Shown here piece by piece: positions 1 to 64,000 of a stretch of 64,000 nucleotides of DNA (position 1 is the stretch's first letter; each line of letters begins with the position of its first letter). Source of the DNA: Nitrosomonadales bacterium. GTDB taxonomy: Bacteria > Pseudomonadota > Gammaproteobacteria > Burkholderiales > Gallionellaceae. A model generated the notes under the pieces. The model saw only the letters and a list, made by a program, of their open reading frames with translations, made no database searches and was not told the origin of the DNA. The DNA is taken from the NCBI GenBank assembly GCA_016214695.1, contig JACRNY010000004.1, positions 124,001 to 188,000 of the forward strand, in the 5' to 3' direction. Made by a program: the position numbers and the translations under genes.

Positions 1-309
1 AGAGAGGGTCTTGCCCTCGTTGGTATCCGGCACTTCCAGATACAGTGCGCCGAATTTCTCGGGAGATGCGGGCAGTGCGGCCAGCAAGGGGCTGAGGCGG
101 TCGCCTTCCGGCAGGTCGTTCACTTCGCCGTGCAGGGTAAGCAGCTGGCGTGCGAAGCTCAGTTGCCGGTATGCCAATTTCGCTTTGCCTTGCAGCACAA
201 CGAAGCCGCTGTCGGCAGTCGTTTCGACGGGTTTGGCCTGGGTCTCTTCGACACAATCGCGTTCGAAGCCGGGGCGGCAGTAGATCAGCCATGATGGAAG
301 TGCGTTCAT
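1..309 (-). CDS. rlmM: 23S rRNA C2498 2'-O-ribose methyltransferase RlmM, N-terminal part (runs off the left edge)
   Basis: The minus strand reads an open frame from the ATG at 309 to the window edge (103 codons, no stop). The N-terminus has the family's cysteine-containing CRPGFE(R)DC opening at residues 11-19, then an SFARQLL stretch and an LEVPDTNEGK segment, matching the THUMP-like N-terminal half of RlmM (YgdE). RlmM methylates the ribose of C2498 in 23S rRNA with SAM. The catalytic Rossmann domain lies outside the window, so it cannot be checked. The gene is divergent from the phosphatase at 390, leaving an 80-base shared promoter region. Identification comes from remembered family sequence, not a search. 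Confidence 0.85.
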   Translation of the reverse strand, partial: MNALPSWLIYCRPGFERDCVEETQAKPVETTADSGFVVLQGKAKLAYRQLSFARQLLTLHGEVNDLPEGDRLSPLLAALPASPEKFGALYLEVPDTNEGKTLS

Positions 310-389
310 GGCGCGGCATGGTAGGTGTTGTCATATCAGGTAGCAAGTGAAATGGTAGAATCCGCGCCTGTTTTATTTCGGCGGCAGCA

Positions 390-1046
390 ATGACAAAAAG
401 ATATGACCTGATCGTGTTCGACTGGGATGGCACGGTGATGGACTCCACGGCGGTGATTGCCACTTCGATCCAGTCGGCTTGCCGCGACCTCGGTCTGCCG
501 GTACCAAGCGACGAAGATGCTCGCCATGTGATCGGCATGGGGCTGCAGCAAGCTCTGCAACATGCGGTGCCGAGTGCGCCGGCGCACATGTATGAGCCGC
601 TGGCCGACCGTTACCGCCACTACTTCCTCGCCCAGGATCAGTCCATCCCGTTGTTCGCCGGTGCGGCGGACACCATCGCCGAACTGCACGCCGCCGGGTA
701 TGCCTTGGCCGTGGCGACCGGCAAGAGCCGCAAGGGACTGGAGCGGGTGATGGACAGCAGCGGCCTGCGCGGCTATTTCCATGCATCGCGTACCGCCGAC
801 GAGACCTTCTCCAAACCGCATCCGGCGATGCTGCTGGAACTGATGGACGAACTGGGCGTGCCGCCGGAGAAGGTGCTGATGGTCGGCGATACCACACACG
901 ACCTGTTGATGGCGGCCAACGCCGGTGTCGATGCGCTTGGCGTGACGCACGGCGCCCACCCGGAAGTCCAGTTGCGCGAGCTGAAGCCGCTCGCCCTGCT
1001 GGATGATTTCCATGAATTGCGCGCATGGTTCAAGGCGCACGCATAA
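390..1046 (+). CDS. HAD-superfamily phosphatase, phosphoglycolate phosphatase-like
   Basis: 218 residues. All four HAD motifs are present: FDWDGTV with nucleophile Asp11 and Asp13, Thr110 in VATGKS, Lys142 in SKPHP, and the metal-binding GDTTHD at 166-171. The small alpha-helical cap between motifs I and II is that of the Gph/PGMB subgroup. It probably dephosphorylates a small cytosolic phosphate ester such as 2-phosphoglycolate, but HAD substrate range cannot be read from motifs. It sits 18 bases upstream of the SppA-like protease gene, probably in one transcript. In related betaproteobacteria a gph-like gene and sppA are common neighbours. Confidence 0.85.
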   Translation: MTKRYDLIVFDWDGTVMDSTAVIATSIQSACRDLGLPVPSDEDARHVIGMGLQQALQHAVPSAPAHMYEPLADRYRHYFLAQDQSIPLFAGAADTIAELHAAGYALAVATGKSRKGLERVMDSSGLRGYFHASRTADETFSKPHPAMLLELMDELGVPPEKVLMVGDTTHDLLMAANAGVDALGVTHGAHPEVQLRELKPLALLDDFHELRAWFKAHA

Positions 1047-1064
1047 GTTACGAAAGGGAAGGAT

Positions 1065-2024
1065 ATGGCGGAAGAGAACGGCAGTAACTGGGAACGCGGC
1101 GTACTGGAGAAACTGGCGATGTCCGCCATCCAGGAGCAGCGCCGCGCGCGGCACTGGAGCATCTTCTTCAAGGTGCTGACCTTCGGCTATCTGTTCATAT
1201 TGCTGTTCCTGTTCCTTGGCGTGTTCGAGGACAATAAGGATGGCGCGCTGTCGGGCGACAAGCACACCGCGCTGGTCGACCTGAGCGGCGTCATCTCGTC
1301 GGAGAGCAATGCCAATGCCGACAACCTCATCGCCAGCCTGCAGGATGCCTTTGAGGACAAGCACACCGCGGGCATCATCCTGCGTATCAACAGCCCCGGC
1401 GGCAGCCCGGTGCAGTCGGCGCTGGTGAACGACGAGATCCGCAGGTTGCGCGCGCTGCATCCCGAGATCCCTTTGCATGTGGTGGTGGAGGATATGTGCG
1501 CCTCCGGCGGTTACTTCATCGCTGCGGCAGCCGACAAGATCTACGTCAACCGCTCCAGCATCGTCGGCTCCATCGGCGTGCTGATGGACGGCTTCGGTTT
1601 CACCGGCACCATGCAGAAGCTCGGTGTCGAGCGTCGCCTGATGACGGCGGGTGAGAACAAGGGTTTCATGGACCCGTTCTCGCCGCGCAACCCCAAGCAT
1701 GAGGCCTTCACCAAAGGCTTGCTCGACGATATCCATCAGCAGTTCATCGATGTGGTGCGCCAGGGGCGCGGCAAGCGTCTGAAGGAGACGCCGGAGATGT
1801 TCAGCGGCCTGTTCTGGACCGGCGACAAGGCCATCGCAATGGGACTTGCCGACGAGATCGGCAGCGTCGACTCGGTCGCGCGCGATGTCTTCAAGGCCGA
1901 GAAGATCGTCGATTTCACCGCCCATGAGAACATCGCCGACCGTCTGGCGAAGAAGCTCGGTGCCGGTGTGGCGAGTGCATTCCCGGGATTCGGTGCGGAA
2001 GCAGGTCACGTGACCTTACGCTGA
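1065..2024 (+). CDS. sppA: Signal peptide peptidase A-type membrane serine protease (S49, short form)
   Basis: 319 residues. A single membrane anchor lies at about 33-57 (KVLTFGYLFILLFLFLGVF), with the protease domain following. The short S49 form uses a Ser/Lys dyad: Ser147 lies in MCASGGYF and the candidate Lys199 in AGENKGF. The INSPGGSP oxyanion-region motif is at 109-116. It is half the length of E. coli SppA, so it is the Bacillus-like half-length type that oligomerises. It cleaves residual signal peptides in the inner membrane. The start is preceded by GAAAGGAAGG, a good ribosome site. Confidence 0.88.
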   Translation: MAEENGSNWERGVLEKLAMSAIQEQRRARHWSIFFKVLTFGYLFILLFLFLGVFEDNKDGALSGDKHTALVDLSGVISSESNANADNLIASLQDAFEDKHTAGIILRINSPGGSPVQSALVNDEIRRLRALHPEIPLHVVVEDMCASGGYFIAAAADKIYVNRSSIVGSIGVLMDGFGFTGTMQKLGVERRLMTAGENKGFMDPFSPRNPKHEAFTKGLLDDIHQQFIDVVRQGRGKRLKETPEMFSGLFWTGDKAIAMGLADEIGSVDSVARDVFKAEKIVDFTAHENIADRLAKKLGAGVASAFPGFGAEAGHVTLR

Positions 2025-2078
2025 TGAAACGACTGGCCATCCCGCTTGGCAACCAAAGATCGGTTGCCAGGTGCTTGG

Positions 2079-4108
<2,030 letters not shown>

Positions 4109-4109
<1 letters not shown>

Positions 4110-4720
4110 CAGCGTAACAGCGGCAACAGGGAGGGCAGGATGTTGCGCATGACCTGCGGCTGGGCTGCGGCATCCGGATGCAGGTTGTCGGGCAGGAACT
4201 GCTCGGGCGCGACACCTTCGAGCATGAACGGGACCAGTGCGACGCTATGTCGTTTCGCCAAACGCGGATAGATCGCGCGGAATTTCCTGGTGTAATCCAG
4301 GCCGTAGTTCGGCGGCATCTGGATGCCCAGCAGCAGCACGCGGGCGCCTGAAGCGCGCGACTGCTGGATGATGCGGTCCAGATTCCTTTCCGTTTCGGAA
4401 ATGGCACTGCCACGCAGGCCGTCGTTCGCGCCCAGTTCGATGATGACCACTTCCGGTTGATGCTGCAGCAAGGCCTTGCCGATACGTCGCAGCCCGCCGG
4501 AGGCGGTTTCACCGCTGATGCTGGCATTGACGACTTCGAATTGCGGATGGCTGCGGAGCAACTCCTTCTGCAGCAGATTCACCCAGGATGCATCCCGCGT
4601 GATGCCGTATCCCGCGGAAAGGCTGTCGCCGAACACCAGGATGTTGCGCGCGGCATGGGCGGGGAAGGACAGCGCGAGGGCCGCGAGCAGCCAGCAAAAT
4701 CCATGTATGAGCCTGTTCAT
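4109..4720 (-). CDS. tesA: Periplasmic acyl-CoA thioesterase / lysophospholipase TesA (SGNH hydrolase)
   Basis: 203 residues from the ATG at 4720. A longer frame to 4885 exists, but the extension is not like the family and would bury the signal peptide. Residues 1-23 form a signal peptide ending AHA|A. The SGNH blocks are VFGDSLS with Ser33, the conserved Gly, IIELGANDG, and a catalytic Asp/His in DNLHPD near the C-terminus. It hydrolyses long-chain acyl thioesters and lysophospholipids in the periplasm. It diverges from rpsB; in many proteobacteria tesA is instead divergent from an ABC transporter gene. Confidence 0.9.
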
Positions 4721-4834
4721 GACGACGATTGTGCAAGCAAGGAGCGGCGGCAGGCAAGCATAATACGGCGGTGAATCCCCTTCCGGCCGCAGGATATCCC
4801 GTCTGTCCGTCCGATTTTGTCCATAAACCTGACG

Positions 4835-4863
4835 TTGAGTTGGAGCGCTGCTTCGGTTACAAT
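4835..4863 (+). promoter_or_regulatory. Sigma70 promoter of rpsB-tsf
   Basis: -35 TTGAGT at 4835-4840, a 17-base spacer, and -10 TACAAT at 4858-4863. The predicted start near 4870 leaves a ~125-base leader before the rpsB ATG at 4994. Read directly by consensus. Confidence 0.7.
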
Positions 4864-4870
4864 GCGCGCC

Positions 4871-4959
4871 CTGTTTATCCGGCAACCGCTGAATAAACAG
4901 TCATTCACACACTCGTTCATGTTGGGGTGTCCCTTAAAAGGGGATCAGGCTGACGAGTG
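4871..4959 (+). promoter_or_regulatory. Structured 5' leader of rpsB (putative S2 autoregulatory region)
   Basis: Two stem-loops lie between the promoter and the gene. The first has a perfect 8-bp stem, CTGTTTAT (4871-4878) with ATAAACAG (4893-4900). The second pairs CACTCGT (4910-4916) with ACGAGTG (4953-4959) and encloses a small CCCTT/AAGGG hairpin at 4931-4942. In E. coli and relatives S2 represses rpsB-tsf through its leader. That this leader does so is inference from position and structure. Confidence 0.5.
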
Positions 4960-4993
4960 GAAGAACTTAACCCTTAACGATTGGAGCAATCAA

Positions 4994-5716
4994 ATGCAAG
5001 TAACCATGCGTCAAATGCTGGAAGCGGGTGTCCATTTCGGTCACCAGACCCGTTTCTGGAATCCCAAGATGGCCCCGTATATCTTCGGTCATCGCAACAA
5101 AATTCATATCGTCAACCTGGAAAAAACCGTCGTGATGTTCAACGACGCGCTGAAGGAAGTGCGCAAGATTTCCGCGAAGAAGGGCTCCATCCTGTTCGTG
5201 GCGACCAAACGCCAGGCGCGCGAGATCATCCGCGAAGAAGCGATCCGCGCCGGTTCTCCCTTCGTTGACCATCGCTGGTTGGGCGGCATGCTGACCAACT
5301 TCAAGACCGTGCAGACATCCATCAAGCGCCTGAAAGAGCTGGAAGCGATGATCGCAGACGGCAGCATCGAGAAGGTCTCCAAGAAAGAAGGTCTGGTATT
5401 GCGCCGCGAACTGGAGAAGCTGGAGCGCAGCCTGGGCGGTATCAAGGACATGCAAGGTCTGCCTTCTGCCATCTTCGTGATCGACGTCGGCTACCAGAAG
5501 GGTACCGTCACCGAAGCGCAGAAGCTGGGTATCCCGGTCATCGGCGTGGTCGATACCAACCACAGCCCGCTCGGTGTTGACTATGTCATCCCCGGCAACG
5601 ACGACTCCAGCCAGGCGATCCGCCTGTACGCACGCGGTGTGGCCGATGCGATCCTGGAAGGTCGCGAGCAGGCACTGAACGAGCTGACTGAACAAGTCGC
5701 GGACAAAGCTGCATAA
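4994..5716 (+). CDS. rpsB: 30S ribosomal protein S2
   Basis: 240 residues. The start at 4994 gives the family opening [20 protein letters not shown] and has GGAG eight bases upstream; the frame is open to 4817 but the extension is leader sequence. S2 binds late in 30S assembly, together with S1. The gene heads the rpsB-tsf unit, separated from tsf by an intrinsic terminator, so S2 should be made in excess of read-through products. Length and motifs ([29 protein letters not shown]) are normal. Confidence 0.98.
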
Positions 5717-5734
5717 GCTGCCTTCCCGCAACGA

Positions 5735-5756
5735 GGGGGCGCAAGCCCCCTTTTTT
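5735..5756 (+). terminator. Intrinsic terminator/attenuator between rpsB and tsf
   Basis: GGGGGC, GCAA tetraloop, GCCCCC, then six T residues. It lies 18 bases after the rpsB stop and 37 before tsf, so partial termination would set the S2:EF-Ts ratio. Confidence 0.85.
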
Positions 5757-5792
5757 GTAACCAGAATTCTAGTAATCGATTAGGAGTTTGAT

Positions 5793-6692
5793 ATGGCAGA
5801 GATCACCGCAAGCATGGTGAAGGAACTGCGCGAGGCTACCGGCCTCGGCATGATGGAATGCAAAAAGGCGCTGGTGGAGACCAACGGCGATGCCAAGGCG
5901 GCCGAGGAGTTGCTGCGCATCAAGAGCGGCGCCAAGGCCAGTAAGGCGGCTTCGCGCGTGACGGCTGAAGGCGTGATCGGTTCCTTCCTCGCCGCCGACG
6001 GCAAGGTCGGCGCTGTGGCCGAAGTGAACTGCGAAACCGACTTCGTTGCCAAGAACGACGACTTCATGGCGTTCGCGAAAAATGTGGCCGAGACCGTGGC
6101 CAAGAACGACCCGGCCGACATCGATGCCTTGCTGGCAATGCCGATCGCCAACGGTTCCGACAGCGTCGAAGAGACACGCAAGGCGCTGGTGATGAAGCTG
6201 GGCGAGAACCTCTCGGTACGCCGTTTCGAGCGCTATGCGACCACCACCGGCAAGCTGTCCACTTACCTGCACGGCAACAAGATCGGTGTGATGGTCAATT
6301 ACACCGGCGGTGACGAGACCCTGGGCAAGGACATCGCGATGCACATCGCCGCCTCCAAGCCGAAGTCGGTCGATGCGTCCGGCGTGAATCCGGAAGACAT
6401 CGCCACCGAGCGCCGCATCGCCATCGAGAAGGCCAAGGAATCCGGCAAGCCGGAAGCCATGCTGGAGAAGATCGCCGAAGGCACCGTGCAGAAGTTCCTC
6501 AAGGAAGTCACGCTGCTGGGCCAGGTGTTCGTCAAGGCCGAAGACGGCAAGCAGACCATCGAGCAATTGCTGAAGAGCAAGGGCGCGTCGGTGACCGCTT
6601 TCCAGATGTTCATCGTCGGCGAAGGCATCGAGAAGAAGGTGGAAGACTACGCCGCCGAAGTCGCTGCCGCTGCCGCAGCTGCCAAGAAGTAA
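5793..6692 (+). CDS. tsf: Elongation factor Ts
   Basis: 299 residues, a normal betaproteobacterial length. The N-terminal UBA-like domain carries the [12 protein letters not shown] signature, and the core holds [15 protein letters not shown], which contacts EF-Tu. EF-Ts is the guanine nucleotide exchange factor for EF-Tu in the cytosol. The start is preceded by TTAGGAGTTTGAT. The C-terminus ends in an Ala run ([10 protein letters not shown]). pyrH follows after 13 bases. Confidence 0.98.
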
Positions 6693-6705
6693 CAGAAAGG
6701 ACGCC

Positions 6706-7425
6706 ATGACCGCACCCGCCTACAAACGCATCCTGCTCAAACTCTCCGGCGAAGCCCTGATGGGCGAAGACAGCTACGGCATCAACCGTGCGGTCGTCGA
6801 ACGCATCGTGGCCGAGATCAAGGAAGTGTCCGAGCTGGGTGTGGAGGTGGCGATCGTGATCGGCGGCGGCAACATCTTCCGCGGCGTCGCTCCGGCGGCG
6901 GCGGGGATGGACAGGGCCACCGCCGACTACATGGGCATGCTGGCCACGGTGATGAACTCGATGGCCTTGCAGGACGCGATGACGCGCGCCGGGCTGGAAT
7001 GCCGCGTGCAGTCCGCATTGAGCCTGGAGCAGGTGGCCGAGCCGTTCATCCGCGGCAAGGCCCTGCGTTATCTGGAAGACGGCAAGGTGGTGATCTTCGC
7101 GGCCGGCATCGGCAGCCCGTTCTTCACCACCGACACCGCCGCCGCCTTGCGCGGAGTGGAGATGGATGCCGAAGTCGTCATCAAGGCGACCAAGGTGGAC
7201 GGCGTGTATACCGCCGATCCGAAGAAAGACCCGAAGGCCACCCGTTATCACAAGGTGAGCTTCGACGAAGCCATCGGCAAGGATTTGAAGGTCATGGATT
7301 CCACAGCATTGACGCTGTGCCGCGACCAGAAACTGCCTATCATCGTGTTCAGCATCTTCAAGGAAGGCGCGCTGAAGCGGGTAGTGATGGGGCAGGACGA
7401 AGGAACGCTCGTACACTGTGATTGA
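6706..7425 (+). CDS. pyrH: Uridylate kinase (UMP kinase)
   Basis: 239 residues of the amino-acid-kinase fold, unrelated to eukaryotic UMP kinases. It phosphorylates UMP to UDP, is activated by GTP and inhibited by UTP in the family. Visible blocks are [12 protein letters not shown] (N-terminal phosphate-binding loop), [10 protein letters not shown], and [15 protein letters not shown]. Located in the usual tsf-pyrH-frr order; AAAGGA lies just upstream of the ATG. Confidence 0.97.
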
Positions 7426-7440
7426 TTTCGGAGAACGATG

Positions 7441-7998
7441 ATGATCGCTGACATCAAAAAGAACGTAGAACAAAAGATGGCCAAGTCGCTGGAAGCGTTG
7501 AAAGCGGACTTGGGCAAGATCCGCACCGGCCGTGCCCATACCGGCATCCTGGATCATGTGATGGTGGATTACTACGGCAATCCGACGCCGGTCAATCAGG
7601 TCGCTAACGTGACCCTGACCGATGCCCGCACCATCGGCGTGCAGCCGTATGAGAAAAACATGATCGGCCCCATCGAGAAGGCCATTCGCGATTCCGACTT
7701 GGGATTGAACCCCGCCACCAACGGCGACCTGATCCGTGTGCCGATGCCGATGCTGACCGAAGAGCGCCGCCGCGACCTGATCAAGGTGGTCAAGAGCGAA
7801 GGCGAGGACGCCAAGGTCGCGGTGCGCAACATCCGCCGCGATGCCAACGAGCAGTTGAAGAAGTTGCTCAAGGACAAGGAAGTCGGCGAGGACGAAGAGC
7901 GCCGTGCACAGGATGATGTGCAGAAGCTCACCGACCGCTTCGTCGCCGAGATCGACAAGGCGCTGCAAGCCAAAGAAGTTGACCTGATGGCTGTCTAG
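7441..7998 (+). CDS. frr: Ribosome recycling factor
   Basis: 185 residues, exactly the usual length. Two ATG codons are adjacent (7438, 7441); GGAG at 7430-7433 gives 4 or 7 bases of spacing, favouring 7441. Conserved blocks are [25 protein letters not shown] and [14 protein letters not shown] with EF-G splits post-termination ribosomes. uppS follows after 14 bases. Confidence 0.97.
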
Positions 7999-8012
7999 GC
8001 GAGCCGTCATAT

Positions 8013-8795
8013 ATGGCGCTGCCATTCTTCAGTTCCACCCGCACTATCCCCGAGATCACAGCCGTCCCGCGTCATATCGCCATCATCATGGACGGCAACG
8101 GGCGCTGGGCGAAACAGCGCTTCATGCCGCGCGTGATGGGACACCAGCGCGGGGTGGAGACGGTGCGCGAGATGGTCAAGGCCTGCCGCCAGATGGGCGT
8201 GGAATACCTGACGCTATTCGCCTTCAGCAGCGAGAACTGGCGGCGGCCCGCCGAAGAGGTGACCTTCCTGATGCAGCTGTTCCTGAAGATGCTGGAGCGC
8301 GAGGTCGGCAAGCTGCACGAGAACAACATCCGCCTGAAGATCATCGGCGACCGCAGCCGCTTCGACGCGCAACTCGTGCGTTACATCGATGAGGCCGAGC
8401 AACTCACCGCAAACAACACCAGCCTGACCCTGACCATCGCGGCCAATTACGGCGGGCGCTGGGACATCATGCAGGCCATGCATGCCCTGAGCCAGGCGCA
8501 TCCCGAGCGCGCCACCGCGTTCGGCGAGGAAGAACTCACGCCGTATCTTTCCATGCACTACGCGCCGGAACCGGACCTGTTCATCCGCACCGGCGGCGAA
8601 CAGCGCATCAGCAACTTCCTGCTGTGGCAACTGGCTTATACCGAACTGTATTTCACCGATACCCTGTGGCCGGCGTTCGACCGTGCGGCGCTGGAAGCGG
8701 CGATCCAGTCCTACCAGAAACGCGAACGCCGTTTCGGCAGGACCAGCGAACAATTGACCCCCAGTGAACAATCGAAGGACAAGACCAATGCTTAA
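8013..8795 (+). CDS. uppS: Undecaprenyl diphosphate synthase (cis-prenyltransferase)
   Basis: 260 residues. The catalytic IIMDGNGRWAKQR motif is near the N-terminus (Asp27), followed by LTLFAFSSENWRRP and the C-terminal PDLFIRTGGEQRISNFLLWQ and ELYFT blocks. It adds isopentenyl units to farnesyl diphosphate to make the C55 carrier for peptidoglycan and LPS. The last bases overlap cdsA. The precursor route is represented nearby by dxr. Confidence 0.97.
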   Translation: MALPFFSSTRTIPEITAVPRHIAIIMDGNGRWAKQRFMPRVMGHQRGVETVREMVKACRQMGVEYLTLFAFSSENWRRPAEEVTFLMQLFLKMLEREVGKLHENNIRLKIIGDRSRFDAQLVRYIDEAEQLTANNTSLTLTIAANYGGRWDIMQAMHALSQAHPERATAFGEEELTPYLSMHYAPEPDLFIRTGGEQRISNFLLWQLAYTELYFTDTLWPAFDRAALEAAIQSYQKRERRFGRTSEQLTPSEQSKDKTNA

Positions 8796-9612
8796 GCAGC
8801 GCATCATCACCGCGAGCATCCTGTTCGTGCTGTTCTTGGCAGCCTTGTTCGGCTTGCCGACCCTGGGCTGGCAGGCTGTGGTCGTGGTCGTGATGTGGCA
8901 GGGCGCGGTGGAATGGGCACGCTTGTCCGGCCTGAGCGGACGCCGCGCGACAGCCTACTGGCTGCTGACCCTGGCGATGATGGCAGCCATGGTGTGGTTC
9001 GATAACACGATGGGGCTCGAGCAGCAGACCGTATTGCATCTGTTCTGGTACATCCTGGCCGTGCTGCTGTGGGTGTTCGTGGTGCCGGCCTGGTTGATCA
9101 CCGGCTGGCGCCCGCAGAATGCCGGGCTGATGGCGGTGGTCGGCTGGGTCGTGTTGCTGCCGACCGGTCTGGCGATGCTCGATCTGCGCGCTTTCAGCCC
9201 CTGGTTGCTGCTGTTCGTGATGACAGTGGTGATGATGGCGGACATCTCGGCGTACTTCGCCGGCAAACGTTTCGGCAAGAACAAGCTGGCTCCCGCGATC
9301 AGCCCCGGCAAGACCTGGGAAGGTGTGATCGGTGCATTGATCGGCGTCTCGATATTCGTGGTGGTGGTCGGCTGGACCAGCGGACTGTACAAACAATACC
9401 CGGTGTTCCCGGCCGCCATCGTCGCCGGCTGGTGGTGGGTGGCGCTGTCGGTGATCGGCGACCTGTTCGAATCCGCCATCAAGCGCCAGGCAGGCGTGAA
9501 GGACAGTGGGGCGCTGTTGCCGGGGCATGGCGGCCTGCTGGATCGTATCGATGCGCTGACCTCCACTTTGCCATTCGCCGGCATCGCGCTCATTCTGCAA
9601 AGGCTGGAATGA
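8788..9612 (+). CDS. cdsA: Phosphatidate cytidylyltransferase (CDP-diglyceride synthase)
   Basis: 274 residues from MLKQRI; a start at 8764 is possible but lies inside uppS and adds a non-family extension. Several transmembrane helices occur from residue 8 onward. The C-terminal CDS signature is intact: [19 protein letters not shown] followed by LLDRID. It makes CDP-diacylglycerol in the inner membrane for all phospholipids. It overlaps uppS by eight bases and dxr by an ATGA. Confidence 0.96.
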
Positions 9613-10790
9613 GCAAACTCTCGCGTCTCACCGTACTGGGTTCCACCGGCAGCATCGGCAAGAGCACGCTGGATGTGGTGGCCCGGCATCCCGACCGCTA
9701 CCGCATCGTTGCTCTGACCGCGCAGCAACAGGACGAACTGCTGTTTGAACAATGCCAGCGTTTCCGGCCGCGTTTTGCCGTGCTGCTGGAGGAGGCAGCC
9801 GCGGAGCGGCTGCGCAAGCGTATCGCCGCGGCCGGACTGGATGTCGAAGTGCTGTGCGGCGCCGCCGAACTGGAACGCGTTTCGACCCTGCCGGAAGTGG
9901 ATGCGGTGATGGCAGCCATCGTCGGTGCGGCAGGCATGCCTCCCACACTGGCCGCTGCTCGTGCCGGCAAAAAGGTGCTGCTGGCGAACAAGGAGACGCT
10001 GGTGCTGGCCGGCCATCTGTTCATGGATGCGGTACGCCGCAGCGGTTCGGCTTTGCTGCCTATCGACAGCGAACACAACGCCATCTTCCAGGCCTTGCCG
10101 CGCGATTACGCGGGTGACATGAAGCAGAGCGGCGTGAGCAGGATACTGCTCACCGCGTCCGGCGGTCCGTTCCGCAACACACCGCTGGAGCAATTGCAGA
10201 GCGTCACGCCGGAACAAGCCTGCGCGCACCCGAACTGGAGCATGGGGCGCAAGATCTCGGTCGATTCCGCCAGCATGATGAACAAGGGGCTGGAAGTCAT
10301 CGAAGCACACTGGCTGTTCAATGCCCCCGCGGATGCGATCCAGGTGGTGGTGCATCCGCAGAGCGTGATCCATTCGATGGTGCAGTACGTGGACGGCTCG
10401 GTGCTGGCGCAGCTCGGCAATCCCGACATGCGCACGCCGATCGCTTACGCTTTGGCCTATCCCGAGCGCATCGAAGCGGGTGTCGCGCCGCTCGACCTGT
10501 TCGCCATCGCCAGACTCGATTTCGTCGCTCCGGATTTCCAGCGTTTCCCCTGCCTGGCGCTGGCCTACCAGGCCTTGCGCGCCGGGGGTACGGTGCCCGC
10601 TTTGCTCAATGCGGCCAACGAGATCGCGGTTGCCGCCTTCCTTGAGCGCAAGATCGCTTTCCTCGACATTCCGCGCCTGATCGAAGCGGTGCTGGGCAAA
10701 GTCGCGCGCAGCGAAGTGCGCGAATTGCAGGATGTACTGGATGCGGATGCGGCGGCGCGCCTCGCCGCACAGGAGTGGATCGCGCGATGA
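9609..10790 (+). CDS. dxr: 1-deoxy-D-xylulose 5-phosphate reductoisomerase
   Basis: 393 residues from the ATG at 9609, which overlaps the cdsA stop (ATGA). The open frame extends 540 bases further upstream, but that part is a shadow of cdsA. The NADPH-binding [13 protein letters not shown] is at the N-terminus; metal and substrate residues lie in [11 protein letters not shown] and [13 protein letters not shown]. Second enzyme of the MEP isoprenoid pathway, making MEP from DXP. rseP overlaps its stop. Confidence 0.97.
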
Positions 10791-12142
10791 CCACTTTGCT
10801 CGCCTTCGTGGTCGCCATCGTCGTGCTGGTGCTGTTCCACGAGCTGGGGCACTACGTGGTGGCGCGTTTCTTCGACGTGAAGGTGCTGCGCTTCTCCATC
10901 GGTTTCGGCAAGGTGCTCTACACCCGACGCTTCGGCAACGGCGAGACGGAATGGGCGCTTTCGGCGATCCCGCTGGGCGGCTACGTCAAGATGCTGGACG
11001 AGCATGAAGGCGAAGTGGAGGAACACGAGTTGCCGCGCGCGTTCACGCGCAAACCGGTGCTGCAGCGCATGGCCATCGTGGTCGCCGGCCCCATCGCCAA
11101 CCTGTTGCTGGCGATCGTCTTGTATTTCGCCTTGTTCATCCATGGCGTGCCCGGTATCAAGCCGGTACTGGGCGAGGTGGCTCCGGACACACCGGCGGCT
11201 CATGCCGGCTTGCAGTTCAAACAGACCATCGTCAGTATCAACGGGCAGGAGACGCCCAGCTGGCAGGAGATACGCTGGGTGTTGCTCGATGTCGTGTTGC
11301 AGAAGACATCCGCCAGGATCCAGTTGCGCACAGCAGAAGGCGAGTCGGAGTTCAGGGGGCTGGAGATGGGCGGGCTGACGGCAGCCGATCTGGACGGCGA
11401 CTTCCTCAAGAAACTGGGCTTGAAACCGTATCAGCCCCCGGTCTACCCCGTCATCGGCAAACTGGTGGAGGGGGGGGCGGCGCAACTCGGCGGTTTGCAG
11501 GTCAATGACCGTATCGTGCGTGCTAACGGCCGCGAGATTGCGTTGTGGGAGGATTGGGTCAGCGTGGTGCGCAGCCATCCGGGCAAGACCATGGATATCG
11601 AGATCGAGCGTGCGGGCACGAACATCAAGCTCAGTCTGACTCCCGAGGCGTTCGACGAGGACGGGAAGAGCGTAGGGCGTATCGGTGCCGCGGCCTATAT
11701 CGACAAGGCAGCATTCGAAGCGATGCTGACCGAGGTGCGCTATTCCCCGATGGCGGCATTGCCGGAGTCATTCCGCAAGACCTGGGAGACAGCCATCCTC
11801 AGCCTGAAGATGATGGGCAAGATGGTGCTGGGAGAGGTCTCCCTGAAGAATCTTTCCGGCCCGATCACCATCGCCGACTACGCCGGGCAATCGGCGCATA
11901 TCGGACTGGGTGCCTATATCGGTTTCCTCGCATTGATCAGCATCAGCCTCGGTGTATTGAATCTCCTGCCCATCCCTTTATTGGATGGCGGACATTTGCT
12001 GTATTATTCGGTCGAGTTGGTCAAAGGCAGTCCGGTTTCCGACCGGCTGTGGGAGGCGGGACAGAAGATAGGCATCGCGCTACTGGCGACCATGATGTTT
12101 TTTGCGCTATACAACGATATAAACCGCCTGATTTTGGGTTGA
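10787..12142 (+). CDS. rseP: RIP metalloprotease RseP (site-2 protease)
   Basis: 451 residues from the ATG overlapping the dxr stop. The zinc motif HELGH (His18, Glu19, His22) is in the first membrane helix. Two PDZ-like domains occupy the middle ([16 protein letters not shown] and [18 protein letters not shown]). The third zinc ligand region, [12 protein letters not shown], is in a C-terminal helix. It cleaves anti-sigma factors such as RseA within the inner membrane during envelope stress. Placement directly before bamA fits envelope quality control. Confidence 0.95.
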
Positions 12143-12149
12143 CACAATA

Positions 12150-14429
12150 ATGAATTTCATAAAATGGGCGGGTTTGCTCCCGCTGCTGTATGCGGCTTCC
12201 GTTTTCGCCGTCGAACCGTTCGTCATCAAGGATATCCGCGTCGAAGGCATCCAGCGCACCGAGCCCGGCACGGTGTTCAGTTACCTGCCGGTGAAGGTCG
12301 GCGACACGCTGGACGAGGCGCGCGCCACAGCTTCAGTCCATGCCTTGTTCGCCACCGGATTCTTCAAGGATGTCGAATTGCAGGCGGAACAGGGCGTGCT
12401 GGTCGTGGTGCTCAAGGAACGCCCGACCGTTGCCAGCGTCGAGATCGAGGGCGTCAAGGACTTCCCCAAGCAGCAACTGTTCGACAACCTGAAATATGTC
12501 GGCCTGGCCGAGGGACGTATCTTCGACAAGTCGGCCCTGGAAAAATCCGAGCAGGAACTCAAGCGTCAATATCTCGCGCGCGGCAAGTATTCCGTCGTGG
12601 TCAATACCACCGTCAAGGAACTCGAACGCAATCGCGTATCGGTACGGTTCGACGTGGAAGAAGGCGGTCCTTCCAAGATCCAGCGCATCAATATCGTCGG
12701 CAACAAGGCTTACGACGATGACGAGCTGTTCGACATCATCAAGCTCACCACGCCGGGCTGGTTCACCTGGTTCAGCAAGAACGACCAGTATTCGAAAACC
12801 AAGCTGTCCGCCGACATGGAGAGCCTGCGTACCTTCTATATGAACTCCGGCTACATGGACTTCAACATCGAGTCGACACAGGTGTCGATCTCGCCGGACA
12901 AGAAAGACATCTTCATCACGCTCAATATCTCGGAGGGCGAGAAATACACTGTCTCCGGGGTGAAGGTCGCGGGGACTCAGGCGGTGATATCGCATGAGGA
13001 GACGCGCAAGATGATCGGCATCCAGCCGGGCGACGTGTTTTCGCGCGATGCGCTGACGGAATCCACGCGCAAGATCGGCGAGCGGCTGGGCGAGGACGGT
13101 TACGCCTTTGCCAACGTGAACGCGATTCCCGAGGTGGACAAGGAGAAGCACCAGGTCGCATTCACCTTCGTGGTCGATCCGATGCAACGCGCCTATATCC
13201 GGCGCATCAACATCTCCGGCAACGACAAGACCCGCGACGAGGTCGTCCGCCGCGAGTTCCGCCAGATGGAGAGCGGCTGGTTCGCCACCTCCAAGATCAA
13301 GAAATCCAAGCAGCGCATCGACCGACTGGGCTTCTTTGCCGAGGTCAATCTCGACACTTCCTCGGTGCCGGGAACCAACGACCAACTGGATGTGAACCTG
13401 CGGGTGGCCGAGAAATCCACCGGCAATTTCCAGGTGGGCGCCGGCTACGGCAGCGAGGGTGTGACCTTCAGCGGCGGCATCACGCAGTCCAACCTGTTCG
13501 GTACCGGCAACTATCTGTCCACCCAGATCAACACCAGCAAGGTGAACGAGGTCTACTCGGTTTCCTATACCAATCCCTATTACACGGATGACGGCATCAG
13601 CCGCGGCTTCGATGTCTTCAAGCGCAAGACCAACACGACCAGCACCTACACCAGCCAATACTATTCGAACACCGTGGGTGGTGGCGTGCGGTTCGGCGTG
13701 CCGATCAGCGATGACGAGACCTTCCAGTACGGCCTGTCGACCGAGACCACGACGCTGACCCTTACCAGCGCCAGCTCGCAGCGCTATATCGACTACGTCA
13801 ATACTTTCGGCGCGACCACGAGCAACGTGCTGGGAACCATAGGCTGGACGCGCGATACGCGCGACAGCGCCATCTTCACCACCGAAGGAACGATACAGCG
13901 TTCCTATCTGGAGGTCGGTCTGCCTGTTTCCTCGCAGCGCTTCTACAAATGGACCTACCAGCACGAATGGTTCTACCCGCTCAGCCGCAATACGACCCTG
14001 ATGCTCAACGGCGATGTCGGCGTGTCGAACGGCTATGGCGGCAAACCTCTGCCGGTCTTCAAGAACTTCTATGCCGGCGGAACCGGCTCCGTGCGCGGCT
14101 ACGACAACTACTCGCTGGGTCCCCGGGACACCAGCAACAACTCGCTGGGCGGCAAACAGAAAGTGGTGGGCAACGCCGAACTGTTGTTCCCCATGCCGGG
14201 TATGGAAAAGGAAAAATCCATGCGTTTGAGCCTGTTCCTTGACGGCGGCGCCGTGTACGGTCCGCCGGGGGATGTTCCGGGTTCGACCGGAATGCGCTAT
14301 TCTACGGGCTTGGGGCTGACTTGGTTCTCGCCGGCCGGACCGATCCGATTGAGCTGGGCCAAGCCCTTGAACAAACAATCGCAAGACAAGGTACAGAACG
14401 TACAGTTCACACTGGGTACGATGTTCTGA
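12150..14429 (+). CDS. bamA: Outer membrane protein assembly factor BamA
   Basis: 759 residues. The signal peptide is 1-20 (cut near VFA|VEPF). Five POTRA repeats cover about 22-420, starting IKDIRVEGIQRTEPGTVFSY. The beta-barrel follows, with FYAGGTGSVRGYD (conserved VRGF/Y-type motif of loop 6) and a terminal phenylalanine in FTLGTMF. It is the core of the BAM complex inserting barrel proteins. Seven bases after rseP and before the chaperone gene skp, as in most proteobacteria. Confidence 0.97.
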   Translation: MNFIKWAGLLPLLYAASVFAVEPFVIKDIRVEGIQRTEPGTVFSYLPVKVGDTLDEARATASVHALFATGFFKDVELQAEQGVLVVVLKERPTVASVEIEGVKDFPKQQLFDNLKYVGLAEGRIFDKSALEKSEQELKRQYLARGKYSVVVNTTVKELERNRVSVRFDVEEGGPSKIQRINIVGNKAYDDDELFDIIKLTTPGWFTWFSKNDQYSKTKLSADMESLRTFYMNSGYMDFNIESTQVSISPDKKDIFITLNISEGEKYTVSGVKVAGTQAVISHEETRKMIGIQPGDVFSRDALTESTRKIGERLGEDGYAFANVNAIPEVDKEKHQVAFTFVVDPMQRAYIRRINISGNDKTRDEVVRREFRQMESGWFATSKIKKSKQRIDRLGFFAEVNLDTSSVPGTNDQLDVNLRVAEKSTGNFQVGAGYGSEGVTFSGGITQSNLFGTGNYLSTQINTSKVNEVYSVSYTNPYYTDDGISRGFDVFKRKTNTTSTYTSQYYSNTVGGGVRFGVPISDDETFQYGLSTETTTLTLTSASSQRYIDYVNTFGATTSNVLGTIGWTRDTRDSAIFTTEGTIQRSYLEVGLPVSSQRFYKWTYQHEWFYPLSRNTTLMLNGDVGVSNGYGGKPLPVFKNFYAGGTGSVRGYDNYSLGPRDTSNNSLGGKQKVVGNAELLFPMPGMEKEKSMRLSLFLDGGAVYGPPGDVPGSTGMRYSTGLGLTWFSPAGPIRLSWAKPLNKQSQDKVQNVQFTLGTMF

Positions 14430-14447
14430 TCTGTCAAGGAGCATGAG

Positions 14448-14963
14448 ATGAAGACCTTACTTTATGCGTGCCTGCTGTTCACCGCCTGCATCGCACAGGC
14501 CGGTGCCGAGAGTTTTCGCATCGGGATAGTGGATACCGAACGCATCCTGCGCGAATCGGAACAGGCGGTCCGTGCAGAGAAGAAGATCGAGAAGGAGTTC
14601 GCTGCGCGCGATCAGGAGATCAAAAAACAGATCAAACTGGGCAAGGACCTGCAGGCGGCGCTTGAGAAGGACGGTTCCAGTATGTCCGACTCGGTGCGCC
14701 GTTTCAAGGAACGCGAGCTGGCCAATCTCAACCTCAATCTGCAGACCATGCAGCGCGAGTTCCGCGAAGACCTGAACCTGCGCAAGAACGAGGAATTGGC
14801 CGTCGTGCTGGCCCATGCCGACAAGGCGATACGAGCTATCGCCGAAGCCGAGGAATACGATGTCATCCTGCAAGAGGCGGTGTACCGCAATCCCAAGGTC
14901 GATATCACCGACAAGGTATTGAAATATCTCTCCAACGAGACTCCGGAAAAATCCGGGAAGTGA
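14448..14963 (+). CDS. skp: Periplasmic chaperone Skp/OmpH family protein
   Basis: 171 residues. Residues 1-20 form a signal peptide (CIAQAGA|ESF). The mature protein begins FRIGIVDTERILRES, typical of OmpH, followed by a long charged coiled-coil arm (about 40-130). Skp trimers hold unfolded outer-membrane proteins in the periplasm. Located between bamA and lpxD. Confidence 0.92.
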   Translation: MKTLLYACLLFTACIAQAGAESFRIGIVDTERILRESEQAVRAEKKIEKEFAARDQEIKKQIKLGKDLQAALEKDGSSMSDSVRRFKERELANLNLNLQTMQREFREDLNLRKNEELAVVLAHADKAIRAIAEAEEYDVILQEAVYRNPKVDITDKVLKYLSNETPEKSGK

Positions 14964-14981
14964 TCTGAGAGAAACATTCTG

Positions 14982-16025
14982 ATGGATCGTACAGCCTACC
15001 GACTGGCAGACATCGTGGCGCGTTTCGGCGGGCAGGTGATGGGAGATGCCGAGACGCGCATCCAGCAGATCGGCACGCTGGAGAAGGCGGGCGCAGGGCA
15101 GATCGCCTTTCTCGCGAACGCCAAATACCGCAAGCAGCTCGAAGGCAGCCAAGCCTCTGCCGTGATCCTGTCCATAGCGGATGCCGACGCCACGTCTATC
15201 CCGCGCATCGTCTGCGACAACCCCTATTCGTATTTCGCCAGGCTTTCCGCCTTCCTCAATCCCTTGCGCGACTATGCGCCCGGAATCCATCCTTCTGCCG
15301 TCATCGGCAAGGGCGCGCAGATATCGCCGCAGGCGCACATCGGTCCGCAAGTGACGGTCGGTGAGGGCGCAGTCATCGGCGCGGGGACCGTGGTGATGGC
15401 GGGGTGCGTCATCGGCGACAACACCGCACTGGGTGAAAGCACTCGCCTGTATCCGCGCGTCAGCGTGTATCACGACTGCATCATCGGCAACCATGTCATC
15501 GTGCACTCGGGTGCGGTCATCGGTTCCGACGGTTTCGGCATGGCCTGGGAGAACGGCCGCTGGCTGAAGATCCCGCAGATCGGGCGCGTGCTGATCGGCG
15601 ACCATGTCGAGATCGGGGCCAACACCACCATAGACCGCGGCGCGCTGGACGATACCGTGATCGAAGAGGACGTGAAGCTGGACAACCAGATCCAGGTCGC
15701 GCATAACGTGCGCATCGGCGCGCACACCGCCATCGCCGGCTGCGTCGGCATCGCAGGCAGCGCCGTCATCGGCAAGTATTGCCGCATCGGCGGCAGCGCC
15801 GGCATCCTGGGACATCTGAGCATCGCGGACGGCGTGGAGATATCCTCGTTCACCCTGGTTGGAAAATCGATACGCGAAAAAGGTGTTTACAGCGGCATCT
15901 ATCCGTTCAGCGACAAGGAAACATGGCTGAAGAGCGCGGCACATCTGCGCCATCTTGACGACATGTTCGCGCGCATCAAGCAGCTGGAAAAAGAGATCGA
16001 ATCATTAAAGGGAGAGAAAGTATGA
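14982..16025 (+). CDS. lpxD: UDP-3-O-(3-hydroxyacyl)glucosamine N-acyltransferase
   Basis: 347 residues. The N-terminal uridine-binding domain (about 1-100) is followed by a left-handed beta-helix of hexapeptide repeats ([16 protein letters not shown] onward). The catalytic-His region is [15 protein letters not shown] short C-terminal helix ([15 protein letters not shown]) trimerises. It adds the N-linked 3-hydroxyacyl chain in lipid A synthesis. Its stop overlaps the fabZ start. Confidence 0.97.
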
Positions 16026-16468
16026 GTACCGCGATGGACATCCATGAGGTGTTGCAGCATCTGCCGCACCGTTATCCGTTCCTGTTGATAGACCGCGTGC
16101 TCGAAGTGGTGCCGAACGAGCGCATCGTGGCGTTGAAGAATGTCTCCATGAACGAACCGTTCTTCCCTGGCCACTACCCGCACCATCCGGTGATGCCGGG
16201 CGTGCTGGTCATCGAGGCGATGGCACAGGCCGCCGCCATCCTGTCGTTCAAGACCATGGGCACCCTGCCCAGCGACGACTCGGTGTACTACTTCGTCGGT
16301 ATCGACAACGCGCGCTTCAAACGTCCGGTCGGCCCCGGCGACCAGTTGATCTTCAAGGTCTCCATCGCGATGAACAAGCGCGGCATGTGGAAGTTCAAGG
16401 GCGTGGCCGAAGTGGACGGTCAGGTGGCCGCCGAAGCCGAACTGATCTGCACACTGAAGACGAAATAA
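16022..16468 (+). CDS. fabZ: 3-hydroxyacyl-ACP dehydratase FabZ
   Basis: 148 residues; hot-dog fold. The active-site motif is [20 protein letters not shown] (catalytic His in GHYPHHP, Glu in IEA). An internal ATG at 16034 could also serve as start; the first ATG, overlapping lpxD, is used here. It dehydrates 3-hydroxyacyl-ACP and competes with lpxA for 3-hydroxy-acyl-ACP, which explains its place inside the lpx cluster. TAATG overlap with lpxA. Confidence 0.97.
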
Positions 16469-17259
16469 TGGACAGCCTGCGTCACCCGACCGCCATCATC
16501 CACCCGCACGCGAAGCTGGCCGATGACGTCCAGGTCGGCCCGTATTCCATCATCGGCGAACATGTCGAGATCGGAGCAGGCACCGTCGTCGGGCCGCATG
16601 TCGTCATCGACGGCCACACCAGCATCGGCAAGAACAACCGCTTCTTCCAGTTCGGTTCCATCGGCGAAGTGCCGCAGGACAAGAAATACAAGGGCGAACC
16701 GACGCGGCTGGTGATCGGTGACAACAACACCATCCGCGAGAGTTGCACTTTCAATCTCGGCACCTCGCAGGACAAGGGCGTCACCACCATCGGCAGCAAC
16801 AACTGGATCATGGCCTATGTGCACATCGCGCACGACTGCATCATCGGCGACCACAACACCATCGCCAATTCCGTGCAGTTCGCCGGACATGTCGAGGTGG
16901 GCAACCGTACACTGATAGGCGGCATGAGCGGCATCCACCAGTTCGTGCGCATCGGCGACTACGCCATGATGGGTTTCATGACGCGCCTGTCGCAGGATCT
17001 GCCCCCGTTCGTGATGGCTGTGGGCAATCCTGCCGAAGTGAAAGGGCCGCATCAGGAAGGACCGCGCCGTGCCGGTTACTCCGCAGCGCGCGTGGACATG
17101 CTCAAGCAGATGTATCGCGCCTTGTACCGCGCCGGCAGCAGTTTCGACAGCGCGAAGCTGGAGATCGAGACATTGCGCGGTCAGGTGCCGGATGCCGATA
17201 CCGACATCGACAACATGCTGGCCTTTCTGGGCAAAGCCACCCGCGGCATCGTGCGTTAA
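16468..17259 (+). CDS. lpxA: UDP-N-acetylglucosamine O-acyltransferase
   Basis: 263 residues from the ATG sharing its A with the fabZ stop. Hexapeptide-repeat beta-helix (IHPHAKLADDVQVGPYSIIG on), catalytic-His region IMAYVHIAHDCIIG, and a C-terminal helical domain. It performs the first lipid A step, transferring 3-hydroxyacyl from ACP to UDP-GlcNAc. Chain length cannot be set from sequence alone. Confidence 0.97.
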   Translation: MDSLRHPTAIIHPHAKLADDVQVGPYSIIGEHVEIGAGTVVGPHVVIDGHTSIGKNNRFFQFGSIGEVPQDKKYKGEPTRLVIGDNNTIRESCTFNLGTSQDKGVTTIGSNNWIMAYVHIAHDCIIGDHNTIANSVQFAGHVEVGNRTLIGGMSGIHQFVRIGDYAMMGFMTRLSQDLPPFVMAVGNPAEVKGPHQEGPRRAGYSAARVDMLKQMYRALYRAGSSFDSAKLEIETLRGQVPDADTDIDNMLAFLGKATRGIVR

Positions 17260-17265
17260 CCTCAC

Positions 17266-18417
17266 ATGAAACAGAACACAAAGACCATCGCCCTTGTCGC
17301 CGGTGAAGCTTCCGGCGACCTGCTCGGCAGCCTGCTGATGGAAGCGATCAAGCAAGCCGTGCCGAACGTGCGCTTCATCGGTATCGGCGGTCCCAAGATG
17401 CAGACAGTCGGCATGGAAGTGCTGTTTCCGATGGAGAAGCTGGCCGTCAACGGCTACATCGAAGTGCTGCGCCACTTTCGCGAACTGGTCGGCATCCGCC
17501 GTAGCCTGCGCGACCGTTTCATCGCCGAACCGCCGGACATGTTCATCGGCATCGATGCGCCCGATTTCAACCTCGACCTGGAGATGGCGCTCAAGCAGCA
17601 CGGTATCCCCGCCGTGCATTACGTGAGTCCATCCATCTGGGCCTGGCGCGGCGAACGCATCCACAAGATCAAACAGGCGGTATCGCATATCCTTGCGCTG
17701 TTCCCGTTCGAGGCGCCGCTGTACCAGCAGGCTGATGTGCCGGTGACCTATGTCGGCCATCCGCTCGCCGATATCTTGCCGGAGCAGCCGAAACGCGACG
17801 AGATGCGCGAGCAGATGCGCATCCTGCCGCGCAATGCCAGGGTGTTCGCCTTCCTGCCCGGCAGCCGCCAGAGTGAAGTACGCCGCCTTGCCGGGACTTT
17901 TGTTGAGACCGCCAAACTCATCCTGCAGAAACTGCCCGATGCGCAGTTCCTCGTTCCGCTTGCCAGCCGCGAAACGCGCACCATCTTCGAGAACGAGATA
18001 TGGCGCCAGGAAGCGCAGCAACTGCCCATCACGCTGCTGTTCGGCCATGCCCACGATGCCATGATCGCGGCCGACGGTGTGCTGGTCGCATCCGGCACCG
18101 CCACGCTGGAAGCCGCCTTGCTCAAGCGTCCGATGGTCATCACCTACAAGATGTCGCCGCTGACCTACTGGATCGCCAAGCGCAAGCAATACCTGCCGTA
18201 CGTCGGCTTGCCGAACATCCTCGCCGGCAAGTTCGTGGTGCCGGAGATCCTGCAGGACGATGCCACGCCGGAGAACCTGGCACAGGCGCTGCTCAATCTG
18301 GTCAACAACAAGCACGCCGTGGCGGAGCTGGAGCAGACCTTCACCCGCATGCACCAGACCTTGCGCCAGGACACCGCGCAGAAAGCGGCTGCCGCCATCC
18401 TGCCTTATCTGGCATGA
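17266..18417 (+). CDS. lpxB: Lipid-A-disaccharide synthase
   Basis: 383 residues, GT19 family. N-terminal [14 protein letters not shown], central [11 protein letters not shown], and C-terminal [13 protein letters not shown] with P-M-V-I-T-Y-K. It condenses UDP-diacyl-GlcN with lipid X to make the lipid A disaccharide at the inner-membrane surface. Six bases after lpxA; its stop overlaps the rnhB start. Confidence 0.97.
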
Positions 18418-18995
18418 CGCGTATCCTGCTCATCTGCGGCGTGGATGAAGCAGGGCGCGGCCCGCTGGCCGGGCCGGTGAGTGCGGCCGCAGTCATCCTC
18501 GATGCAGCCAGGCCCATCGAAGGCCTGGCCGACTCCAAAAAACTCTCCGAGAGGCAGCGCGACGCGCTTGCCCCCATCATCCGCGAACGGGCGCTGGCTT
18601 GGGCCGTGGCCACAGCCTCCGTGGAAGAGATAGACCGCCTCAACATCCTGCAGGCGACATTGCTGGCGATGAAACGCGCCGTGGAGGGGCTGCAAGTGCA
18701 GCCGCAACAGGTGCTGGTGGACGGGTTGTACTGTCCGCACACCGGTATCCCCAGCGAGGCCATCGTCAAGGGCGACAGCAAGGTCGCCGCCATCTCTGCC
18801 GCCTCCATCCTGGCCAAGACCGCGCGCGACGAACTCATGCTGGGATTGCATGAGCAGTATCCCCAATACGGCTTCGACGGGCACAAGGGCTATCCCACAG
18901 CCGCACACCTTGCGGCATTGCGCGAACATGGCGTCTCCGACGTGCATCGCCGCAGCTTCCGGCCGGTGCGCGAACTTTTGCCCCCAGCGGCGTGA
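18414..18995 (+). CDS. rnhB: Ribonuclease HII
   Basis: 193 residues from the ATG overlapping the lpxB stop. The [12 protein letters not shown] motif gives the first acidic pair; the other acidic residues are in LVDGLY and in [20 protein letters not shown]. It removes ribonucleotides from DNA:RNA hybrids and misinserted rNMPs. Last gene of the long + strand block; no strong terminator is visible after it. Confidence 0.96.
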
Positions 18996-19058
18996 AGGAT
19001 AAATCCGCGGGATTTTCGGTTATCCTCTAGCCTGTCGAAAACCACAGGGCGATAGACC

Positions 19059-19514
19059 ATGACATTCTTCAAACTCATCCATCTGATCTCCGTCGTCGTC
19101 TGGGTAGGCGGTATGTTCTTCGCCTACATGGTGCTGCGACCGGCCGCCGTCGATGTGCTGCAACCGCCGGAACGTCTGCGCCTGTGGGACAACGTCTTCC
19201 ACCGTTTCTTCAACTGGGTGTGGGCTGCGGTAGGACTCATCCTTGCCACCGGCTTCTACATGATCTACCAGTACGGCGGCATGGCGCATGCGCCGCATTT
19301 CGTGCATATCATGCTGCTGCTCGGGTTGGTGATGGCTGGTATCTATGGCTACGTGTTCTTCGCCTGTTACGTACCGTTCAGCCTGCATGTCGCCAAGGAA
19401 CGCTGGAAAGAGGCAGGGGAGATGCTGGGCAAGATCCGCAAACTGGTCGGGTTGAACCTCGCACTGGGACTGCTCACGATCTCTGTCGCCGTCATCGGCA
19501 TCGCATGGATCTGA
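19059..19514 (+). CDS. CopD-like small integral membrane protein
   Basis: 151 residues, four predicted membrane helices (about 2-24, 48-70, 79-104, 127-150). The N-terminal HLISVVVWVGGMFF and the conserved His residues in helices 1 and 3 (HFVHIM) resemble the CopD/PF05425 fold, single-domain type. Function is unknown; a copper or heme role is only suggested by the family. The next small membrane gene follows after 28 bases and may be co-transcribed. Confidence 0.65.
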   Translation: MTFFKLIHLISVVVWVGGMFFAYMVLRPAAVDVLQPPERLRLWDNVFHRFFNWVWAAVGLILATGFYMIYQYGGMAHAPHFVHIMLLLGLVMAGIYGYVFFACYVPFSLHVAKERWKEAGEMLGKIRKLVGLNLALGLLTISVAVIGIAWI

Positions 19515-19542
19515 GCAAAGAAAACACCGAAAGGAACGACAG

Positions 19543-19791
19543 ATGAACAAGAAGACGCTTGTCAGCATTGCCGCTTTTGCCGTACTGGGCCTGATCGTGG
19601 GTTACTTCTTCTTCGGCAAATGGGGCGGCGAATATGTCAGCCTGAAGACACTGTTCTCGTTCGGCGGCAACAGCATCCAGAGCGCCTTCCGCTCGATCTC
19701 CGGCATGGAAGAGATGCGCAACAAGATCCTGATCTGCGGCGCCATCGGCGCACTGGTGGGATTGATCATCCCCCTGAAGTTCAAGAAGTAG
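19543..19791 (+). CDS. Small hypothetical membrane protein
   Basis: 82 residues with two hydrophobic helices (about 6-25 and 61-78) joined by a polar loop rich in Ser/Phe/Gly. It ends LKFKK. ATG preceded by AAAGGAACGACAG, a good ribosome site. I do not recognise the family. Probably co-transcribed with the CopD-like gene; its 3' end faces msrA nine bases away. Confidence 0.6.
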   Translation: MNKKTLVSIAAFAVLGLIVGYFFFGKWGGEYVSLKTLFSFGGNSIQSAFRSISGMEEMRNKILICGAIGALVGLIIPLKFKK

Positions 19792-19800
19792 CGGCGCGGT

Positions 19801-20310
19801 TCACTCGCCCAGCTGCATCCTGCGCACGTAATGGCAGGTATAGCCGTGCGGATGCTTGACCAGGTATTTCTGGTGATATTCCTCCGCACGCCAGAACTCC
19901 CTGAACTGCACCACTTCGGTCACCACCTTTGCCTTCCAGTCGCCTGAGGCATCCACCGACTTGATGACTTCCAGGGCGGTGTTTTTCTGTTCATCGTCCA
20001 GGTAGAAGATCGCCGAGCGGTACTGCGTGCCGACATCGTTACCCTGCCGGTCCTTCGTGGTCGGGTTGTGCATGCGGAAGAACTCGAACAGCAGATGGCG
20101 GTAGGAGAGCTTGCCCGGATCGAACACGATCTTCAGCGACTCGGCATGACCGCTGCCGCCGGTCTTCACAGTCTCGTAAGTCGCGTTCGGCGTACTGCCG
20201 CCGGTATAGCCCACCTCTGTCTCCAGCGCGCCGGGTATCTGGCGCACCAGGTCTTCCATTCCCCAGAAACAGCCGCCGGAAAGGTAGGCAACTTGATTGG
20301 TGTCGGTCAT
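19801..20310 (-). CDS. msrA: Peptide methionine-(S)-S-oxide reductase MsrA
   Basis: 169 residues. The active-site GGCFWGMED is at 12-20 (catalytic Cys), followed by GYTGG and [11 protein letters not shown], then [16 protein letters not shown] family-typical EEYHQKYL lies near the C-terminus. It reduces methionine S-sulfoxide with thioredoxin. ATG preceded by AAAGGAG. A polypyrimidine/polypurine tract lies just upstream. Confidence 0.96.
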
Positions 20311-20444
20311 GACGGCTCCTTTTGGTTCGGCGTGGGCTGGGAGGGAGAGAAGGAGGATGAGAGGAAGGTGGGAGGTTTATTTGGATATCTTTGCAGTATC
20401 CCAGAGGCCTTAATGAAATAACCAGCGAGCATGGCATTGTGTCG

Positions 20445-20580
20445 TAAGCGTTAGAGGCTTTCTTGTGGCTCCGGCCGTTCGCGTTGCGAGCTTAACATTC
20501 GCTGCGCTTATGTTAGCCTGCGCCGCAAACGCGCAAATTTTTCTAGTGGCGTTCCTTCGTCATTGCTGATGCGGCTTCTC
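20445..20580 (-). repeat. smpB 3'-end-like repeat, distal copy, with hairpin
   Basis: Reading the minus strand, right after the orphan gene stop, 20580-20543 encodes REAASAMTKERH plus a stop, close to the native SmpB ending [12 protein letters not shown]. It is followed by the same kind of spacer as at the native gene, including an imperfect hairpin (GCTTAACAT / ATGTTAGCC, 20490-20517) and a GCGCCGCAA box. At 20484-20461 the frame GRSHKKAS resembles the GRSHKRAT start of the next copy, so a further partial unit begins there. Confidence 0.6.
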
Positions 20581-20584
20581 GGAA

Positions 20585-21172
20585 TCAATTGATTGTTATG
20601 GTGGATGCGGCAGTGCCATGGTTAAAAGCAGTCTTCACTTGGGCTATTCGCAGTTCTGCTTCCTCTTTCGTAAGTACTTTTTGCTCAGCGAGCCATCTTA
20701 TCTTGCTGATTTCCCGTTCAATGCCATTTTCAATGTTGATATCACCATACCAGGAAAGTAACTGGTTTTTTCTTCGTGAATAGATTTCATTGATGATTTG
20801 GTTATGAGCCTTTCCATCTTGAATTATGAAGATGTTCCCTTGGTCAGTGCTGAAGACTGTGTAGGTTACTTTCGTCAAATAGGCAAACATGACGCAGAGT
20901 AGCCCAACGACTAACCAGAATCCCGTTCCTTTAAGCGTGTGCCCTCCATACAAAGCATAACCAATTTGAAAAATACTTAAAGCACACCACAAGTAGCCGA
21001 CATTTCTTAGCCACTCATTTTGCTCAATTTGTATCGATGATTTGAATGGAATTTCGCCATAAGAAATATCTACGTCGCCAGCCCCGGTTTTGTTTTTGTA
21101 TGCGAAGTTGAGATTCTCGGCGTCAAACGTAAAAGTATGCCGGTTGGAAAGTTTCTTCTGCTCAATTTTCAT
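20585..21172 (-). CDS. Orphan two-helix membrane protein with SHOCT-like C-terminus
   Basis: 195 residues. The N-terminal soluble part is followed by two membrane helices (about 60-77 and 85-103), a soluble region, and a C-terminal segment WLAEQKVLTKEEAELRIAQV like short C-terminal (SHOCT) oligomerisation domains. Base composition is visibly AT-richer than all neighbours, suggesting acquisition. It is bracketed by copies of the smpB 3' end and hairpins. No function can be assigned. The ATG has GGAATTTGGAATGA-type upstream sequence, a weak ribosome site. Confidence 0.6.
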   Translation of the reverse strand: MKIEQKKLSNRHTFTFDAENLNFAYKNKTGAGDVDISYGEIPFKSSIQIEQNEWLRNVGYLWCALSIFQIGYALYGGHTLKGTGFWLVVGLLCVMFAYLTKVTYTVFSTDQGNIFIIQDGKAHNQIINEIYSRRKNQLLSWYGDINIENGIEREISKIRWLAEQKVLTKEEAELRIAQVKTAFNHGTAASTITIN

Positions 21173-21249
21173 TCCAAATTCCTTAGAAAAAAATTAAATT
21201 GACCGCGGACATAAACATCCAATGAAATTGGCCCTACTGCCGCACGTTG

Positions 21250-21284
21250 CGGGCTTAATATTCGCTTCGGGAATATTAAGCCCG
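21250..21284. repeat. Perfect 14-bp hairpin between orphan gene and second smpB tail copy
   Basis: CGGGCTTAATATTC (21250-21263), 7-base loop, GAATATTAAGCCCG (21271-21284), flanked by GCCGCA boxes. It occupies the same position relative to the tail copy as hairpins near 21400-21425 and 20490-20517, so it belongs to the repeated unit. It could act as a terminator, though no T-run follows. Confidence 0.7.
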
Positions 21285-21307
21285 TGCCGCAAGCGCGCAA
21301 AATTTTC

Positions 21308-21388
21308 CTAGCGGCGTTCCTTCTTCATCGCCTGCGCCGCCTCGCGTATCGACTCCCGTTCTTTCTCGGTAGCCCTTTTGTGGCTTCG
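21308..21388 (-). repeat. smpB 3'-end-like repeat, proximal duplicate
   Basis: The minus strand encodes SHKRATEKERESIREAAQ then AMKKERR and a TAG stop, with no start codon of its own. It aligns residue for residue with the native SmpB end ([23 protein letters not shown]). It lies 60 bases downstream of the smpB stop. Nothing in between codes for a protein; it is a displaced or duplicated gene end. Confidence 0.75.
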
Positions 21389-21436
21389 GCCGCCCTTCGG
21401 GCTTAACCTGCTACGCAGGTTAGCCTGCGCCGCAAG
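21382..21436. repeat. Hairpin-rich spacer after smpB
   Basis: Contains GGCTTCGGCC, a GCCC-TTC-GGGC hairpin (21392-21402) and GGCTTAACCTGC (21400-21411) pairing with GCAGGTTAGCC (21415-21425) with one bulged T, then GCGCCGCAA. The same elements recur after the two other tail copies. Probably the transcript end of smpB. Confidence 0.55.
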
Positions 21437-21448
21437 AGAGCCACGCAA

Positions 21449-21898
21449 TTAGCGCCGCTCCTTTTTCATGGCCATTGCAGCTTCGCGCTTCGAATCCTTT
21501 TCGCGTTCAGTGGCTCTCTTGTCATGTTCCTTCTTGCCCTTCGCCAGCCCGATCTCCAGCTTCACCCGTCCGCCCTTGTAGTGCATGTCCAGCGGCATGA
21601 TGGTGTAGCCGGCGCGTTGCACCTTGCCGATGAGTTTGTCGATCTCGTGCTTGTGCAGCAGCAGCTTGCGGGTGCGCACGGGGTCGGGGTGGATGTGGGT
21701 GGAGGCGTTCTGCAGCGGGCTGATGTGGGAGCCGAACAGGTACAGCGCGCCGTCCTTGACGGTCACATAGGCTTCCTTGAGCTGTACACGGCCGTCGCGG
21801 ATGGCTTTGACTTCCCAGCCTTCCAGCATGAGACCGGCTTCATGTTTTTCCTCGATGAAGTACTCGTGATACGCCTTTTTGTTCTGGATGATGCTCAT
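21449..21898 (-). CDS. smpB: SsrA-binding protein SmpB
   Basis: 149 residues from the ATG at 21898 ([17 protein letters not shown]); the frame is open to 21997 but that part overlaps the ratA start region. Conserved blocks [34 protein letters not shown] and [15 protein letters not shown] are intact. SmpB brings tmRNA to stalled ribosomes. The C-terminal tail, which enters the mRNA channel, reads [18 protein letters not shown] and lacks the usual aromatic DW motif. The same 3' end is repeated downstream. ssrA is not in the window. Confidence 0.95.
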
Positions 21899-21963
21899 TT
21901 GGGTGAGTTTTGCGGTTGGTTGCGATATTCTACCAGCCTTTGATTGACGGGCTTTGGTTTGCG

Positions 21964-22401
21964 ATGGCTTTGGTAGAGAAGACAGTGCTGGTGGCACACA
22001 CGGCGGAGCAGATGTTCAACCTGGTGGACAGGGTGGAGGAGTATCCGCAGTTCCTGCCCTGGTGCGGCGGCGCGACGGTCAACGACATGCAGGGAATGAC
22101 CATGCATGCCACAGTGCATATCGATTATCACCATATCAAACAGCATTTCAGCACCGAGAACCTGCGCAATCCACCGCACCAGATCGACATGACCCTCAAA
22201 GACGGGCCGTTCAAACACCTGGACGGCAGCTGGAGATTCATCCCCTTGAACGATGAAGCCTGTAAAATAGAGTTCCGTCTGCATTACGAGTTCTCCAGCA
22301 AGTTGCTGGAGAAGCTGGTGGGGCCGGTGTTCCACCATATCAGCAACACCTTCGTGGATGCCTTCATCCATCAGGCTGACAAGATATACCGCAAAGCATA
22401 A
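21964..22401 (+). CDS. ratA: RatA-like START-domain protein (ribosome association toxin family)
   Basis: 145 residues from [18 protein letters not shown]; the frame extends upstream to 21910 but the added residues are not family-like. Polyketide cyclase/START fold: [17 protein letters not shown] and a C-terminal amphipathic helix ([13 protein letters not shown]). In E. coli RatA binds 50S and blocks subunit joining; related proteins bind ubiquinone (Coq10). It diverges from smpB and precedes rnfH/ratB, the standard arrangement. No strong ribosome site is visible. Confidence 0.88.
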
Positions 22402-22406
22402 AAGAC

Positions 22407-22709
22407 ATGATCGACATCGAAGTAGTCTACGCACTTCCCGACAAGCAGACCCTGCTCAAGCAGCAGGTCGCCGATGGCACGACCGCACTGGATGCCATCA
22501 AGGCCAGCGGCATCCTCAACAAATATCCCGAGATCGACATCGCGACCAGCAAACTGGGCATCTTCGGCAAGCTCATCAAGCCGGACACCGTGTTGCGTGA
22601 AAAAGACCGCATCGAGATATATCGTCCCTTGATCGCCGACCCGAAGGAAGTGCGCCGCAAGCGTGCCGAAGAGGGGAAAGTCATGAAGAAGGGCGGCGGC
22701 GACCTCTGA
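22407..22709 (+). CDS. RnfH/RatB family beta-grasp protein (UPF0125)
   Basis: 100 residues. IEVVYALPDKQTLLKQQV opens a ubiquitin-like fold; LGIFGKLIKPDTVLREKDR and EIYRPLIADPKEVRRKRA are the family's C-terminal blocks, with a basic tail. Function is not established despite the names; it is nearly always next to ratA, as here (five bases). Its stop overlaps the next start. Confidence 0.9.
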   Translation: MIDIEVVYALPDKQTLLKQQVADGTTALDAIKASGILNKYPEIDIATSKLGIFGKLIKPDTVLREKDRIEIYRPLIADPKEVRRKRAEEGKVMKKGGGDL

Positions 22710-23569
22710 TGCTCGACTACGACCTGCATTGCCATTCCAGGGTCTCCGACGGAACGCTGACACCGACCGAACTGGTCGCACGTGCTGCCGAACGCGGGGT
22801 GAAAGTGCTGGCGCTGACCGATCACGACGATGTGGCCGGTCTGGCGGAGGCGGCGCAGGCCGCGGCGCAGCATGGCATCCAGCTCATCAACGGCGTCGAG
22901 ATATCCGTTTCTTGGCGCAAACATACCGTGCATATCGTCGGCCTGCATATCGATCCGGCCAATCCTGCGCTGGCGGAAGGCTTGCGCAGCATCCGTCGCG
23001 GGCGTATGCATCGTGCCGAGCTGATGGCGGAATCGCTGGCGCGCAGCGGCATCGGCGGCGTGCTGGATGGGGCTTTGCGCTATGCCTCCAATCCGGAGAT
23101 GATCGGGCGTACCCATTTCGCGCGCTATATGGTCGAGGCTGGACATTGCAAGGATGTGCGCAGCGTGTTCAATCGCTATCTGGTCAAGGGCAAGCCCGGT
23201 TATGTCTCGCACGAATGGGCCGCTCTGGAAGATGCGCTCACATGGATACGCGCAGCGGGCGGCATCGCCGTGCTGGCGCATCCCGGGCGCTATACCGCCG
23301 GACGCAAACCCATGGGGCGCACGACATTGCTCGAACTGCTGCAGGAATTCGTCTCGCTGGGCGGCAAGGGTATCGAAGTGGTGAGCGGCAGCCACACGCC
23401 GCCGCAGTTCGCCGAGTTCGCGCGCTATGCGAAAGAGTTCGATCTGCTGTGCTCCTGCGGTTCCGATTTCCACGGGCCGGAGGAGAGCTATCGCGACCTT
23501 GGTCGTCTGCCGGACTTTCCGCTGGAATGCGTGCCGGTGTGGACAGAATGGGAGAAGGCGACGGCCTGA
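22709..23569 (+). CDS. PHP-domain 5'-3' exoribonuclease, RNase AM (YciV/TrpH) family
   Basis: 286 residues. PHP metal motifs: DLHCHSRVSDG (5-15), LTDHDDVAG, INGVEISVSW, AVLAHPGRYT and CSCGSDFHGPEE near the end. E. coli RNase AM (Rnm) trims 5' ends of rRNAs and hydrolyses pAp. It is followed after three bases by a YciO-type gene; yciV and yciO are also adjacent in E. coli, supporting the assignment. Confidence 0.9.
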   Translation: MLDYDLHCHSRVSDGTLTPTELVARAAERGVKVLALTDHDDVAGLAEAAQAAAQHGIQLINGVEISVSWRKHTVHIVGLHIDPANPALAEGLRSIRRGRMHRAELMAESLARSGIGGVLDGALRYASNPEMIGRTHFARYMVEAGHCKDVRSVFNRYLVKGKPGYVSHEWAALEDALTWIRAAGGIAVLAHPGRYTAGRKPMGRTTLLELLQEFVSLGGKGIEVVSGSHTPPQFAEFARYAKEFDLLCSCGSDFHGPEESYRDLGRLPDFPLECVPVWTEWEKATA

Positions 23570-23572
23570 GCC

Positions 23573-24202
23573 ATGTCACAGTTCTTTTCCATCCACCCCG
23601 AGAACCCGCAACCGCGCCTGATCAAACAGGCGGCGGAGATGCTGCGCAAGGGCGCGGTGATCGTCTATCCGACCGATTCCGGTTATGCGCTCGGCTGCCA
23701 TCTGGACGACAAGGATGCGGTGCAGCGCATCCGCCAGATACGCGGCGTGGACGATAAGCATCACATGACGCTGGTGTGCCGCGACCTGTCCGAACTGGCA
23801 AAATATGCCAAGGTAGATAATGCGCAGTTCCGCCTGCTGAAGAACAACACGCCGGGGAGTTACACCTTCATCCTGGAAGCGACCAAGGAAGTGCCGCGCC
23901 GCTTGCAGCACCCCAAGCGCAGCACGGTGGGCTTGCGCATCCCGGATCATCCGGTCGCGCTGGCGTTGCTGCAAGAATTGAACGAGCCCTTGCTGAGCAG
24001 CACGCTGATATTGCCGGAAGCGCATGAACCGCTGACCGATGTGGACGAGATACGCGAACATCTGGAGCGCCTCGTCGACCTGGTTATCGAAGGCGGGACG
24101 GTGGGCATAGAACCGACCACCGTGATCGACCTGACCGATGCCGCCCCCGTGCTGGTGCGGCGCGGCAAGGGCGGCATCGACCACCTGGGGATCGAGGAAT
24201 AA
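23573..24202 (+). CDS. yciO: Sua5/YciO/YrdC-family protein, YciO-like
   Basis: 209 residues. The YrdC fold is marked by VIVYPTDSGYALGCHLDD, the KHHMTLVCRDLSELAKYA variant of the KxR-S(N) site, PGSYTFILEAT and TVGLRIPDHPVALALL. YciO proteins resemble TsaC but have weak or distinct activity compared with the t6A synthase, so tRNA threonylcarbamoyl-AMP synthesis is not assumed. Co-transcribed with the RNase AM gene and the site-2 protease that starts at the next base. Confidence 0.85.
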   Translation: MSQFFSIHPENPQPRLIKQAAEMLRKGAVIVYPTDSGYALGCHLDDKDAVQRIRQIRGVDDKHHMTLVCRDLSELAKYAKVDNAQFRLLKNNTPGSYTFILEATKEVPRRLQHPKRSTVGLRIPDHPVALALLQELNEPLLSSTLILPEAHEPLTDVDEIREHLERLVDLVIEGGTVGIEPTTVIDLTDAAPVLVRRGKGGIDHLGIEE

Positions 24203-24856
24203 ATGAACATTGATGCCCTGATCCAGACCATCGCATTGGCCGCCATCCCGGTGCTGTTCGCCATCACCATGCATGAAGCAGCGCATGCTTACGCGGCTTA
24301 TCACTTTGGCGACATGACGGCGTATAGCCAAGGGAAGGTTACGCTCAATCCTTTAAAACACGTCGATCCTATCGGTACCGTATTGGTTCCGCTAGTGACG
24401 TTATTGGCCGGGGGATTTCTGTTTGGTTGGGCAAGTACGCCAATTAATTTCGCCGCATTGCGCCGTCCCAAACAGGATATGTTATGGGTCGCCCTGGCCG
24501 GACCCGCGGCCAATCTGGTCATGGCGCTGTTCTGGGGCCTGATGATCAAGCTGGCCTTGATGAACCCGACCAATTATTTTGCCGAGCCGCTCATCGGCAT
24601 GGCGGAGATCGGGGTTACAATCAACGCCATCCTGCTGGTACTGAACCTGCTGCCGCTGCCGCCGCTGGACGGCGGGCGCATCGCGGTGAGTCTGCTGCCG
24701 TACCGGCAGGCTTACCGCTTGTCCAAAATAGAACCGTATGGCATGGTCATTCTGATCCTGCTGGCGGTGGTGCCGGTCGGTGGCAGCCCGATCCTGAGCT
24801 GGATACTGTCGCCGCTGGCCGGTGCGGTGATCCGCACGATTGAAACGATTTTTTAA
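24203..24856 (+). CDS. Site-2 protease family (M50) membrane metalloprotease, minimal form
   Basis: 217 residues, about five membrane helices. The zinc motif HEAAHAYAAYHFGD is in the first helix region, with the third ligand in LLPLPPLDGGRIA. No PDZ domain, so it is a minimal S2P of the kind linked to YciO/trpS in many betaproteobacteria. The substrate is unknown. Bases 24300-24480 have AT-richer synonymous codons than the rest of the gene. Confidence 0.88.
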   Translation: MNIDALIQTIALAAIPVLFAITMHEAAHAYAAYHFGDMTAYSQGKVTLNPLKHVDPIGTVLVPLVTLLAGGFLFGWASTPINFAALRRPKQDMLWVALAGPAANLVMALFWGLMIKLALMNPTNYFAEPLIGMAEIGVTINAILLVLNLLPLPPLDGGRIAVSLLPYRQAYRLSKIEPYGMVILILLAVVPVGGSPILSWILSPLAGAVIRTIETIF

Positions 24857-24870
24857 TACGAAGCTGGATT

Positions 24871-26073
24871 ATGTTTGCTGATCGCGTTTTATCCGGAATG
24901 CGCCCCACGGGCAGTCTGCACCTGGGGCATTACCACGGTGTGTTGAAGAACTGGGTGCAGATGCAGCACCAGTACGAGTGCCTGTTCTTCGTGGCCGACT
25001 GGCATGCGCTGACCACGCACTACGACACCCCGCAGGTCATCGAACAGAACGTGTGGGACATGGTCATCGACTGGCTGGCCGCCGGCGTCGATCCGGCGCA
25101 GGCCACCCTGTTCATCCAGTCGCGCGTGCCGGAGCATGCCGAACTGCACCTGCTGCTGTCCATGATCACGCCGCTGGGCTGGCTGGAACGTGTGCCGACC
25201 TACAAGGACCAGCAGGAGAAATTGTCCGAGAAGGATCTCTCCACCTACGGCTTCCTCGGTTATCCGCTGCTGCAGAGCGCCGACATCCTCATCTACCGCG
25301 CCACCCAGGTGCCGGTGGGCGAAGACCAGGTGCCGCACATCGAATTCACGCGCGAGATCGCGCGCCGCTTCAACCACATCTACGGTCGCGAGCCCGGCTT
25401 CGAGGAGAAGGCGGAGGCCGCGATCAAGAAGCTGGGCGGCAAGAAGGCCAAACTGTATGCCGAGCTGCGCACGCGTTTCCAGGAGCAGGGCGACGATGAG
25501 GCGCTGCAATCGGCCAAGGCCTTGCTGGACGAGCAGCAGAGCCTGAGTTTGGGCGACCGCGAGCGCCTGTTCGGTTATCTCGAAGGCGGCGGCAAGATGA
25601 TCCTGTCCGAACCGCAGGCCATGCTGACTGCGGCTTCGCGCATGCCCGGCCTGGACGGCAACAAGATGTCCAAGTCCTACGGCAACACCATCAGCCTGCG
25701 CGAGAACGAGGCCGACGTGGGCAAGAAGATCAAGACCATGCCGACCGATCCGGCGCGCATCCGTCGTACCGATGCTGGCGATCCGGACAAGTGCCCGGTG
25801 TGGCAGTTGCACCAGGTCTACTCCAACGATGCCACGAAAGAGTGGGTGCAGCAGGGCTGCCGCAGCGCGGGCATCGGTTGCATCGAGTGCAAGCAACCGG
25901 TGATCACGGCCGTGCTGGAAGAACAGAAGCCGATGCGCGAACGCGCGCAGATGTATCTCGACGATCCAGCGCTGGTGAAGAACATCATCGCCGACGGTTG
26001 CGAGAAGGCGCGCAAGCTGGCCACCGAGACCATGCGCGACGTGCGTGACGCGATGGGGCTGGGCTACAACTGA
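24871..26073 (+). CDS. trpS: Tryptophan-tRNA ligase
   Basis: 400 residues, the longer class I TrpRS form common in betaproteobacteria. The HIGH-type motif is SLHLGHYHG and the KMSKS motif is NKMSKSYGN. The bulge between them includes a charged helical insert (about 165-235; KAEAAIKKLGGKKAKLYAEL) not present in the 334-residue E. coli enzyme. Conserved C-terminal KNIIADGCEKARKLATET. Four bases before scpA. Confidence 0.95.
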   Translation: MFADRVLSGMRPTGSLHLGHYHGVLKNWVQMQHQYECLFFVADWHALTTHYDTPQVIEQNVWDMVIDWLAAGVDPAQATLFIQSRVPEHAELHLLLSMITPLGWLERVPTYKDQQEKLSEKDLSTYGFLGYPLLQSADILIYRATQVPVGEDQVPHIEFTREIARRFNHIYGREPGFEEKAEAAIKKLGGKKAKLYAELRTRFQEQGDDEALQSAKALLDEQQSLSLGDRERLFGYLEGGGKMILSEPQAMLTAASRMPGLDGNKMSKSYGNTISLRENEADVGKKIKTMPTDPARIRRTDAGDPDKCPVWQLHQVYSNDATKEWVQQGCRSAGIGCIECKQPVITAVLEEQKPMRERAQMYLDDPALVKNIIADGCEKARKLATETMRDVRDAMGLGYN

Positions 26074-26077
26074 ACCT

Positions 26078-26902
26078 ATGAGCGAGACCGAGGCACAACA
26101 GCAGATACAAGCCGCCAATCCGGTGGCACATGTCCACGGCGAACCCATGCTGGAGATGCCGCAGGATCTGTATATCCCGCCGGATGCGCTGGAGGTCGTG
26201 CTGACTTCCTTCCAGGGGCCGCTCGATCTGTTGCTGTACCTCATCCGCAAGCACAACCTCGATGTCCTCGACATCCCGATGGCTGACCTGACCCGGCAGT
26301 ACATGACCTACATCGAAGCGATGAAGCAGCATCGGCTCGAACTGGCTGCCGAATATCTGCTCATGGCGGCGGTGCTGATCGAGATCAAATCACGCATGCT
26401 GTTGCCGCGCCCGCCCAAGACCAGCGAGGAAGACACCGCCGAAGACCCGCGCGCCGAACTGATGCGCCGCCTGCTCGAATACGAGCAGATGAAGCTGGCT
26501 GCGCAGAGACTCAACGAAGTGCCGCAGGCCGGACGCGATTTCGAACTGGTGCAGGTGCTGATCGAGCGTACGGTCATCGAGCGCCTGCCTTATGTCACGG
26601 TGGAAGACCTGCGCCATGCCTGGCTGGCGCTGCTCACGCGCGCCAGGGTCAATGCGCACCACAAGGTGCGCCGCGAAGAACTGTCGGTGCGCGAGCAGAT
26701 GACCAAAGTACTGCGCCGACTGCGCGACACCGACTTCGTCCCGTTCGAAGAGCTGTTCGACCTCAATGACGGCGTGCCGCATCTGGTCGTCACCTTCATC
26801 GCCATCCTCGAACTCGCCAAAGAATGCATGGTCGAGATCACTCAAACCGAAACCTTGGGGAACATCTATGTCCGAACCAGTCGAGCAATCACTGCCGAGT
26901 GA
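26078..26902 (+). CDS. scpA: Segregation and condensation protein A
   Basis: 274 residues from MSETEAQQQ, after the trpS stop. Kleisin N-terminal signature SFQGPLDLLLYLIRKHNLDV, then DIPMADLTRQYMTYIEA and AAEYLLMAAVLIEIKSRMLL. The C-terminal winged helix ends in EITQTETLGNIYV. ScpA bridges the SMC heads. It overlaps scpB by 35 bases, showing translational coupling. smc is not in the window. Confidence 0.93.
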   Translation: MSETEAQQQIQAANPVAHVHGEPMLEMPQDLYIPPDALEVVLTSFQGPLDLLLYLIRKHNLDVLDIPMADLTRQYMTYIEAMKQHRLELAAEYLLMAAVLIEIKSRMLLPRPPKTSEEDTAEDPRAELMRRLLEYEQMKLAAQRLNEVPQAGRDFELVQVLIERTVIERLPYVTVEDLRHAWLALLTRARVNAHHKVRREELSVREQMTKVLRRLRDTDFVPFEELFDLNDGVPHLVVTFIAILELAKECMVEITQTETLGNIYVRTSRAITAE

Positions 26903-27605
26903 GCAAAATATAGCCGTTCGCCCTGAGCCTGTCGAAGGCGCGGACGTTCATGCTTCGACTGGCTCAGCACGAACGGACGTTATTGAGGTCGAGCATGCGG
27001 TGGATGGCGCGCAGCTGTTGCGCATCTTCGAAGCGGCGCTGCTGACCACGCAGGAGCCACTCTCGGTCACCCAGCTCAAACGCCTGAGCGAGACGCCGCT
27101 GGAGACGCGCTTCATCGAAGAAGTGCTGCAGAAACTGGCCGACAAATACGCCGACAGCGGCATCGAACTGAATCGCGTCGCCAGCGGCTGGCGTTTCCGC
27201 GCACGTCCCGAGTTGCAGTTGCATCTGGACCGGCTCGAGCCGCAAAAACCGCCGCGTTATTCGCGCGCCGTGCTGGAGACCCTGGCCATCATCGCCTACC
27301 GTCAGCCGGTCACGCGCGGTGACATCGAAGACATCCGCGGCGTGGCGGTGTCGTCGCAGGTGCTGAAGACACTGGAAGCCCGCGGCTGGATCGAGAGCAT
27401 CGGTACACGCGACACACCGGGCAAACCTGCGCTGTATGCCACCACCCCGCAATTCATGGACGACCTCAACCTGCGTACATTGCAGGAGCTGCCGGCACTG
27501 GAAGAGATGGGCACCCTGCTGGAAGCGGGTATCGTGGAAGAGCCTGCCGCGATCGAGGCGGAAGTGGCGTCAACAGAATCCGCACCGGAAGCCAGCGCCT
27601 CCTGA
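26868..27605 (+). CDS. scpB: Segregation and condensation protein B, with an in-frame REP-derived insert
   Basis: 245 residues from the ATG within the scpA 3' end. Two winged-helix domains: LLRIFEAALLTTQEPLSV and AVLETLAIIAYRQPVTRGDI. Residues 17-37 (VRPEPVEG...TGSART) are the translation of a palindromic REP element, not ScpB sequence; it lies in the poorly conserved N-terminal extension. The C-terminus is a low-complexity acidic/Ala tail. ScpB dimers stabilise the SMC-ScpA complex. Starting at the SMC-binding core only, without the insert, would need a start codon after 26976, and none with a good ribosome site is obvious. Confidence 0.9.
   Translation: MSEPVEQSLPSEQNIAVRPEPVEGADVHASTGSARTDVIEVEHAVDGAQLLRIFEAALLTTQEPLSVTQLKRLSETPLETRFIEEVLQKLADKYADSGIELNRVASGWRFRARPELQLHLDRLEPQKPPRYSRAVLETLAIIAYRQPVTRGDIEDIRGVAVSSQVLKTLEARGWIESIGTRDTPGKPALYATTPQFMDDLNLRTLQELPALEEMGTLLEAGIVEEPAAIEAEVASTESAPEASAS
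26914..26976. repeat. REP-type palindrome inside scpB
   Basis: CCGTTCGCCCTGAGCCTGTC begins the left arm (26914) and the right arm ends GGCTCAGCACGAACGG (26976); the two 24-base arms are near-complementary with a 15-base centre. A second copy is at 38674-38753. The unit length and both arms match the widespread RPEPVEG/TGSAR-encoding repeat of proteobacterial genomes. Confidence 0.85.
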
Positions 27606-28387
27606 TGGCGATCAAGCGCATCTCCTCGCGCGACAATCCGTTCTACAAGTCGCTGCTCAAACTGGCCTCCACCGCACGCGAGCGGCGCGAAGCAGGGCAG
27701 ACGCTGCTCGACGGCGCACACCTGCTGCGCGCGTTTCTCGATGCCGGCGGTAAACCCGGACACCTGCTGGTCAACGAGCAAGCGACACAGGATGCCGAGA
27801 TCGCGGCCTTGCTCGATGCCTGTAGCGACGTGGCACAGACACAGTTCGACGACCCACTGTTCGCACAACTCTCCGAACTCAAGACGCCGAACGGCCTGCT
27901 GGCACTGATCGATATCCCCGCCATGAAAGTCGATGCCGCGCGTGCGCAGTTCGCTTTGTTGCTTGAAGATATCCAGGACCCCGGCAATCTCGGTTCCATG
28001 CTGCGTTCTGCCGCGGCGGCGGGTTGCGACGCGGTGTTTCTGTCGCAGGGCTGCGCCGATGCCTGGTCGCCGCGCGTGTTGCGCGCCGGTATGGGCGGAC
28101 ATTTTTCACTGAGCATTGCCGAATCGGTAGACCTGACCGAGGTGGCGAGCAGTTTTACAGGCAAGGTGCTGGCCGCCTCGCTGCACGCCGACAAGTCGCT
28201 GTACGACAGCAACCTGCGCGGCAAGCTCGCGTTCGCCATCGGTAACGAAGGCGCAGGACTGTCGCCTGCGTTGCTGCATGCCGCGCAGCAGCATTTCATC
28301 ATCCCCATGCCCGGCAAGGTCGAATCGCTCAATGCGGCGGCAGCGACAGCGGTGTGCCTGTTCGAGGCCTTGCGGCAGCGCCGATAA
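27605..28387 (+). CDS. TrmH/SpoU-family RNA 2'-O-methyltransferase
   Basis: 260 residues. N-terminal substrate-binding domain (ISSRDNPFYKSLLKLAST) then the SPOUT knot: LLEDIQDPGNLGSMLRSAAA, AIGNEGAGLSP and IPMPGKVESLNAAAATAVCL, the three family motifs. It methylates a ribose in rRNA or tRNA with SAM; the target cannot be told from sequence (RlmB-like and TrmH-like members share these motifs). Start overlaps the scpB stop by one base. Confidence 0.9.
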   Translation: MAIKRISSRDNPFYKSLLKLASTARERREAGQTLLDGAHLLRAFLDAGGKPGHLLVNEQATQDAEIAALLDACSDVAQTQFDDPLFAQLSELKTPNGLLALIDIPAMKVDAARAQFALLLEDIQDPGNLGSMLRSAAAAGCDAVFLSQGCADAWSPRVLRAGMGGHFSLSIAESVDLTEVASSFTGKVLAASLHADKSLYDSNLRGKLAFAIGNEGAGLSPALLHAAQQHFIIPMPGKVESLNAAAATAVCLFEALRQRR

Positions 28388-28439
28388 CGTCACCCGTCAA
28401 GGTGATTTCCGCAGCAATTTTTTTGCTAGGATACGTTCC

Positions 28440-28712
28440 ATGTGTCTTGCCATTCCCATGCAGGTCGTCGAAGTCGATGGCGCATTCGCCTGGTGCGAGG
28501 GCAGGGGGCGGCGCGAGCGTCTCAACACCATGCTGGTCGGCGAGGTGGCGCCCGGCGATTGGTTGTTCGCCCAGCTGGGGCAGGCGCGCGAACGGCTCAC
28601 TCGGCAGCAGGCAGCCGAGATCGAGCTGGCGCTCGACGGAGTGGCTGCGGCGTTGCGCGGCGAGAAGGATCTCGCTCCCTATTTCCCCGGCATCACGGTA
28701 GCAAAGCCATGA
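28440..28712 (+). CDS. hypC: [NiFe]-hydrogenase maturation chaperone HypC/HupF family
   Basis: 90 residues from MCLAIPMQVVEVDG. The N-terminal MCLA(I)P motif, whose Cys2 binds the Fe(CN)2CO precursor and the large subunit, is exact; GEVAPGDWLFAQLG is the OB-fold part. It delivers the iron moiety from HypD to the hydrogenase large subunit. First gene of the Isp hydrogenase operon, 52 bases after the methyltransferase; overlaps the protease gene by ATGA. Other hyp genes are not in the window. Confidence 0.9.
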   Translation: MCLAIPMQVVEVDGAFAWCEGRGRRERLNTMLVGEVAPGDWLFAQLGQARERLTRQQAAEIELALDGVAAALRGEKDLAPYFPGITVAKP

Positions 28713-29182
28713 AGATACTCGTCCTCGGCATCGGCAACACACTGTTGATCGACGAAGGCGTCGGCATCTTCGCCATGCGCGAACTGGAAACGCGTTACGG
28801 TCAGCGCGACGACATGGAATTCCTCGACGGCGGCACCTTGTCGTTCACCCTGGCGGTGCCCATCGCCGAATGCGATGCCTTGCTGGTCATCGATGCGGCA
28901 GAGCTGGGCGAAGCGCCCGGCACGGTGCGCAGTTTCGAGGGCGTCGAGATGGACCGCTTCCTCGGTGCGAGCCGCAAAAGCAGCGTGCACGAAGTGGGGC
29001 TGCTCGACCTGATGTCCATCTCGCAACTCAGCGGACGCTGGCCGCAGCGGCGTGCGCTGATCGGCATACAACCTGCCGTGATCGCGTGGGGCGAAGAACT
29101 GTCGCCGGCGGTCGCCGCAGCCTTGCCCGAGGCATGCACGAAAGCCGATGGGATCATCAGGGGTTTTCGTGAAATGGATTGA
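28709..29182 (+). CDS. [NiFe]-hydrogenase maturation endopeptidase (HupD/HyaD type)
   Basis: 157 residues starting at the ATG overlapping hypC. LGIGNTLLIDEGVGIFAMRE contains the nickel-sensing Glu of the family; the other metal ligands are the Asp in VIDAAELGE and the His in SSVHEVGLLDLM. It removes the C-terminal extension of the large subunit after nickel insertion, most likely that of HynL encoded downstream. Cytoplasmic. Confidence 0.9.
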   Translation: MKILVLGIGNTLLIDEGVGIFAMRELETRYGQRDDMEFLDGGTLSFTLAVPIAECDALLVIDAAELGEAPGTVRSFEGVEMDRFLGASRKSSVHEVGLLDLMSISQLSGRWPQRRALIGIQPAVIAWGEELSPAVAAALPEACTKADGIIRGFREMD

Positions 29183-29245
29183 CCGTAATAGACCGGCCAT
29201 GCAGAATGTTCAGGCATTCCATTGTTTCAAAAACAGGGAGTCGAC

Positions 29246-30361
29246 ATGAAGCAAAAACAGATGATGGATGCCTTGCCCGGCACAGTGGGTGAAGGTCTGG
29301 CGCAGCGCGGTGTCGATCGCCGCGAATTCCTCAAATTCTGTACTGCCATGACCGCCATGCTGGCGTTGCCGCCCTCGATGGCCAGCGTCATGGCGGAAGC
29401 GATCGCCAGGGCGCGACGACAATCGGTGATCTGGCTCTCGTTCCAGGAATGCACCGGCTGCACCGAATCCATCACGCGCTCGCATTCGCCGACGCTGGAA
29501 ACACTGATCTTCGATCTCATCTCCCTCGATTACCACCACACTTTGCAAGCCGCTTCCGGCGCCGCCGCCGAGCATGCGCGCGAGCAGGCGATGAAGGACA
29601 ACGACGGTAAATATCTGCTCATCGTCGACGGCTCCATCCCGATGGGCGATCCCGGCTACTCCTGCATCGCGGGCATCAGCAACTACGACATGCTGGTGGA
29701 GACCGCCAAAGGCGCTGCGGCCATCGTGGCGGTAGGGACCTGCGCCGCCTATGGCGGCATCCCCAAGGCCGATCCCAATCCGACCGGTGCGGTCTCGGTA
29801 AGCGACATCGTCAAGGACAAACCCATCATCAACGTGCCCGGCTGCCCGCCCATCCCGGTAGTGATGACCGGTGTGCTCGCGCATTTCCTGACCTTCGGCA
29901 GCATCCCCGAACTCGACGCATTGGGCCGCCCCAAGTCGTTCTACGGCGAGACCATCCACGACCGCTGCTACCGCCGTCCGTTCTACGATCAGGGCAAGTT
30001 CGCCGAGACCTTCGACGACGAAGCGGCGCGCAAGGGCTGGTGCCTGTTCAAGCTCGGCTGCAAGGGACCGGTGACCTACAACGCCTGCGCCACGACGAAA
30101 TGGAACGAGGGGACCAGCTTTCCTATCGAGTCCGGCCACGGCTGCATCGGCTGTTCCGAGCCGAACTTCTGGGATGCCGGGCCGCTCTACAAGGCGCTGT
30201 CGATGCCGGTGTCGGGGACTGGTTCCATGCTTGGTACAGCCGCTGCAGCCGGCGCTGCAGTGGGTGTGGCCGTCACCTGGTACAACCGCTCGACCAAGGC
30301 CCAGGCCAAAGCGGCGCACGCAAAAGTGACGGTGCAGGAACTGACGCGGGAGGAAAAATGA
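29246..30361 (+). CDS. hynS: [NiFe]-hydrogenase small subunit, Isp-associated group 1e (HynS)
   Basis: 371 residues from the ATG at 29246 (GGGAG six bases upstream; an upstream ATG at 29222 lacks a ribosome site). Twin-arginine signal DRREFLKFC at about 19-27, so the folded enzyme goes to the periplasm. Proximal cluster motif ECTGCTES, TCAAYGG and PGCPP; medial/distal cluster Cys in LGCKGPVTYNACAT and GHGCIGCSEPNF. It has the standard set, not the two extra Cys of oxygen-tolerant enzymes. A C-terminal hydrophobic segment (AAGAAVGVAVTWY) may anchor it. Followed by isp1 with ATGA overlap. Confidence 0.93.
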   Translation: MKQKQMMDALPGTVGEGLAQRGVDRREFLKFCTAMTAMLALPPSMASVMAEAIARARRQSVIWLSFQECTGCTESITRSHSPTLETLIFDLISLDYHHTLQAASGAAAEHAREQAMKDNDGKYLLIVDGSIPMGDPGYSCIAGISNYDMLVETAKGAAAIVAVGTCAAYGGIPKADPNPTGAVSVSDIVKDKPIINVPGCPPIPVVMTGVLAHFLTFGSIPELDALGRPKSFYGETIHDRCYRRPFYDQGKFAETFDDEAARKGWCLFKLGCKGPVTYNACATTKWNEGTSFPIESGHGCIGCSEPNFWDAGPLYKALSMPVSGTGSMLGTAAAAGAAVGVAVTWYNRSTKAQAKAAHAKVTVQELTREEK

Positions 30362-31017
30362 ACCATCTCGACCTGCTGACTTTTGCGCGCGGCAGCGCGC
30401 TGAACTGGGCGCTGATCATCTTCGTCGCGGGCGTCGTGCTGCGGCTGTTCGAGATCTTCGGGCTCAGCCGCAAGACCGATCTGGCCAAGCCGCGCATCGA
30501 CTCGCCGGGCAGCGGCTGGCGCACCATGCTCACGCGCTCCATCCCGCCGCAGGGCATGGTCAAACGCGATCCGGTGACCTACATCGCCGGGTATGTGTTC
30601 CACCTCGGCCTGTTCCTCGCCATCTTCTTCTTCGCGCCGCACATCGAGTTCTTCCGCAGCATCACCGGTCTGAGCTGGCCTGCATTGCCATCGGCGCTGG
30701 TGGATGCCTCGGTGGTCGCGGCCATCGTCGCCTTGGCCGTGCTGCTGGCACACCGGCTCAACAATCCGGTGAAACGCTTGCTGTCCACTTTCAGTGACTA
30801 CCTGGCGTGGACGGTGACCCTGCTGCCGCTGCTGACCGGCTACATGGCCTACCACCACCTGATGCTGGAATACACGCTGATGCTGGCGCTGCACCTGTTC
30901 TCGGTCGAGCTGCTGCTGGTGCTGCTGCCGTTCACCAAGCTGTTCCACACCTTCTCCGTATTCGTGTCGCGCTGGTACAACGGCGACTTTTTCGGGAGAA
31001 AAGGCGTGGCTTCTTAG
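30358..31017 (+). CDS. isp1: Isp1-type cytochrome b-like membrane subunit of hydrogenase
   Basis: 219 residues with about five membrane helices (14-33, 78-97, 115-135, 150-168, 176-195). Histidines in FHLGLFL, YHHLML and LALHLFS are candidate heme ligands, as in the NarI/DsrM-like b-type family to which Isp1 belongs. It passes electrons from the periplasmic hydrogenase across the membrane to Isp2. The start overlaps the hynS stop and has GGAGGAAAA upstream. The hynS-isp1-isp2-hynL order is that of Allochromatium/Thiocapsa HynSL. Confidence 0.88.
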   Translation: MNHLDLLTFARGSALNWALIIFVAGVVLRLFEIFGLSRKTDLAKPRIDSPGSGWRTMLTRSIPPQGMVKRDPVTYIAGYVFHLGLFLAIFFFAPHIEFFRSITGLSWPALPSALVDASVVAAIVALAVLLAHRLNNPVKRLLSTFSDYLAWTVTLLPLLTGYMAYHHLMLEYTLMLALHLFSVELLLVLLPFTKLFHTFSVFVSRWYNGDFFGRKGVAS

Positions 31018-31031
31018 AATCAGGAGGGATG

Positions 31032-32294
31032 ATGAGTGCGACTCTGGAAAAAGGTCTCAACGCCTTCAAGGAAGTGATCGACACACCGATCGCCAGCTAC
31101 TTCTCCAGTTGCGTGCATTGCGGACTGTGCGCTGAAGCCTGCCTGTTCTACAACGAGACCGGCGATGCCAAATACACGCCCATCCACAAGCTGGAACCGC
31201 TGCGCCGGGTGTGGAAACAGGAGTACACGCTGCTCGGCAGGCTGGGCAAGTTGCTCGGCCTGGCGAAACCGGTGACCGATGCGGAGCTGACCGAGTGGGA
31301 ACCGCTGGTCTACGACAGCTGCACCATGTGCGGCCGCTGCTCCATGGTCTGCCCGGTCGGCAACGACATCACCTACATGATCCGCAAGATGCGCGAAGGC
31401 ATGTCCGCATCGGGTCATGCGCCGGAAGACATGAAAGGCGCGACCAAGCGCGCGGTCGAGATCGGCAGCCCGATGGGCATCAAGTGGCCCGCGGTGCAGG
31501 CGCAGATCAAGCATGTGCAGGCCGAGACCGGCATCGAAGTGCCGGTCGATGTGCAGGGCGCGGATTATCTGGTGCTGATGTCTTCGATGGAGATCATCAA
31601 CTTCCCCGAGTATCTTTCTGCGATCAGTCGCATCTTCAAACAGGCCGGAGTGAGCTGGACGCTGGCACCGGATGCTTTCGAGGCGACCAACAGCGGCATC
31701 CAGATCGGCGCATCCGACCTCGCACGCGAGATCGTCAGCCGCATCGTGGTGGCGGCTGAGCGTCTGAAAGTGAAATGCGTGATCAGCCCTGAATGCGGCC
31801 ATGCCTTCACCGCCATCCGCTGGGAAGGTCCCAACCTGATGGGCAAACCGTTCGGTTTCGAGGTGAAGCATATCCTCGAAGTGCTCGATGAGCTGCGCCT
31901 CGCGGGCAAGATCAAGACCAGAGGCAAGGACAAACGCCCGCTGACCTATCACGACCCCTGCCAGATCACGCGGCGCGGCGGCGTGGTGGAACAGCCGCGC
32001 CACCTGCTCGGCGAAATCGCGGAAGATTTCCGCGAGATGCCGGACGCGGGCGTGATGAACTGGTGCTGCGGCGGTGGCGGCGGCGTCTCGGCCAACTCGC
32101 GCGCGGAACCGTTGCGTCTGGAAGCATTCAAGGTCAAGAAGCGGCAGATCGAATCCACCGGCGTGCACACGCTGATCACCGCCTGCGCCAACTGCCGCAT
32201 CGTGATGGAAGAAGGCCTGGAGCATTACCACATGAAGGTCGAAGTGCTCGGCCTGACCGAGTTGCTTGCCGAGTATCTGGTCGAAGGAGAATGA
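31032..32294 (+). CDS. isp2: Isp2-type HdrD-like iron-sulfur subunit of hydrogenase
   Basis: 420 residues. Two [4Fe-4S] motifs lie near the N-terminus: CVHCGLCAEAC and CTMCGRCSMVCPVG. Two CCG-type domains follow: CVISPECGHAF with DPCQITRRGG, and NWCCGGGGGVSANSRAEPLR with ACANCRIVMEEG. This is the HdrD/GlpC architecture, suggesting electron transfer to or from a thiol/disulfide, quinone or sulfur pathway on the cytoplasmic side. AGGAGG directly precedes; ATG at 31029 is also possible but too close to it. Confidence 0.9.
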   Translation: MSATLEKGLNAFKEVIDTPIASYFSSCVHCGLCAEACLFYNETGDAKYTPIHKLEPLRRVWKQEYTLLGRLGKLLGLAKPVTDAELTEWEPLVYDSCTMCGRCSMVCPVGNDITYMIRKMREGMSASGHAPEDMKGATKRAVEIGSPMGIKWPAVQAQIKHVQAETGIEVPVDVQGADYLVLMSSMEIINFPEYLSAISRIFKQAGVSWTLAPDAFEATNSGIQIGASDLAREIVSRIVVAAERLKVKCVISPECGHAFTAIRWEGPNLMGKPFGFEVKHILEVLDELRLAGKIKTRGKDKRPLTYHDPCQITRRGGVVEQPRHLLGEIAEDFREMPDAGVMNWCCGGGGGVSANSRAEPLRLEAFKVKKRQIESTGVHTLITACANCRIVMEEGLEHYHMKVEVLGLTELLAEYLVEGE

Positions 32295-32298
32295 CGCC

Positions 32299-32736
32299 AT
32301 GACGATCACCAACGACAGCGAATTCAAAACGGCTATCGCCAAATTGACCAAGGCCGGGCAGCGCCAGGTCGGGGCGCGTTTTGCCGAAAGCGTGCTGGCA
32401 CTGTGCAAGGACGCCAGGGTGAAACACGCCATCGCCACGGCCATGCGTGCCGATATCACCGAAGACGAACTCGCCGCTGCACTCGACACAGCCAAGAAAG
32501 CCAGCGTGGACAGCTTCACCCAGTGCGGCACGGAATGCGACTGGAACAGCCAGGCCGGGCACTTCGTCGCCAAAGCTGCACTGGCCTGCCTCAAACCCGG
32601 CCCCAATCCGGCCTGGGAAGCGGCCATGCACGCGCGCATGGCGCGCACCAGCGAAAGCATCGCCACGGGGCAGGGTACGGACAATGCCGAGACTGCAGTT
32701 CAATACCGCATCCTGACCGAATTCCTGAAAGCTTGA
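32299..32736 (+). CDS. Conserved-looking hypothetical protein between isp2 and hynL
   Basis: 145 residues, soluble, largely alpha-helical. Four Cys: one in VLALCKD, two in FTQCGTECDWN and one in ALACLKP. No signal peptide or membrane helix. I do not recognise a family. Four bases after isp2 and ten before hynL, with GGAGAATGACGCC ahead of the ATG, so it is made with the hydrogenase. A chaperone, small electron carrier or maturation role are all possible; none is shown. Confidence 0.75.
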   Translation: MTITNDSEFKTAIAKLTKAGQRQVGARFAESVLALCKDARVKHAIATAMRADITEDELAAALDTAKKASVDSFTQCGTECDWNSQAGHFVAKAALACLKPGPNPAWEAAMHARMARTSESIATGQGTDNAETAVQYRILTEFLKA

Positions 32737-32746
32737 GGAAACTGAA

Positions 32747-34522
<1,776 letters not shown>

Positions 34523-34550
34523 TTTGGAGATGCGCTTGAAGAGGTTGGCT

Positions 34551-34613
34551 ACTTAACGTCGGCATTCATCGGCAGAGAGTCTGCTGGTTCCAGTCCGAGC
34601 CGACCAGTTAGGC
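34551..34613 (-). other. attC recombination site of gene cassette 1
   Basis: On the minus strand R'' GCCTAAC (34613-34607) and R' GTTAAGT (34557-34551) match the RYYYAAC/GTTRRRY rules. GTCGGC (34604-34599) pairs perfectly with GCCGAC (34563-34558), and TCGG (34598-34595) with CCGA (34572-34569), giving the folded attC shape with unpaired bases. The stop codon of the cassette gene is inside R'', which is typical of cassettes. Confidence 0.75.
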
Positions 34614-35270
34614 AGCGCTCTTATTGGTTCCGCTGATCTGCTCTTGAAGGTGGCGGTTGGCCATGATGGCATCTGGAGCCAGGGCAGATATAAGACGCTC
34701 ATGCATCGCGAATAGATCCGAAAACCAGAATGTAATTTGAGTTCCCAAGTTGCCCTCTGTTGTTAGGGAATGGGTTCCGTTGAATTCATAGTCCAGCGAA
34801 TTTTTTAGATTGTGATTCCCATCGTAGTGGACCGTCGAGTTTCGGAGCCGCCGGAAGAACTCCAAGAATTTCTTGTCTTCCTTGCTAAGGTAAGGACAAA
34901 GAGCCGAGACCTCACCTTCGTGTGCCTGCTTGTGGAATTCTGGCTCGGGCGGAACAATGCCCAGAATCATGTTCTTGGTAATTACACCAAAGCGAGAGAC
35001 AGTTAAATATAGATCATTGATCAGGCTGCGACGAATGTCAGTCAAGAACCCGTCTTGGTGTGTGCGCAACTGGTCTGCGGTTGCGATAATCTTGCACACA
35101 TGTCGCGGCGGATCGATAGGGTCGACGATATCGACGCTGTAGCTCGCGTTGTCAATATTGACGCGATGAAGCCATAAGAGCTTGAGAGAACACAGAGACA
35201 TCGTGTTTGCCAAATGCGTCTGCATCAGTTCAAGTTGCTTCCTAATAAGGGCTGAGCGATCAGCTTCCAT
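34608..35270 (-). CDS. Cassette gene: possible HEPN-domain protein
   Basis: 220 residues, AT-richer than neighbours. Mostly helical; LRNSTVHYDGNHN (about 142-154) has the RNxxxH motif of HEPN ribonucleases, preceded by KEDKKFLEFFRR. The protein has no signal peptide. HEPN proteins often act as toxins or RNases in defence and toxin-antitoxin systems; no partner gene is in the same cassette. The stop TAA is formed within the attC R'' box. Assignment rests on one motif. Confidence 0.6.
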   Translation of the reverse strand: MEADRSALIRKQLELMQTHLANTMSLCSLKLLWLHRVNIDNASYSVDIVDPIDPPRHVCKIIATADQLRTHQDGFLTDIRRSLINDLYLTVSRFGVITKNMILGIVPPEPEFHKQAHEGEVSALCPYLSKEDKKFLEFFRRLRNSTVHYDGNHNLKNSLDYEFNGTHSLTTEGNLGTQITFWFSDLFAMHERLISALAPDAIMANRHLQEQISGTNKSAA

Positions 35271-35276
35271 TGTGCG

Positions 35277-35329
35277 GCCTAGCGTTTAATTCAGCGGCCG
35301 CCGAAGGCGGTCGGAATGATGGGTTAGGA
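35277..35329 (-). other. attC recombination site of gene cassette 2 (degenerate)
   Basis: Minus strand: TCCTAACCCATCATTCC, a CGACCGCC-TTC-GGCGGCCG hairpin, CTGAATTAAACG and GCTAGGC. The layout is that of the common environmental attC family. R'' departs from RYYYAAC at its first base and R' from GTTRRRY at its second. It lies between the stop of the 134-residue gene and the start of the HEPN-like gene, as expected for a cassette boundary. Confidence 0.7.
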
Positions 35330-35342
35330 TGCGCACGATTGC

Positions 35343-35747
35343 TCAGTTGATCGTTTGACATTCAACGCCCTCTAGAACACCCGTCAGTACTTGGCGGCCA
35401 TCCGATTTCATGCCGATGGATATGTTGATGCGTGTCACACTAAGCTTCGCACGCTGGTACTCAAATGGCTTTGTAGTGTCAAAGGAGGAAGTGTTGATAA
35501 GCTGGGAGAACGAATATGTGGTGCCCTGCTGATTGACAGGGCCAGTTACGTCGCCTACAACGTTCCCTCCTTGGTATATCTTCATTGGGTCGCGAGTTGC
35601 CACCCAGTCTGGTGGAGCAATCACTTTGTCCGATGCCTTGCCGATGGTGTCTCGAAGGTCAAGCTGATGAGTCCATATCCACCGTAAGCCGATGAAGCAA
35701 ACCATCACCACTACAACTGAAAGAATAAGTTTGAAAAGAAGTTCCAT
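35343..35747 (-). CDS. Cassette gene: membrane-anchored hypothetical protein
   Basis: 134 residues. One N-terminal membrane helix (about 4-25, LFKLILSVVVVMVCFIGLRW), then a soluble, probably beta-rich domain (VGDVTGPVNQQGTTYSFS... KLSVTRINISIGMKSDG). The single-anchor layout suggests the domain faces the periplasm. No family recognised. It is followed by the second attC, forming a ~490-base cassette. AT-richer than the hydrogenase genes. Confidence 0.6.
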   Translation of the reverse strand: MELLFKLILSVVVVMVCFIGLRWIWTHQLDLRDTIGKASDKVIAPPDWVATRDPMKIYQGGNVVGDVTGPVNQQGTTYSFSQLINTSSFDTTKPFEYQRAKLSVTRINISIGMKSDGRQVLTGVLEGVECQTIN

Positions 35748-35765
35748 AGCGATAGTCTCTCTGTG

Positions 35766-35772
35766 GCCTAGC
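35766..35772 (-). other. Cassette-border box (R'-like)
   Basis: GCTAGGC on the minus strand, identical to the R' box of the neighbouring attC, just upstream of the 134-residue gene. No matching R'' is seen near 35810-35830, so this may be a remnant of an attI or of an eroded attC. Confidence 0.4.
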
Positions 35773-35812
35773 TTAAATTAAACTTCAATGTACCGGAGTC
35801 GAATAGCTTTGA

Positions 35813-36226
35813 CTATTCCGAAAAGGGATTCCTGATTCCCACCCCAGTCCCCCGAAAGTCATCAACGTTGCGCGTGACCACCGTCAAATCGTGAATCAGC
35901 GCAATCGCGGCGATCTGTTTGTCTATCGGGTGTTGAGGATTTGGCGACATCAACTTTCCCCACACCTGGGCGCACTCTTCGTCGAAGGAGAGGATCTTGT
36001 CGGCGTAGTCTTCAACAAGCAGATCAAGCCATGCTTCAAGCTTTTTGGATTGCGGCATATCGCCGCGCAGGCGGATGTTTTCCAGGCCGCGCCTGATCTC
36101 GCCGATGGTTTGTGCCGAGAGATAGAGTTCGTCGGCACCCGTCTGCTGAAAGAATTGCCTGACGCCGGGATTGGCATTCGCTCCCTTGCGCGCTTCGCTG
36201 ATGACGTTGGTATCGACCAGATACAT
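35813..36226 (-). CDS. PIN-domain toxin, FitB/VapC family
   Basis: 137 residues. PIN acidic residues: Asp5 in VDTNVISE, Glu in IGEIRRG, Asp in PIDKQIAAIA and Asp in VVTRNVDDF. Such toxins are Mg-dependent RNases, often of initiator tRNA or rRNA. Eight bases downstream of the antitoxin gene in one operon. TTGACT-like and hairpin sequence GAATAG/CTATTC follows the stop. Confidence 0.9.
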   Translation of the reverse strand: MYLVDTNVISEARKGANANPGVRQFFQQTGADELYLSAQTIGEIRRGLENIRLRGDMPQSKKLEAWLDLLVEDYADKILSFDEECAQVWGKLMSPNPQHPIDKQIAAIALIHDLTVVTRNVDDFRGTGVGIRNPFSE

Positions 36227-36234
36227 ACAGGGGG

Positions 36235-36447
36235 CTAGGCGTTACGGAAATTGAAATCGGCGTCTTCGCCGACATTGGGCATGCTTGCCAGCACTTCAGC
36301 AACGGAACGACGCTTGGGACGCTGCAAGGCCGACTTCAGTATCTCGCGATGTTCGGCCTCGGCGCTTCTGCCATGAGCTGCGGCCAGTTGCTTGAGGGCG
36401 AGGGCGACTTCTTCATCCACGTTTCGAACGACAAGATTGGTAGCCAC
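36235..36447 (-). CDS. FitA-like ribbon-helix-helix antitoxin
   Basis: 70 residues from a GTG start with AAGGAG seven bases upstream. The N-terminal RHH DNA-binding part is NLVVRNVDEEVALALKQLA and HGRSAEAEHREIL, typical of FitA. The C-terminal tail (VGEDADFNFRNA) should fold into the toxin active site. Autoregulation is supported by two palindromes overlapping its promoter. Confidence 0.88.
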   Translation of the reverse strand: MATNLVVRNVDEEVALALKQLAAAHGRSAEAEHREILKSALQRPKRRSVAEVLASMPNVGEDADFNFRNA

Positions 36448-36470
36448 GATATACTCCTTTTGTAATCATT

Positions 36471-36508
36471 GATTGCAATCTAACAAAGAAGTGATTGCAT
36501 TGCAATCA
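36471..36508 (-). promoter_or_regulatory. Promoter and double operator of the fitAB-type operon
   Basis: Minus strand -35 TTGCAA (36505-36500), 17-base spacer, -10 TAGATT (36482-36477). Palindrome GATTGCAATC (36471-36480) overlaps the -10 and TGATTGCA-T-TGCAATCA (36492-36508) overlaps the -35. The shared half-site TGATTGCA fits RHH antitoxin operators. Confidence 0.7.
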
Positions 36509-36576
36509 TAAAGTCGGGTGTGATCAAACATCGGGTATGGCACTGATCGGATATGAAATATACACATTGATTCAAG

Positions 36577-36593
36577 TGAATATCACATATTCA
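36577..36593. repeat. Short palindrome in the intergenic region
   Basis: TGAATAT-CAC-ATATTCA, a 7-bp perfect inverted repeat between the divergent fitAB and coiled-coil gene promoters. It may be another regulator site; nothing ties it to a named factor. Confidence 0.35.
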
Positions 36594-36635
36594 TGCGGCG
36601 ATGGATACTTTTGCTACACTCGCTTCGCCTTGCGT

Positions 36636-36664
36636 TGACACAAGAACGTTCGTTCTGTATCTTC
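36636..36664 (+). promoter_or_regulatory. Sigma70 promoter with internal palindrome, upstream of the repeat-helix gene
   Basis: -35 TTGACA (36636-36641), 17-base spacer, -10 TATCTT (36659-36664). The spacer contains AGAACG-TT-CGTTCT (36644-36657), so a repressor could sit exactly between the two boxes. Confidence 0.6.
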
Positions 36665-36712
36665 CGCGAAGCTTAGCACCACCCGTCTAACGGTTCAATC
36701 AAGGAGATTCAG

Positions 36713-38134
36713 ATGTCAGAGGTGAAGAAGGTGAAATTGACGCCCGATGAAGTTCGTACTGCCAGGAATGTGGTAGCAGCAGAAAAGACTCTGACCCTTG
36801 CCAACAAATCGATGCTCGCAGCCGATCAGGCTGCGGCAGAAGCCAGACAGATACTGGAAGCCAAGCAGATCATCGCCGATCAGAAAGCAGCCGTCGCGAA
36901 TCAGGCCCGTGCAGCCTACGATGCGGCGCTCGCCAGCAAGACACAAGCCGAGCAGGAGATGCGCGCCGCGATGGAAGCAGGCGAGATGATGCGTGCGGAT
37001 GCCGAAGCGGCCCGCATCGCGAAGATACAAGCAGCGCAGGAGGCCGCAGCCGCCAAGGCCTTGGCTCAGGAGCAGGCGAAGCAGCGTGCATTGGAAGCAG
37101 CCGCCGCCAAGCAGGCCGCCGCTGAAGCGAAGCAACGCGCCGCAGAAGAAGCAGCCGCGCTGAAGCTGGCGCAGGCCGAGGCGAAGAAGAAGGCGGCGGA
37201 AGAAGCCGCTGCGTACAAGAAGGCCGTGGCCGATGCCAAGAAGAAAGCAGCCGATGAGGCCGCGGCCTTGAAGAAAGCCGAAGCCGAGGCGAAAAAGCTC
37301 GCCGCGCAACAAGCCGCCGAGGCCAAACGTGCCGCAGCGGAAGCAAAGAAACAAGCCGCGGCAGAAGCCGCCGCATTGAAGAAGGCAGAGGTCGAAGCGA
37401 AGAAGCGCACAGCGGAAGAAGCGGCAGCGCAAAAGAAAGCGGAAGCCGAAGCACGCAAGCTGGCCGTCGAACAGGCAGCGGCTGCAAAGAAAGCTGAAGC
37501 GGAAGCCAGGAAAAAAGCCGCCGAAGAAGCCGCTGCACTGAAGAAAGCCGAAGCCGAGGCGAAGAGACTGGCCGCACAACAGGCTGCCGCCGCGAAGAAG
37601 GCCGAGGCGGAAGCCAGGAAACAGGCAGCAGCAGAAGCTGCTGCTCAGAAGAAAACTGAAGCGGAGGCCAGGAAACAGGCTGCAGCAGAGGCTGCCGCGC
37701 TGAAGAAGGCGCAAGCCGAAGCCCAGAAGGCCGAAGCAGAAGCGCGCAAGCTGGCCGCGCAACAACTTGCCGCCGAGAAAAAAGCCGAAGCAGAAGCCAG
37801 AAAGCTGGCGGCATTGGAAGCGGCTGCGATCAAGAAGGCAGAAGCCGCAGCTATGAAGATCGCCGCACAGGAGGCAGCTGCCGCAAGAAAGTTGGCTGCT
37901 GAGCAGGCCAGGCTGGCAGCACAGGAGTTGGCAGCGGCCCGGAAGGCGGAAGCCGAAGCACGCAAGGCGGCAGCGGCAGAGGCCAAACGGATCAAGCAGG
38001 AAGAAGCCGCAGCCCGCAAGGCGGCTGCAGCGCTAAAGAAAGCCGAAGCCGCCGCCAGGAAAGCCGCGATGGCGCCGCCCGAGCCGGTCTGGCCTTTCCC
38101 GGATGAGGAAAGCAAAGAGGCAAGCCCGGTTTAA
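36713..38134 (+). CDS. Ala/Lys/Glu-rich protein of 18-residue helical repeats
   Basis: 473 residues, of which about 60-450 are Ala, Lys, Glu, Gln and Arg only. From about residue 195 the sequence repeats every 18 residues, with units such as KKAEAEARKKAAEEAAAL. Eighteen residues equal five helix turns, so a long single helix or coiled coil is expected, as in TolA domain II. The N-terminus (MSEVKKVKLTPDEV) is less repetitive and the C-terminus PPEPVWPFPDEESKEASPV is distinct. No signal peptide or membrane helix is seen, so it is not TolA itself. Histone H1-like DNA binding is another option. Own promoter and terminator. Confidence 0.8.
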   Translation: MSEVKKVKLTPDEVRTARNVVAAEKTLTLANKSMLAADQAAAEARQILEAKQIIADQKAAVANQARAAYDAALASKTQAEQEMRAAMEAGEMMRADAEAARIAKIQAAQEAAAAKALAQEQAKQRALEAAAAKQAAAEAKQRAAEEAAALKLAQAEAKKKAAEEAAAYKKAVADAKKKAADEAAALKKAEAEAKKLAAQQAAEAKRAAAEAKKQAAAEAAALKKAEVEAKKRTAEEAAAQKKAEAEARKLAVEQAAAAKKAEAEARKKAAEEAAALKKAEAEAKRLAAQQAAAAKKAEAEARKQAAAEAAAQKKTEAEARKQAAAEAAALKKAQAEAQKAEAEARKLAAQQLAAEKKAEAEARKLAALEAAAIKKAEAAAMKIAAQEAAAARKLAAEQARLAAQELAAARKAEAEARKAAAAEAKRIKQEEAAARKAAAALKKAEAAARKAAMAPPEPVWPFPDEESKEASPV

Positions 38135-38157
38135 GAAATACAGGCAAGTCGAGGACA

Positions 38158-38194
38158 ACAAAGCGCTCTGGAGATCAGGGCGCTTTGTCTTTGT
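38158..38194 (+). terminator. Intrinsic terminator after the repeat-helix gene
   Basis: ACAAAGCGC (38158-38166) pairs with GCGCTTTGT (38180-38188), followed by CTTTGT. It lies between two convergent genes and may serve both. Confidence 0.65.
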
Positions 38195-38200
38195 GCGGAG

Positions 38201-38656
38201 TCAGTCGCTCAGCTTGGCGACCATGTCGGCCAGCCATCTGTTCGCCATCGCAGTGGCCTGCCGCAGATTCGCAGATGCCTCCGGGCTGAGATCGTCACCC
38301 AGTTCAAAACCGTAACCGCGCACGCGCAACAGGAAGCAGGGGGGCGCGTCGGATCCGTACACCTGTTTGAAAGTGTGCAACAAGGCGAACGGCGTCATGG
38401 CATGGCTGGTGTAGCTGTTGTCCTGGGCGGCAGAGATCCAGGAGAAATGGAAAGGCGGAGCGCAGGACATATCCGCATCGACGAACAGTACCGCACAGCG
38501 TCCCATGAGATCGGTGACATGCTCGACCTGTAACTGGAAGTCTTCGATGAGCTCGGCGGATTCGCTGGTTTGCAACTGGCGCACCAGCAAGGGTGCGAGC
38601 GCATCGTCGCCGCGAGATTCGTTGCCGATGGCGATGATGAGGAGGGGGAGAGTCAT
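38201..38656 (-). CDS. hoxW: [NiFe]-hydrogenase maturation endopeptidase of the Hox enzyme (HoxW)
   Basis: 151 residues. AIGNESRGDDALAPLLVRQL gives the metal-binding acidic residue, FVDADM the Asp, and SHAMTPFALLHTF the His of the M52 family. It should remove the C-terminal extension of HoxH, the gene immediately upstream in the same operon, separated only by a REP palindrome. Clearly different in sequence from the endopeptidase at 28709, consistent with one protease per hydrogenase. Confidence 0.85.
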   Translation of the reverse strand: MTLPLLIIAIGNESRGDDALAPLLVRQLQTSESAELIEDFQLQVEHVTDLMGRCAVLFVDADMSCAPPFHFSWISAAQDNSYTSHAMTPFALLHTFKQVYGSDAPPCFLLRVRGYGFELGDDLSPEASANLRQATAMANRWLADMVAKLSD

Positions 38657-38673
38657 GATGATTGAATGGATAT

Positions 38674-38753
38674 CCGTTCGCCCTGAGTCTGTCGACGTGT
38701 GAATGGATCACATCGCCTTTCTCGGGAGGCTTCGATTGGCTCAGCCCGAACGG
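38674..38753. repeat. REP-type palindrome between hoxH and hoxW
   Basis: Left arm CCGTTCGCCCTGAGTCTGTC from 38674, right arm CTTCGATTGGCTCAGCCC then GAACGG to 38753, with a 32-base loop. Same family as 26914-26976, with a longer centre. On the hox transcript it could stabilise upstream mRNA or reduce hoxW expression. Confidence 0.8.
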
Positions 38754-38760
38754 TGGTTTC

Positions 38761-40251
38761 CTAGTCTGAGGTATCGCACAGAGCGCCCGATGTATTACGA
38801 GTCAACATATCCACCCGGCCTCCCTCCGCATCCAGCAACTCCACTTCCAGCGGCATCTTGCCCAGTGCGTGTGTGGCGCAGGACAGGCAGGGGTCGAAGG
38901 CGCGGATGGCGACTTCGATGTGGTTGAGCAGGCCTTCGGTGAGTTTCTTGCCGTCGATGAATTGGCGCGCCACCTGGCGGATGGCTTCGTTCATCGCCTG
39001 GTTGTTGTGGGTGGTGGAGACGATGAGGTTGCAGCGCACGATCTGATCGTTCTCGTCGACCTTGTAGTGATGGATGAGGGTGCCGCGCGGTGCTTCGATC
39101 ACACCGACACCGCGGTCCTGGCGCACTCCCTTGCTGACCAGATCGGTGCCTTGCAGGTCGGGATCGTGCAGCAGGTCGCGGATGACCTCGGCGGCATGCA
39201 GCATCTCGATCATGCGCGCCCAGTGGAAGCCCAGTGTCGCACCTGCTGCCTTGCCGTTGTCAAAGGCCATGAACGCCTTGCGTTCCGCCTCGGCCAGCGG
39301 CGTGGGAATGAAATCGCACTGCGTCACGCGGCTAAGCGGGCCGACGCGATACCAGCCGGTCTCTGGACCCAAGCTGCGCAGGAAGGGGAACTTCATGTAC
39401 GACCACGGCTTCACGTCCTCGAAGATCACGTCCCAGTAATGGCTGTAGTCATAATGGTCGAACAGCGTCTTGCCGTCCATGTCGCGTGCGCGCAGGCCGC
39501 CGTGATACAGATCCAGCGCACCGTCGGCGCGCACCATGTTGAGCGTATGCGCCTTGAAGCGGCCGAAATCGTTGTAGAGGTCGAGGTTCTGCTCGAACAG
39601 TTTTCTGGCGATGGCGACCGACTCGCGGCTCCAGCTCACGATCTGTTCGATGTCCTTGAGCAGGTAGTCGCGCTCTTCGATGCTCACGTTCTTGTTCACA
39701 CCGCCGGGGATGGAGCCTGTGCCGTGCACGCGTTTGCCGGCGGTGACTCGTATCACTTCCTGGCCGAACTTGCGCAGCAGCACGCCCTGCTTGGCGATCT
39801 CCGGATAGGCGCCTACGACGCCGACGATGTTGCGCTTGGTGACATCGGAATCGAAGCCGAACAGCAGGTCGGGCGAACACAGGTGGAAGAAGTGCAACGC
39901 ATGCGATTGCAGGATCTGGCCGTAGTGCATCAGGCGGCGCACCTTCTCGGCGGTCGGCGTGAGCGTTGCACCGACGATCATGTCCATCGCCTTGGAGGCG
40001 GCGATATGGTGGCTCACCGGGCAGATGCCGCACAAGCGCTGCACCATCACCGGCGCTTCCCAGTAGGGACGGCCCTGGATGAACTTCTCGAAGCCGCGGA
40101 ACTCGACGATGTGCAGGCGCACCTGATGCACGCGGTCGTTCTCGTCCAGCAGCAGCGTGACCTTGCCATGGCCTTCCACGCGCGACACCGGATCGATGGC
40201 GACGCGGCGCAGGTTCTCGGGGTGGGCGGCGGTTTCGAGATCATTACCCAT
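38761..40251 (-). CDS. hoxH: NAD-linked [NiFe]-hydrogenase large subunit HoxH (group 3d)
   Basis: 496 residues from the ATG at 40251, with AAAGGA nine bases upstream; the frame is open to 40287 but that reads into a hairpin repeat. L1 motif RLCGICPVSHH and L2 motif DPCLSCATHALG carry the four nickel Cys. The extension after L2 (about 35 residues, LGKMPLEVELLDAEGG on) is removed by HoxW. Works in the cytoplasm with HoxY. Upstream hoxY is separated by 92 bases holding a large inverted repeat. Confidence 0.95.
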   Translation of the reverse strand: MGNDLETAAHPENLRRVAIDPVSRVEGHGKVTLLLDENDRVHQVRLHIVEFRGFEKFIQGRPYWEAPVMVQRLCGICPVSHHIAASKAMDMIVGATLTPTAEKVRRLMHYGQILQSHALHFFHLCSPDLLFGFDSDVTKRNIVGVVGAYPEIAKQGVLLRKFGQEVIRVTAGKRVHGTGSIPGGVNKNVSIEERDYLLKDIEQIVSWSRESVAIARKLFEQNLDLYNDFGRFKAHTLNMVRADGALDLYHGGLRARDMDGKTLFDHYDYSHYWDVIFEDVKPWSYMKFPFLRSLGPETGWYRVGPLSRVTQCDFIPTPLAEAERKAFMAFDNGKAAGATLGFHWARMIEMLHAAEVIRDLLHDPDLQGTDLVSKGVRQDRGVGVIEAPRGTLIHHYKVDENDQIVRCNLIVSTTHNNQAMNEAIRQVARQFIDGKKLTEGLLNHIEVAIRAFDPCLSCATHALGKMPLEVELLDAEGGRVDMLTRNTSGALCDTSD

Positions 40252-40264
40252 ATTAAAATCCTTT

Positions 40265-40333
40265 GCCACAGAGTACACAGAGACCACAGAGTGCCTTACT
40301 GTTTTTCTCTGTGCGCTCTGTGATCTCTGTGGC
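40265..40333. repeat. 69-bp imperfect hairpin built of ACAGAG repeats between hoxY and hoxH
   Basis: Left arm GCCACAGAGTACACAGAGAC then CACAGAG (from 40265); right arm CTCTGTGCGCTCTGTGATCT then CTGTGGC (to 40333). The 27-base arms pair except at the 3-base spacers; the loop is about 15 bases. Each arm is three 9-base units NNN-ACAGAG. Could act as an attenuator or processing site in the hox mRNA, or be a dispersed repeat. Confidence 0.85.
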
Positions 40334-40343
40334 TAAATGTTTT

Positions 40344-40883
40344 TCAATCATATTTAATCAAACCGTGCCCCAGTTCAGGCGTCTTGCCGGCGATGAGATC
40401 GGTGAGGAATTTCCAGATGGCATCGCCGGAAGGCGGGCAGCCGGGGATGAAGTAATCGATCTTCACCACCTCATGCAGCGGATGCACCTTGTCCAGCGGC
40501 AGCGGCAGTTCGGGATCGTTGGGGATGTGGCCGTGCGCCAGTCCCGGTTCGGTCAGGTACACCTCGGTGAGGCAACTGCCGAGGTCGAGGTGGTTGCGCT
40601 GTGCGGGCAGGCCGCCGTTGATGGCGCAGGCGCCGATGGCGATGAGTATCTTGCAGTTCTTGCGGAACTCGTGCAGCACATGCACGTTCTCCGCGTTGCA
40701 CACGCCGCCCTCGATGATGCCGATGTCGCAGGGGCCACAGTGCTTGATATCGTTGATCGGTGAGCGGTCGAACTCGACCAGATCGAGCAGGGCCAGCAGG
40801 CGCTCATCGATGTCGAGGAAGGACATGTGGCAGCCGAAGCAACCGGCGAGCGAAGTGGTGGCGACGCGGAGCTTCTTGCTCAT
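40344..40883 (-). CDS. hoxY: NAD-linked hydrogenase small subunit HoxY
   Basis: 179 residues from the ATG overlapping the hoxU stop. Cys for the proximal [4Fe-4S] cluster: GCFGCHMS, IGACAINGG and PGCPPSGD. Short, with no Tat signal and no medial or distal clusters, as in group 3d. CGPCDIGIIEG adds further Cys. Couples HoxH to HoxU. Confidence 0.94.
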   Translation of the reverse strand: MSKKLRVATTSLAGCFGCHMSFLDIDERLLALLDLVEFDRSPINDIKHCGPCDIGIIEGGVCNAENVHVLHEFRKNCKILIAIGACAINGGLPAQRNHLDLGSCLTEVYLTEPGLAHGHIPNDPELPLPLDKVHPLHEVVKIDYFIPGCPPSGDAIWKFLTDLIAGKTPELGHGLIKYD

Positions 40884-41632
40884 GATGCGTCCTCGCAGGT
40901 TTTGCAATTCCCGCTGGCATCGACTTGGCGCGGCGCATCATCCAGTGCCTGCGCACTGATCGGACGCTGGTCGTAGCGCCGTGCGCCGATGGGCTGACTG
41001 AAGCCGACGCGCTTCTTCAGGATCACCCCGACCGGGCAGACTTCCATGGCTTTGTCGGTGAGGGCGATGTCGGTGTCCTTGAGCAATCCGGATGCGGAAT
41101 TGACGATCAGGTGCTTGGTGATGCCGCGTCCGGACAGCGCAAACACGTTCTTGCCGTCCACTTCGCTCGATGCGCGCACGCAGAGTTCGCACAACACGCA
41201 GCGGTTGAAGTCGAGCAGGATATCGGGGTGCGAGGCATCCAGCGGGCGGTCGGGATAGAGATGACGGAAACCCGTGGCATGCACTTCGAGGTCGTAGCCC
41301 AGTGCCTGCAATACGCAGTTGCCGCTCTTTTCGCAGGAGGGGCAGAAATGGTTGCCTTCGGCGAACAGCATCTGCACCAGGGTGCGGCGCAATGCGTTCA
41401 ACTCCTCGATGTTGCTTTCGATGTTCAGCCCGGCTTCGGCCGGCAGGGTGCATGATGCGGTGGTGCGACCGTTGAGCTTGACCGTGCACAGCTTGCAGCT
41501 GCCGTGCGGCTTGAATTCGGGGTGGTAGCACAGGTGCGGGATGTAATGCCCGGCAGCGAGCGCGGCCTGCATCACGGTCTGGCCCGGTTCGAACGGTACT
41601 GCTGCGCCGTCGAGTTGGAATGTCTCGCTCAT
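40880..41632 (-). CDS. hoxU: Diaphorase small subunit HoxU (NuoG-like)
   Basis: 250 residues. [2Fe-2S] ligands in CYHPEFKPHGSCKLC and the later Cys of ASCTLPA; the His/Cys cluster HFCPSCEKSGNC; and [4Fe-4S] ligands CVLCELC plus MEVCPVG. Transfers electrons between HoxY and HoxF. Starts overlapping the hoxF stop and ends overlapping the hoxY start. Confidence 0.94.
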   Translation of the reverse strand: MSETFQLDGAAVPFEPGQTVMQAALAAGHYIPHLCYHPEFKPHGSCKLCTVKLNGRTTASCTLPAEAGLNIESNIEELNALRRTLVQMLFAEGNHFCPSCEKSGNCVLQALGYDLEVHATGFRHLYPDRPLDASHPDILLDFNRCVLCELCVRASSEVDGKNVFALSGRGITKHLIVNSASGLLKDTDIALTDKAMEVCPVGVILKKRVGFSQPIGARRYDQRPISAQALDDAPRQVDASGNCKTCEDAS

Positions 41633-43443
41633 TCTGTCTCCTTCAGGTGTGCACCGGCGTCGTCGCGTCCGGTCATCTGCCGTGCGCGCGCCAGCGAACC
41701 GTCAAGGTCGAAAGCGGGCGAGAACATCAGCGACTTGAGCTTGTTCTCGTAGGCGGGGCGGAAATGCTTGAGCGTGTGCAGCACCGGATTGCAGGCGGTG
41801 CGGCCAAGGCCGCAATGCGAGCTGGTCTGCAATACGCGGTCCAGGTTCTCCACCTCGTTCAGGTCGTACTGGGTACCGTGGCCGTTGGCGATCTTGTCCA
41901 TGGTCTGTTTGAGCATGGAGGTACCGACGCGGCAGGGTGTGCAGAAGCCGCAGCTCTCGTGCGCGAAGAAGTGCACGAAGTTGCGTGCCACTTCGAACAG
42001 GTCGCGGCTGTCGTCGAACACCATGAACGCCCCGGCGGTGGGCAGGTCCTCGAAACCCAGCTTGCGCCCGAACTCGCTTTCCGGCACGCACACGCCGGAC
42101 GGCCCGCTGACCTGCACCGCACGCGTGTTCACCGCGCCGCAGTCCTGCAGGATCTCGCGTATCGACACACCGAAGGGGTATTCATAGATGCCGGGATAGG
42201 CGCAGTCGCCGGAGACCGAGATGAGTTTACTGCCGCTGGACTTCTCGGTGCCGATGGCGCGGTACTTGTCCGCTCCCATCTGCACGGCCAGTGCGGCCTG
42301 GCAGAAGGTCTCGACGTTGTCGACTGCGGTCGGCTGCTGCATGTAACCGTGCGTGACGGGGAAGGGCGGTCGGTTGCGCGGTACGCCGCGCTTGCCTTCC
42401 AGCGATTCGATCAGCGCCGATTCTTCGCCGCAGATATAGGCGCCCGCGCCAAGATGGATGTCGATGTCGAAATCGAAGCCGGATTTGCCGAGGATGCTTT
42501 CGCCCAGCAGATTGCTGTCGCGGCGGCGCTGCAGGACGGCGCGCAGGGGTTCGAGCAGATAACGGTATTCGCCGCGCAGATAGAGGAAGCCTTGCTTCGC
42601 GCCGACTGCCAGCGCACACAAAGTCATGCCTTCGAACACCAGATCGGCCTGGCGCGTGAGCAGCACACGATCCTTGAACGTGCCCGGCTCGCCTTCGTCG
42701 GCATTGCACACTACATAATGATCACTACCTTGCGCCTTGCGGCAGGATTCCCATTTCAGGCCGGTGGGGAAGCCGGCACCACCGCGCCCGCGCAGGCCGG
42801 ATGCCTTGACGGTGTCGATGATGCTCTGGGCACCCGCAGCCAGCGCGGTGTGCAACACCTCGCCATAAGCCAGTTTGTTGTCGAGTAACAGTCCGCCGCG
42901 GCGGATGTTATCCCCGACATGGAAAAAGTCGGCCGGCCAGTCGGACATGGGCGTACGGTTGCGGATGAGTTGCGCGATCTCCTGCACGCGCTGGTGGCTC
43001 AGTCGGGTGATGGCGCGGCCGTTGATCAGCAACGCCGGGCCCTGGTCGCACATGCCGGTGCAGGAGGTGGTGTTGATGCTGACCAGACCGTCTTCGGAGA
43101 CCTTGCCCGGTTGCAGCCACAGCAATTGGCACATCTGTTCCAACAGGGCCTGGTTGCCCAGCATACGGTCGGTGATGTTGTCGGAGAACAGCACCCGGTA
43201 TTCGCCTTGCGGCTTGAGGTGCAGGAAGGAATAGAAGGAAGCGACGCTTTCGATGCGCGCGCGCGGGATGCCCAATCTTTCAGCCAGTCGCGAGATCGCA
43301 TCCTGCGGGATGTGGCCGAAACGCTCCTGCATCTCCCGGAGTATCTGCAGCAAGCGGGATGCGTCGTTGCGGTGGCGTGCAGTCAGCTGATCCAGCCAGG
43401 CCTGCCCGGAAGCGTCAAATTGAGTGTCGTTGTCTGGTAGCAT
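41629..43443 (-). CDS. hoxF: Diaphorase large subunit HoxF (NuoE-NuoF fusion), NAD/FMN-binding
   Basis: 604 residues. N-terminal NuoE-like domain (1-165) has only the second Cys pair (SCTGMCDQG); the usual first pair is replaced (RVLFSDNITDR). The NuoF-like part has FMN site GLRGRGGAGFPTGLKW, NAD site GAGAYICGEESALIESLEGK and the [4Fe-4S] motif ESCGFCTPCR with a later SSHCGLG. It reduces NAD+ with electrons from H2, or the reverse. First gene of the hox operon. Confidence 0.95.
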   Translation of the reverse strand: MLPDNDTQFDASGQAWLDQLTARHRNDASRLLQILREMQERFGHIPQDAISRLAERLGIPRARIESVASFYSFLHLKPQGEYRVLFSDNITDRMLGNQALLEQMCQLLWLQPGKVSEDGLVSINTTSCTGMCDQGPALLINGRAITRLSHQRVQEIAQLIRNRTPMSDWPADFFHVGDNIRRGGLLLDNKLAYGEVLHTALAAGAQSIIDTVKASGLRGRGGAGFPTGLKWESCRKAQGSDHYVVCNADEGEPGTFKDRVLLTRQADLVFEGMTLCALAVGAKQGFLYLRGEYRYLLEPLRAVLQRRRDSNLLGESILGKSGFDFDIDIHLGAGAYICGEESALIESLEGKRGVPRNRPPFPVTHGYMQQPTAVDNVETFCQAALAVQMGADKYRAIGTEKSSGSKLISVSGDCAYPGIYEYPFGVSIREILQDCGAVNTRAVQVSGPSGVCVPESEFGRKLGFEDLPTAGAFMVFDDSRDLFEVARNFVHFFAHESCGFCTPCRVGTSMLKQTMDKIANGHGTQYDLNEVENLDRVLQTSSHCGLGRTACNPVLHTLKHFRPAYENKLKSLMFSPAFDLDGSLARARQMTGRDDAGAHLKETE

Positions 43444-43479
43444 ATTGTTGTTGGAACCATACCGGAGCGGACAGCAATT

Positions 43480-43507
43480 AGTGTAATCCTACTCCGGCAG
43501 GCGACAA
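43480..43507 (-). promoter_or_regulatory. Possible promoter of the hox operon
   Basis: Minus strand -35 TTGTCG (43507-43502), 16-base spacer, -10 TACACT (43485-43480), 37 bases before the hoxF ATG. CCGGAG (43462-43467) and CTCCGG (43492-43497) form an inverted repeat flanking the -10 region. No sigma54 -24/-12 element was seen. Confidence 0.35.
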
Positions 43508-43589
43508 AATACGATCAACTCAAGAAAGAATTGTGACAGGGGCTCCGCTCCCGCAATTTTTTTATATTTTTTTAAGGAAACGTCCCGCC

Positions 43590-43958
43590 ATGCACATGCA
43601 CGATCCCCATCCTTTCTCCTATGACGTGGAAGAAGCCGATTTTGACGAACTCGTGGTCGCCCGTTCGCAGCAGACCCCCATCCTGCTCGATATCGGCGCT
43701 GAATGGTGCGCACCCTGCAAAGTACTGGGGCCGCATCTGGAAAGACTGGTGAAGGAATACGGCGGCAAGTTCCTGCTCGCCAAGGTGGACGCCGACGAGA
43801 ACATGCGCATCGCCGGAAGACACAAGGTGCGCGGATTTCCGACCGTGATCGCCTATAGCCGCGGAGTCGAGATCGACCGTTTCCACAGCTCGCATCCCGA
43901 CCATTTCCTGCGCCAGTTCATCGACAAGCTGGTCGCGCATCACCAGTCCGGTAATTGA
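43590..43958 (+). CDS. Thioredoxin
   Basis: 122 residues from MHMHDPHPF, with AAGGAAACG upstream; the frame is open to 43533. Active site WCAPCK (rather than WCGPCK) in DIGAEWCAPCKVLGP, cis-Pro in VRGFPTVIAY. The N-terminus has extra His residues (MHMHDPH). Cytoplasmic disulfide reductase. Divergent from hoxF, sharing a 146-base region; a link to the hydrogenase is possible but unproven. Confidence 0.88.
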   Translation: MHMHDPHPFSYDVEEADFDELVVARSQQTPILLDIGAEWCAPCKVLGPHLERLVKEYGGKFLLAKVDADENMRIAGRHKVRGFPTVIAYSRGVEIDRFHSSHPDHFLRQFIDKLVAHHQSGN

Positions 43959-44013
43959 CAGGACAGAAGCCGCTGCAGGTTCAGAAATCCATCATTGCGA
44001 GGTCAGGTAAACA

Positions 44014-44067
44014 ATGAGTGCGATCGATATCTTTCCGTGGAACGAGAACTTGTTGAAGTGCATGTAA
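44014..44067 (+). pseudogene. Start of a hemerythrin-like protein gene cut by an insertion remnant
   Basis: MSAIDIFPWNENLLKCM then TAA. The opening IDIFPWNEN resembles the start of hemerythrin-like metal-binding proteins (normally continuing with TG...IDEQHKKLV). Similarity stops at about codon 13, exactly where the IS21-like terminal repeat begins. An AGGT lies ten bases upstream. Assignment is from remembered motif only. Confidence 0.4.
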
Positions 44068-44223
44068 ATCTGACCCATGTTGTTCATCCAATTTTGACCC
44101 GCCCTTGAATTACTTCCAAGCGGTGTGATTGCACAGCTGCCAGCACCTGATGCTACTCAACGTGGGTCAAATCTGGATGCGCATTATTGCCCCAAGTGGG
44201 TCAGTTTTGGGTGCGCCGCAACA
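44060..44223. mobile_element. IS21-like terminal-repeat remnant
   Basis: Left part has AAATCTGACCC and ATCCAATTTTGACCC; right part has GGGTCAAATCTGGAT and GTGGGTCAGTTTTGGG, the same two motifs inverted. Paired GACCC-type repeats of this kind are typical of IS21-family ends. Only about 60 bases separate the arms, so no transposase (istAB) remains. The remainder of 43959-44310 has no gene that I can support. Confidence 0.45.
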
Positions 44224-44312
44224 CACAGGAATCTGGGTGAAAAAAAGCTGCCAAAAAGCTGCCGAACCCATGTCATTCCATGCCATTTTCTAGGCACTAC
44301 TCAAACTGGAGC

Positions 44313-44341
44313 AAACAAAAAAGCCGCTATAAATTAGCGGC
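44313..44341 (-). terminator. Terminator of tRNA-Ser
   Basis: Minus strand GCCGCTA (44341-44335), ATTTA loop, TAGCGGC (44329-44323), then TTTTTTGTTTG. It lies 16 bases past the tRNA 3' end. Confidence 0.85.
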
Positions 44342-44352
44342 TTAAATGTTTT

Positions 44353-44447
<95 letters not shown>

Positions 44448-44488
44448 GGAAGGGCGCGCAGAATAAACTAGAACGTCGTTTCCCGCAA

Positions 44489-45250
44489 TCAAAAACGATC
44501 GCGCCACTCGCGCAGGGCAGTGAATACGGCCAATTCGCTGGTATCGGCCAGTCCCCTGGCTTGCAGAGTCCGGATCAATTCCGGGTTGTTGCAGCGCAGG
44601 AAGGGGTTGGTGGCTTTTTCCAGTGCGATGGTGAAGGGGACGCTGGGCTGGTTCCCGGCGCGCAGTGCACGGGTATCGGCGATACGGCGCTGGATATCGG
44701 GGTTGTCCGGTTCACAGGCGAGAGCGAAGGGCAGGTTGTATCCGGTGTACTCGTGTGCGGAATAGGCCAGTGTCTGCTCCGGCAATGCCGCAAGGCGCTG
44801 CAGCGAATGATGCAATTGTGCCGACGTTCCCTCGAAGTTCTTGCCGCAGCCCGCGCCGAACAGGATGTCGCCGCAGAACACCATGCCCGGCGCGACGAAG
44901 GCGATGTGGTCGTCCAGATGCCCGGGCAACTCAATGATGTCGAAAACGAGGTCGAATCCGGCCAGGCTGAGGCGGTCGCCTTCGCGCAAGTCATGGGTGA
45001 CATGGGGATTCTTTGGATGGCTTCGCCCGTACACCGGCACGTTATATACTCCGCGCAATTCATCGATGCCGTCGACGTGGTCGTGGTGGCGATGGGTGCA
45101 CAGGATCGCATCCAGACGCAGGTCGTTCTGCCGCAGGAATTCCAGCACCGGCCAGGCTTCGCCGGGATCGACCGCGACGGCATGTCCTTCGTGCCGGAGT
45201 AGCCAGATGTAGTTGTCTTGCAGGGCGGGGATGGCAGTGATGGTTAGCAT
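44489..45250 (-). CDS. gloB: Hydroxyacylglutathione hydrolase (glyoxalase II)
   Basis: 253 residues, metallo-beta-lactamase fold. Zinc motif THRHHDHVDG at about 52-61, then GHLDDHI, FCGDILFGAGCG and SAHEYTGYN. It splits S-lactoylglutathione to lactate and glutathione in methylglyoxal detoxification. Diverges from the methyltransferase gene, with 18 bases between starts; in proteobacteria gloB is commonly divergent from a methyltransferase followed by rnhA and dnaQ, as here. Confidence 0.95.
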   Translation of the reverse strand: MLTITAIPALQDNYIWLLRHEGHAVAVDPGEAWPVLEFLRQNDLRLDAILCTHRHHDHVDGIDELRGVYNVPVYGRSHPKNPHVTHDLREGDRLSLAGFDLVFDIIELPGHLDDHIAFVAPGMVFCGDILFGAGCGKNFEGTSAQLHHSLQRLAALPEQTLAYSAHEYTGYNLPFALACEPDNPDIQRRIADTRALRAGNQPSVPFTIALEKATNPFLRCNNPELIRTLQARGLADTSELAVFTALREWRDRF

Positions 45251-45268
45251 GATGAATACAGAGATCCG

Positions 45269-46018
45269 ATGCCGAATTGTAAGTTAACCGCGAATAGTTT
45301 GAGCGAATGGTTCGCCAGCGAGCAGGGCGGCTATGTGCTGGCGCGCGAGCAGGCTTATTTCGACCGGACTGTGGCGGATATCTTCGGCTTCAATGCGGTG
45401 CAGCTGGGCCTGCCGGAACAGGATTTCCTGCGCAACAGCCGTATCCCGCTGCGTTTCAGTGCGGGGAACCAGGCCGGGAACGCCGTGCGTCTGGTCTGTA
45501 CCGAGCTGCCTTTCGACAGCGACAGCCTGGACCTCGTGTTGTTGCCGCATGTATTGGAATTCTCCGACAATCCGCACCAGATCATCCGCGAGGTGGAGCG
45601 CGTGTTGATGCCGGAAGGCAATCTCATCATCAGCGGCTTCAATCCCTTCAGTCTGTGGGGGCTGCACCGTGCGCTCGGCAGGCGACAGGGTTACCCGTGG
45701 AGCGGACAGTTCATCACGCTGCAGCGCATGAAGGATTGGCTGGCGCTGCTGGGTTTTGAAGTGGTGGGCGGACGTTTCGCGGCGTATGCGCCGCCCTTCC
45801 ATCAGCGCAAATGGCTGGATCGCTGTGCCTTCATGGAAAAGGCGGGCGACCGCTGGTGGGCGGTGAGCGGCGGGGTGTATTTCCTGCATGCGATCAAGCG
45901 GGTGCCGGGCATGCGCCTGATCAAGCCGAAATGGAACGAGGGGCTGGTGCGCAAACTGTTGCCGGCGGCACCGAAATTGAACAACAAGATCACTCAAAGA
46001 ACGAACGGGCAGGAATGA
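45269..46018 (+). CDS. Class I SAM-dependent methyltransferase (gloB-rnhA associated)
   Basis: 249 residues. Methyltransf_11-type elements: [19 protein letters not shown] and [18 protein letters not shown]. The glycine-rich SAM motif is not obvious, because the N-terminal region ([18 protein letters not shown]) is unusual, as in this subgroup. Substrate unknown. The start is close to the divergent gloB, and its stop overlaps the rnhA start. Confidence 0.82.
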
Positions 46019-46479
46019 ACAGCGAAACGACCGACATCGTCGAGATATTCACCGACGGCGCCTGCAAGGGCAACCCGGGGGTGGGCGGCTGGGGTGCACT
46101 GCTGCGCACCAAGGGCAAGGAGCGCGAGCTCTTCGGCGGCGAGGCGCATACCACCAACAATCGCATGGAGCTGCTGGCGGCGATCTCCGCGCTGGAAGCG
46201 CTGAAACGTCAGTGCAAGGTGCGTCTGCATACCGACTCGAAATACGTGCAGCAGGGCATCAGCGAATGGGTGCACAACTGGAAAAAGCGCGGCTGGAAGA
46301 CGGCCGACAAGAAACCGGTGAAGAACGAAGACCTGTGGCGCAGGCTGGACCTGCTGGCCGCACAGCACCATGTCGAATGGGTGTGGGTCAAAGGCCATGC
46401 CGGTCACGACGGCAACGAGCGCGCCGACCAGTTGGCGAATCGCGGCGTGGAATCGGTGCAGGGAGGTAATGATGCGTAA
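46015..46479 (+). CDS. rnhA: Ribonuclease HI
   Basis: 154 residues from [15 protein letters not shown]. Catalytic residues: Asp in [11 protein letters not shown], Glu in NNRMELLA, Asp in LHTDSKYV and Asp in ADQLAN; the basic handle [15 protein letters not shown] is present. It degrades RNA in RNA-DNA hybrids. ATGA overlap with the upstream gene; overlaps dnaQ by eight bases. Confidence 0.96.
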
Positions 46480-47173
46480 AGTCGTGCTGGATACGGAAAC
46501 CACCGGTCTCGACCCAAAGCAGGGGCACCGCATCATCGAGGTCGCGGCCATCGAGATGGACGGACGCAAAGTCTCGGAACGCACCTTCCACCGCTACATC
46601 AACCCGGAGCGCGAGATCGATGAGGGCGCGGCGGCGGTACACGGCCTGACGCTGGACCGCTTGCTGGACGAGCCGAAGTTCGCCGAGGTCGCGCCCGCCC
46701 TGCTCGAATTCATCGCCGGAGCGGAGTTGATCATCCACAATGCCCCGTTCGATATCGGCTTCCTCAACGCCGAGCTGGCTCTGGCCGGACTGCCTCTGCT
46801 GAACAACCCGGTGATCGACACCCTCAAGGTTGCCAAGGAACTGCACCCCGGCAAGAAGAATAACCTGAACGCCTTGTGTGACCGTTACCAGATCGACAAC
46901 TCGCACCGCACCCTGCATGGTGCGCTGCTGGATACCGAACTGCTGGCCGAGGTCTATCTGGCGATGACGCGCGGCCAGGAGAGTCTGCTGGGCGATGAGG
47001 GCGGTGACGAAGATGGCGGGCACCTCAACGCCGAGGGTGAGGCGATACGTTTGAGCGTGCGCGTGTTGCCCGCCAGCGAAGAAGAGCTCGCTTTGCATCT
47101 CACCCAGCTGCAGGACATCGAGAAGGCTAGCAAAGGAGCATGCGTTTGGAAAAAACTGCAAGAACAGCAGTGA
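46472..47173 (+). CDS. dnaQ: DNA polymerase III epsilon subunit
   Basis: 233 residues. DEDDh exonuclease: LDTETTGLD (first Asp/Glu), [10 protein letters not shown] (Asp), and [14 protein letters not shown] (His and Asp). The C-terminal segment ending [10 protein letters not shown] is typical. GGGAGG six bases upstream favours the ATG at 46472 over 46469. Proofreading subunit of the replicase. Confidence 0.95.
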
Positions 47174-48030
47174 TCCTGCAATGGTCCCGGCGCATCCGCT
47201 GGGCATTGATGTTGTCGCTGCTGGCTTACCTCGCGCTGTGCGCCTATTTCTGGTCCATCCAGCGCAGCAAGATATATCAGCCCAGTCCCGTGCTGCAAAC
47301 CACGCCGGAACGGCTCGGGATGAAGTACGAACAGTTCACCATCCCGTCCGGTAGCGGCGCTACGCGCGGTGAACTGTATGCCTGGTGGATAGCAGCGGAT
47401 CAGGCCGATGCGCCGACCTTGCTCTATCTGCACGGCAACAAGGATAACGTCGGCCATCATCTCGAACATAGCCTGCGCCTGCACGATGCCGGTTATAACC
47501 TGTTGCTGCTCGACTATCGCGGATATGGCAAAAGCACGGGGGGCGAGCCGGGCGAAGCCAAGATGTATGAAGATGCCGAGTCGGCCTGGAACTACCTGCT
47601 GCAACAACGCCAGCAGGAACCGCGGCGCACCTTCATCTATGGCCATTCCATGGGCGGCGCGGTGGCGATCGAACTGGCCTTGCGCCATCCCGAGGCTGCC
47701 GGCCTGATCGTGGAGAGTTCCTTCACGTCCATGCGCGAGATGGCGGAAGCGGAATATCCCTGGCTGCCGGTGGATACGCTGTTGAACCAGCGTTTCGATT
47801 CCATCGACAAGGTCTGGAAGCTGAAGACCCCGGTCCTCTTCATCCATGGCACCTGGGACAAACGCACTCCGTTCCGGATGAGCCAGCAACTGTACGAACG
47901 GGCGGCAGCACCCAAGGCGATCAAGCTCATCGAAGGCGGTGAGCATGGCAACTCGAGCAGCGTCGGCCTGCTGGAATACCGTGCCGCGCTCAATGAATTC
48001 ACCCGCCGCTATCTGGCGAAGCCGCAATGA
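47140..48030 (+). CDS. Alpha/beta hydrolase with N-terminal membrane anchor
   Basis: 296 residues. A membrane helix at about 20-42 is followed by the hydrolase domain: LLYLHGNKDN (oxyanion), YGHSMGGAVA (nucleophile Ser), GTWDKRTPF (Asp) and GGEHGN (His). Belongs to the YfhR/ABHD-13-like group; natural substrate unknown. Overlaps dnaQ by 34 bases and the next gene by ATGA. Confidence 0.85.
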   Translation: MRLEKTARTAVILQWSRRIRWALMLSLLAYLALCAYFWSIQRSKIYQPSPVLQTTPERLGMKYEQFTIPSGSGATRGELYAWWIAADQADAPTLLYLHGNKDNVGHHLEHSLRLHDAGYNLLLLDYRGYGKSTGGEPGEAKMYEDAESAWNYLLQQRQQEPRRTFIYGHSMGGAVAIELALRHPEAAGLIVESSFTSMREMAEAEYPWLPVDTLLNQRFDSIDKVWKLKTPVLFIHGTWDKRTPFRMSQQLYERAAAPKAIKLIEGGEHGNSSSVGLLEYRAALNEFTRRYLAKPQ

Positions 48031-49202
48031 GCGTTCAGCACACCGATGTGCTGGTCATCGGCGCAGGAGCGGCGGGCATGATGTGCGCTCTGACTGCGGC
48101 GCGGCGCGGACGCTCGGTGCTGTTGCTCGACCACTCGTCCAAACTGGCGGAGAAGATCCGCATCTCCGGCGGCGGACGCTGCAACTTCACCAACCTGAAC
48201 ACCAAGCCAGATAACTATCTTTCGCAGAACCCGCATTTCTGCCGCTCGGCGCTGGCGCGTTTCACGCCGCAGCATTTCATCGCCATGCTGGAGGCGCACG
48301 GCATCGGCTACCATGAGAAGACACTGGGGCAGTTGTTCTGCGACGACGGCTCGGAAGCCATCATCGCCATGCTCAAGTCGGAATGCGATGCTGCCGGTGT
48401 GCGCTGGAGCATGCCGTGCGAAGTGGGCGAGATCAGGCGCGGTAGCGCATTTACGGTGAATACCGCCCGCGGATTGATCGAATCCGGATCGCTGGTCATC
48501 GCCACGGGTGGCTTGTCCATTCCCAAGATCGGTGCCACGCCTTTTGGTTACAAGGTCGCCGAGCAGTTCGGCATCCCCATGACCAAGCTCAAGCCAGGGC
48601 TGGTGCCGCTGACTTTCCACCCGGAAGAGTGGGCGGTATATGCCGAGCTGTCCGGCGCTTCGCTGGATGCCGTGGTGAGTTTCGGCAAGCTGAGTTTTCG
48701 CGAGAACCTGCTGTTCACCCATCGCGGTTTGAGCGGTCCGGCCATTCTGCAGATATCGTCTTACTGGGAACCGGGCAAACCTTTATCCATCGATCTGCTG
48801 CCCGATCTCGACATGCATGAAATATTCGCGCAACAGCGCGGCAGCAAGATGTTGCTGGGCAATTTCCTCGCGCAATATCTGCCCAAGCGACTGGCCGATA
48901 TCGTCGCCACGAAATGGGCGATGAACACTTCGCTCAACCAGTGCTCGGATAAAGAATTGCGCGTGCTGGCCGATAGACTCAAGGATTGGCAGATCACGCC
49001 GACCGGCACGCTGGGCTACAGCAAGGCGGAAGTGACCTGCGGCGGCGTGGATACGCGCGCATTGTCATCGAAGACGATGGAGTGCAACGATGTGCCGGGA
49101 CTGTTCTTCGTGGGGGAAGTGATGGATGTGACCGGACAACTCGGCGGCTACAACTTCCAGTGGGCATGGGCGTCCGGATACGCCGCCGGGCAGGTGGCGT
49201 AG
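48027..49202 (+). CDS. HI0933/YhiN-family FAD-dependent oxidoreductase
   Basis: 391 residues. FAD-binding VIGAGAAGMMCALTAARRG at the N-terminus, GGGRCNFTNLN following, and the C-terminal GEVMDVTGQLGGYNFQWAW block. Function of the family is not settled. TTG/ATGA-type coupling to the hydrolase gene. Confidence 0.9.
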   Translation: MSVQHTDVLVIGAGAAGMMCALTAARRGRSVLLLDHSSKLAEKIRISGGGRCNFTNLNTKPDNYLSQNPHFCRSALARFTPQHFIAMLEAHGIGYHEKTLGQLFCDDGSEAIIAMLKSECDAAGVRWSMPCEVGEIRRGSAFTVNTARGLIESGSLVIATGGLSIPKIGATPFGYKVAEQFGIPMTKLKPGLVPLTFHPEEWAVYAELSGASLDAVVSFGKLSFRENLLFTHRGLSGPAILQISSYWEPGKPLSIDLLPDLDMHEIFAQQRGSKMLLGNFLAQYLPKRLADIVATKWAMNTSLNQCSDKELRVLADRLKDWQITPTGTLGYSKAEVTCGGVDTRALSSKTMECNDVPGLFFVGEVMDVTGQLGGYNFQWAWASGYAAGQVA

Positions 49203-49210
49203 GGGCGGAC

Positions 49211-50698
49211 ATGACCGTCGAGACCGAACTCAAGCTGCACATCTCGCCCGAGCACCTGCAAAAGCTCAAGCGGCATCCGTTCATCCGTTCCTTGTCTGTG
49301 GGGCGTGCCCGCACGCTCAAGCTCTACAGCATCTATTACGACACCGCCGATCTTGAGCTGCGCAGCCGCGCGATGGCACTGCGTTTGCGTCGCGTCGGCA
49401 AGCAATGGTTGCAGACGCTGAAAGGCGGGGGGCAGGTGAGCGCCGGGCTGCACCAGCGCAACGAGTGGGAGACGCCGGTTCCGTCCGAGCAACTCGATTT
49501 TGCTGCCCTCAAGGCCTGCGGCGGGGAATTGCCCAATGGTGTGCGCAACCGTCTGCAGCCGGTATTCGTCACCGACTTCACGCGCAATTTGCGCACGCTG
49601 AGTTTCGACGGGGCGGAGATAGAGCTGTGCATGGACAGCGGCGAGATACGCGCCGGGCAATCGAGCTGTCCGATCTCGGAACTGGAACTGGAACTCAAAT
49701 CCGGTGAGCCGCAGCGACTTTTCAAGCTGGCGCAGGCCTTGCTCGACATCGTGCCGCTGGATGTGGAGCACACCAGCAAGGCGGAATACGGTTACCTGCT
49801 GTTCTCGGCCGCCAGACCTTCGGCGAGCAAGGCCAGATTCCCCGCCCTGAAAAGATCGCAAAGCATCGCCAGCGCCCTGCAGAGCATGATCGCCGCCTGT
49901 CTGGCGCATGTGCAGACCAACGTACCCGGTGCCTTGCTGAAGCTGGATGAGGAATATCTGCATCAGGTGCGTGTCGGCTTGCGCCGCCTGCGCGTGGTGC
50001 TCGCCATCACGCAGCGTTATCGCAGCGACGGGGAACTGACCGCTTTGCGCGATCAGGTGACGAAGCTGTGCGTGGAGCTGGGACGCTCGCGCGACTGGGA
50101 TGTGTTCGTCACGCAGACGCTGGCACCGATCTGCACCCGGCTACCCGAGCATGCGGGGTTGCGCGAGGTGCTGGGGGTGAGCGAAAAAGCGCGCAAGAGA
50201 CAGCATGCCGGCATGGAGAACAGTCTGGCTTCGCCCGACTTCCAGCGTCTGCTGCTGCGCTTCGGCGCCTGGATGCATGGCGACCACTGGAGCGCAACGG
50301 ATATGACGCTGGAACGTTTCGCCAGCGACACACTGGCGAAACGCAGCAAACAGGTCCTCAGGCACAACAAAGACCTGGTCGGCGATGACGCGCAACAACT
50401 GCATGCCTTGCGTATCGCCTGCAAGAAATTGCGCTACAGCACGGAGATGTTCGGCAGTCTGTTCGCCGAATCCGACAGCAAAGCCTATATCGCCGCACTT
50501 GCCGAACTGCAGGATATCCTCGGCACTTTGAACGATATCGCCGTGGCGCACCGGCTGCTGAACGAGTTGGATAACCCGGCCCGGCACGATACACTGGCAC
50601 TCATACGCGGCTGGATGGAACATGACTACGCAGTGCGCGTTGCCGAGTTCGGCAAGGCCTGGAAATGCTTTGCCGCCCAAAGAGGATTCTGGGCTTGA
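49211..50698 (+). CDS. CYTH-CHAD protein (inorganic triphosphatase-like)
   Basis: 495 residues from MTVETELKL. The CYTH domain (1-200) has the ETELKL (ExExK) signature and further basic/acidic tunnel residues. The CHAD domain (about 215-490) has conserved His in HQVRVGLRRLR and LHALRIACKKLRYSTE. This is the E. coli YgiF architecture; the enzyme hydrolyses tripolyphosphate, and CHAD binds polyphosphate. The frame is open to 48986, but that part is inside the upstream gene. Confidence 0.9.
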   Translation: MTVETELKLHISPEHLQKLKRHPFIRSLSVGRARTLKLYSIYYDTADLELRSRAMALRLRRVGKQWLQTLKGGGQVSAGLHQRNEWETPVPSEQLDFAALKACGGELPNGVRNRLQPVFVTDFTRNLRTLSFDGAEIELCMDSGEIRAGQSSCPISELELELKSGEPQRLFKLAQALLDIVPLDVEHTSKAEYGYLLFSAARPSASKARFPALKRSQSIASALQSMIAACLAHVQTNVPGALLKLDEEYLHQVRVGLRRLRVVLAITQRYRSDGELTALRDQVTKLCVELGRSRDWDVFVTQTLAPICTRLPEHAGLREVLGVSEKARKRQHAGMENSLASPDFQRLLLRFGAWMHGDHWSATDMTLERFASDTLAKRSKQVLRHNKDLVGDDAQQLHALRIACKKLRYSTEMFGSLFAESDSKAYIAALAELQDILGTLNDIAVAHRLLNELDNPARHDTLALIRGWMEHDYAVRVAEFGKAWKCFAAQRGFWA

Positions 50699-50766
50699 AC
50701 CGTGCATTCCCGACACCATCATGGCGCCGGGGGAGGGATACCAATAAATAGAAAGGGCTGCACCGC

Positions 50767-51165
50767 ATGACCAAGAAACGCCAACCGTTGCGCGTACCCG
50801 TCACCCAAGGGCTGAAGGATCTCTATGCCATGGATATGCACCTGCCATACCAGGCTGCCTGTGATGGACGTTTCAGCGTCATCGCCTTCGGGCGTCTGGC
50901 CGCCGCGATCTCCGTGGTGCGTACTGCGCTTGCGCAAAAGAACACCCAGATACCCGATGCCGTGCAGATTCTCGACGCGGCCATCGCTACCTTGTCCATC
51001 GTGCGGGCGCGCGGCGATGCGACCGATGTGTGGGAGATCACCGAAGCGGAGCGTCCCAGCGTACTGGACGGCATCAAGGTCGCCGAGGAGTGTATCGGTG
51101 TGCTGGATGTGGCCTTGCTGGAAAATACCGCCGCGATGCTGTTCGGGCAGATGGTGGACGAATAG
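50767..51165 (+). CDS. Hypothetical protein
   Basis: 132 residues, soluble and mostly helical, with no Cys-rich or catalytic motif that I can name. It has LPYQAACDGRFSVIAFGRLA and a long helix around DAVQILDAAIATLSIVRAR. Good coding features: near-normal GC and an ATG after a GAAAGGG-containing leader. It converges with rep, the two stops nearly touching. Unknown function. Confidence 0.65.
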   Translation: MTKKRQPLRVPVTQGLKDLYAMDMHLPYQAACDGRFSVIAFGRLAAAISVVRTALAQKNTQIPDAVQILDAAIATLSIVRARGDATDVWEITEAERPSVLDGIKVAEECIGVLDVALLENTAAMLFGQMVDE

Positions 51166-51168
51166 AAG

Positions 51169-53157
51169 TTACTTCAGCATCGCCTTGAGTCTGGCCAGCT
51201 TGTCCATGCCTTGTTCCTTGCTCACGGCGGGCGCATTGCCGACCGTCACCACTCCTGTATAGACGATGTCCGCCTGCGGCAGTTCGGCGATGAAGCGGCT
51301 GGGGTCGCAACCGGCGTATTCCTTGCCGCGTTTGCGCCTTGTGCAGTAGCTGATCTGCAGCGAGCGCTGCGCGCGGGTGATGCCGACGTACATCAGGCGG
51401 CGTTCTTCTTCTATCTGTTCCGGCGCCTCGCTGCGCTCATGCGGCAGGATTCCTTCTTCGACGCCGATCAGAAACACATGGCCGAACTCCAGGCCTTTGG
51501 CGGCATGCAGGGTAGAGAGCGACACGACATCGGTCTCCTGCTCGCGTGACTCAAGCAGGTTGAGCAGGGCGATCAGCTGCGTCATCGCGATCATGGTCTT
51601 CTCATCGGCTTCCGATTTGCGGTTCATCCAGCCGACGAAGTCCTGCACGTTCTTCCATTTGGTCTCGGCCTGGCGCGGCTCGAAGCTGTCGAACAGCCAT
51701 GCCTCGTAGTCGATCGCACTCATCAGGTCGTTCATCACCTCGTTGCACGGCTCCTTCTCGGCTCTGGCCTGCATGCGGTTGATGAAGTTGCAGAAGGTCA
51801 CCAGATCCTCATGCTGGCGCACTTGCAGTTGATCCGCCATCGCGGGCTCGAATGCAGCCTCGAACAGGCTGATGTGCCGTGTGGCGGCATAGCCGGCCAG
51901 TTTTTCCAGGGTGCTGTTGCCGATGCCGCGCTTGGGCGTGGTGATCGCGCGGATGAAGGCGGGGTCGTCGTCCGGGTTGGCGATCAGTCGCAGATAGGCG
52001 GTCAGGTCCTTGATCTCGGCGTAATCGAAGAACGAAGTTCCGCCGCTGACAGTGTAGGGCACCTTATGCGTGCGCAACTGTTCCTCAAACACGCGCGACA
52101 GGTGGTTGCTGCGGTAGAGGATGGCGTAATCGGCAAAACGCGTCTGGTGCTCGAATTTGTGCGCCAGCAGGCGCAGCACCACCGATTCTGCCTCGTTCTC
52201 ATCATCCTTGGCCGCGAACACGCGCACCGGATCGCCGGGGCCGTGTTCGCTCCACAGGTTCTTCTCGAACAACTTGGTGTTGTTCTTGATCAGGTGGTTG
52301 GCGCTCTGCAGGATGCGCTGCGATGAGCGGTAGTTCTGTTCCAGCTTGATCACGCGCAGAGTAGGATAGTCGCGCTGCAGGTTGCTCAGGTTGGCGGTGC
52401 TGGCGCCGCGCCAGGCGTAGATGGCCTGGTCGTCGTCGCCCACGGCGGTGATGGCGGCGCGGTCGCCCGCGAGCAGCTTCATCATCTGGTACTGGCAATC
52501 GTTGGTGTCCTGGTATTCGTCGACCAGCAGATAACGGAAGCGGTGCCGCCAGCGCTCGGCTGCTTCTCCGTGCGACTTGAACAGTTCCACCGGCAGGCGG
52601 ATCAGGTCGTCGAAGTCCACCGCCTGGTAGGCGCGTAACGTTTCCTGATAACGGCCGTAGAGCAGGGCGATGCGCTGCTGCTCTTCATTTTCGGCTAGGC
52701 TACCTGCCTGTTCCGGGGTGAGGAAAGCTGCCTTCCAGTTCGACATCACGCTTTGTGCGCTGCGTATCTCCTGCTTGTCCGGACTGCCCAGCAGTTCGCT
52801 GACGATCTTGCCGGTGTCGGCGGTATCGAAGATGGAGAACTGCTTCTTGTAGCCGAGCAGCGGCGCTTCTTCGCGCAGGATATGCATGCCCAGCGCATGG
52901 AAGGTGCTGATGGTCAGCCCTTTGGCATCGCGGCCGCCCAGCAGTTTGCCGATGCGCTCGCTCATCTCTCTGGCGGCCTTGTTGGTGAAGGTGATGGCGG
53001 CGATGTTGCGCGGCGAATAGCCGCACTCGTCGATGAGATAGGCCAGCTTGTGGGTGATGACGCGTGTCTTGCCGCTGCCTGCCCCGGCCAAGACCAGCAG
53101 GGGAGAACCGAGGTGTTTTACCGCTTCGCGCTGCGTGGGATTGAGTTTGCTTAACAT
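51169..53157 (-). CDS. rep: ATP-dependent DNA helicase Rep (UvrD/Rep family)
   Basis: 662 residues, SF1A. Walker A AGAGSGKTRVITHKLAYLI; motif II VDEYQDTN; motif III VGDDDQAIYAWRGA; motif IV LEQNYRSSQRIL; motif V/VI TLHAAKGLEF and VGITRAQRSL. Length and motifs fit Rep better than UvrD (about 720). A 3'-5' helicase helping replication forks past obstacles. Followed upstream (right) by tRNA-Leu. Confidence 0.92.
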   Translation of the reverse strand: MLSKLNPTQREAVKHLGSPLLVLAGAGSGKTRVITHKLAYLIDECGYSPRNIAAITFTNKAAREMSERIGKLLGGRDAKGLTISTFHALGMHILREEAPLLGYKKQFSIFDTADTGKIVSELLGSPDKQEIRSAQSVMSNWKAAFLTPEQAGSLAENEEQQRIALLYGRYQETLRAYQAVDFDDLIRLPVELFKSHGEAAERWRHRFRYLLVDEYQDTNDCQYQMMKLLAGDRAAITAVGDDDQAIYAWRGASTANLSNLQRDYPTLRVIKLEQNYRSSQRILQSANHLIKNNTKLFEKNLWSEHGPGDPVRVFAAKDDENEAESVVLRLLAHKFEHQTRFADYAILYRSNHLSRVFEEQLRTHKVPYTVSGGTSFFDYAEIKDLTAYLRLIANPDDDPAFIRAITTPKRGIGNSTLEKLAGYAATRHISLFEAAFEPAMADQLQVRQHEDLVTFCNFINRMQARAEKEPCNEVMNDLMSAIDYEAWLFDSFEPRQAETKWKNVQDFVGWMNRKSEADEKTMIAMTQLIALLNLLESREQETDVVSLSTLHAAKGLEFGHVFLIGVEEGILPHERSEAPEQIEEERRLMYVGITRAQRSLQISYCTRRKRGKEYAGCDPSRFIAELPQADIVYTGVVTVGNAPAVSKEQGMDKLARLKAMLK

Positions 53158-53162
53158 CGTAT

Positions 53163-53251
53163 TGGTGCCCGGAACCGGAATCGAACCGGTACGCCGCGTT
53201 AGCAGCGACGGATTTTAAGTCCGTTGTGTCTACCAATTTCACCACCCGGGC
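53163..53251 (-). tRNA. tRNA-Leu(UAA)
   Basis: Acceptor GCCCGGG/CCGGGC with encoded ACCA end. Anticodon loop ACTTAAAAT gives UAA. The variable arm (TCGCTGCTAACGCGGCG) is long, as in class II tRNA-Leu, and the D-arm TGGTGAAATTGGTAGAC is typical. 89 bases. Confidence 0.97.
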
Positions 53252-53340
53252 AGCGGTACAGTTTCTGGTAAATTGTAAGCGGCGAATTATACAGAGCGAC
53301 TGCGTCGCCATATCAAAACAAAAAAGTTATACCGATTTTC

Positions 53341-53368
53341 TTGACACAAAGTTCGATATCCATATAAT
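53341..53368 (+). promoter_or_regulatory. Sigma70 promoter of tRNA-Gly/tRNA-Cys
   Basis: Consensus TTGACA (53341-53346), 16-base spacer, consensus TATAAT (53363-53368), with tRNA-Gly starting 17 bases later. GC-rich discriminator GCGG follows, as expected for stable RNA promoters. Confidence 0.85.
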
Positions 53369-53384
53369 GCGGACTTCGTTTTTT

Positions 53385-53460
<76 letters not shown>

Positions 53461-53521
53461 GATAATTTGGGAAAGCTTTCGGGCTTTCCCATAATTTTTG
53501 CTAGTATGCAATTAGCCTAAC

Positions 53522-53595
53522 GGTGCGATAGCAAAGCGGTTATGCCCCGGATTGCAAATCCGGTTAGCCCAGTTCGACTCTGGGTCGCACCTCCA
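53522..53595 (+). tRNA. tRNA-Cys(GCA)
   Basis: GGTGCGA acceptor pairing with TCGCACC, T discriminator, encoded CCA, anticodon loop ATTGCAAAT (GCA), T-arm CCAGTTCGACTCTGG. 74 bases; 61 bases after tRNA-Gly in the same transcript. Confidence 0.97.
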
Positions 53596-53614
53596 GAATT
53601 CCTTTGCTGCATAA

Positions 53615-53642
53615 AAAAATCCCTGCCTAGGCAGGGATTTTT
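53615..53642. terminator. Bidirectional terminator between tRNA-Cys and dksA
   Basis: A perfect 28-base palindrome, AAAAATCCCTGCCT and its complement, giving an A-tract on one side and a T-tract on the other, so it ends both converging transcripts. Confidence 0.9.
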
Positions 53643-53663
53643 GTTTTCCGCGTGTCGCGATTG

Positions 53664-54086
53664 TTATTTTGCTACTTGGCGTTCCCGGATCTCATCCAGT
53701 GTCTTGCAGTCGATGCACAGGGTCGCTGTGGGGCGTGCTTCCAGGCGGTTCAGACCGATCTCGACGCCGCATTTGTCGCAGTATCCGTAATCGCCTGCCT
53801 CGATGCGGGCCAGCATCTTGTCGATGTTCTTGATCAGTTTGCGTTCGCGATCGCGGTTGCGCAGTTCCAGGCTCATGTCCGATTCCTGGCTGGCGCGGTC
53901 ATTCGGGTCGGCGAATACGGTAGCCTCATCCTGCATGGTATGTACCGTGCGATCGATATCTTCGCTCAGTTCCTGCTTGATTCCGTTCAGGACGCTGCGG
54001 AAGTGCTCGAGCTGGTTGGGATTCATGTATGCCTCGCCTTTTTTGGCCTTGTACGGGGCAGAGGTCTTGCTGGCTTGTACGGGCAT
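53664..54086 (-). CDS. dksA: RNA polymerase-binding transcription factor DksA
   Basis: 140 residues. Coiled-coil with the tip residues in FADPNDRASQES, then a zinc finger CDKCGVEIGLNRLEARPTA, CIDC. It binds the RNAP secondary channel and acts with ppGpp. The start at 54086 has GGAG upstream; an internal Met at residue 21 would give a shorter form missing a basic leader. Converges with the tRNA pair. Confidence 0.94.
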   Translation of the reverse strand: MPVQASKTSAPYKAKKGEAYMNPNQLEHFRSVLNGIKQELSEDIDRTVHTMQDEATVFADPNDRASQESDMSLELRNRDRERKLIKNIDKMLARIEAGDYGYCDKCGVEIGLNRLEARPTATLCIDCKTLDEIRERQVAK

Positions 54087-54169
54087 TACGTCGATCTCCA
54101 GTGAGGTGCTAAATTTTTCAAGCGCGCTTTAATACCAGAAAGAAAATCCGCTCGCAACATAAAATTTGT

Positions 54170-54754
54170 TCACAGAATCCTAACGCCTTGTTTTTCAAGC
54201 ATACCGACCAGCAGCATCAGCGGCAGGCCAATCAGCGCGTTGGGGTCGTCGCCTTGTATGCGCGCGATCAGTGCGATCCCTAGCCCTTCGGATTTGGCGC
54301 TACCGGCGCAGTGGTACGGTTGCTCCTTGAGCAGATAACGTTCTATCTGGTCGTCGCTGAGCTCGCGAAAGCTGACTTTGGTGATGGCGACATCGGTCTG
54401 CATCGCGCCATTGGCTGCATTCAGCAGGCTCAGGGCGGTGTAGAAGGTCACGGTCTTGCCGCGCATCGAGCGCAACTGCTTGACGGCATTGTCATGGTTG
54501 AGCGGTTTGCCGAGTTGTTTCCCGTCCAGCAGGGCCACCTGGTCGGAGCCGATGATCAGGGCATCGGGGAAGCGCTCGGCCACGACTTGTGCTTTGACCC
54601 GGGAAAGGCGCAGCGAGGTCTGTTCCGCACTCTCCCCTGGAAGGGGGGTCTCATCGACATCAGGTGCGGCAGTCTGGAACGGTATCTGCAGGGTGGAGAG
54701 CAGCTGACTCCTATATATAGAAGTAGAAGCCAGAATAAGCGGCTGAGAACTCAA
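54170..54754 (-). CDS. Maf-family nucleotide pyrophosphatase (YceF type, m7GTP)
   Basis: 194 residues. [41 protein letters not shown] and [15 protein letters not shown] are Maf signatures. The next-door yceD-rpmF-plsX order, the same as for E. coli yceF, suggests the 7-methyl-GTP pyrophosphatase subgroup. Divergent from yceD. Confidence 0.88.
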
Positions 54755-54775
54755 GATATTCCTTAACAGCGTCTT

Positions 54776-54804
54776 TGACAGGGAAGGTCGGAATATATAT
54801 CATG
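54776..54804 (+). promoter_or_regulatory. Sigma70 promoter of yceD-rpmF-fab operon
   Basis: -35 TTGACA (54776-54781), 17-base spacer, -10 TATCAT (54799-54804). The predicted start, near 54811, is only a couple of bases from the yceD ATG at 54813. Confidence 0.65.
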
Positions 54805-54812
54805 CGCGCCTC

Positions 54813-55292
54813 ATGTTTGCACGGCCTTTCATAGACAGCGTGGACTTTGCCCGAAACGGCAGGGAATTGCGTGGCGAAACAGGGCTGGCAGAGCTGTCCA
54901 GACTGGGGGACATGCTTGCGCGAACCGACGGTGCGCTGACTTTTATAGTCCGCGGCTACCGTGAGGGCGACAGCGATATGCTGGAAGTTTCCTTGCAAGG
55001 GATGTGCTTCCTGAGATGTCAGCGTTGCCTTGGCGAGCTGGTTTATCCGGTGGACATGGTTTCCCGATTGCTTCTGCTTCCGGCCGACAGGCTGGACGAA
55101 GTCGAGGAAGATGATGAAGTCGATGCCATCGAAGCAACGTCCCAGTTGGATGTGTTGGCGTTGATCGAAGACGAGTTGTTGTTGGGGTTGCCGTTCGCAC
55201 CCAAGCATCCCGAAGGGGAATGCGCCCCGACGACGAATGGTTTACAACAGAAGGGCAGCCCGTTCGCGGTACTGGCCGGATTAAAGAAGTAG
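54813..55292 (+). CDS. yceD: YceD (DUF177) 23S rRNA accumulation protein
   Basis: 159 residues. Two Cys in CFLRCQRCLGE form the family's motif; LDVLALIEDELLLGLPFAPKH is the conserved centre, and SPFAVLAGLKK the C-terminus. Involved in 23S rRNA maturation/accumulation; always before rpmF, here with 22 bases between. Confidence 0.9.
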   Translation: MFARPFIDSVDFARNGRELRGETGLAELSRLGDMLARTDGALTFIVRGYREGDSDMLEVSLQGMCFLRCQRCLGELVYPVDMVSRLLLLPADRLDEVEEDDEVDAIEATSQLDVLALIEDELLLGLPFAPKHPEGECAPTTNGLQQKGSPFAVLAGLKK

Positions 55293-55314
55293 TGGTTTTT
55301 TGAGGAGTAGATAA

Positions 55315-55494
55315 ATGGCTGTTCAGCAGAATAAAAAGTCCCCGTCCAAACGTGGGATGCATCGCGCGCATGATTTCCTGACCAACCCGGCACTGGCCAT
55401 CGAGCCGTCCACTGGTGAGCCACATCTGCGTCACCACATCAGCCCAAGCGGTTTCTATCGCGGCAAGAAAGTCGTCAAGACCAAGGGCGAATAA
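55315..55494 (+). CDS. rpmF: 50S ribosomal protein L32
   Basis: 59 residues: [20 protein letters not shown] onward, typical of bL32, with a good TGAGGAG site seven bases upstream. The C-terminus [14 protein letters not shown] is normal. The zinc Cys of some L32 forms are absent, so this is the Zn-independent type. Shorter than most predicted frames but certain by family match and context. Confidence 0.96.
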
Positions 55495-55572
55495 GCCCAT
55501 TCGGTACTTTGCGAGGCCCTCCATCCTGAGAGGGCCTGACTCCGTCCATTTCTCGCACAAGAGGATCGCCCG

Positions 55573-56610
55573 GTGGATATCACGATAGCCATTGATGCCA
55601 TGGGAGGCGACCACGGGACACGGGTGACCGTTCCCGCGGCTGTCGCTTACCTGAAGAAACATCCTGACGATACTGTGGTGCTGGTCGGTCTGCCCGATGC
55701 CATCGAGGCCGAGCTGAGCAACATGGGCTTTGCCGACAGGTCTCGTCTGCGTATCCATGCTGCGACCGAGGTCGTCGGTATGGATGAGCCGCCACAGTCT
55801 GCATTGCGCGGCAAAAAAGATTCCTCCATGCGCGTCTCCATCAACCTCGTCAAGAGCGGCGAGGCTTCTGCCTGCGTGAGCGCGGGCAATACCGGTGCAT
55901 TGATGGCGACCGCGCGTTATGTGCTGAAGACCCTTCCCGGAATCGATCGTCCCGCCATCGCTTCTTTCCTGCCCACCGTCAACGGCCAGGTCTGCATGCT
56001 GGATCTGGGGGCGAACGTGGATTGCACCGCGGAACATCTGTTGCAATTCGCGTTGATGGGCAGCACGCTCGTCTCTGCGCTGGAGCACAAGGACAATCCG
56101 ACCGTCGGGTTGCTGAATATCGGCAGCGAAGACATCAAGGGCAACGAGGTGGTGAAGCAGGCAGGCGAACTGTTGCAGGCCAGCGACCTCAACTTCTTCG
56201 GCAACGTCGAAGGCGACGATATCTTCAAGGGCACGACCGATGTCGTCGTTTGCGATGGTTTCGTCGGCAACGTCGCCTTGAAGACCGCCGAAGGCGTGGC
56301 CAAGATGATGGGTGGGTTCCTGAAAGAAGGTTTCAGCCGCAACTGGTTCACCAAGTTGGGGGCGCTGTTTTCGTTGCCTGTGCTAAAAGCCTTCAAGCAC
56401 AGGCTGGATCACCGCCGTTACAACGGGGCCAGCTTTCTCGGTCTGAAGGGCATCGTGGTGAAGAGTCACGGCTCTGCCGATTCCTTTGCCTTCCTTTGTG
56501 CCATCGAACGCGCCGCCGAAGAGGCTCGCGGCGGCATGTTGCATCACATCAGCGAACATGTTGAGAAATGGCATCATGCCCGCCAACAAACCGCAGGAGA
56601 GGCACTTTGA
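55573..56610 (+). CDS. plsX: Phosphate acyltransferase PlsX
   Basis: 345 residues from a GTG start ([16 protein letters not shown]); AGAGGA lies upstream. Conserved [17 protein letters not shown] and [12 protein letters not shown]. It makes acyl-phosphate from acyl-ACP for phospholipid synthesis. 78 bases after rpmF; the fabH start overlaps its stop. Confidence 0.95.
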
Positions 56611-57569
56611 CATATTCCAAGATCATCGGCACGGGCAGCTATCTGCCCGCCAAAGCGCTGACCAATTACGACCTCGAGAAGATGGTCGATACTTCGCATG
56701 ACTGGATCGTCACTCGTAGCGGCATCGTTGAGCGCCACATCGCAGCCGATGGCGAATTGACCAGCGATCTGGCGCTGCAAGCCAGCCGCAAGGCGATCGA
56801 GGCGGCCGGGATCGCGGCGGACGAGATCGACCTGATCATTGTCGCAACTACTTCTCCCGATCAATTGTTCCCCAGCACCGCCTGCATCCTGCAGGACAAG
56901 CTTGGCATCAAGACGGGCGGGCCGGCGTTCGATATCCAGGCGGTGTGCGGCGGTTTCGTGTTCGCGCTGAACACGGCCGACATGTATATCAAGGGCGGGC
57001 AGGCCAAGACTGCGCTGGTGGTCGGTGCCGAGGTGCTGTCGCGCATGCTGGACTGGAATGACCGCACCACCTGCGTGCTGTTCGGCGACGGTGCCGGTGC
57101 TGTCGTGCTGCGTGCTTCCGACAAGCCGGGAATCGTCGCGGGCAAACTGCATTCAGATGGTCGCCATCGCGACATGCTCAAAGCCGCAGGCAACATCCGC
57201 AACGGTGCGGTCGATGGCGACCCCTTCATCAAGATGGATGGTCAGGCGGTATTCAAGTTCGCCGTCAAGGTCCTGAGCGACGTGGTTGAAGAGATACTGG
57301 AAGAGCAGAAGCTGAGCGGCTCGGACATCGACTGGCTGGTGCCGCACCAGGCCAACATCCGTATCATCGAAGCCACCGCCAAGAAGCTTGGCCTGGGTCT
57401 GGACAACGTGGTGGTAACCGTTGCCAACCATGGCAATACCTCGGCCGCGTCCATTCCGCTGGCGCTGGATACGGCGGTGCGCGACGGACGCATCAAGGCC
57501 GGTCAGAACATCCTCATCGAGGCCGTAGGTGGCGGTTTCACCTGGGGCGCAGTTCTCATCAAGTGGTAG
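56607..57569 (+). CDS. fabH: Beta-ketoacyl-ACP synthase III
   Basis: 320 residues. Start assigned to TTG at 56607 ([26 protein letters not shown]), with GGAGAGG six bases upstream and overlap with the plsX TGA; an ATG at 56568 in the plsX gene is a poorer choice. Catalytic Cys in [12 protein letters not shown], His in VPHQANIRI, Asn in [11 protein letters not shown]. Starts fatty-acid synthesis from acetyl-CoA and malonyl-ACP. Confidence 0.95.
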
Positions 57570-57580
57570 GGCATATATAA

Positions 57581-58513
57581 ATGACTCAATTCGCTTTCGT
57601 ATTCCCCGGTCAGGGTTCCCAGTCGCGCGGCATGATGAACGGCTATGCCGATTTCACCGCCGTGCGCGACACTTTCACTGAAGCATCCGACGTGCTGAAA
57701 CAGGATCTGTGGCAACTGGTCGCCGAGGGCAGCGATGCCGACCTGAACGCCACCGTGAACACCCAGCCGATCATGCTGACCGCCGGTGTGGCGGTATACC
57801 GTGCCTGGCAATCGCAGAACGGCGCCAAGCCGACTCTCATGGCCGGCCATAGTCTGGGCGAATACACTGCGCTGGTCGCTGCCGGCGCGTTGAGTTTCGC
57901 CGATGCACTGCCGCTGGTGCGCTACCGCGCGCAATGCATGCAAACAGCGGTGCCTGAAGGCGTGGGCGGCATCGCTGCCATCCTCGGGCTGGACGATGAT
58001 ATCGTGCGCGCCGTCTGTGCCGAAGGCGCACAGGGCGAAGTGCTGGAAGCGGTGAATTTCAACTCGCCCGGACAAGTGGTCATCGCAGGTAACCGTGCTG
58101 CGGTCGAACGCGGCATGGAACTGGCCAAGGCTAAAGGCGCCAAGCGCGCGCTGATGCTGCCGATGAGCGTGCCATCGCATTGCAGCCTGCTGAAAGGTGC
58201 CGCGGAACAACTGCGTGCCTATTTGAACAACGTGTCCGTGCAGGCACCGGCCATCCCGGTGCTGCACAATGCCGATGTCACCTCCTACAGCGATGCCGCC
58301 AGGATCAAGGATGCGCTGGTGCGCCAGCTGTATTCGCCGGTGCGCTGGGTCGAGACCGTGCAGGCGTTCGGCACGCAGGGCATCACGCATAACGTGGAAT
58401 GCGCACCGGGCAAGGTATTGGCCGGACTGAACAAGCGTATCGATACCAACCAGCAGGCTATGGCCATCAATGACGGCGAAGCCCTGAAAGCAGCTTTGGC
58501 TGCACTCGCTTAA
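57581..58513 (+). CDS. fabD: Malonyl-CoA:ACP transacylase
   Basis: 310 residues. FVFPGQGSQSRGMM at the start, catalytic Ser in AGHSLGEYTA, Arg in LVRYRAQCM, and His in VPSHCSLL. Charges ACP with malonyl groups. The upstream spacer is 11 bases; fabG follows 12 bases later. Confidence 0.96.
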   Translation: MTQFAFVFPGQGSQSRGMMNGYADFTAVRDTFTEASDVLKQDLWQLVAEGSDADLNATVNTQPIMLTAGVAVYRAWQSQNGAKPTLMAGHSLGEYTALVAAGALSFADALPLVRYRAQCMQTAVPEGVGGIAAILGLDDDIVRAVCAEGAQGEVLEAVNFNSPGQVVIAGNRAAVERGMELAKAKGAKRALMLPMSVPSHCSLLKGAAEQLRAYLNNVSVQAPAIPVLHNADVTSYSDAARIKDALVRQLYSPVRWVETVQAFGTQGITHNVECAPGKVLAGLNKRIDTNQQAMAINDGEALKAALAALA

Positions 58514-58525
58514 AGAGGAGAAAGC

Positions 58526-59272
58526 ATGACTACACTGCAAGGACAGATCGCATTGGTGACCGGCGCTTCGCGCGGCATCGGCCAGGCCATCGCCCTGGAA
58601 CTGGGCAAGCAGGGCGCGACCGTGGTCGGAACCGCGACCAGCGAGAAGGGCGCGCAAGCCATCAGCGACTATCTGGTTGCGGCCGGAATCAAGGGCAAGG
58701 GCTATGCGCTGAACGTCAACGACGCCGCGCAGACCGAACAGGTATTGACGGCCCTGCGCGCCGAGTTCGGCGAGATCTCGATCCTGGTGAACAACGCCGG
58801 CATCACCAAGGACAACCTGCTGGCGCGCATGAGCGACGAAGAGTGGGACGACGTGCTGACCACCAACCTCAAATCGGTGTTCCGCCTGAGCCGCGCGGTG
58901 TTGCGCTCCATGATGAAGGCCCGCGGCGGACGCATCATCAGCATCTCATCCGTGGTTGGCAGCATGGGCAATCCCGGACAATCCAACTATGCTGCTTCCA
59001 AAGCCGGCATGGCCGGCTTCACCAAGTCGCTGGCGCAGGAGATCGGCAGCCGCAATATCACCGTCAACTGCGTGGCTCCGGGCTTCATCGATACCGACAT
59101 GACCCACGCGCTGGGCGAGGAACAACGCGCCAAACTGGTCGAACATGTGCCGTTGAAACGCCTGGGCCAGCCCGAGGATATTGCTGCTGCCGTCGCCTTC
59201 CTGGCCAGTCCGGGTGCGGCTTATATTACAGGCGTCACCTTGCATGTGAATGGCGGGATGTACATGGAGTAA
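58526..59272 (+). CDS. fabG: 3-oxoacyl-ACP reductase FabG
   Basis: 248 residues, SDR fold. NADP-binding TGASRGIGQAIA, NNAGIT, catalytic Ser in SISSVVGSMG and Tyr-x3-Lys in YAASKAG. Preceded by AAGAGGAG. Second step of elongation. Followed by an 79-base gap with a fresh promoter for acpP. Confidence 0.96.
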   Translation: MTTLQGQIALVTGASRGIGQAIALELGKQGATVVGTATSEKGAQAISDYLVAAGIKGKGYALNVNDAAQTEQVLTALRAEFGEISILVNNAGITKDNLLARMSDEEWDDVLTTNLKSVFRLSRAVLRSMMKARGGRIISISSVVGSMGNPGQSNYAASKAGMAGFTKSLAQEIGSRNITVNCVAPGFIDTDMTHALGEEQRAKLVEHVPLKRLGQPEDIAAAVAFLASPGAAYITGVTLHVNGGMYME

Positions 59273-59281
59273 CGTGTAGTT

Positions 59282-59309
59282 TTGGAATTCGGCGCAAGTT
59301 TGGTAGAAT
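59282..59309 (+). promoter_or_regulatory. Internal promoter for acpP
   Basis: -35 TTGGAA (59282-59287), 16-base spacer, -10 TAGAAT (59304-59309), 42 bases ahead of acpP. It would boost ACP, one of the most abundant cell proteins. Confidence 0.65.
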
Positions 59310-59351
59310 GCTCGCGCTTTTTGAACTTTAATCAGAGTAGGAGAATCAGGG

Positions 59352-59585
59352 ATGTCTAACGAACAACGCGTCAAGAAAATCGTAGCTGAGCAACTGGGTG
59401 TGAACGAGTCCGAAGTCAAGAACGAGTCTTCCTTTGTGAACGACTTGGGTGCTGACTCCCTGGACACCGTGGAACTGGTGATGGCCTTGGAAGAAGAATT
59501 CGGCGTTGAGATCCCTGACGAAGATGCAGAGAAGATCACTACCGTGCAACAAGCGCTTGACTACGTCAACGCACATTCCAAGTAA
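59352..59585 (+). CDS. acpP: Acyl carrier protein
   Basis: 77 residues, acidic. Phosphopantetheine Ser in [23 protein letters not shown] upstream. The carrier of fatty-acid intermediates; between fabG and fabF as usual. Confidence 0.98.
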
Positions 59586-59628
59586 TCAGAGTCTTACCTA
59601 ATCGTTTCTTTCCGTAGCGGAGTCCAGT

Positions 59629-60861
59629 TTGGCTAGGCGCAGAGTTGTTGTAACCGGATTGGGCGTGGTTTCGCCCGTCGGTATCGGGGTTGCCGAAACA
59701 TGGCAAAACATCGTGGCAGGCAAATCCGGTATCGGGCGTATCACCCGCTTCGACCCCAGTGCCTTCGCCTGCCAGGTGGCGGGTGAGGTCAATGGTTTCG
59801 ACGTCACCCAATACATCCCGGCCAAGGACGCTCGCCGTATGGATCGCTTCGTGCATTTCGGCCTTGCTGCCGGAATCGAGGCATTCAAGGACTCCGGTCT
59901 GGTCATCACGGAACAGAACGCCGAGCGTATCGGCGTGTGCATCAGTTCCGGCATCGGCGGCCTGCCGATGATCGAAGAGACGCACAACGACTATCTGGCT
60001 GGCGGCCCGCGCAAGATCTCGCCATTCTTCATTCCCGGCACCATCATCAACATGATCTCGGGCAACTTGTCCATCATCTATGGAATGAAGGGGCCGAACT
60101 TCTCCGTGGTCACAGCCTGCACTACAGGAACCCACAGTATCGGCGAATCCGCCCGTATCATCGAATACGGCGATGCCGATGTGATGATCGCCGGCGGTTC
60201 CGAATCCACCATCTCGCCGTTGGCGATCGGCGGGTTCTCTTCCGCCAAGGCGCTGTCCACCCGCAACGACGATCCGGCTACGGCCAGCCGTCCCTGGGAC
60301 AAGGACCGCGACGGATTCGTCATGGGCGAAGGCGCCGGTGTGCTAGTGCTGGAAGAATACGAACACGCCAAGGCGCGCGGGGCCAAGATCTACGCCGAGC
60401 TCTCCGGCTACGGCATGAGTGCCGATGCTTACCACATGACTGCACCCAGCACCGATGGGCCTAAACGCAGCATGATCAATGCCTTGCGTAACGCAGGCGT
60501 GAATCCGGATCAGGTGCAGTACGTCAATGCGCACGGTACTTCGACCCCGCTGGGCGACAAGAACGAGACCGAAGCGATCAAGCTGGCTTTCGGCGACCAT
60601 GCCAAAAAGCTGGTGGTGAACTCGACCAAGTCGATGACCGGCCACTTGCTGGGCGGAGCTGGCGGCATCGAGTCCCTGTTCTGCGTGCTGGCGATCCATC
60701 ACCAGATCTCGCCCCCGACGATCAACATCTTCGAGCAGGATCCGGAATGCGATCTGGACTACTGCGCCAACACGGCTCGCAAGATGAACATCGATGTGGC
60801 GGTGAACAACAATTTCGGCTTCGGCGGAACCAACGGTTCTCTGGTATTCCGCAAGGTCTGA
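59629..60861 (+). CDS. fabF: Beta-ketoacyl-ACP synthase II
   Basis: 410 residues from a TTG start (MARRRVVVTGLGVVSPVG) with GCGGAG upstream. Catalytic Cys in VVTACTTGTHSIG, His in NAHGTSTPLGD and STKSMTGHLLGGAG, and NNNFGFGGTN at the end. Elongates fatty acids from malonyl-ACP. TTG start may limit yield relative to acpP. Confidence 0.96.
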   Translation: MARRRVVVTGLGVVSPVGIGVAETWQNIVAGKSGIGRITRFDPSAFACQVAGEVNGFDVTQYIPAKDARRMDRFVHFGLAAGIEAFKDSGLVITEQNAERIGVCISSGIGGLPMIEETHNDYLAGGPRKISPFFIPGTIINMISGNLSIIYGMKGPNFSVVTACTTGTHSIGESARIIEYGDADVMIAGGSESTISPLAIGGFSSAKALSTRNDDPATASRPWDKDRDGFVMGEGAGVLVLEEYEHAKARGAKIYAELSGYGMSADAYHMTAPSTDGPKRSMINALRNAGVNPDQVQYVNAHGTSTPLGDKNETEAIKLAFGDHAKKLVVNSTKSMTGHLLGGAGGIESLFCVLAIHHQISPPTINIFEQDPECDLDYCANTARKMNIDVAVNNNFGFGGTNGSLVFRKV

Positions 60862-60873
60862 TCCCGCGCCGTG

Positions 60874-61683
60874 ATGCTGGTCAATGGCGTTCCGGGCAAC
60901 ACGATCAACGCAGAAGACCGCGGCCTGGCCTATGGCGACGGGGTGTTCCGCACCCTGCGCATGCAGGCCGGGAGTCCGCTCTGCTGGCAGCGCCAGTTCG
61001 CCAAACTGCAGCATGACTGCAACGCTTTAAAGATCCCGTGTCCTTCAGCGCTGGTACTTTCCAGCGAGCTCCAGCAACTCGGCAAATCCCAGCCTGACGG
61101 CGTCGCCAAGATCATCATCACCCGCGGCGTCTCGACCCGCGGTTATGCGCCCGCAGCGCAATCCGAAGCCAGCCGCATCGTCAGCATCAGTCCAGCAGCT
61201 CCTTTTTCAGCCGAAAATGCAAAGCAAGGTGTGCGCGTGCATGTGTGCAAGGTGCGTCTCGGGCATCAATTCCTGCTTGCGGGTATAAAACACCTGAACA
61301 GGCTGGAGAACGTGTTGGCCGCGAGCGAGTGGCAAGACGCAGATATATCGGAAGGGCTGCTGAGCGACGTCTCCGGGTTCGTCATCTCGGGTACGCGCAG
61401 CAATCTGTTCATGTTGCGCGGCAATATCCTCTATACCCCGAACCTGACCCGCTGCGGCGTGGCAGGAATGCAGCGAGACCGCGTGATGGATTGGGCCAAA
61501 CAACATGGCGTGACCTGCAAGGTAGCCGAATTCCGCCTGGAAGAGCTGGTACAAGCGGAGGAGATATTCCTGGTCAACAGCGTATTCGGCTTGTGGCCGG
61601 TTCGCGAACTGGCTGGTTACCGCCGCACGACACACCCCATGTCATGGAAGATACAAGAGTGGTTGAACGATGAGCGTCATTAA
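60874..61683 (+). CDS. pabC: Aminodeoxychorismate lyase
   Basis: 269 residues; GTG at 60871 immediately precedes the ATG. Fold-type IV PLP enzyme: INAEDRGLAYGDGVFRTLR, catalytic Lys in AGIKHLNRLENVLA, and SGTRSNLFML. Makes p-aminobenzoate for folate. Usual place between fabF and mltG; overlaps mltG by 14 bases. Confidence 0.93.
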   Translation: MLVNGVPGNTINAEDRGLAYGDGVFRTLRMQAGSPLCWQRQFAKLQHDCNALKIPCPSALVLSSELQQLGKSQPDGVAKIIITRGVSTRGYAPAAQSEASRIVSISPAAPFSAENAKQGVRVHVCKVRLGHQFLLAGIKHLNRLENVLAASEWQDADISEGLLSDVSGFVISGTRSNLFMLRGNILYTPNLTRCGVAGMQRDRVMDWAKQHGVTCKVAEFRLEELVQAEEIFLVNSVFGLWPVRELAGYRRTTHPMSWKIQEWLNDERH

Positions 61684-62665
61684 AGAATTGTTGTTGTGGT
61701 CGCTGTTCCTGCTGGTCGTACTGACCGGACTGTTCGTCTATTACGCCAACACCCCGATCCCGCTGGAGCGCACCCCGTTCGAGTTCTCGCTGAAGCAGGG
61801 TAGCAGCCTCAAGAGCGCCGCGCGCCAGATCCAGAAAGCGGGCGGACTCAACAACGAATGGCTGTTCGTCATGCTGGCACGCGGTTTGGGTAAGGCCAAG
61901 CAGATCAAGCCTGGCAACTACCAGCTGGAACATGAGGTCACGCCGCTGAAGCTGCTCAACATGATCAGCAAGGGGCAGGTCGAGCAGAGTTCGCTGACCA
62001 TCATCGAGGGCTCGACATTCAAGCAGTTGCGCGCTGTCCTGAATGCAGACCCCACGCTGCGCCACGATACCGCAACACTATCTGATGCCGAGATACTCAA
62101 ACGCATCGGCGCCACCGAGCAACATCCGGAAGGCTTGTTCTTTCCCGACACCTATAACTACGACAAAGGCAGCAGTGACGTCATCGTGCTGAAGCGCGCC
62201 TACCAGCTGATGCAGCGCCAACTCCAGGAAAGCTGGAAAAAGCGCGATGCCGACCTTCCTTTCGACACTCCCTACCAGGCGCTGATCCTGGCTTCCATCG
62301 TTGAAAAGGAAACGGGGCAACCGACTGACCGACCGATGATCGCCTCGGTATTCGTCAATCGTCTGCGCAAGAACATGCGCCTGCAGACCGATCCCAGCGT
62401 AATCTATGGCATGGGCGACAGATTCAAGGGCAATCTGCGCAAGCGTGACCTGACCGATGACACACCCTACAATACCTATACCCGCAACGGCCTGACGCCG
62501 ACACCGATCGCGTTGCCCGGATTGGCAGCGATACAGGCGGCGCTGCATCCGGCACCCAGCAAGGCCCTGTATTTCGTTGCGCGCGGGGACGGCACTTCGC
62601 AGTTTTCGAATAGCCTGGTCGATCACAATGACGCAGTCGCCCGCTTCCAGCTGAAACAGAAATGA
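61670..62665 (+). CDS. mltG: Endolytic murein transglycosylase MltG (YceG)
   Basis: 331 residues. Membrane helix at about 6-25, LysM-like domain, then the catalytic domain with Glu in [17 protein letters not shown] and [12 protein letters not shown], ending in [17 protein letters not shown]. It cleaves nascent glycan to end chain growth at the inner membrane. ATGA overlap with tmk. Confidence 0.95.
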
Positions 62666-63270
62666 ACAAAGCCAGATTCATCACCTTTGAAGGCGTAGAC
62701 GGGGCAGGGAAGAGCACCGGACTGGCCTGGTTCGTCGATGCCTTGCGCCAGCGCGGTATCGATCTGCTGGTTACCCGCGAACCGGGAGGTACGCCTTTGG
62801 GCGAAAAGCTGCGCGAACTCTTGCTGCATGAACCGATGCATGCGGAGACCGAGGCCATGCTGATGTTCGCGGCGCGCCGCGAGCATGTGGAACAGGTCAT
62901 CCGCCCTGCCTTGCAACGCGGCACCTGGGTCATTTCCGACCGTTTCAGCGATGCCAGTTTCGCCTACCAGGGTGGGGGCAGGGGTGTACCGTTGGCCAAA
63001 CTGGAGCTTCTGGAGCAATGGGTGCACGGCGATCTGCAGCCCGACCTGACCTTGTTATTCGACATTCCGATCGAGGTCGCGCGCCAGCGTCTGGCCAACA
63101 ATGCGAGTCTGGATCGTTTCGAGCAGGAGCGCGGCGACTTCTTCGAGCGCGTACGCCAAGCCTACCTGGCCAGGGCAGCAAAAATGCCGCAGCGATACGC
63201 CGTGATCCGCGCAGAAAAGAGCGTCGATGAAGTTCAGCGACAACTCGCAGATATCGTCTCATCGCTTTGA
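62662..63270 (+). CDS. tmk: Thymidylate kinase
   Basis: 202 residues. P-loop [17 protein letters not shown] motif [15 protein letters not shown], and LID region near [17 protein letters not shown]. Makes dTDP. One base separates it from holB, the usual order. Confidence 0.96.
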
Positions 63271-63271
63271 A

Positions 63272-64000
63272 ATGAAAACACTTTATCCTTGGCAATCAGA
63301 ATCCTGGCAAGCCTTGCAAGGCTTGCGCGACAGGTTGCCGCATGCGGTATTGCTGAAGGGGGCCCAAGGGATAGGCAAGCTCGATCTGGCTCTGGGTTTC
63401 GCCCAGTCGATGTTGTGTGAAAAGCCGCAAGCCGACGGGCAAGCCTGTCAGGCATGCGGGTCATGCCACTGGTTCGAGCAGGAAAGTCATCCCGATTTCA
63501 GATTGATTCAACCCGATGCCTTGAGCGCGGCCGAAGACGGCGAAGAGAAGCCCGGCGGCAAGAAGCCTTCACGCGAGATATCGGTCGACCAGATACGGGA
63601 TATTTCCGGCTTCGCCAATCTATCGGCTCACTGCGGTGGTTACCGCGTGGTCCTCATTTATCCGGCCGAGGCGATGAACAGCAACGCCGCCAACTCACTG
63701 CTCAAGACCCTGGAAGAACCGACAGACAAGCTGTTGTTCCTGCTGGTCACCCACAAGCCGCAGCAATTGCTGCCCACCATCCTGAGTCGCTGCCTCGGTT
63801 TCACGGTGCACACGCCCACGCGTGAGGCCGGCATCGCATGGCTCAAGCAGCAGGGCGTCAAGAACCCGGAGCATGCGCTGGCGCAGACGGGCTTCGCCCC
63901 CCTGCAAGCGCTAGATTGGGCGGAATCGGGTGAGGGCGCCGAAGAAAGAGCGATGCTGCTTGAGGCGTTGCGTCATCCAGGAAAGATGGATGCGCTGGCC
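63272..64000 (+). CDS. holB: DNA polymerase III delta-prime subunit, N-terminal part (runs off the right edge)
   Basis: 243 codons to the window edge, without a stop. AAA+ clamp-loader domain: Walker A-like GAQGIGKLDLAL, a zinc module with Cys in CEKPQADGQACQACGSCHW, MNSNAANSLLKTLEEP (box VI/SRC region) and ILSRC sensor motif. Non-ATPase clamp-loader subunit. The insert SAAEDGEEKPGGKKPS before EISVDQIR is charged and looks species-specific. Confidence 0.92.
   Translation, partial: MKTLYPWQSESWQALQGLRDRLPHAVLLKGAQGIGKLDLALGFAQSMLCEKPQADGQACQACGSCHWFEQESHPDFRLIQPDALSAAEDGEEKPGGKKPSREISVDQIRDISGFANLSAHCGGYRVVLIYPAEAMNSNAANSLLKTLEEPTDKLLFLLVTHKPQQLLPTILSRCLGFTVHTPTREAGIAWLKQQGVKNPEHALAQTGFAPLQALDWAESGEGAEERAMLLEALRHPGKMDALA

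Follow-up and report, generated by a model that had tools for sequence, protein, structure and literature searches.

Directly downstream of smpB, in the 64,000-nucleotide stretch of a Nitrosomonadales genome analysed here (the window), the 3' end of the gene recurs several times, and the evidence inclines us, with some reserve, to read this locus as stacked insertions of a mobile, dispersed DNA hairpin that lacks an enzyme of its own and is common in Betaproteobacteria. The repetition itself is more than a product of chance, since extra smpB tails recur in other genomes and in other families. Such extra copies, which the initial annotation had proposed to look for, were found downstream of smpB in five other genomes by a protein search over 61 genomes, which at E<=0.001 missed the window's own second tail.

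The features of the locus are collected in Table 1. Re-extraction of the sequence bore out the earlier description of a second tail, a truncated third and the trace of a fourth after smpB. The last 73 nt of smpB open with CAAGAGAGCCAC, preceded immediately by CATGA; the arms A (21510-21521) and A' (21433-21444) form a perfect 12-bp inverted repeat; and the second tail (CAAAAGGGCTAC...CGCCGCTAG, 21380-21308) begins immediately 3' of module 1. The spacers behind the tails had been described as carrying an inverted repeat; there is indeed one, and beyond that they hold a dispersed module, scoring 80.1, 68.0 and 17.5 bits with our model R1. The third ending is likewise present (20543-20581), with the correction that its front is truncated and that the orphan gene occupies the position expected for the missing part. 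Unit 2 of the window lacks the A' match that pairing of A with A' would predict, and unit 3 is without its front.

Table 1. Coordinates of the features at the smpB locus of the window
Feature	Position	Strand	Basis
smpB	21449-21898	-	Pfam PF01668 (SmpB), E 2e-57
Last 73 nt of smpB, read as element-borne tail	21449-21521	-	Tail type and tree
Complete inserted unit 1, 141 bp	21381-21521	-	Arm A, tail, stop, arm A', module
Flanks of unit 1	left end directly after CATGA; right end after CCA	-	Boundary rule
Arm A, CAAGAGAGCCAC	21510-21521	-	Left end of the unit, within the SmpB coding sequence
Arm A', GTGGCTCTCTTG	21433-21444	-	Reverse complement of A, immediately 5' of the module
Module 1, three-way-junction repeat CGGCGCAGGCTAAC...GGCCGAAGCCA, 52 nt	21381-21432	-	R1 80.1 bits
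Displaced tail 2, type N (KRATEKERESIREAAQAMKKERR, stop)	21308-21380	-	Own stop; sequence comparison
Module 2, degenerate	21227-21293	-	R1 17.5 bits, E 0.033
Orphan gene, 195 codons	20585-21172	-	Open reading frame
Tail 3 remnant (REAASAMTKERH, stop), without front	20543-20581	-	Sequence read
Module 3	20466-20525	-	R1 68.0 bits
Fourth tail start, trace (CAAGAAAGCCTCTAACG), end approximate	~20449-20465	-	Directly 3' of module 3

With a 96-base query cut from the first spacer, matches turned up in 29 of the 61 genomes, mostly at places other than smpB. The model R1, built from 19 module copies, describes an element of about 52-60 nt with a three-way-junction fold. It has matches in all 34 genomes of the genus, 2 to 17 in each (E<=0.001, best 150 candidates per genome); in 31 of them the best match exceeds 40 bits, and in the other three (G002, G008, G032) it is weak, under about 40 bits, a strength that may arise by chance. 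Under stricter filters (E 1e-7, best 26 candidates per genome) 57 of 200 sampled genomes of the order were matched, and the module-bearing genomes of the order fall in 27 of its 50 families. A pattern scan of genome contigs yielded at least 119 stretches, with Betaproteobacteria accounting for most of the 80 titles listed; the module is present on 13 viral-contig stretches as well, and BLAST gave no match in either the plasmid or the phage collection. The fold is backed by strong covariation among 101 module matches from 80 loci, where, over 18 pairs, 94.5% of the cells are paired as against 83.6% on shuffling, double-change cells number 177 as against a shuffled mean of 54 (13 of the 18 pairs show a double change), and the covariation score is 0.284 as against 0.102, with slid-partner controls at or below 0.045, all of this on an alignment fitted to the model and hence biased towards it. 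Of the Rfam families, only four tRNAs reached the gathering score in the window, and in five further searched loci, with E values of up to 5 admitted, one tRNA scored above that threshold and six matches fell below it.

The closest description that we found in the literature on smpB as an integration site and on small gene-end elements is that of BRE, a G+C-rich repeat of about 75-91 bp from several Betaproteobacteria, single or tandem and mostly intergenic or overlapping ORF ends, the copy number of which is said to vary by strain and the mobility of which is suspected (Hot et al. 2011, PMC3110155). Like BRE, the module occurs in Betaproteobacteria both dispersed and in tandem (tandem units in L051, L191 and L201), and the two may be one repeat, as far as a comparison of descriptions goes. 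In length the module has about 52-60 nt, or roughly 65-85 with a minimal first hairpin and 100-150 with a gene end, and the available part of that account mentions no gene-end copy, insertion boundary, secondary structure or target-gene rule (PMC3110155).

The extent of the unit around the module emerges from two readings. Within 250 nt upstream of the module, a perfect inverted match of at least 6 nt to the bases just 5' of it occurs in 137 of 255 module instances as against 279 of 5078 mismatched pairings, in which the arm was paired with another locus; with a minimum of 9 nt the counts become 90/255 and 12/5078. Near-copies are among the 255 instances, which are therefore not independent of one another. 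Left of the matched arm, 114 of the 137 have the dinucleotide GA and 15 have CA, and in 118 of the 255 a perfect 6-nt inverted repeat next to the module is missing. The second reading is homology across the module (score >=20), seen in 100 of 250 instances as against 32 of 1245 controls, the latter count being probably raised by loci that share one gene. In 58 of the 100 the duplicated stretch starts at the very first base 3' of the module, and the left boundary projected from the homology is GA in 60 and CA in 17 (77 together), or one of the two in 55 of the 59 distinct cases with homology starting no more than 6 nt from the module; 150 of the 250 instances have no duplicated end at the threshold used. 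As the inverted-repeat and the homology readings agree, the left end of the unit lies directly 3' of (G/C)A and its right end after CCA, and the left arm A often recurs, inverted, as A' just 5' of the module. We hold with moderate confidence that the element and its boundaries are real. A unit with a minimal first hairpin measures roughly 65-85 nt and one with a gene end roughly 100-150 nt, the spacer between the stop and A' being short in the latter.

Many units hold, between their arms, a copy of the end of the very gene into which they are inserted, with the displaced original end 3' of the module in the contexts listed. At least 13 target genes were named by family models: besides smpB, these are dksA, recR, dnaJ, typA, the ribonucleotide reductase alpha gene and argF, and further pstB, transketolase, folE2, ftsW, glmS and accB; these searches used the last protein pieces only, and several scores lie below the whole-protein cut-offs. 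One target, at first identified as an aldolase, was reassigned to transketolase by the family model. The peptides of five more targets are those of what we take to be proB, metK, nuoD, galU and norD, the norD-like piece having no family match. The displaced glmS end is plain in locus L128 and decayed in L034. The unit in L035 sits at the 5' end of galU in the opposite orientation and supplies the gene's end there too. Locus L171 departs from the usual order: a Xer-like gene there has its end repeated across a pair of modules oriented opposite to it, with the copies in the reverse arrangement. In L241 the module lies inside a broken IntI-like gene. Some modules sit in tRNA loops with no gene-end copy, and others within a separate inverted-end repeat.

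At smpB, gene ends of different provenance can be told apart. After the motif KRAT, 30 smpB genes fall into two tail types, EREKD (type E, 13 genes) and the rest (type N, 17 genes, mostly EKERE or EKEKE). On a tree of the smpB body (369 nt, the tail left out; 11 of 27 inner branches open) the tail type needs 8 changes (7-8 in the bootstrap, 3 of them forced by well-supported branches) as against a mean of 10.1 for shuffled labels, so that the label is little clustered on the tree; origin of type E in one clade is rejected (p 6e-7). A module lies 3' of smpB in 7 of the 13 type-E genomes as against none of the 17 type-N ones (E<1e-3; Fisher p 8e-4). The direction of the exchange can be read from the displaced tails. 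That of the window is identical at 62 of 72 positions to the native tails of L017 and L027 and at 50 of 72 to its own first tail; that of L003 matches another lineage's native tail at 66 of 72 and its own first tail at 50; that of L015 matches the native tail of its sister L019 at 65 of 72 and its own first tail at 50; and the broken one of L014 favours another lineage over its own first tail by 44 to 36 matches. L005 was left out of this comparison, its displaced tail being without one base and the comparison frame shifted. SmpB tails have been exchanged between lineages by such units or by later recombination of them. The suspicion in the initial annotation that the tail had been replaced by a different version is thus substantiated by the tail-type tree and the displaced-tail matches; so is, from the tail types and the displaced tails, its view that the 3' end of smpB had received inserts more than once and that these restore the gene. 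Some of the type-E tails may owe their spread to ordinary recombination, as 6 of the 13 type-E genomes have no module match after smpB.

It had also been considered that the tails could be the remains of one decayed tandem duplication of smpB. This fails in the window, because both copies that keep a front start at one and the same codon directly 3' of a module, and because the displaced tail is closer to the tails of other lineages than to its own first tail. The latter holds for the window, L003, L014 and L015; in the exceptions, L006 and L009, the incoming and displaced tails are alike, so that some units look like local duplications and local copying occurs too. A broader form of the same thought, in which the module is an old and immobile structured 3' UTR or terminator-like element and the extra tails arose by slippage and unequal crossing-over, strikes us as distinctly unlikely. 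In its favour, near-identical tandem units are found in G056 (five, at a spacing of 144-145 bp), L009 and L293, and the A:A' pairing encloses stop codons. An immobile element would nevertheless hardly be met at unrelated genes, in tRNA loops, within another repeat and, in L035, in the opposite orientation at the 5' end of a gene, nor would it bring the tails of different lineages to lie side by side.

The AT-rich orphan gene of the window had been described as foreign-looking, and in composition it is: its G+C content is 41.0% as against 60.0% for the window, and just 1 of 635 sliding 588-nt windows is lower. Any link between it and the element is putative at most. The gene has no match among Pfam, NCBIfam or PHROG families, and a search of 300 genomes from the order, including four from this genus, found it in its own genome only. 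Weak relatives are ORFs of 30% identity on two IncC plasmids; on the annotated one an RHS-repeat gene is followed by small hypothetical genes and then by the orphan-like ORF, a placement that hints at a putative immunity-like protein. In several relatives different small genes, unrelated to it, occupy the gap between smpB and msrA, which is for that reason seen as a hot spot; none of the cargo in these gaps was seen bounded by A and a module.

These genes bear on the proposal of the initial annotation that the locus preserves the remains of islands of the tRNA/tmRNA type. In its explicit form, a dedicated tyrosine recombinase would have inserted a tail together with an integrase and cargo, most of which was since lost. 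What the two have in common is that the insert restores the gene end exactly and leaves the displaced fragment downstream, as in tRNA/tmRNA islands according to the part of the Islander account available (PMC4383910), and the varied orphan genes of the smpB-msrA gaps would fit as cargo. The units here, on the other hand, are about 140 bp with a short spacer between stop and A' and no integrase found within, and one and the same module serves the 13 identified genes and is common to many (compare PMC4383910). The attachment sequences vary with the gene and the module stays constant. We therefore retain the restored gene and the displaced end from that proposal, find no support for the recombinase-driven origin and regard such an island as highly improbable.

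The initial annotation had also pointed to a recombinase nearby as something to be sought. With two queries, IntI and a Xer-like protein, over 196 module loci (1.17 Mb), seven loci were matched and none of these matches was a gene within a unit. Xer-like genes neighbour modules in L138, L172, L201, L213 and L244, and the matches in L171 and L241 are due to the insert lying at or in the recombinase gene itself. Among 59 listed module matches from 12 genomes, one is within 10 kb of a PF00589 gene (in G023, the same place as L138). A weak look at ORF clusters present in at least 3 of 132 loci, made on the beginnings of one representative per cluster and with frames chosen by length that were often wrong, recognised no recurring enzyme beside the modules.

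For an enzyme supplied in trans, integrons offer one precedent. The attC site is a folded stem, the outer arm of which is completed by neighbouring DNA, and its boundary falls between G and TT. On this precedent IntI, or the host's XerC/XerD, would move the module as a folded attC-like site, a possibility that we rate as quite improbable. The resemblance in logic is close: in our units too the folded right-hand site has its outer stem completed by adjoining DNA, namely the unit's own left end. IntI occurs in 42 of 57 module genomes and in 44 of 143 others (p 4e-8), and PF00589 proteins in all 12 of the genus genomes looked at, among them two high-scoring ones that are presumably XerC and XerD; Xer proteins are ubiquitous and hence uninformative for co-occurrence with the module. 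The strong raw correlation with IntI vanished, however, within families (observed 42, expected 42.1, permutation p 0.62; Mantel-Haenszel odds ratio 0.99) and within genera (p 0.36), and on this account IntI was rejected as the mobiliser. No module was found in 11 stretches around IntI genes (best R1 16.6 bits), and the boundaries after (G/C)A and CCA differ from that of attC. The integron array of the window genome, by eye, holds a different repeat, so that the resident attC was also discarded as the source of the module.

A second precedent is single-strand transposition, whereby an IS200/IS605-type or REP-type miniature would be moved by a Y1 (HUH) transposase; this we consider unlikely, if less so than the integron route. 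IS200/IS605 miniatures, REPINs and PATEs are, like our units, small, structured and non-autonomous DNA with a short motif at one flank, and the units display the structured ends and the short left-flank motif known from IS200/IS605 or REP miniatures. In keeping with it, the units have a hairpin at either end, insert 3' of a short motif with no evident target duplication and are found in tRNA loops, and 38 of the 57 module genomes have Y1 genes. To our knowledge, gene-end copies are not part of the picture for these elements. Y1 is moreover not found in many module carriers, with matches in 20 of 34 genus genomes as against module matches in 34 of 34; its within-family association is weak (p 0.16), and no module lies near the Y1 gene inside L144. 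As a mobiliser Y1 was therefore set aside, being matched in just 20 of the 34 genus genomes and having no clear within-family link, although the enzyme may have been lost from, or act in trans in, the carriers that have no Y1 match.

Returning to the mobile hairpin that we favour for the locus, we advance the following scheme of its action with low confidence, as our inference from unit structure. The unit might move in a folded form, either a single strand or a circle, with a trans-acting enzyme cutting it 3' of (G/C)A and 3' of CCA. A would pair with A' and the module would form the other arm, so that both cut points would meet at the base of the fold; the left end would then be set by the A:A' pairing and not by a fixed sequence. 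Where A' happens to pair with coding sequence, the unit would take a gene end along, and such a unit could later insert into a further copy of the gene, at the corresponding position and with no harm to it. Recombination between the repeated tails, or slippage between them, might then alter the number of units. In line with a pairing-set left end, A' fits the unit's own A better than the displaced A in 27 cases as against 8, with 24 ties (59 cases, p 2e-4). Pairing cannot be the sole rule of target choice, since there are tRNA-loop insertions with no target match, the match in L174, L199, L200 and L218 being limited to a few A residues; and the A:A' pairing may be kept for a reason at the mRNA level. 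The fullest version of the scheme, which we put forward tentatively and think unlikely to hold as a whole, is a mobile hairpin in which pairing with A', a short guide beside the fixed module, would set both the left end and the preferred target, with gene-end capture, homing to the same gene of other genomes and the shuffling of core-gene protein tails across a bacterial class.

Were this scheme correct, the ends of core proteins, including the tail of SmpB that acts in the ribosome, would be exchangeable between lineages through a roughly 140-bp unit that has no enzyme of its own, and if pairing were to define both the end of the unit and its target, this would be a naturally retargetable insertion system. 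The element also accounts for the duplicated tails and the hairpin-bearing spacers that follow many conserved genes. The exact boundaries and the list of target genes given here are for a repeat family whose behaviour is undescribed in the literature searched.

Finally, the arrangement at smpB recurs beyond the family of the window. Coordinate comparison among the matches listed gave five genomes from five other families with the module just 3' of smpB; in all five, which were chosen because the module adjoined smpB, the module is followed immediately by a second tail that starts at the same SmpB codon. Genome G174 has two modules and three smpB tails, and the A:A' match of its first unit is perfect over 11 nt by eye, whereas that of the other four cases is, again by eye, imperfect or poor, which, like the reversed order in L171, adds to our reserve about the favoured reading. 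The two tails of G209 are almost identical, and the module of G146 ends in CTA.

In a set of viral contigs (L157-L161 and L164-L166), and also in L220, the same module, the dispersed three-way-junction repeat, lies close to a phage gene's 5' end; the start of this gene (MAYF...) is present twice, with one copy on each side of the module.

A second dispersed repeat has caught the module within itself in L173, L197, L230 and L236 and in four loci of the genome G056 (L052-L055); in the latter the ends of the module-holding repeat read GGAAACGCTGAA...TTCAGCGTTTCC. Further, by visual inspection, modules have inserted into tRNA copies that adjoin another tRNA copy, in what seems to be the anticodon, T or D loop (L174, L199, L200 and L218, and also L043, L059, L060 and L088). 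Elsewhere, modules are densely packed head-to-tail, with gaps of only about 12 nt between them (L171, L176, L183, L216 and L243 (MAG R1_Bin_25)).

Recombinase-associated features are collected in the table. The genes adjoining the integron of the genome G000 are presumably the flagellar hook genes flgK/flgL, and its integron integrase is also present in some relatives among those sampled.

Recombinase-associated features and their coordinates
Feature	Location	Coordinates
Xer-like recombinase gene end, duplicated across two modules	L171	1-420
Module within a broken IntI-like gene	L241	about 5200-5460
Chromosomal integron (IntI gene and array of single small genes)	G000 contig C4 (L144, L145)	about 117500-147000

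The smpB-msrA gap is itself variable, with small orphan genes that differ from species to species (L062, L064-L066, L068 and L070); the gene pair in the gap of L064 we take to be HicA/HicB-like. Finally, two smpB reading frames continue past the position of the normal stop and terminate a few codons beyond it: that of L010 (G012), which finishes in RRSLR, and that of the final tail in L009 (G018), which finishes in RRALR.
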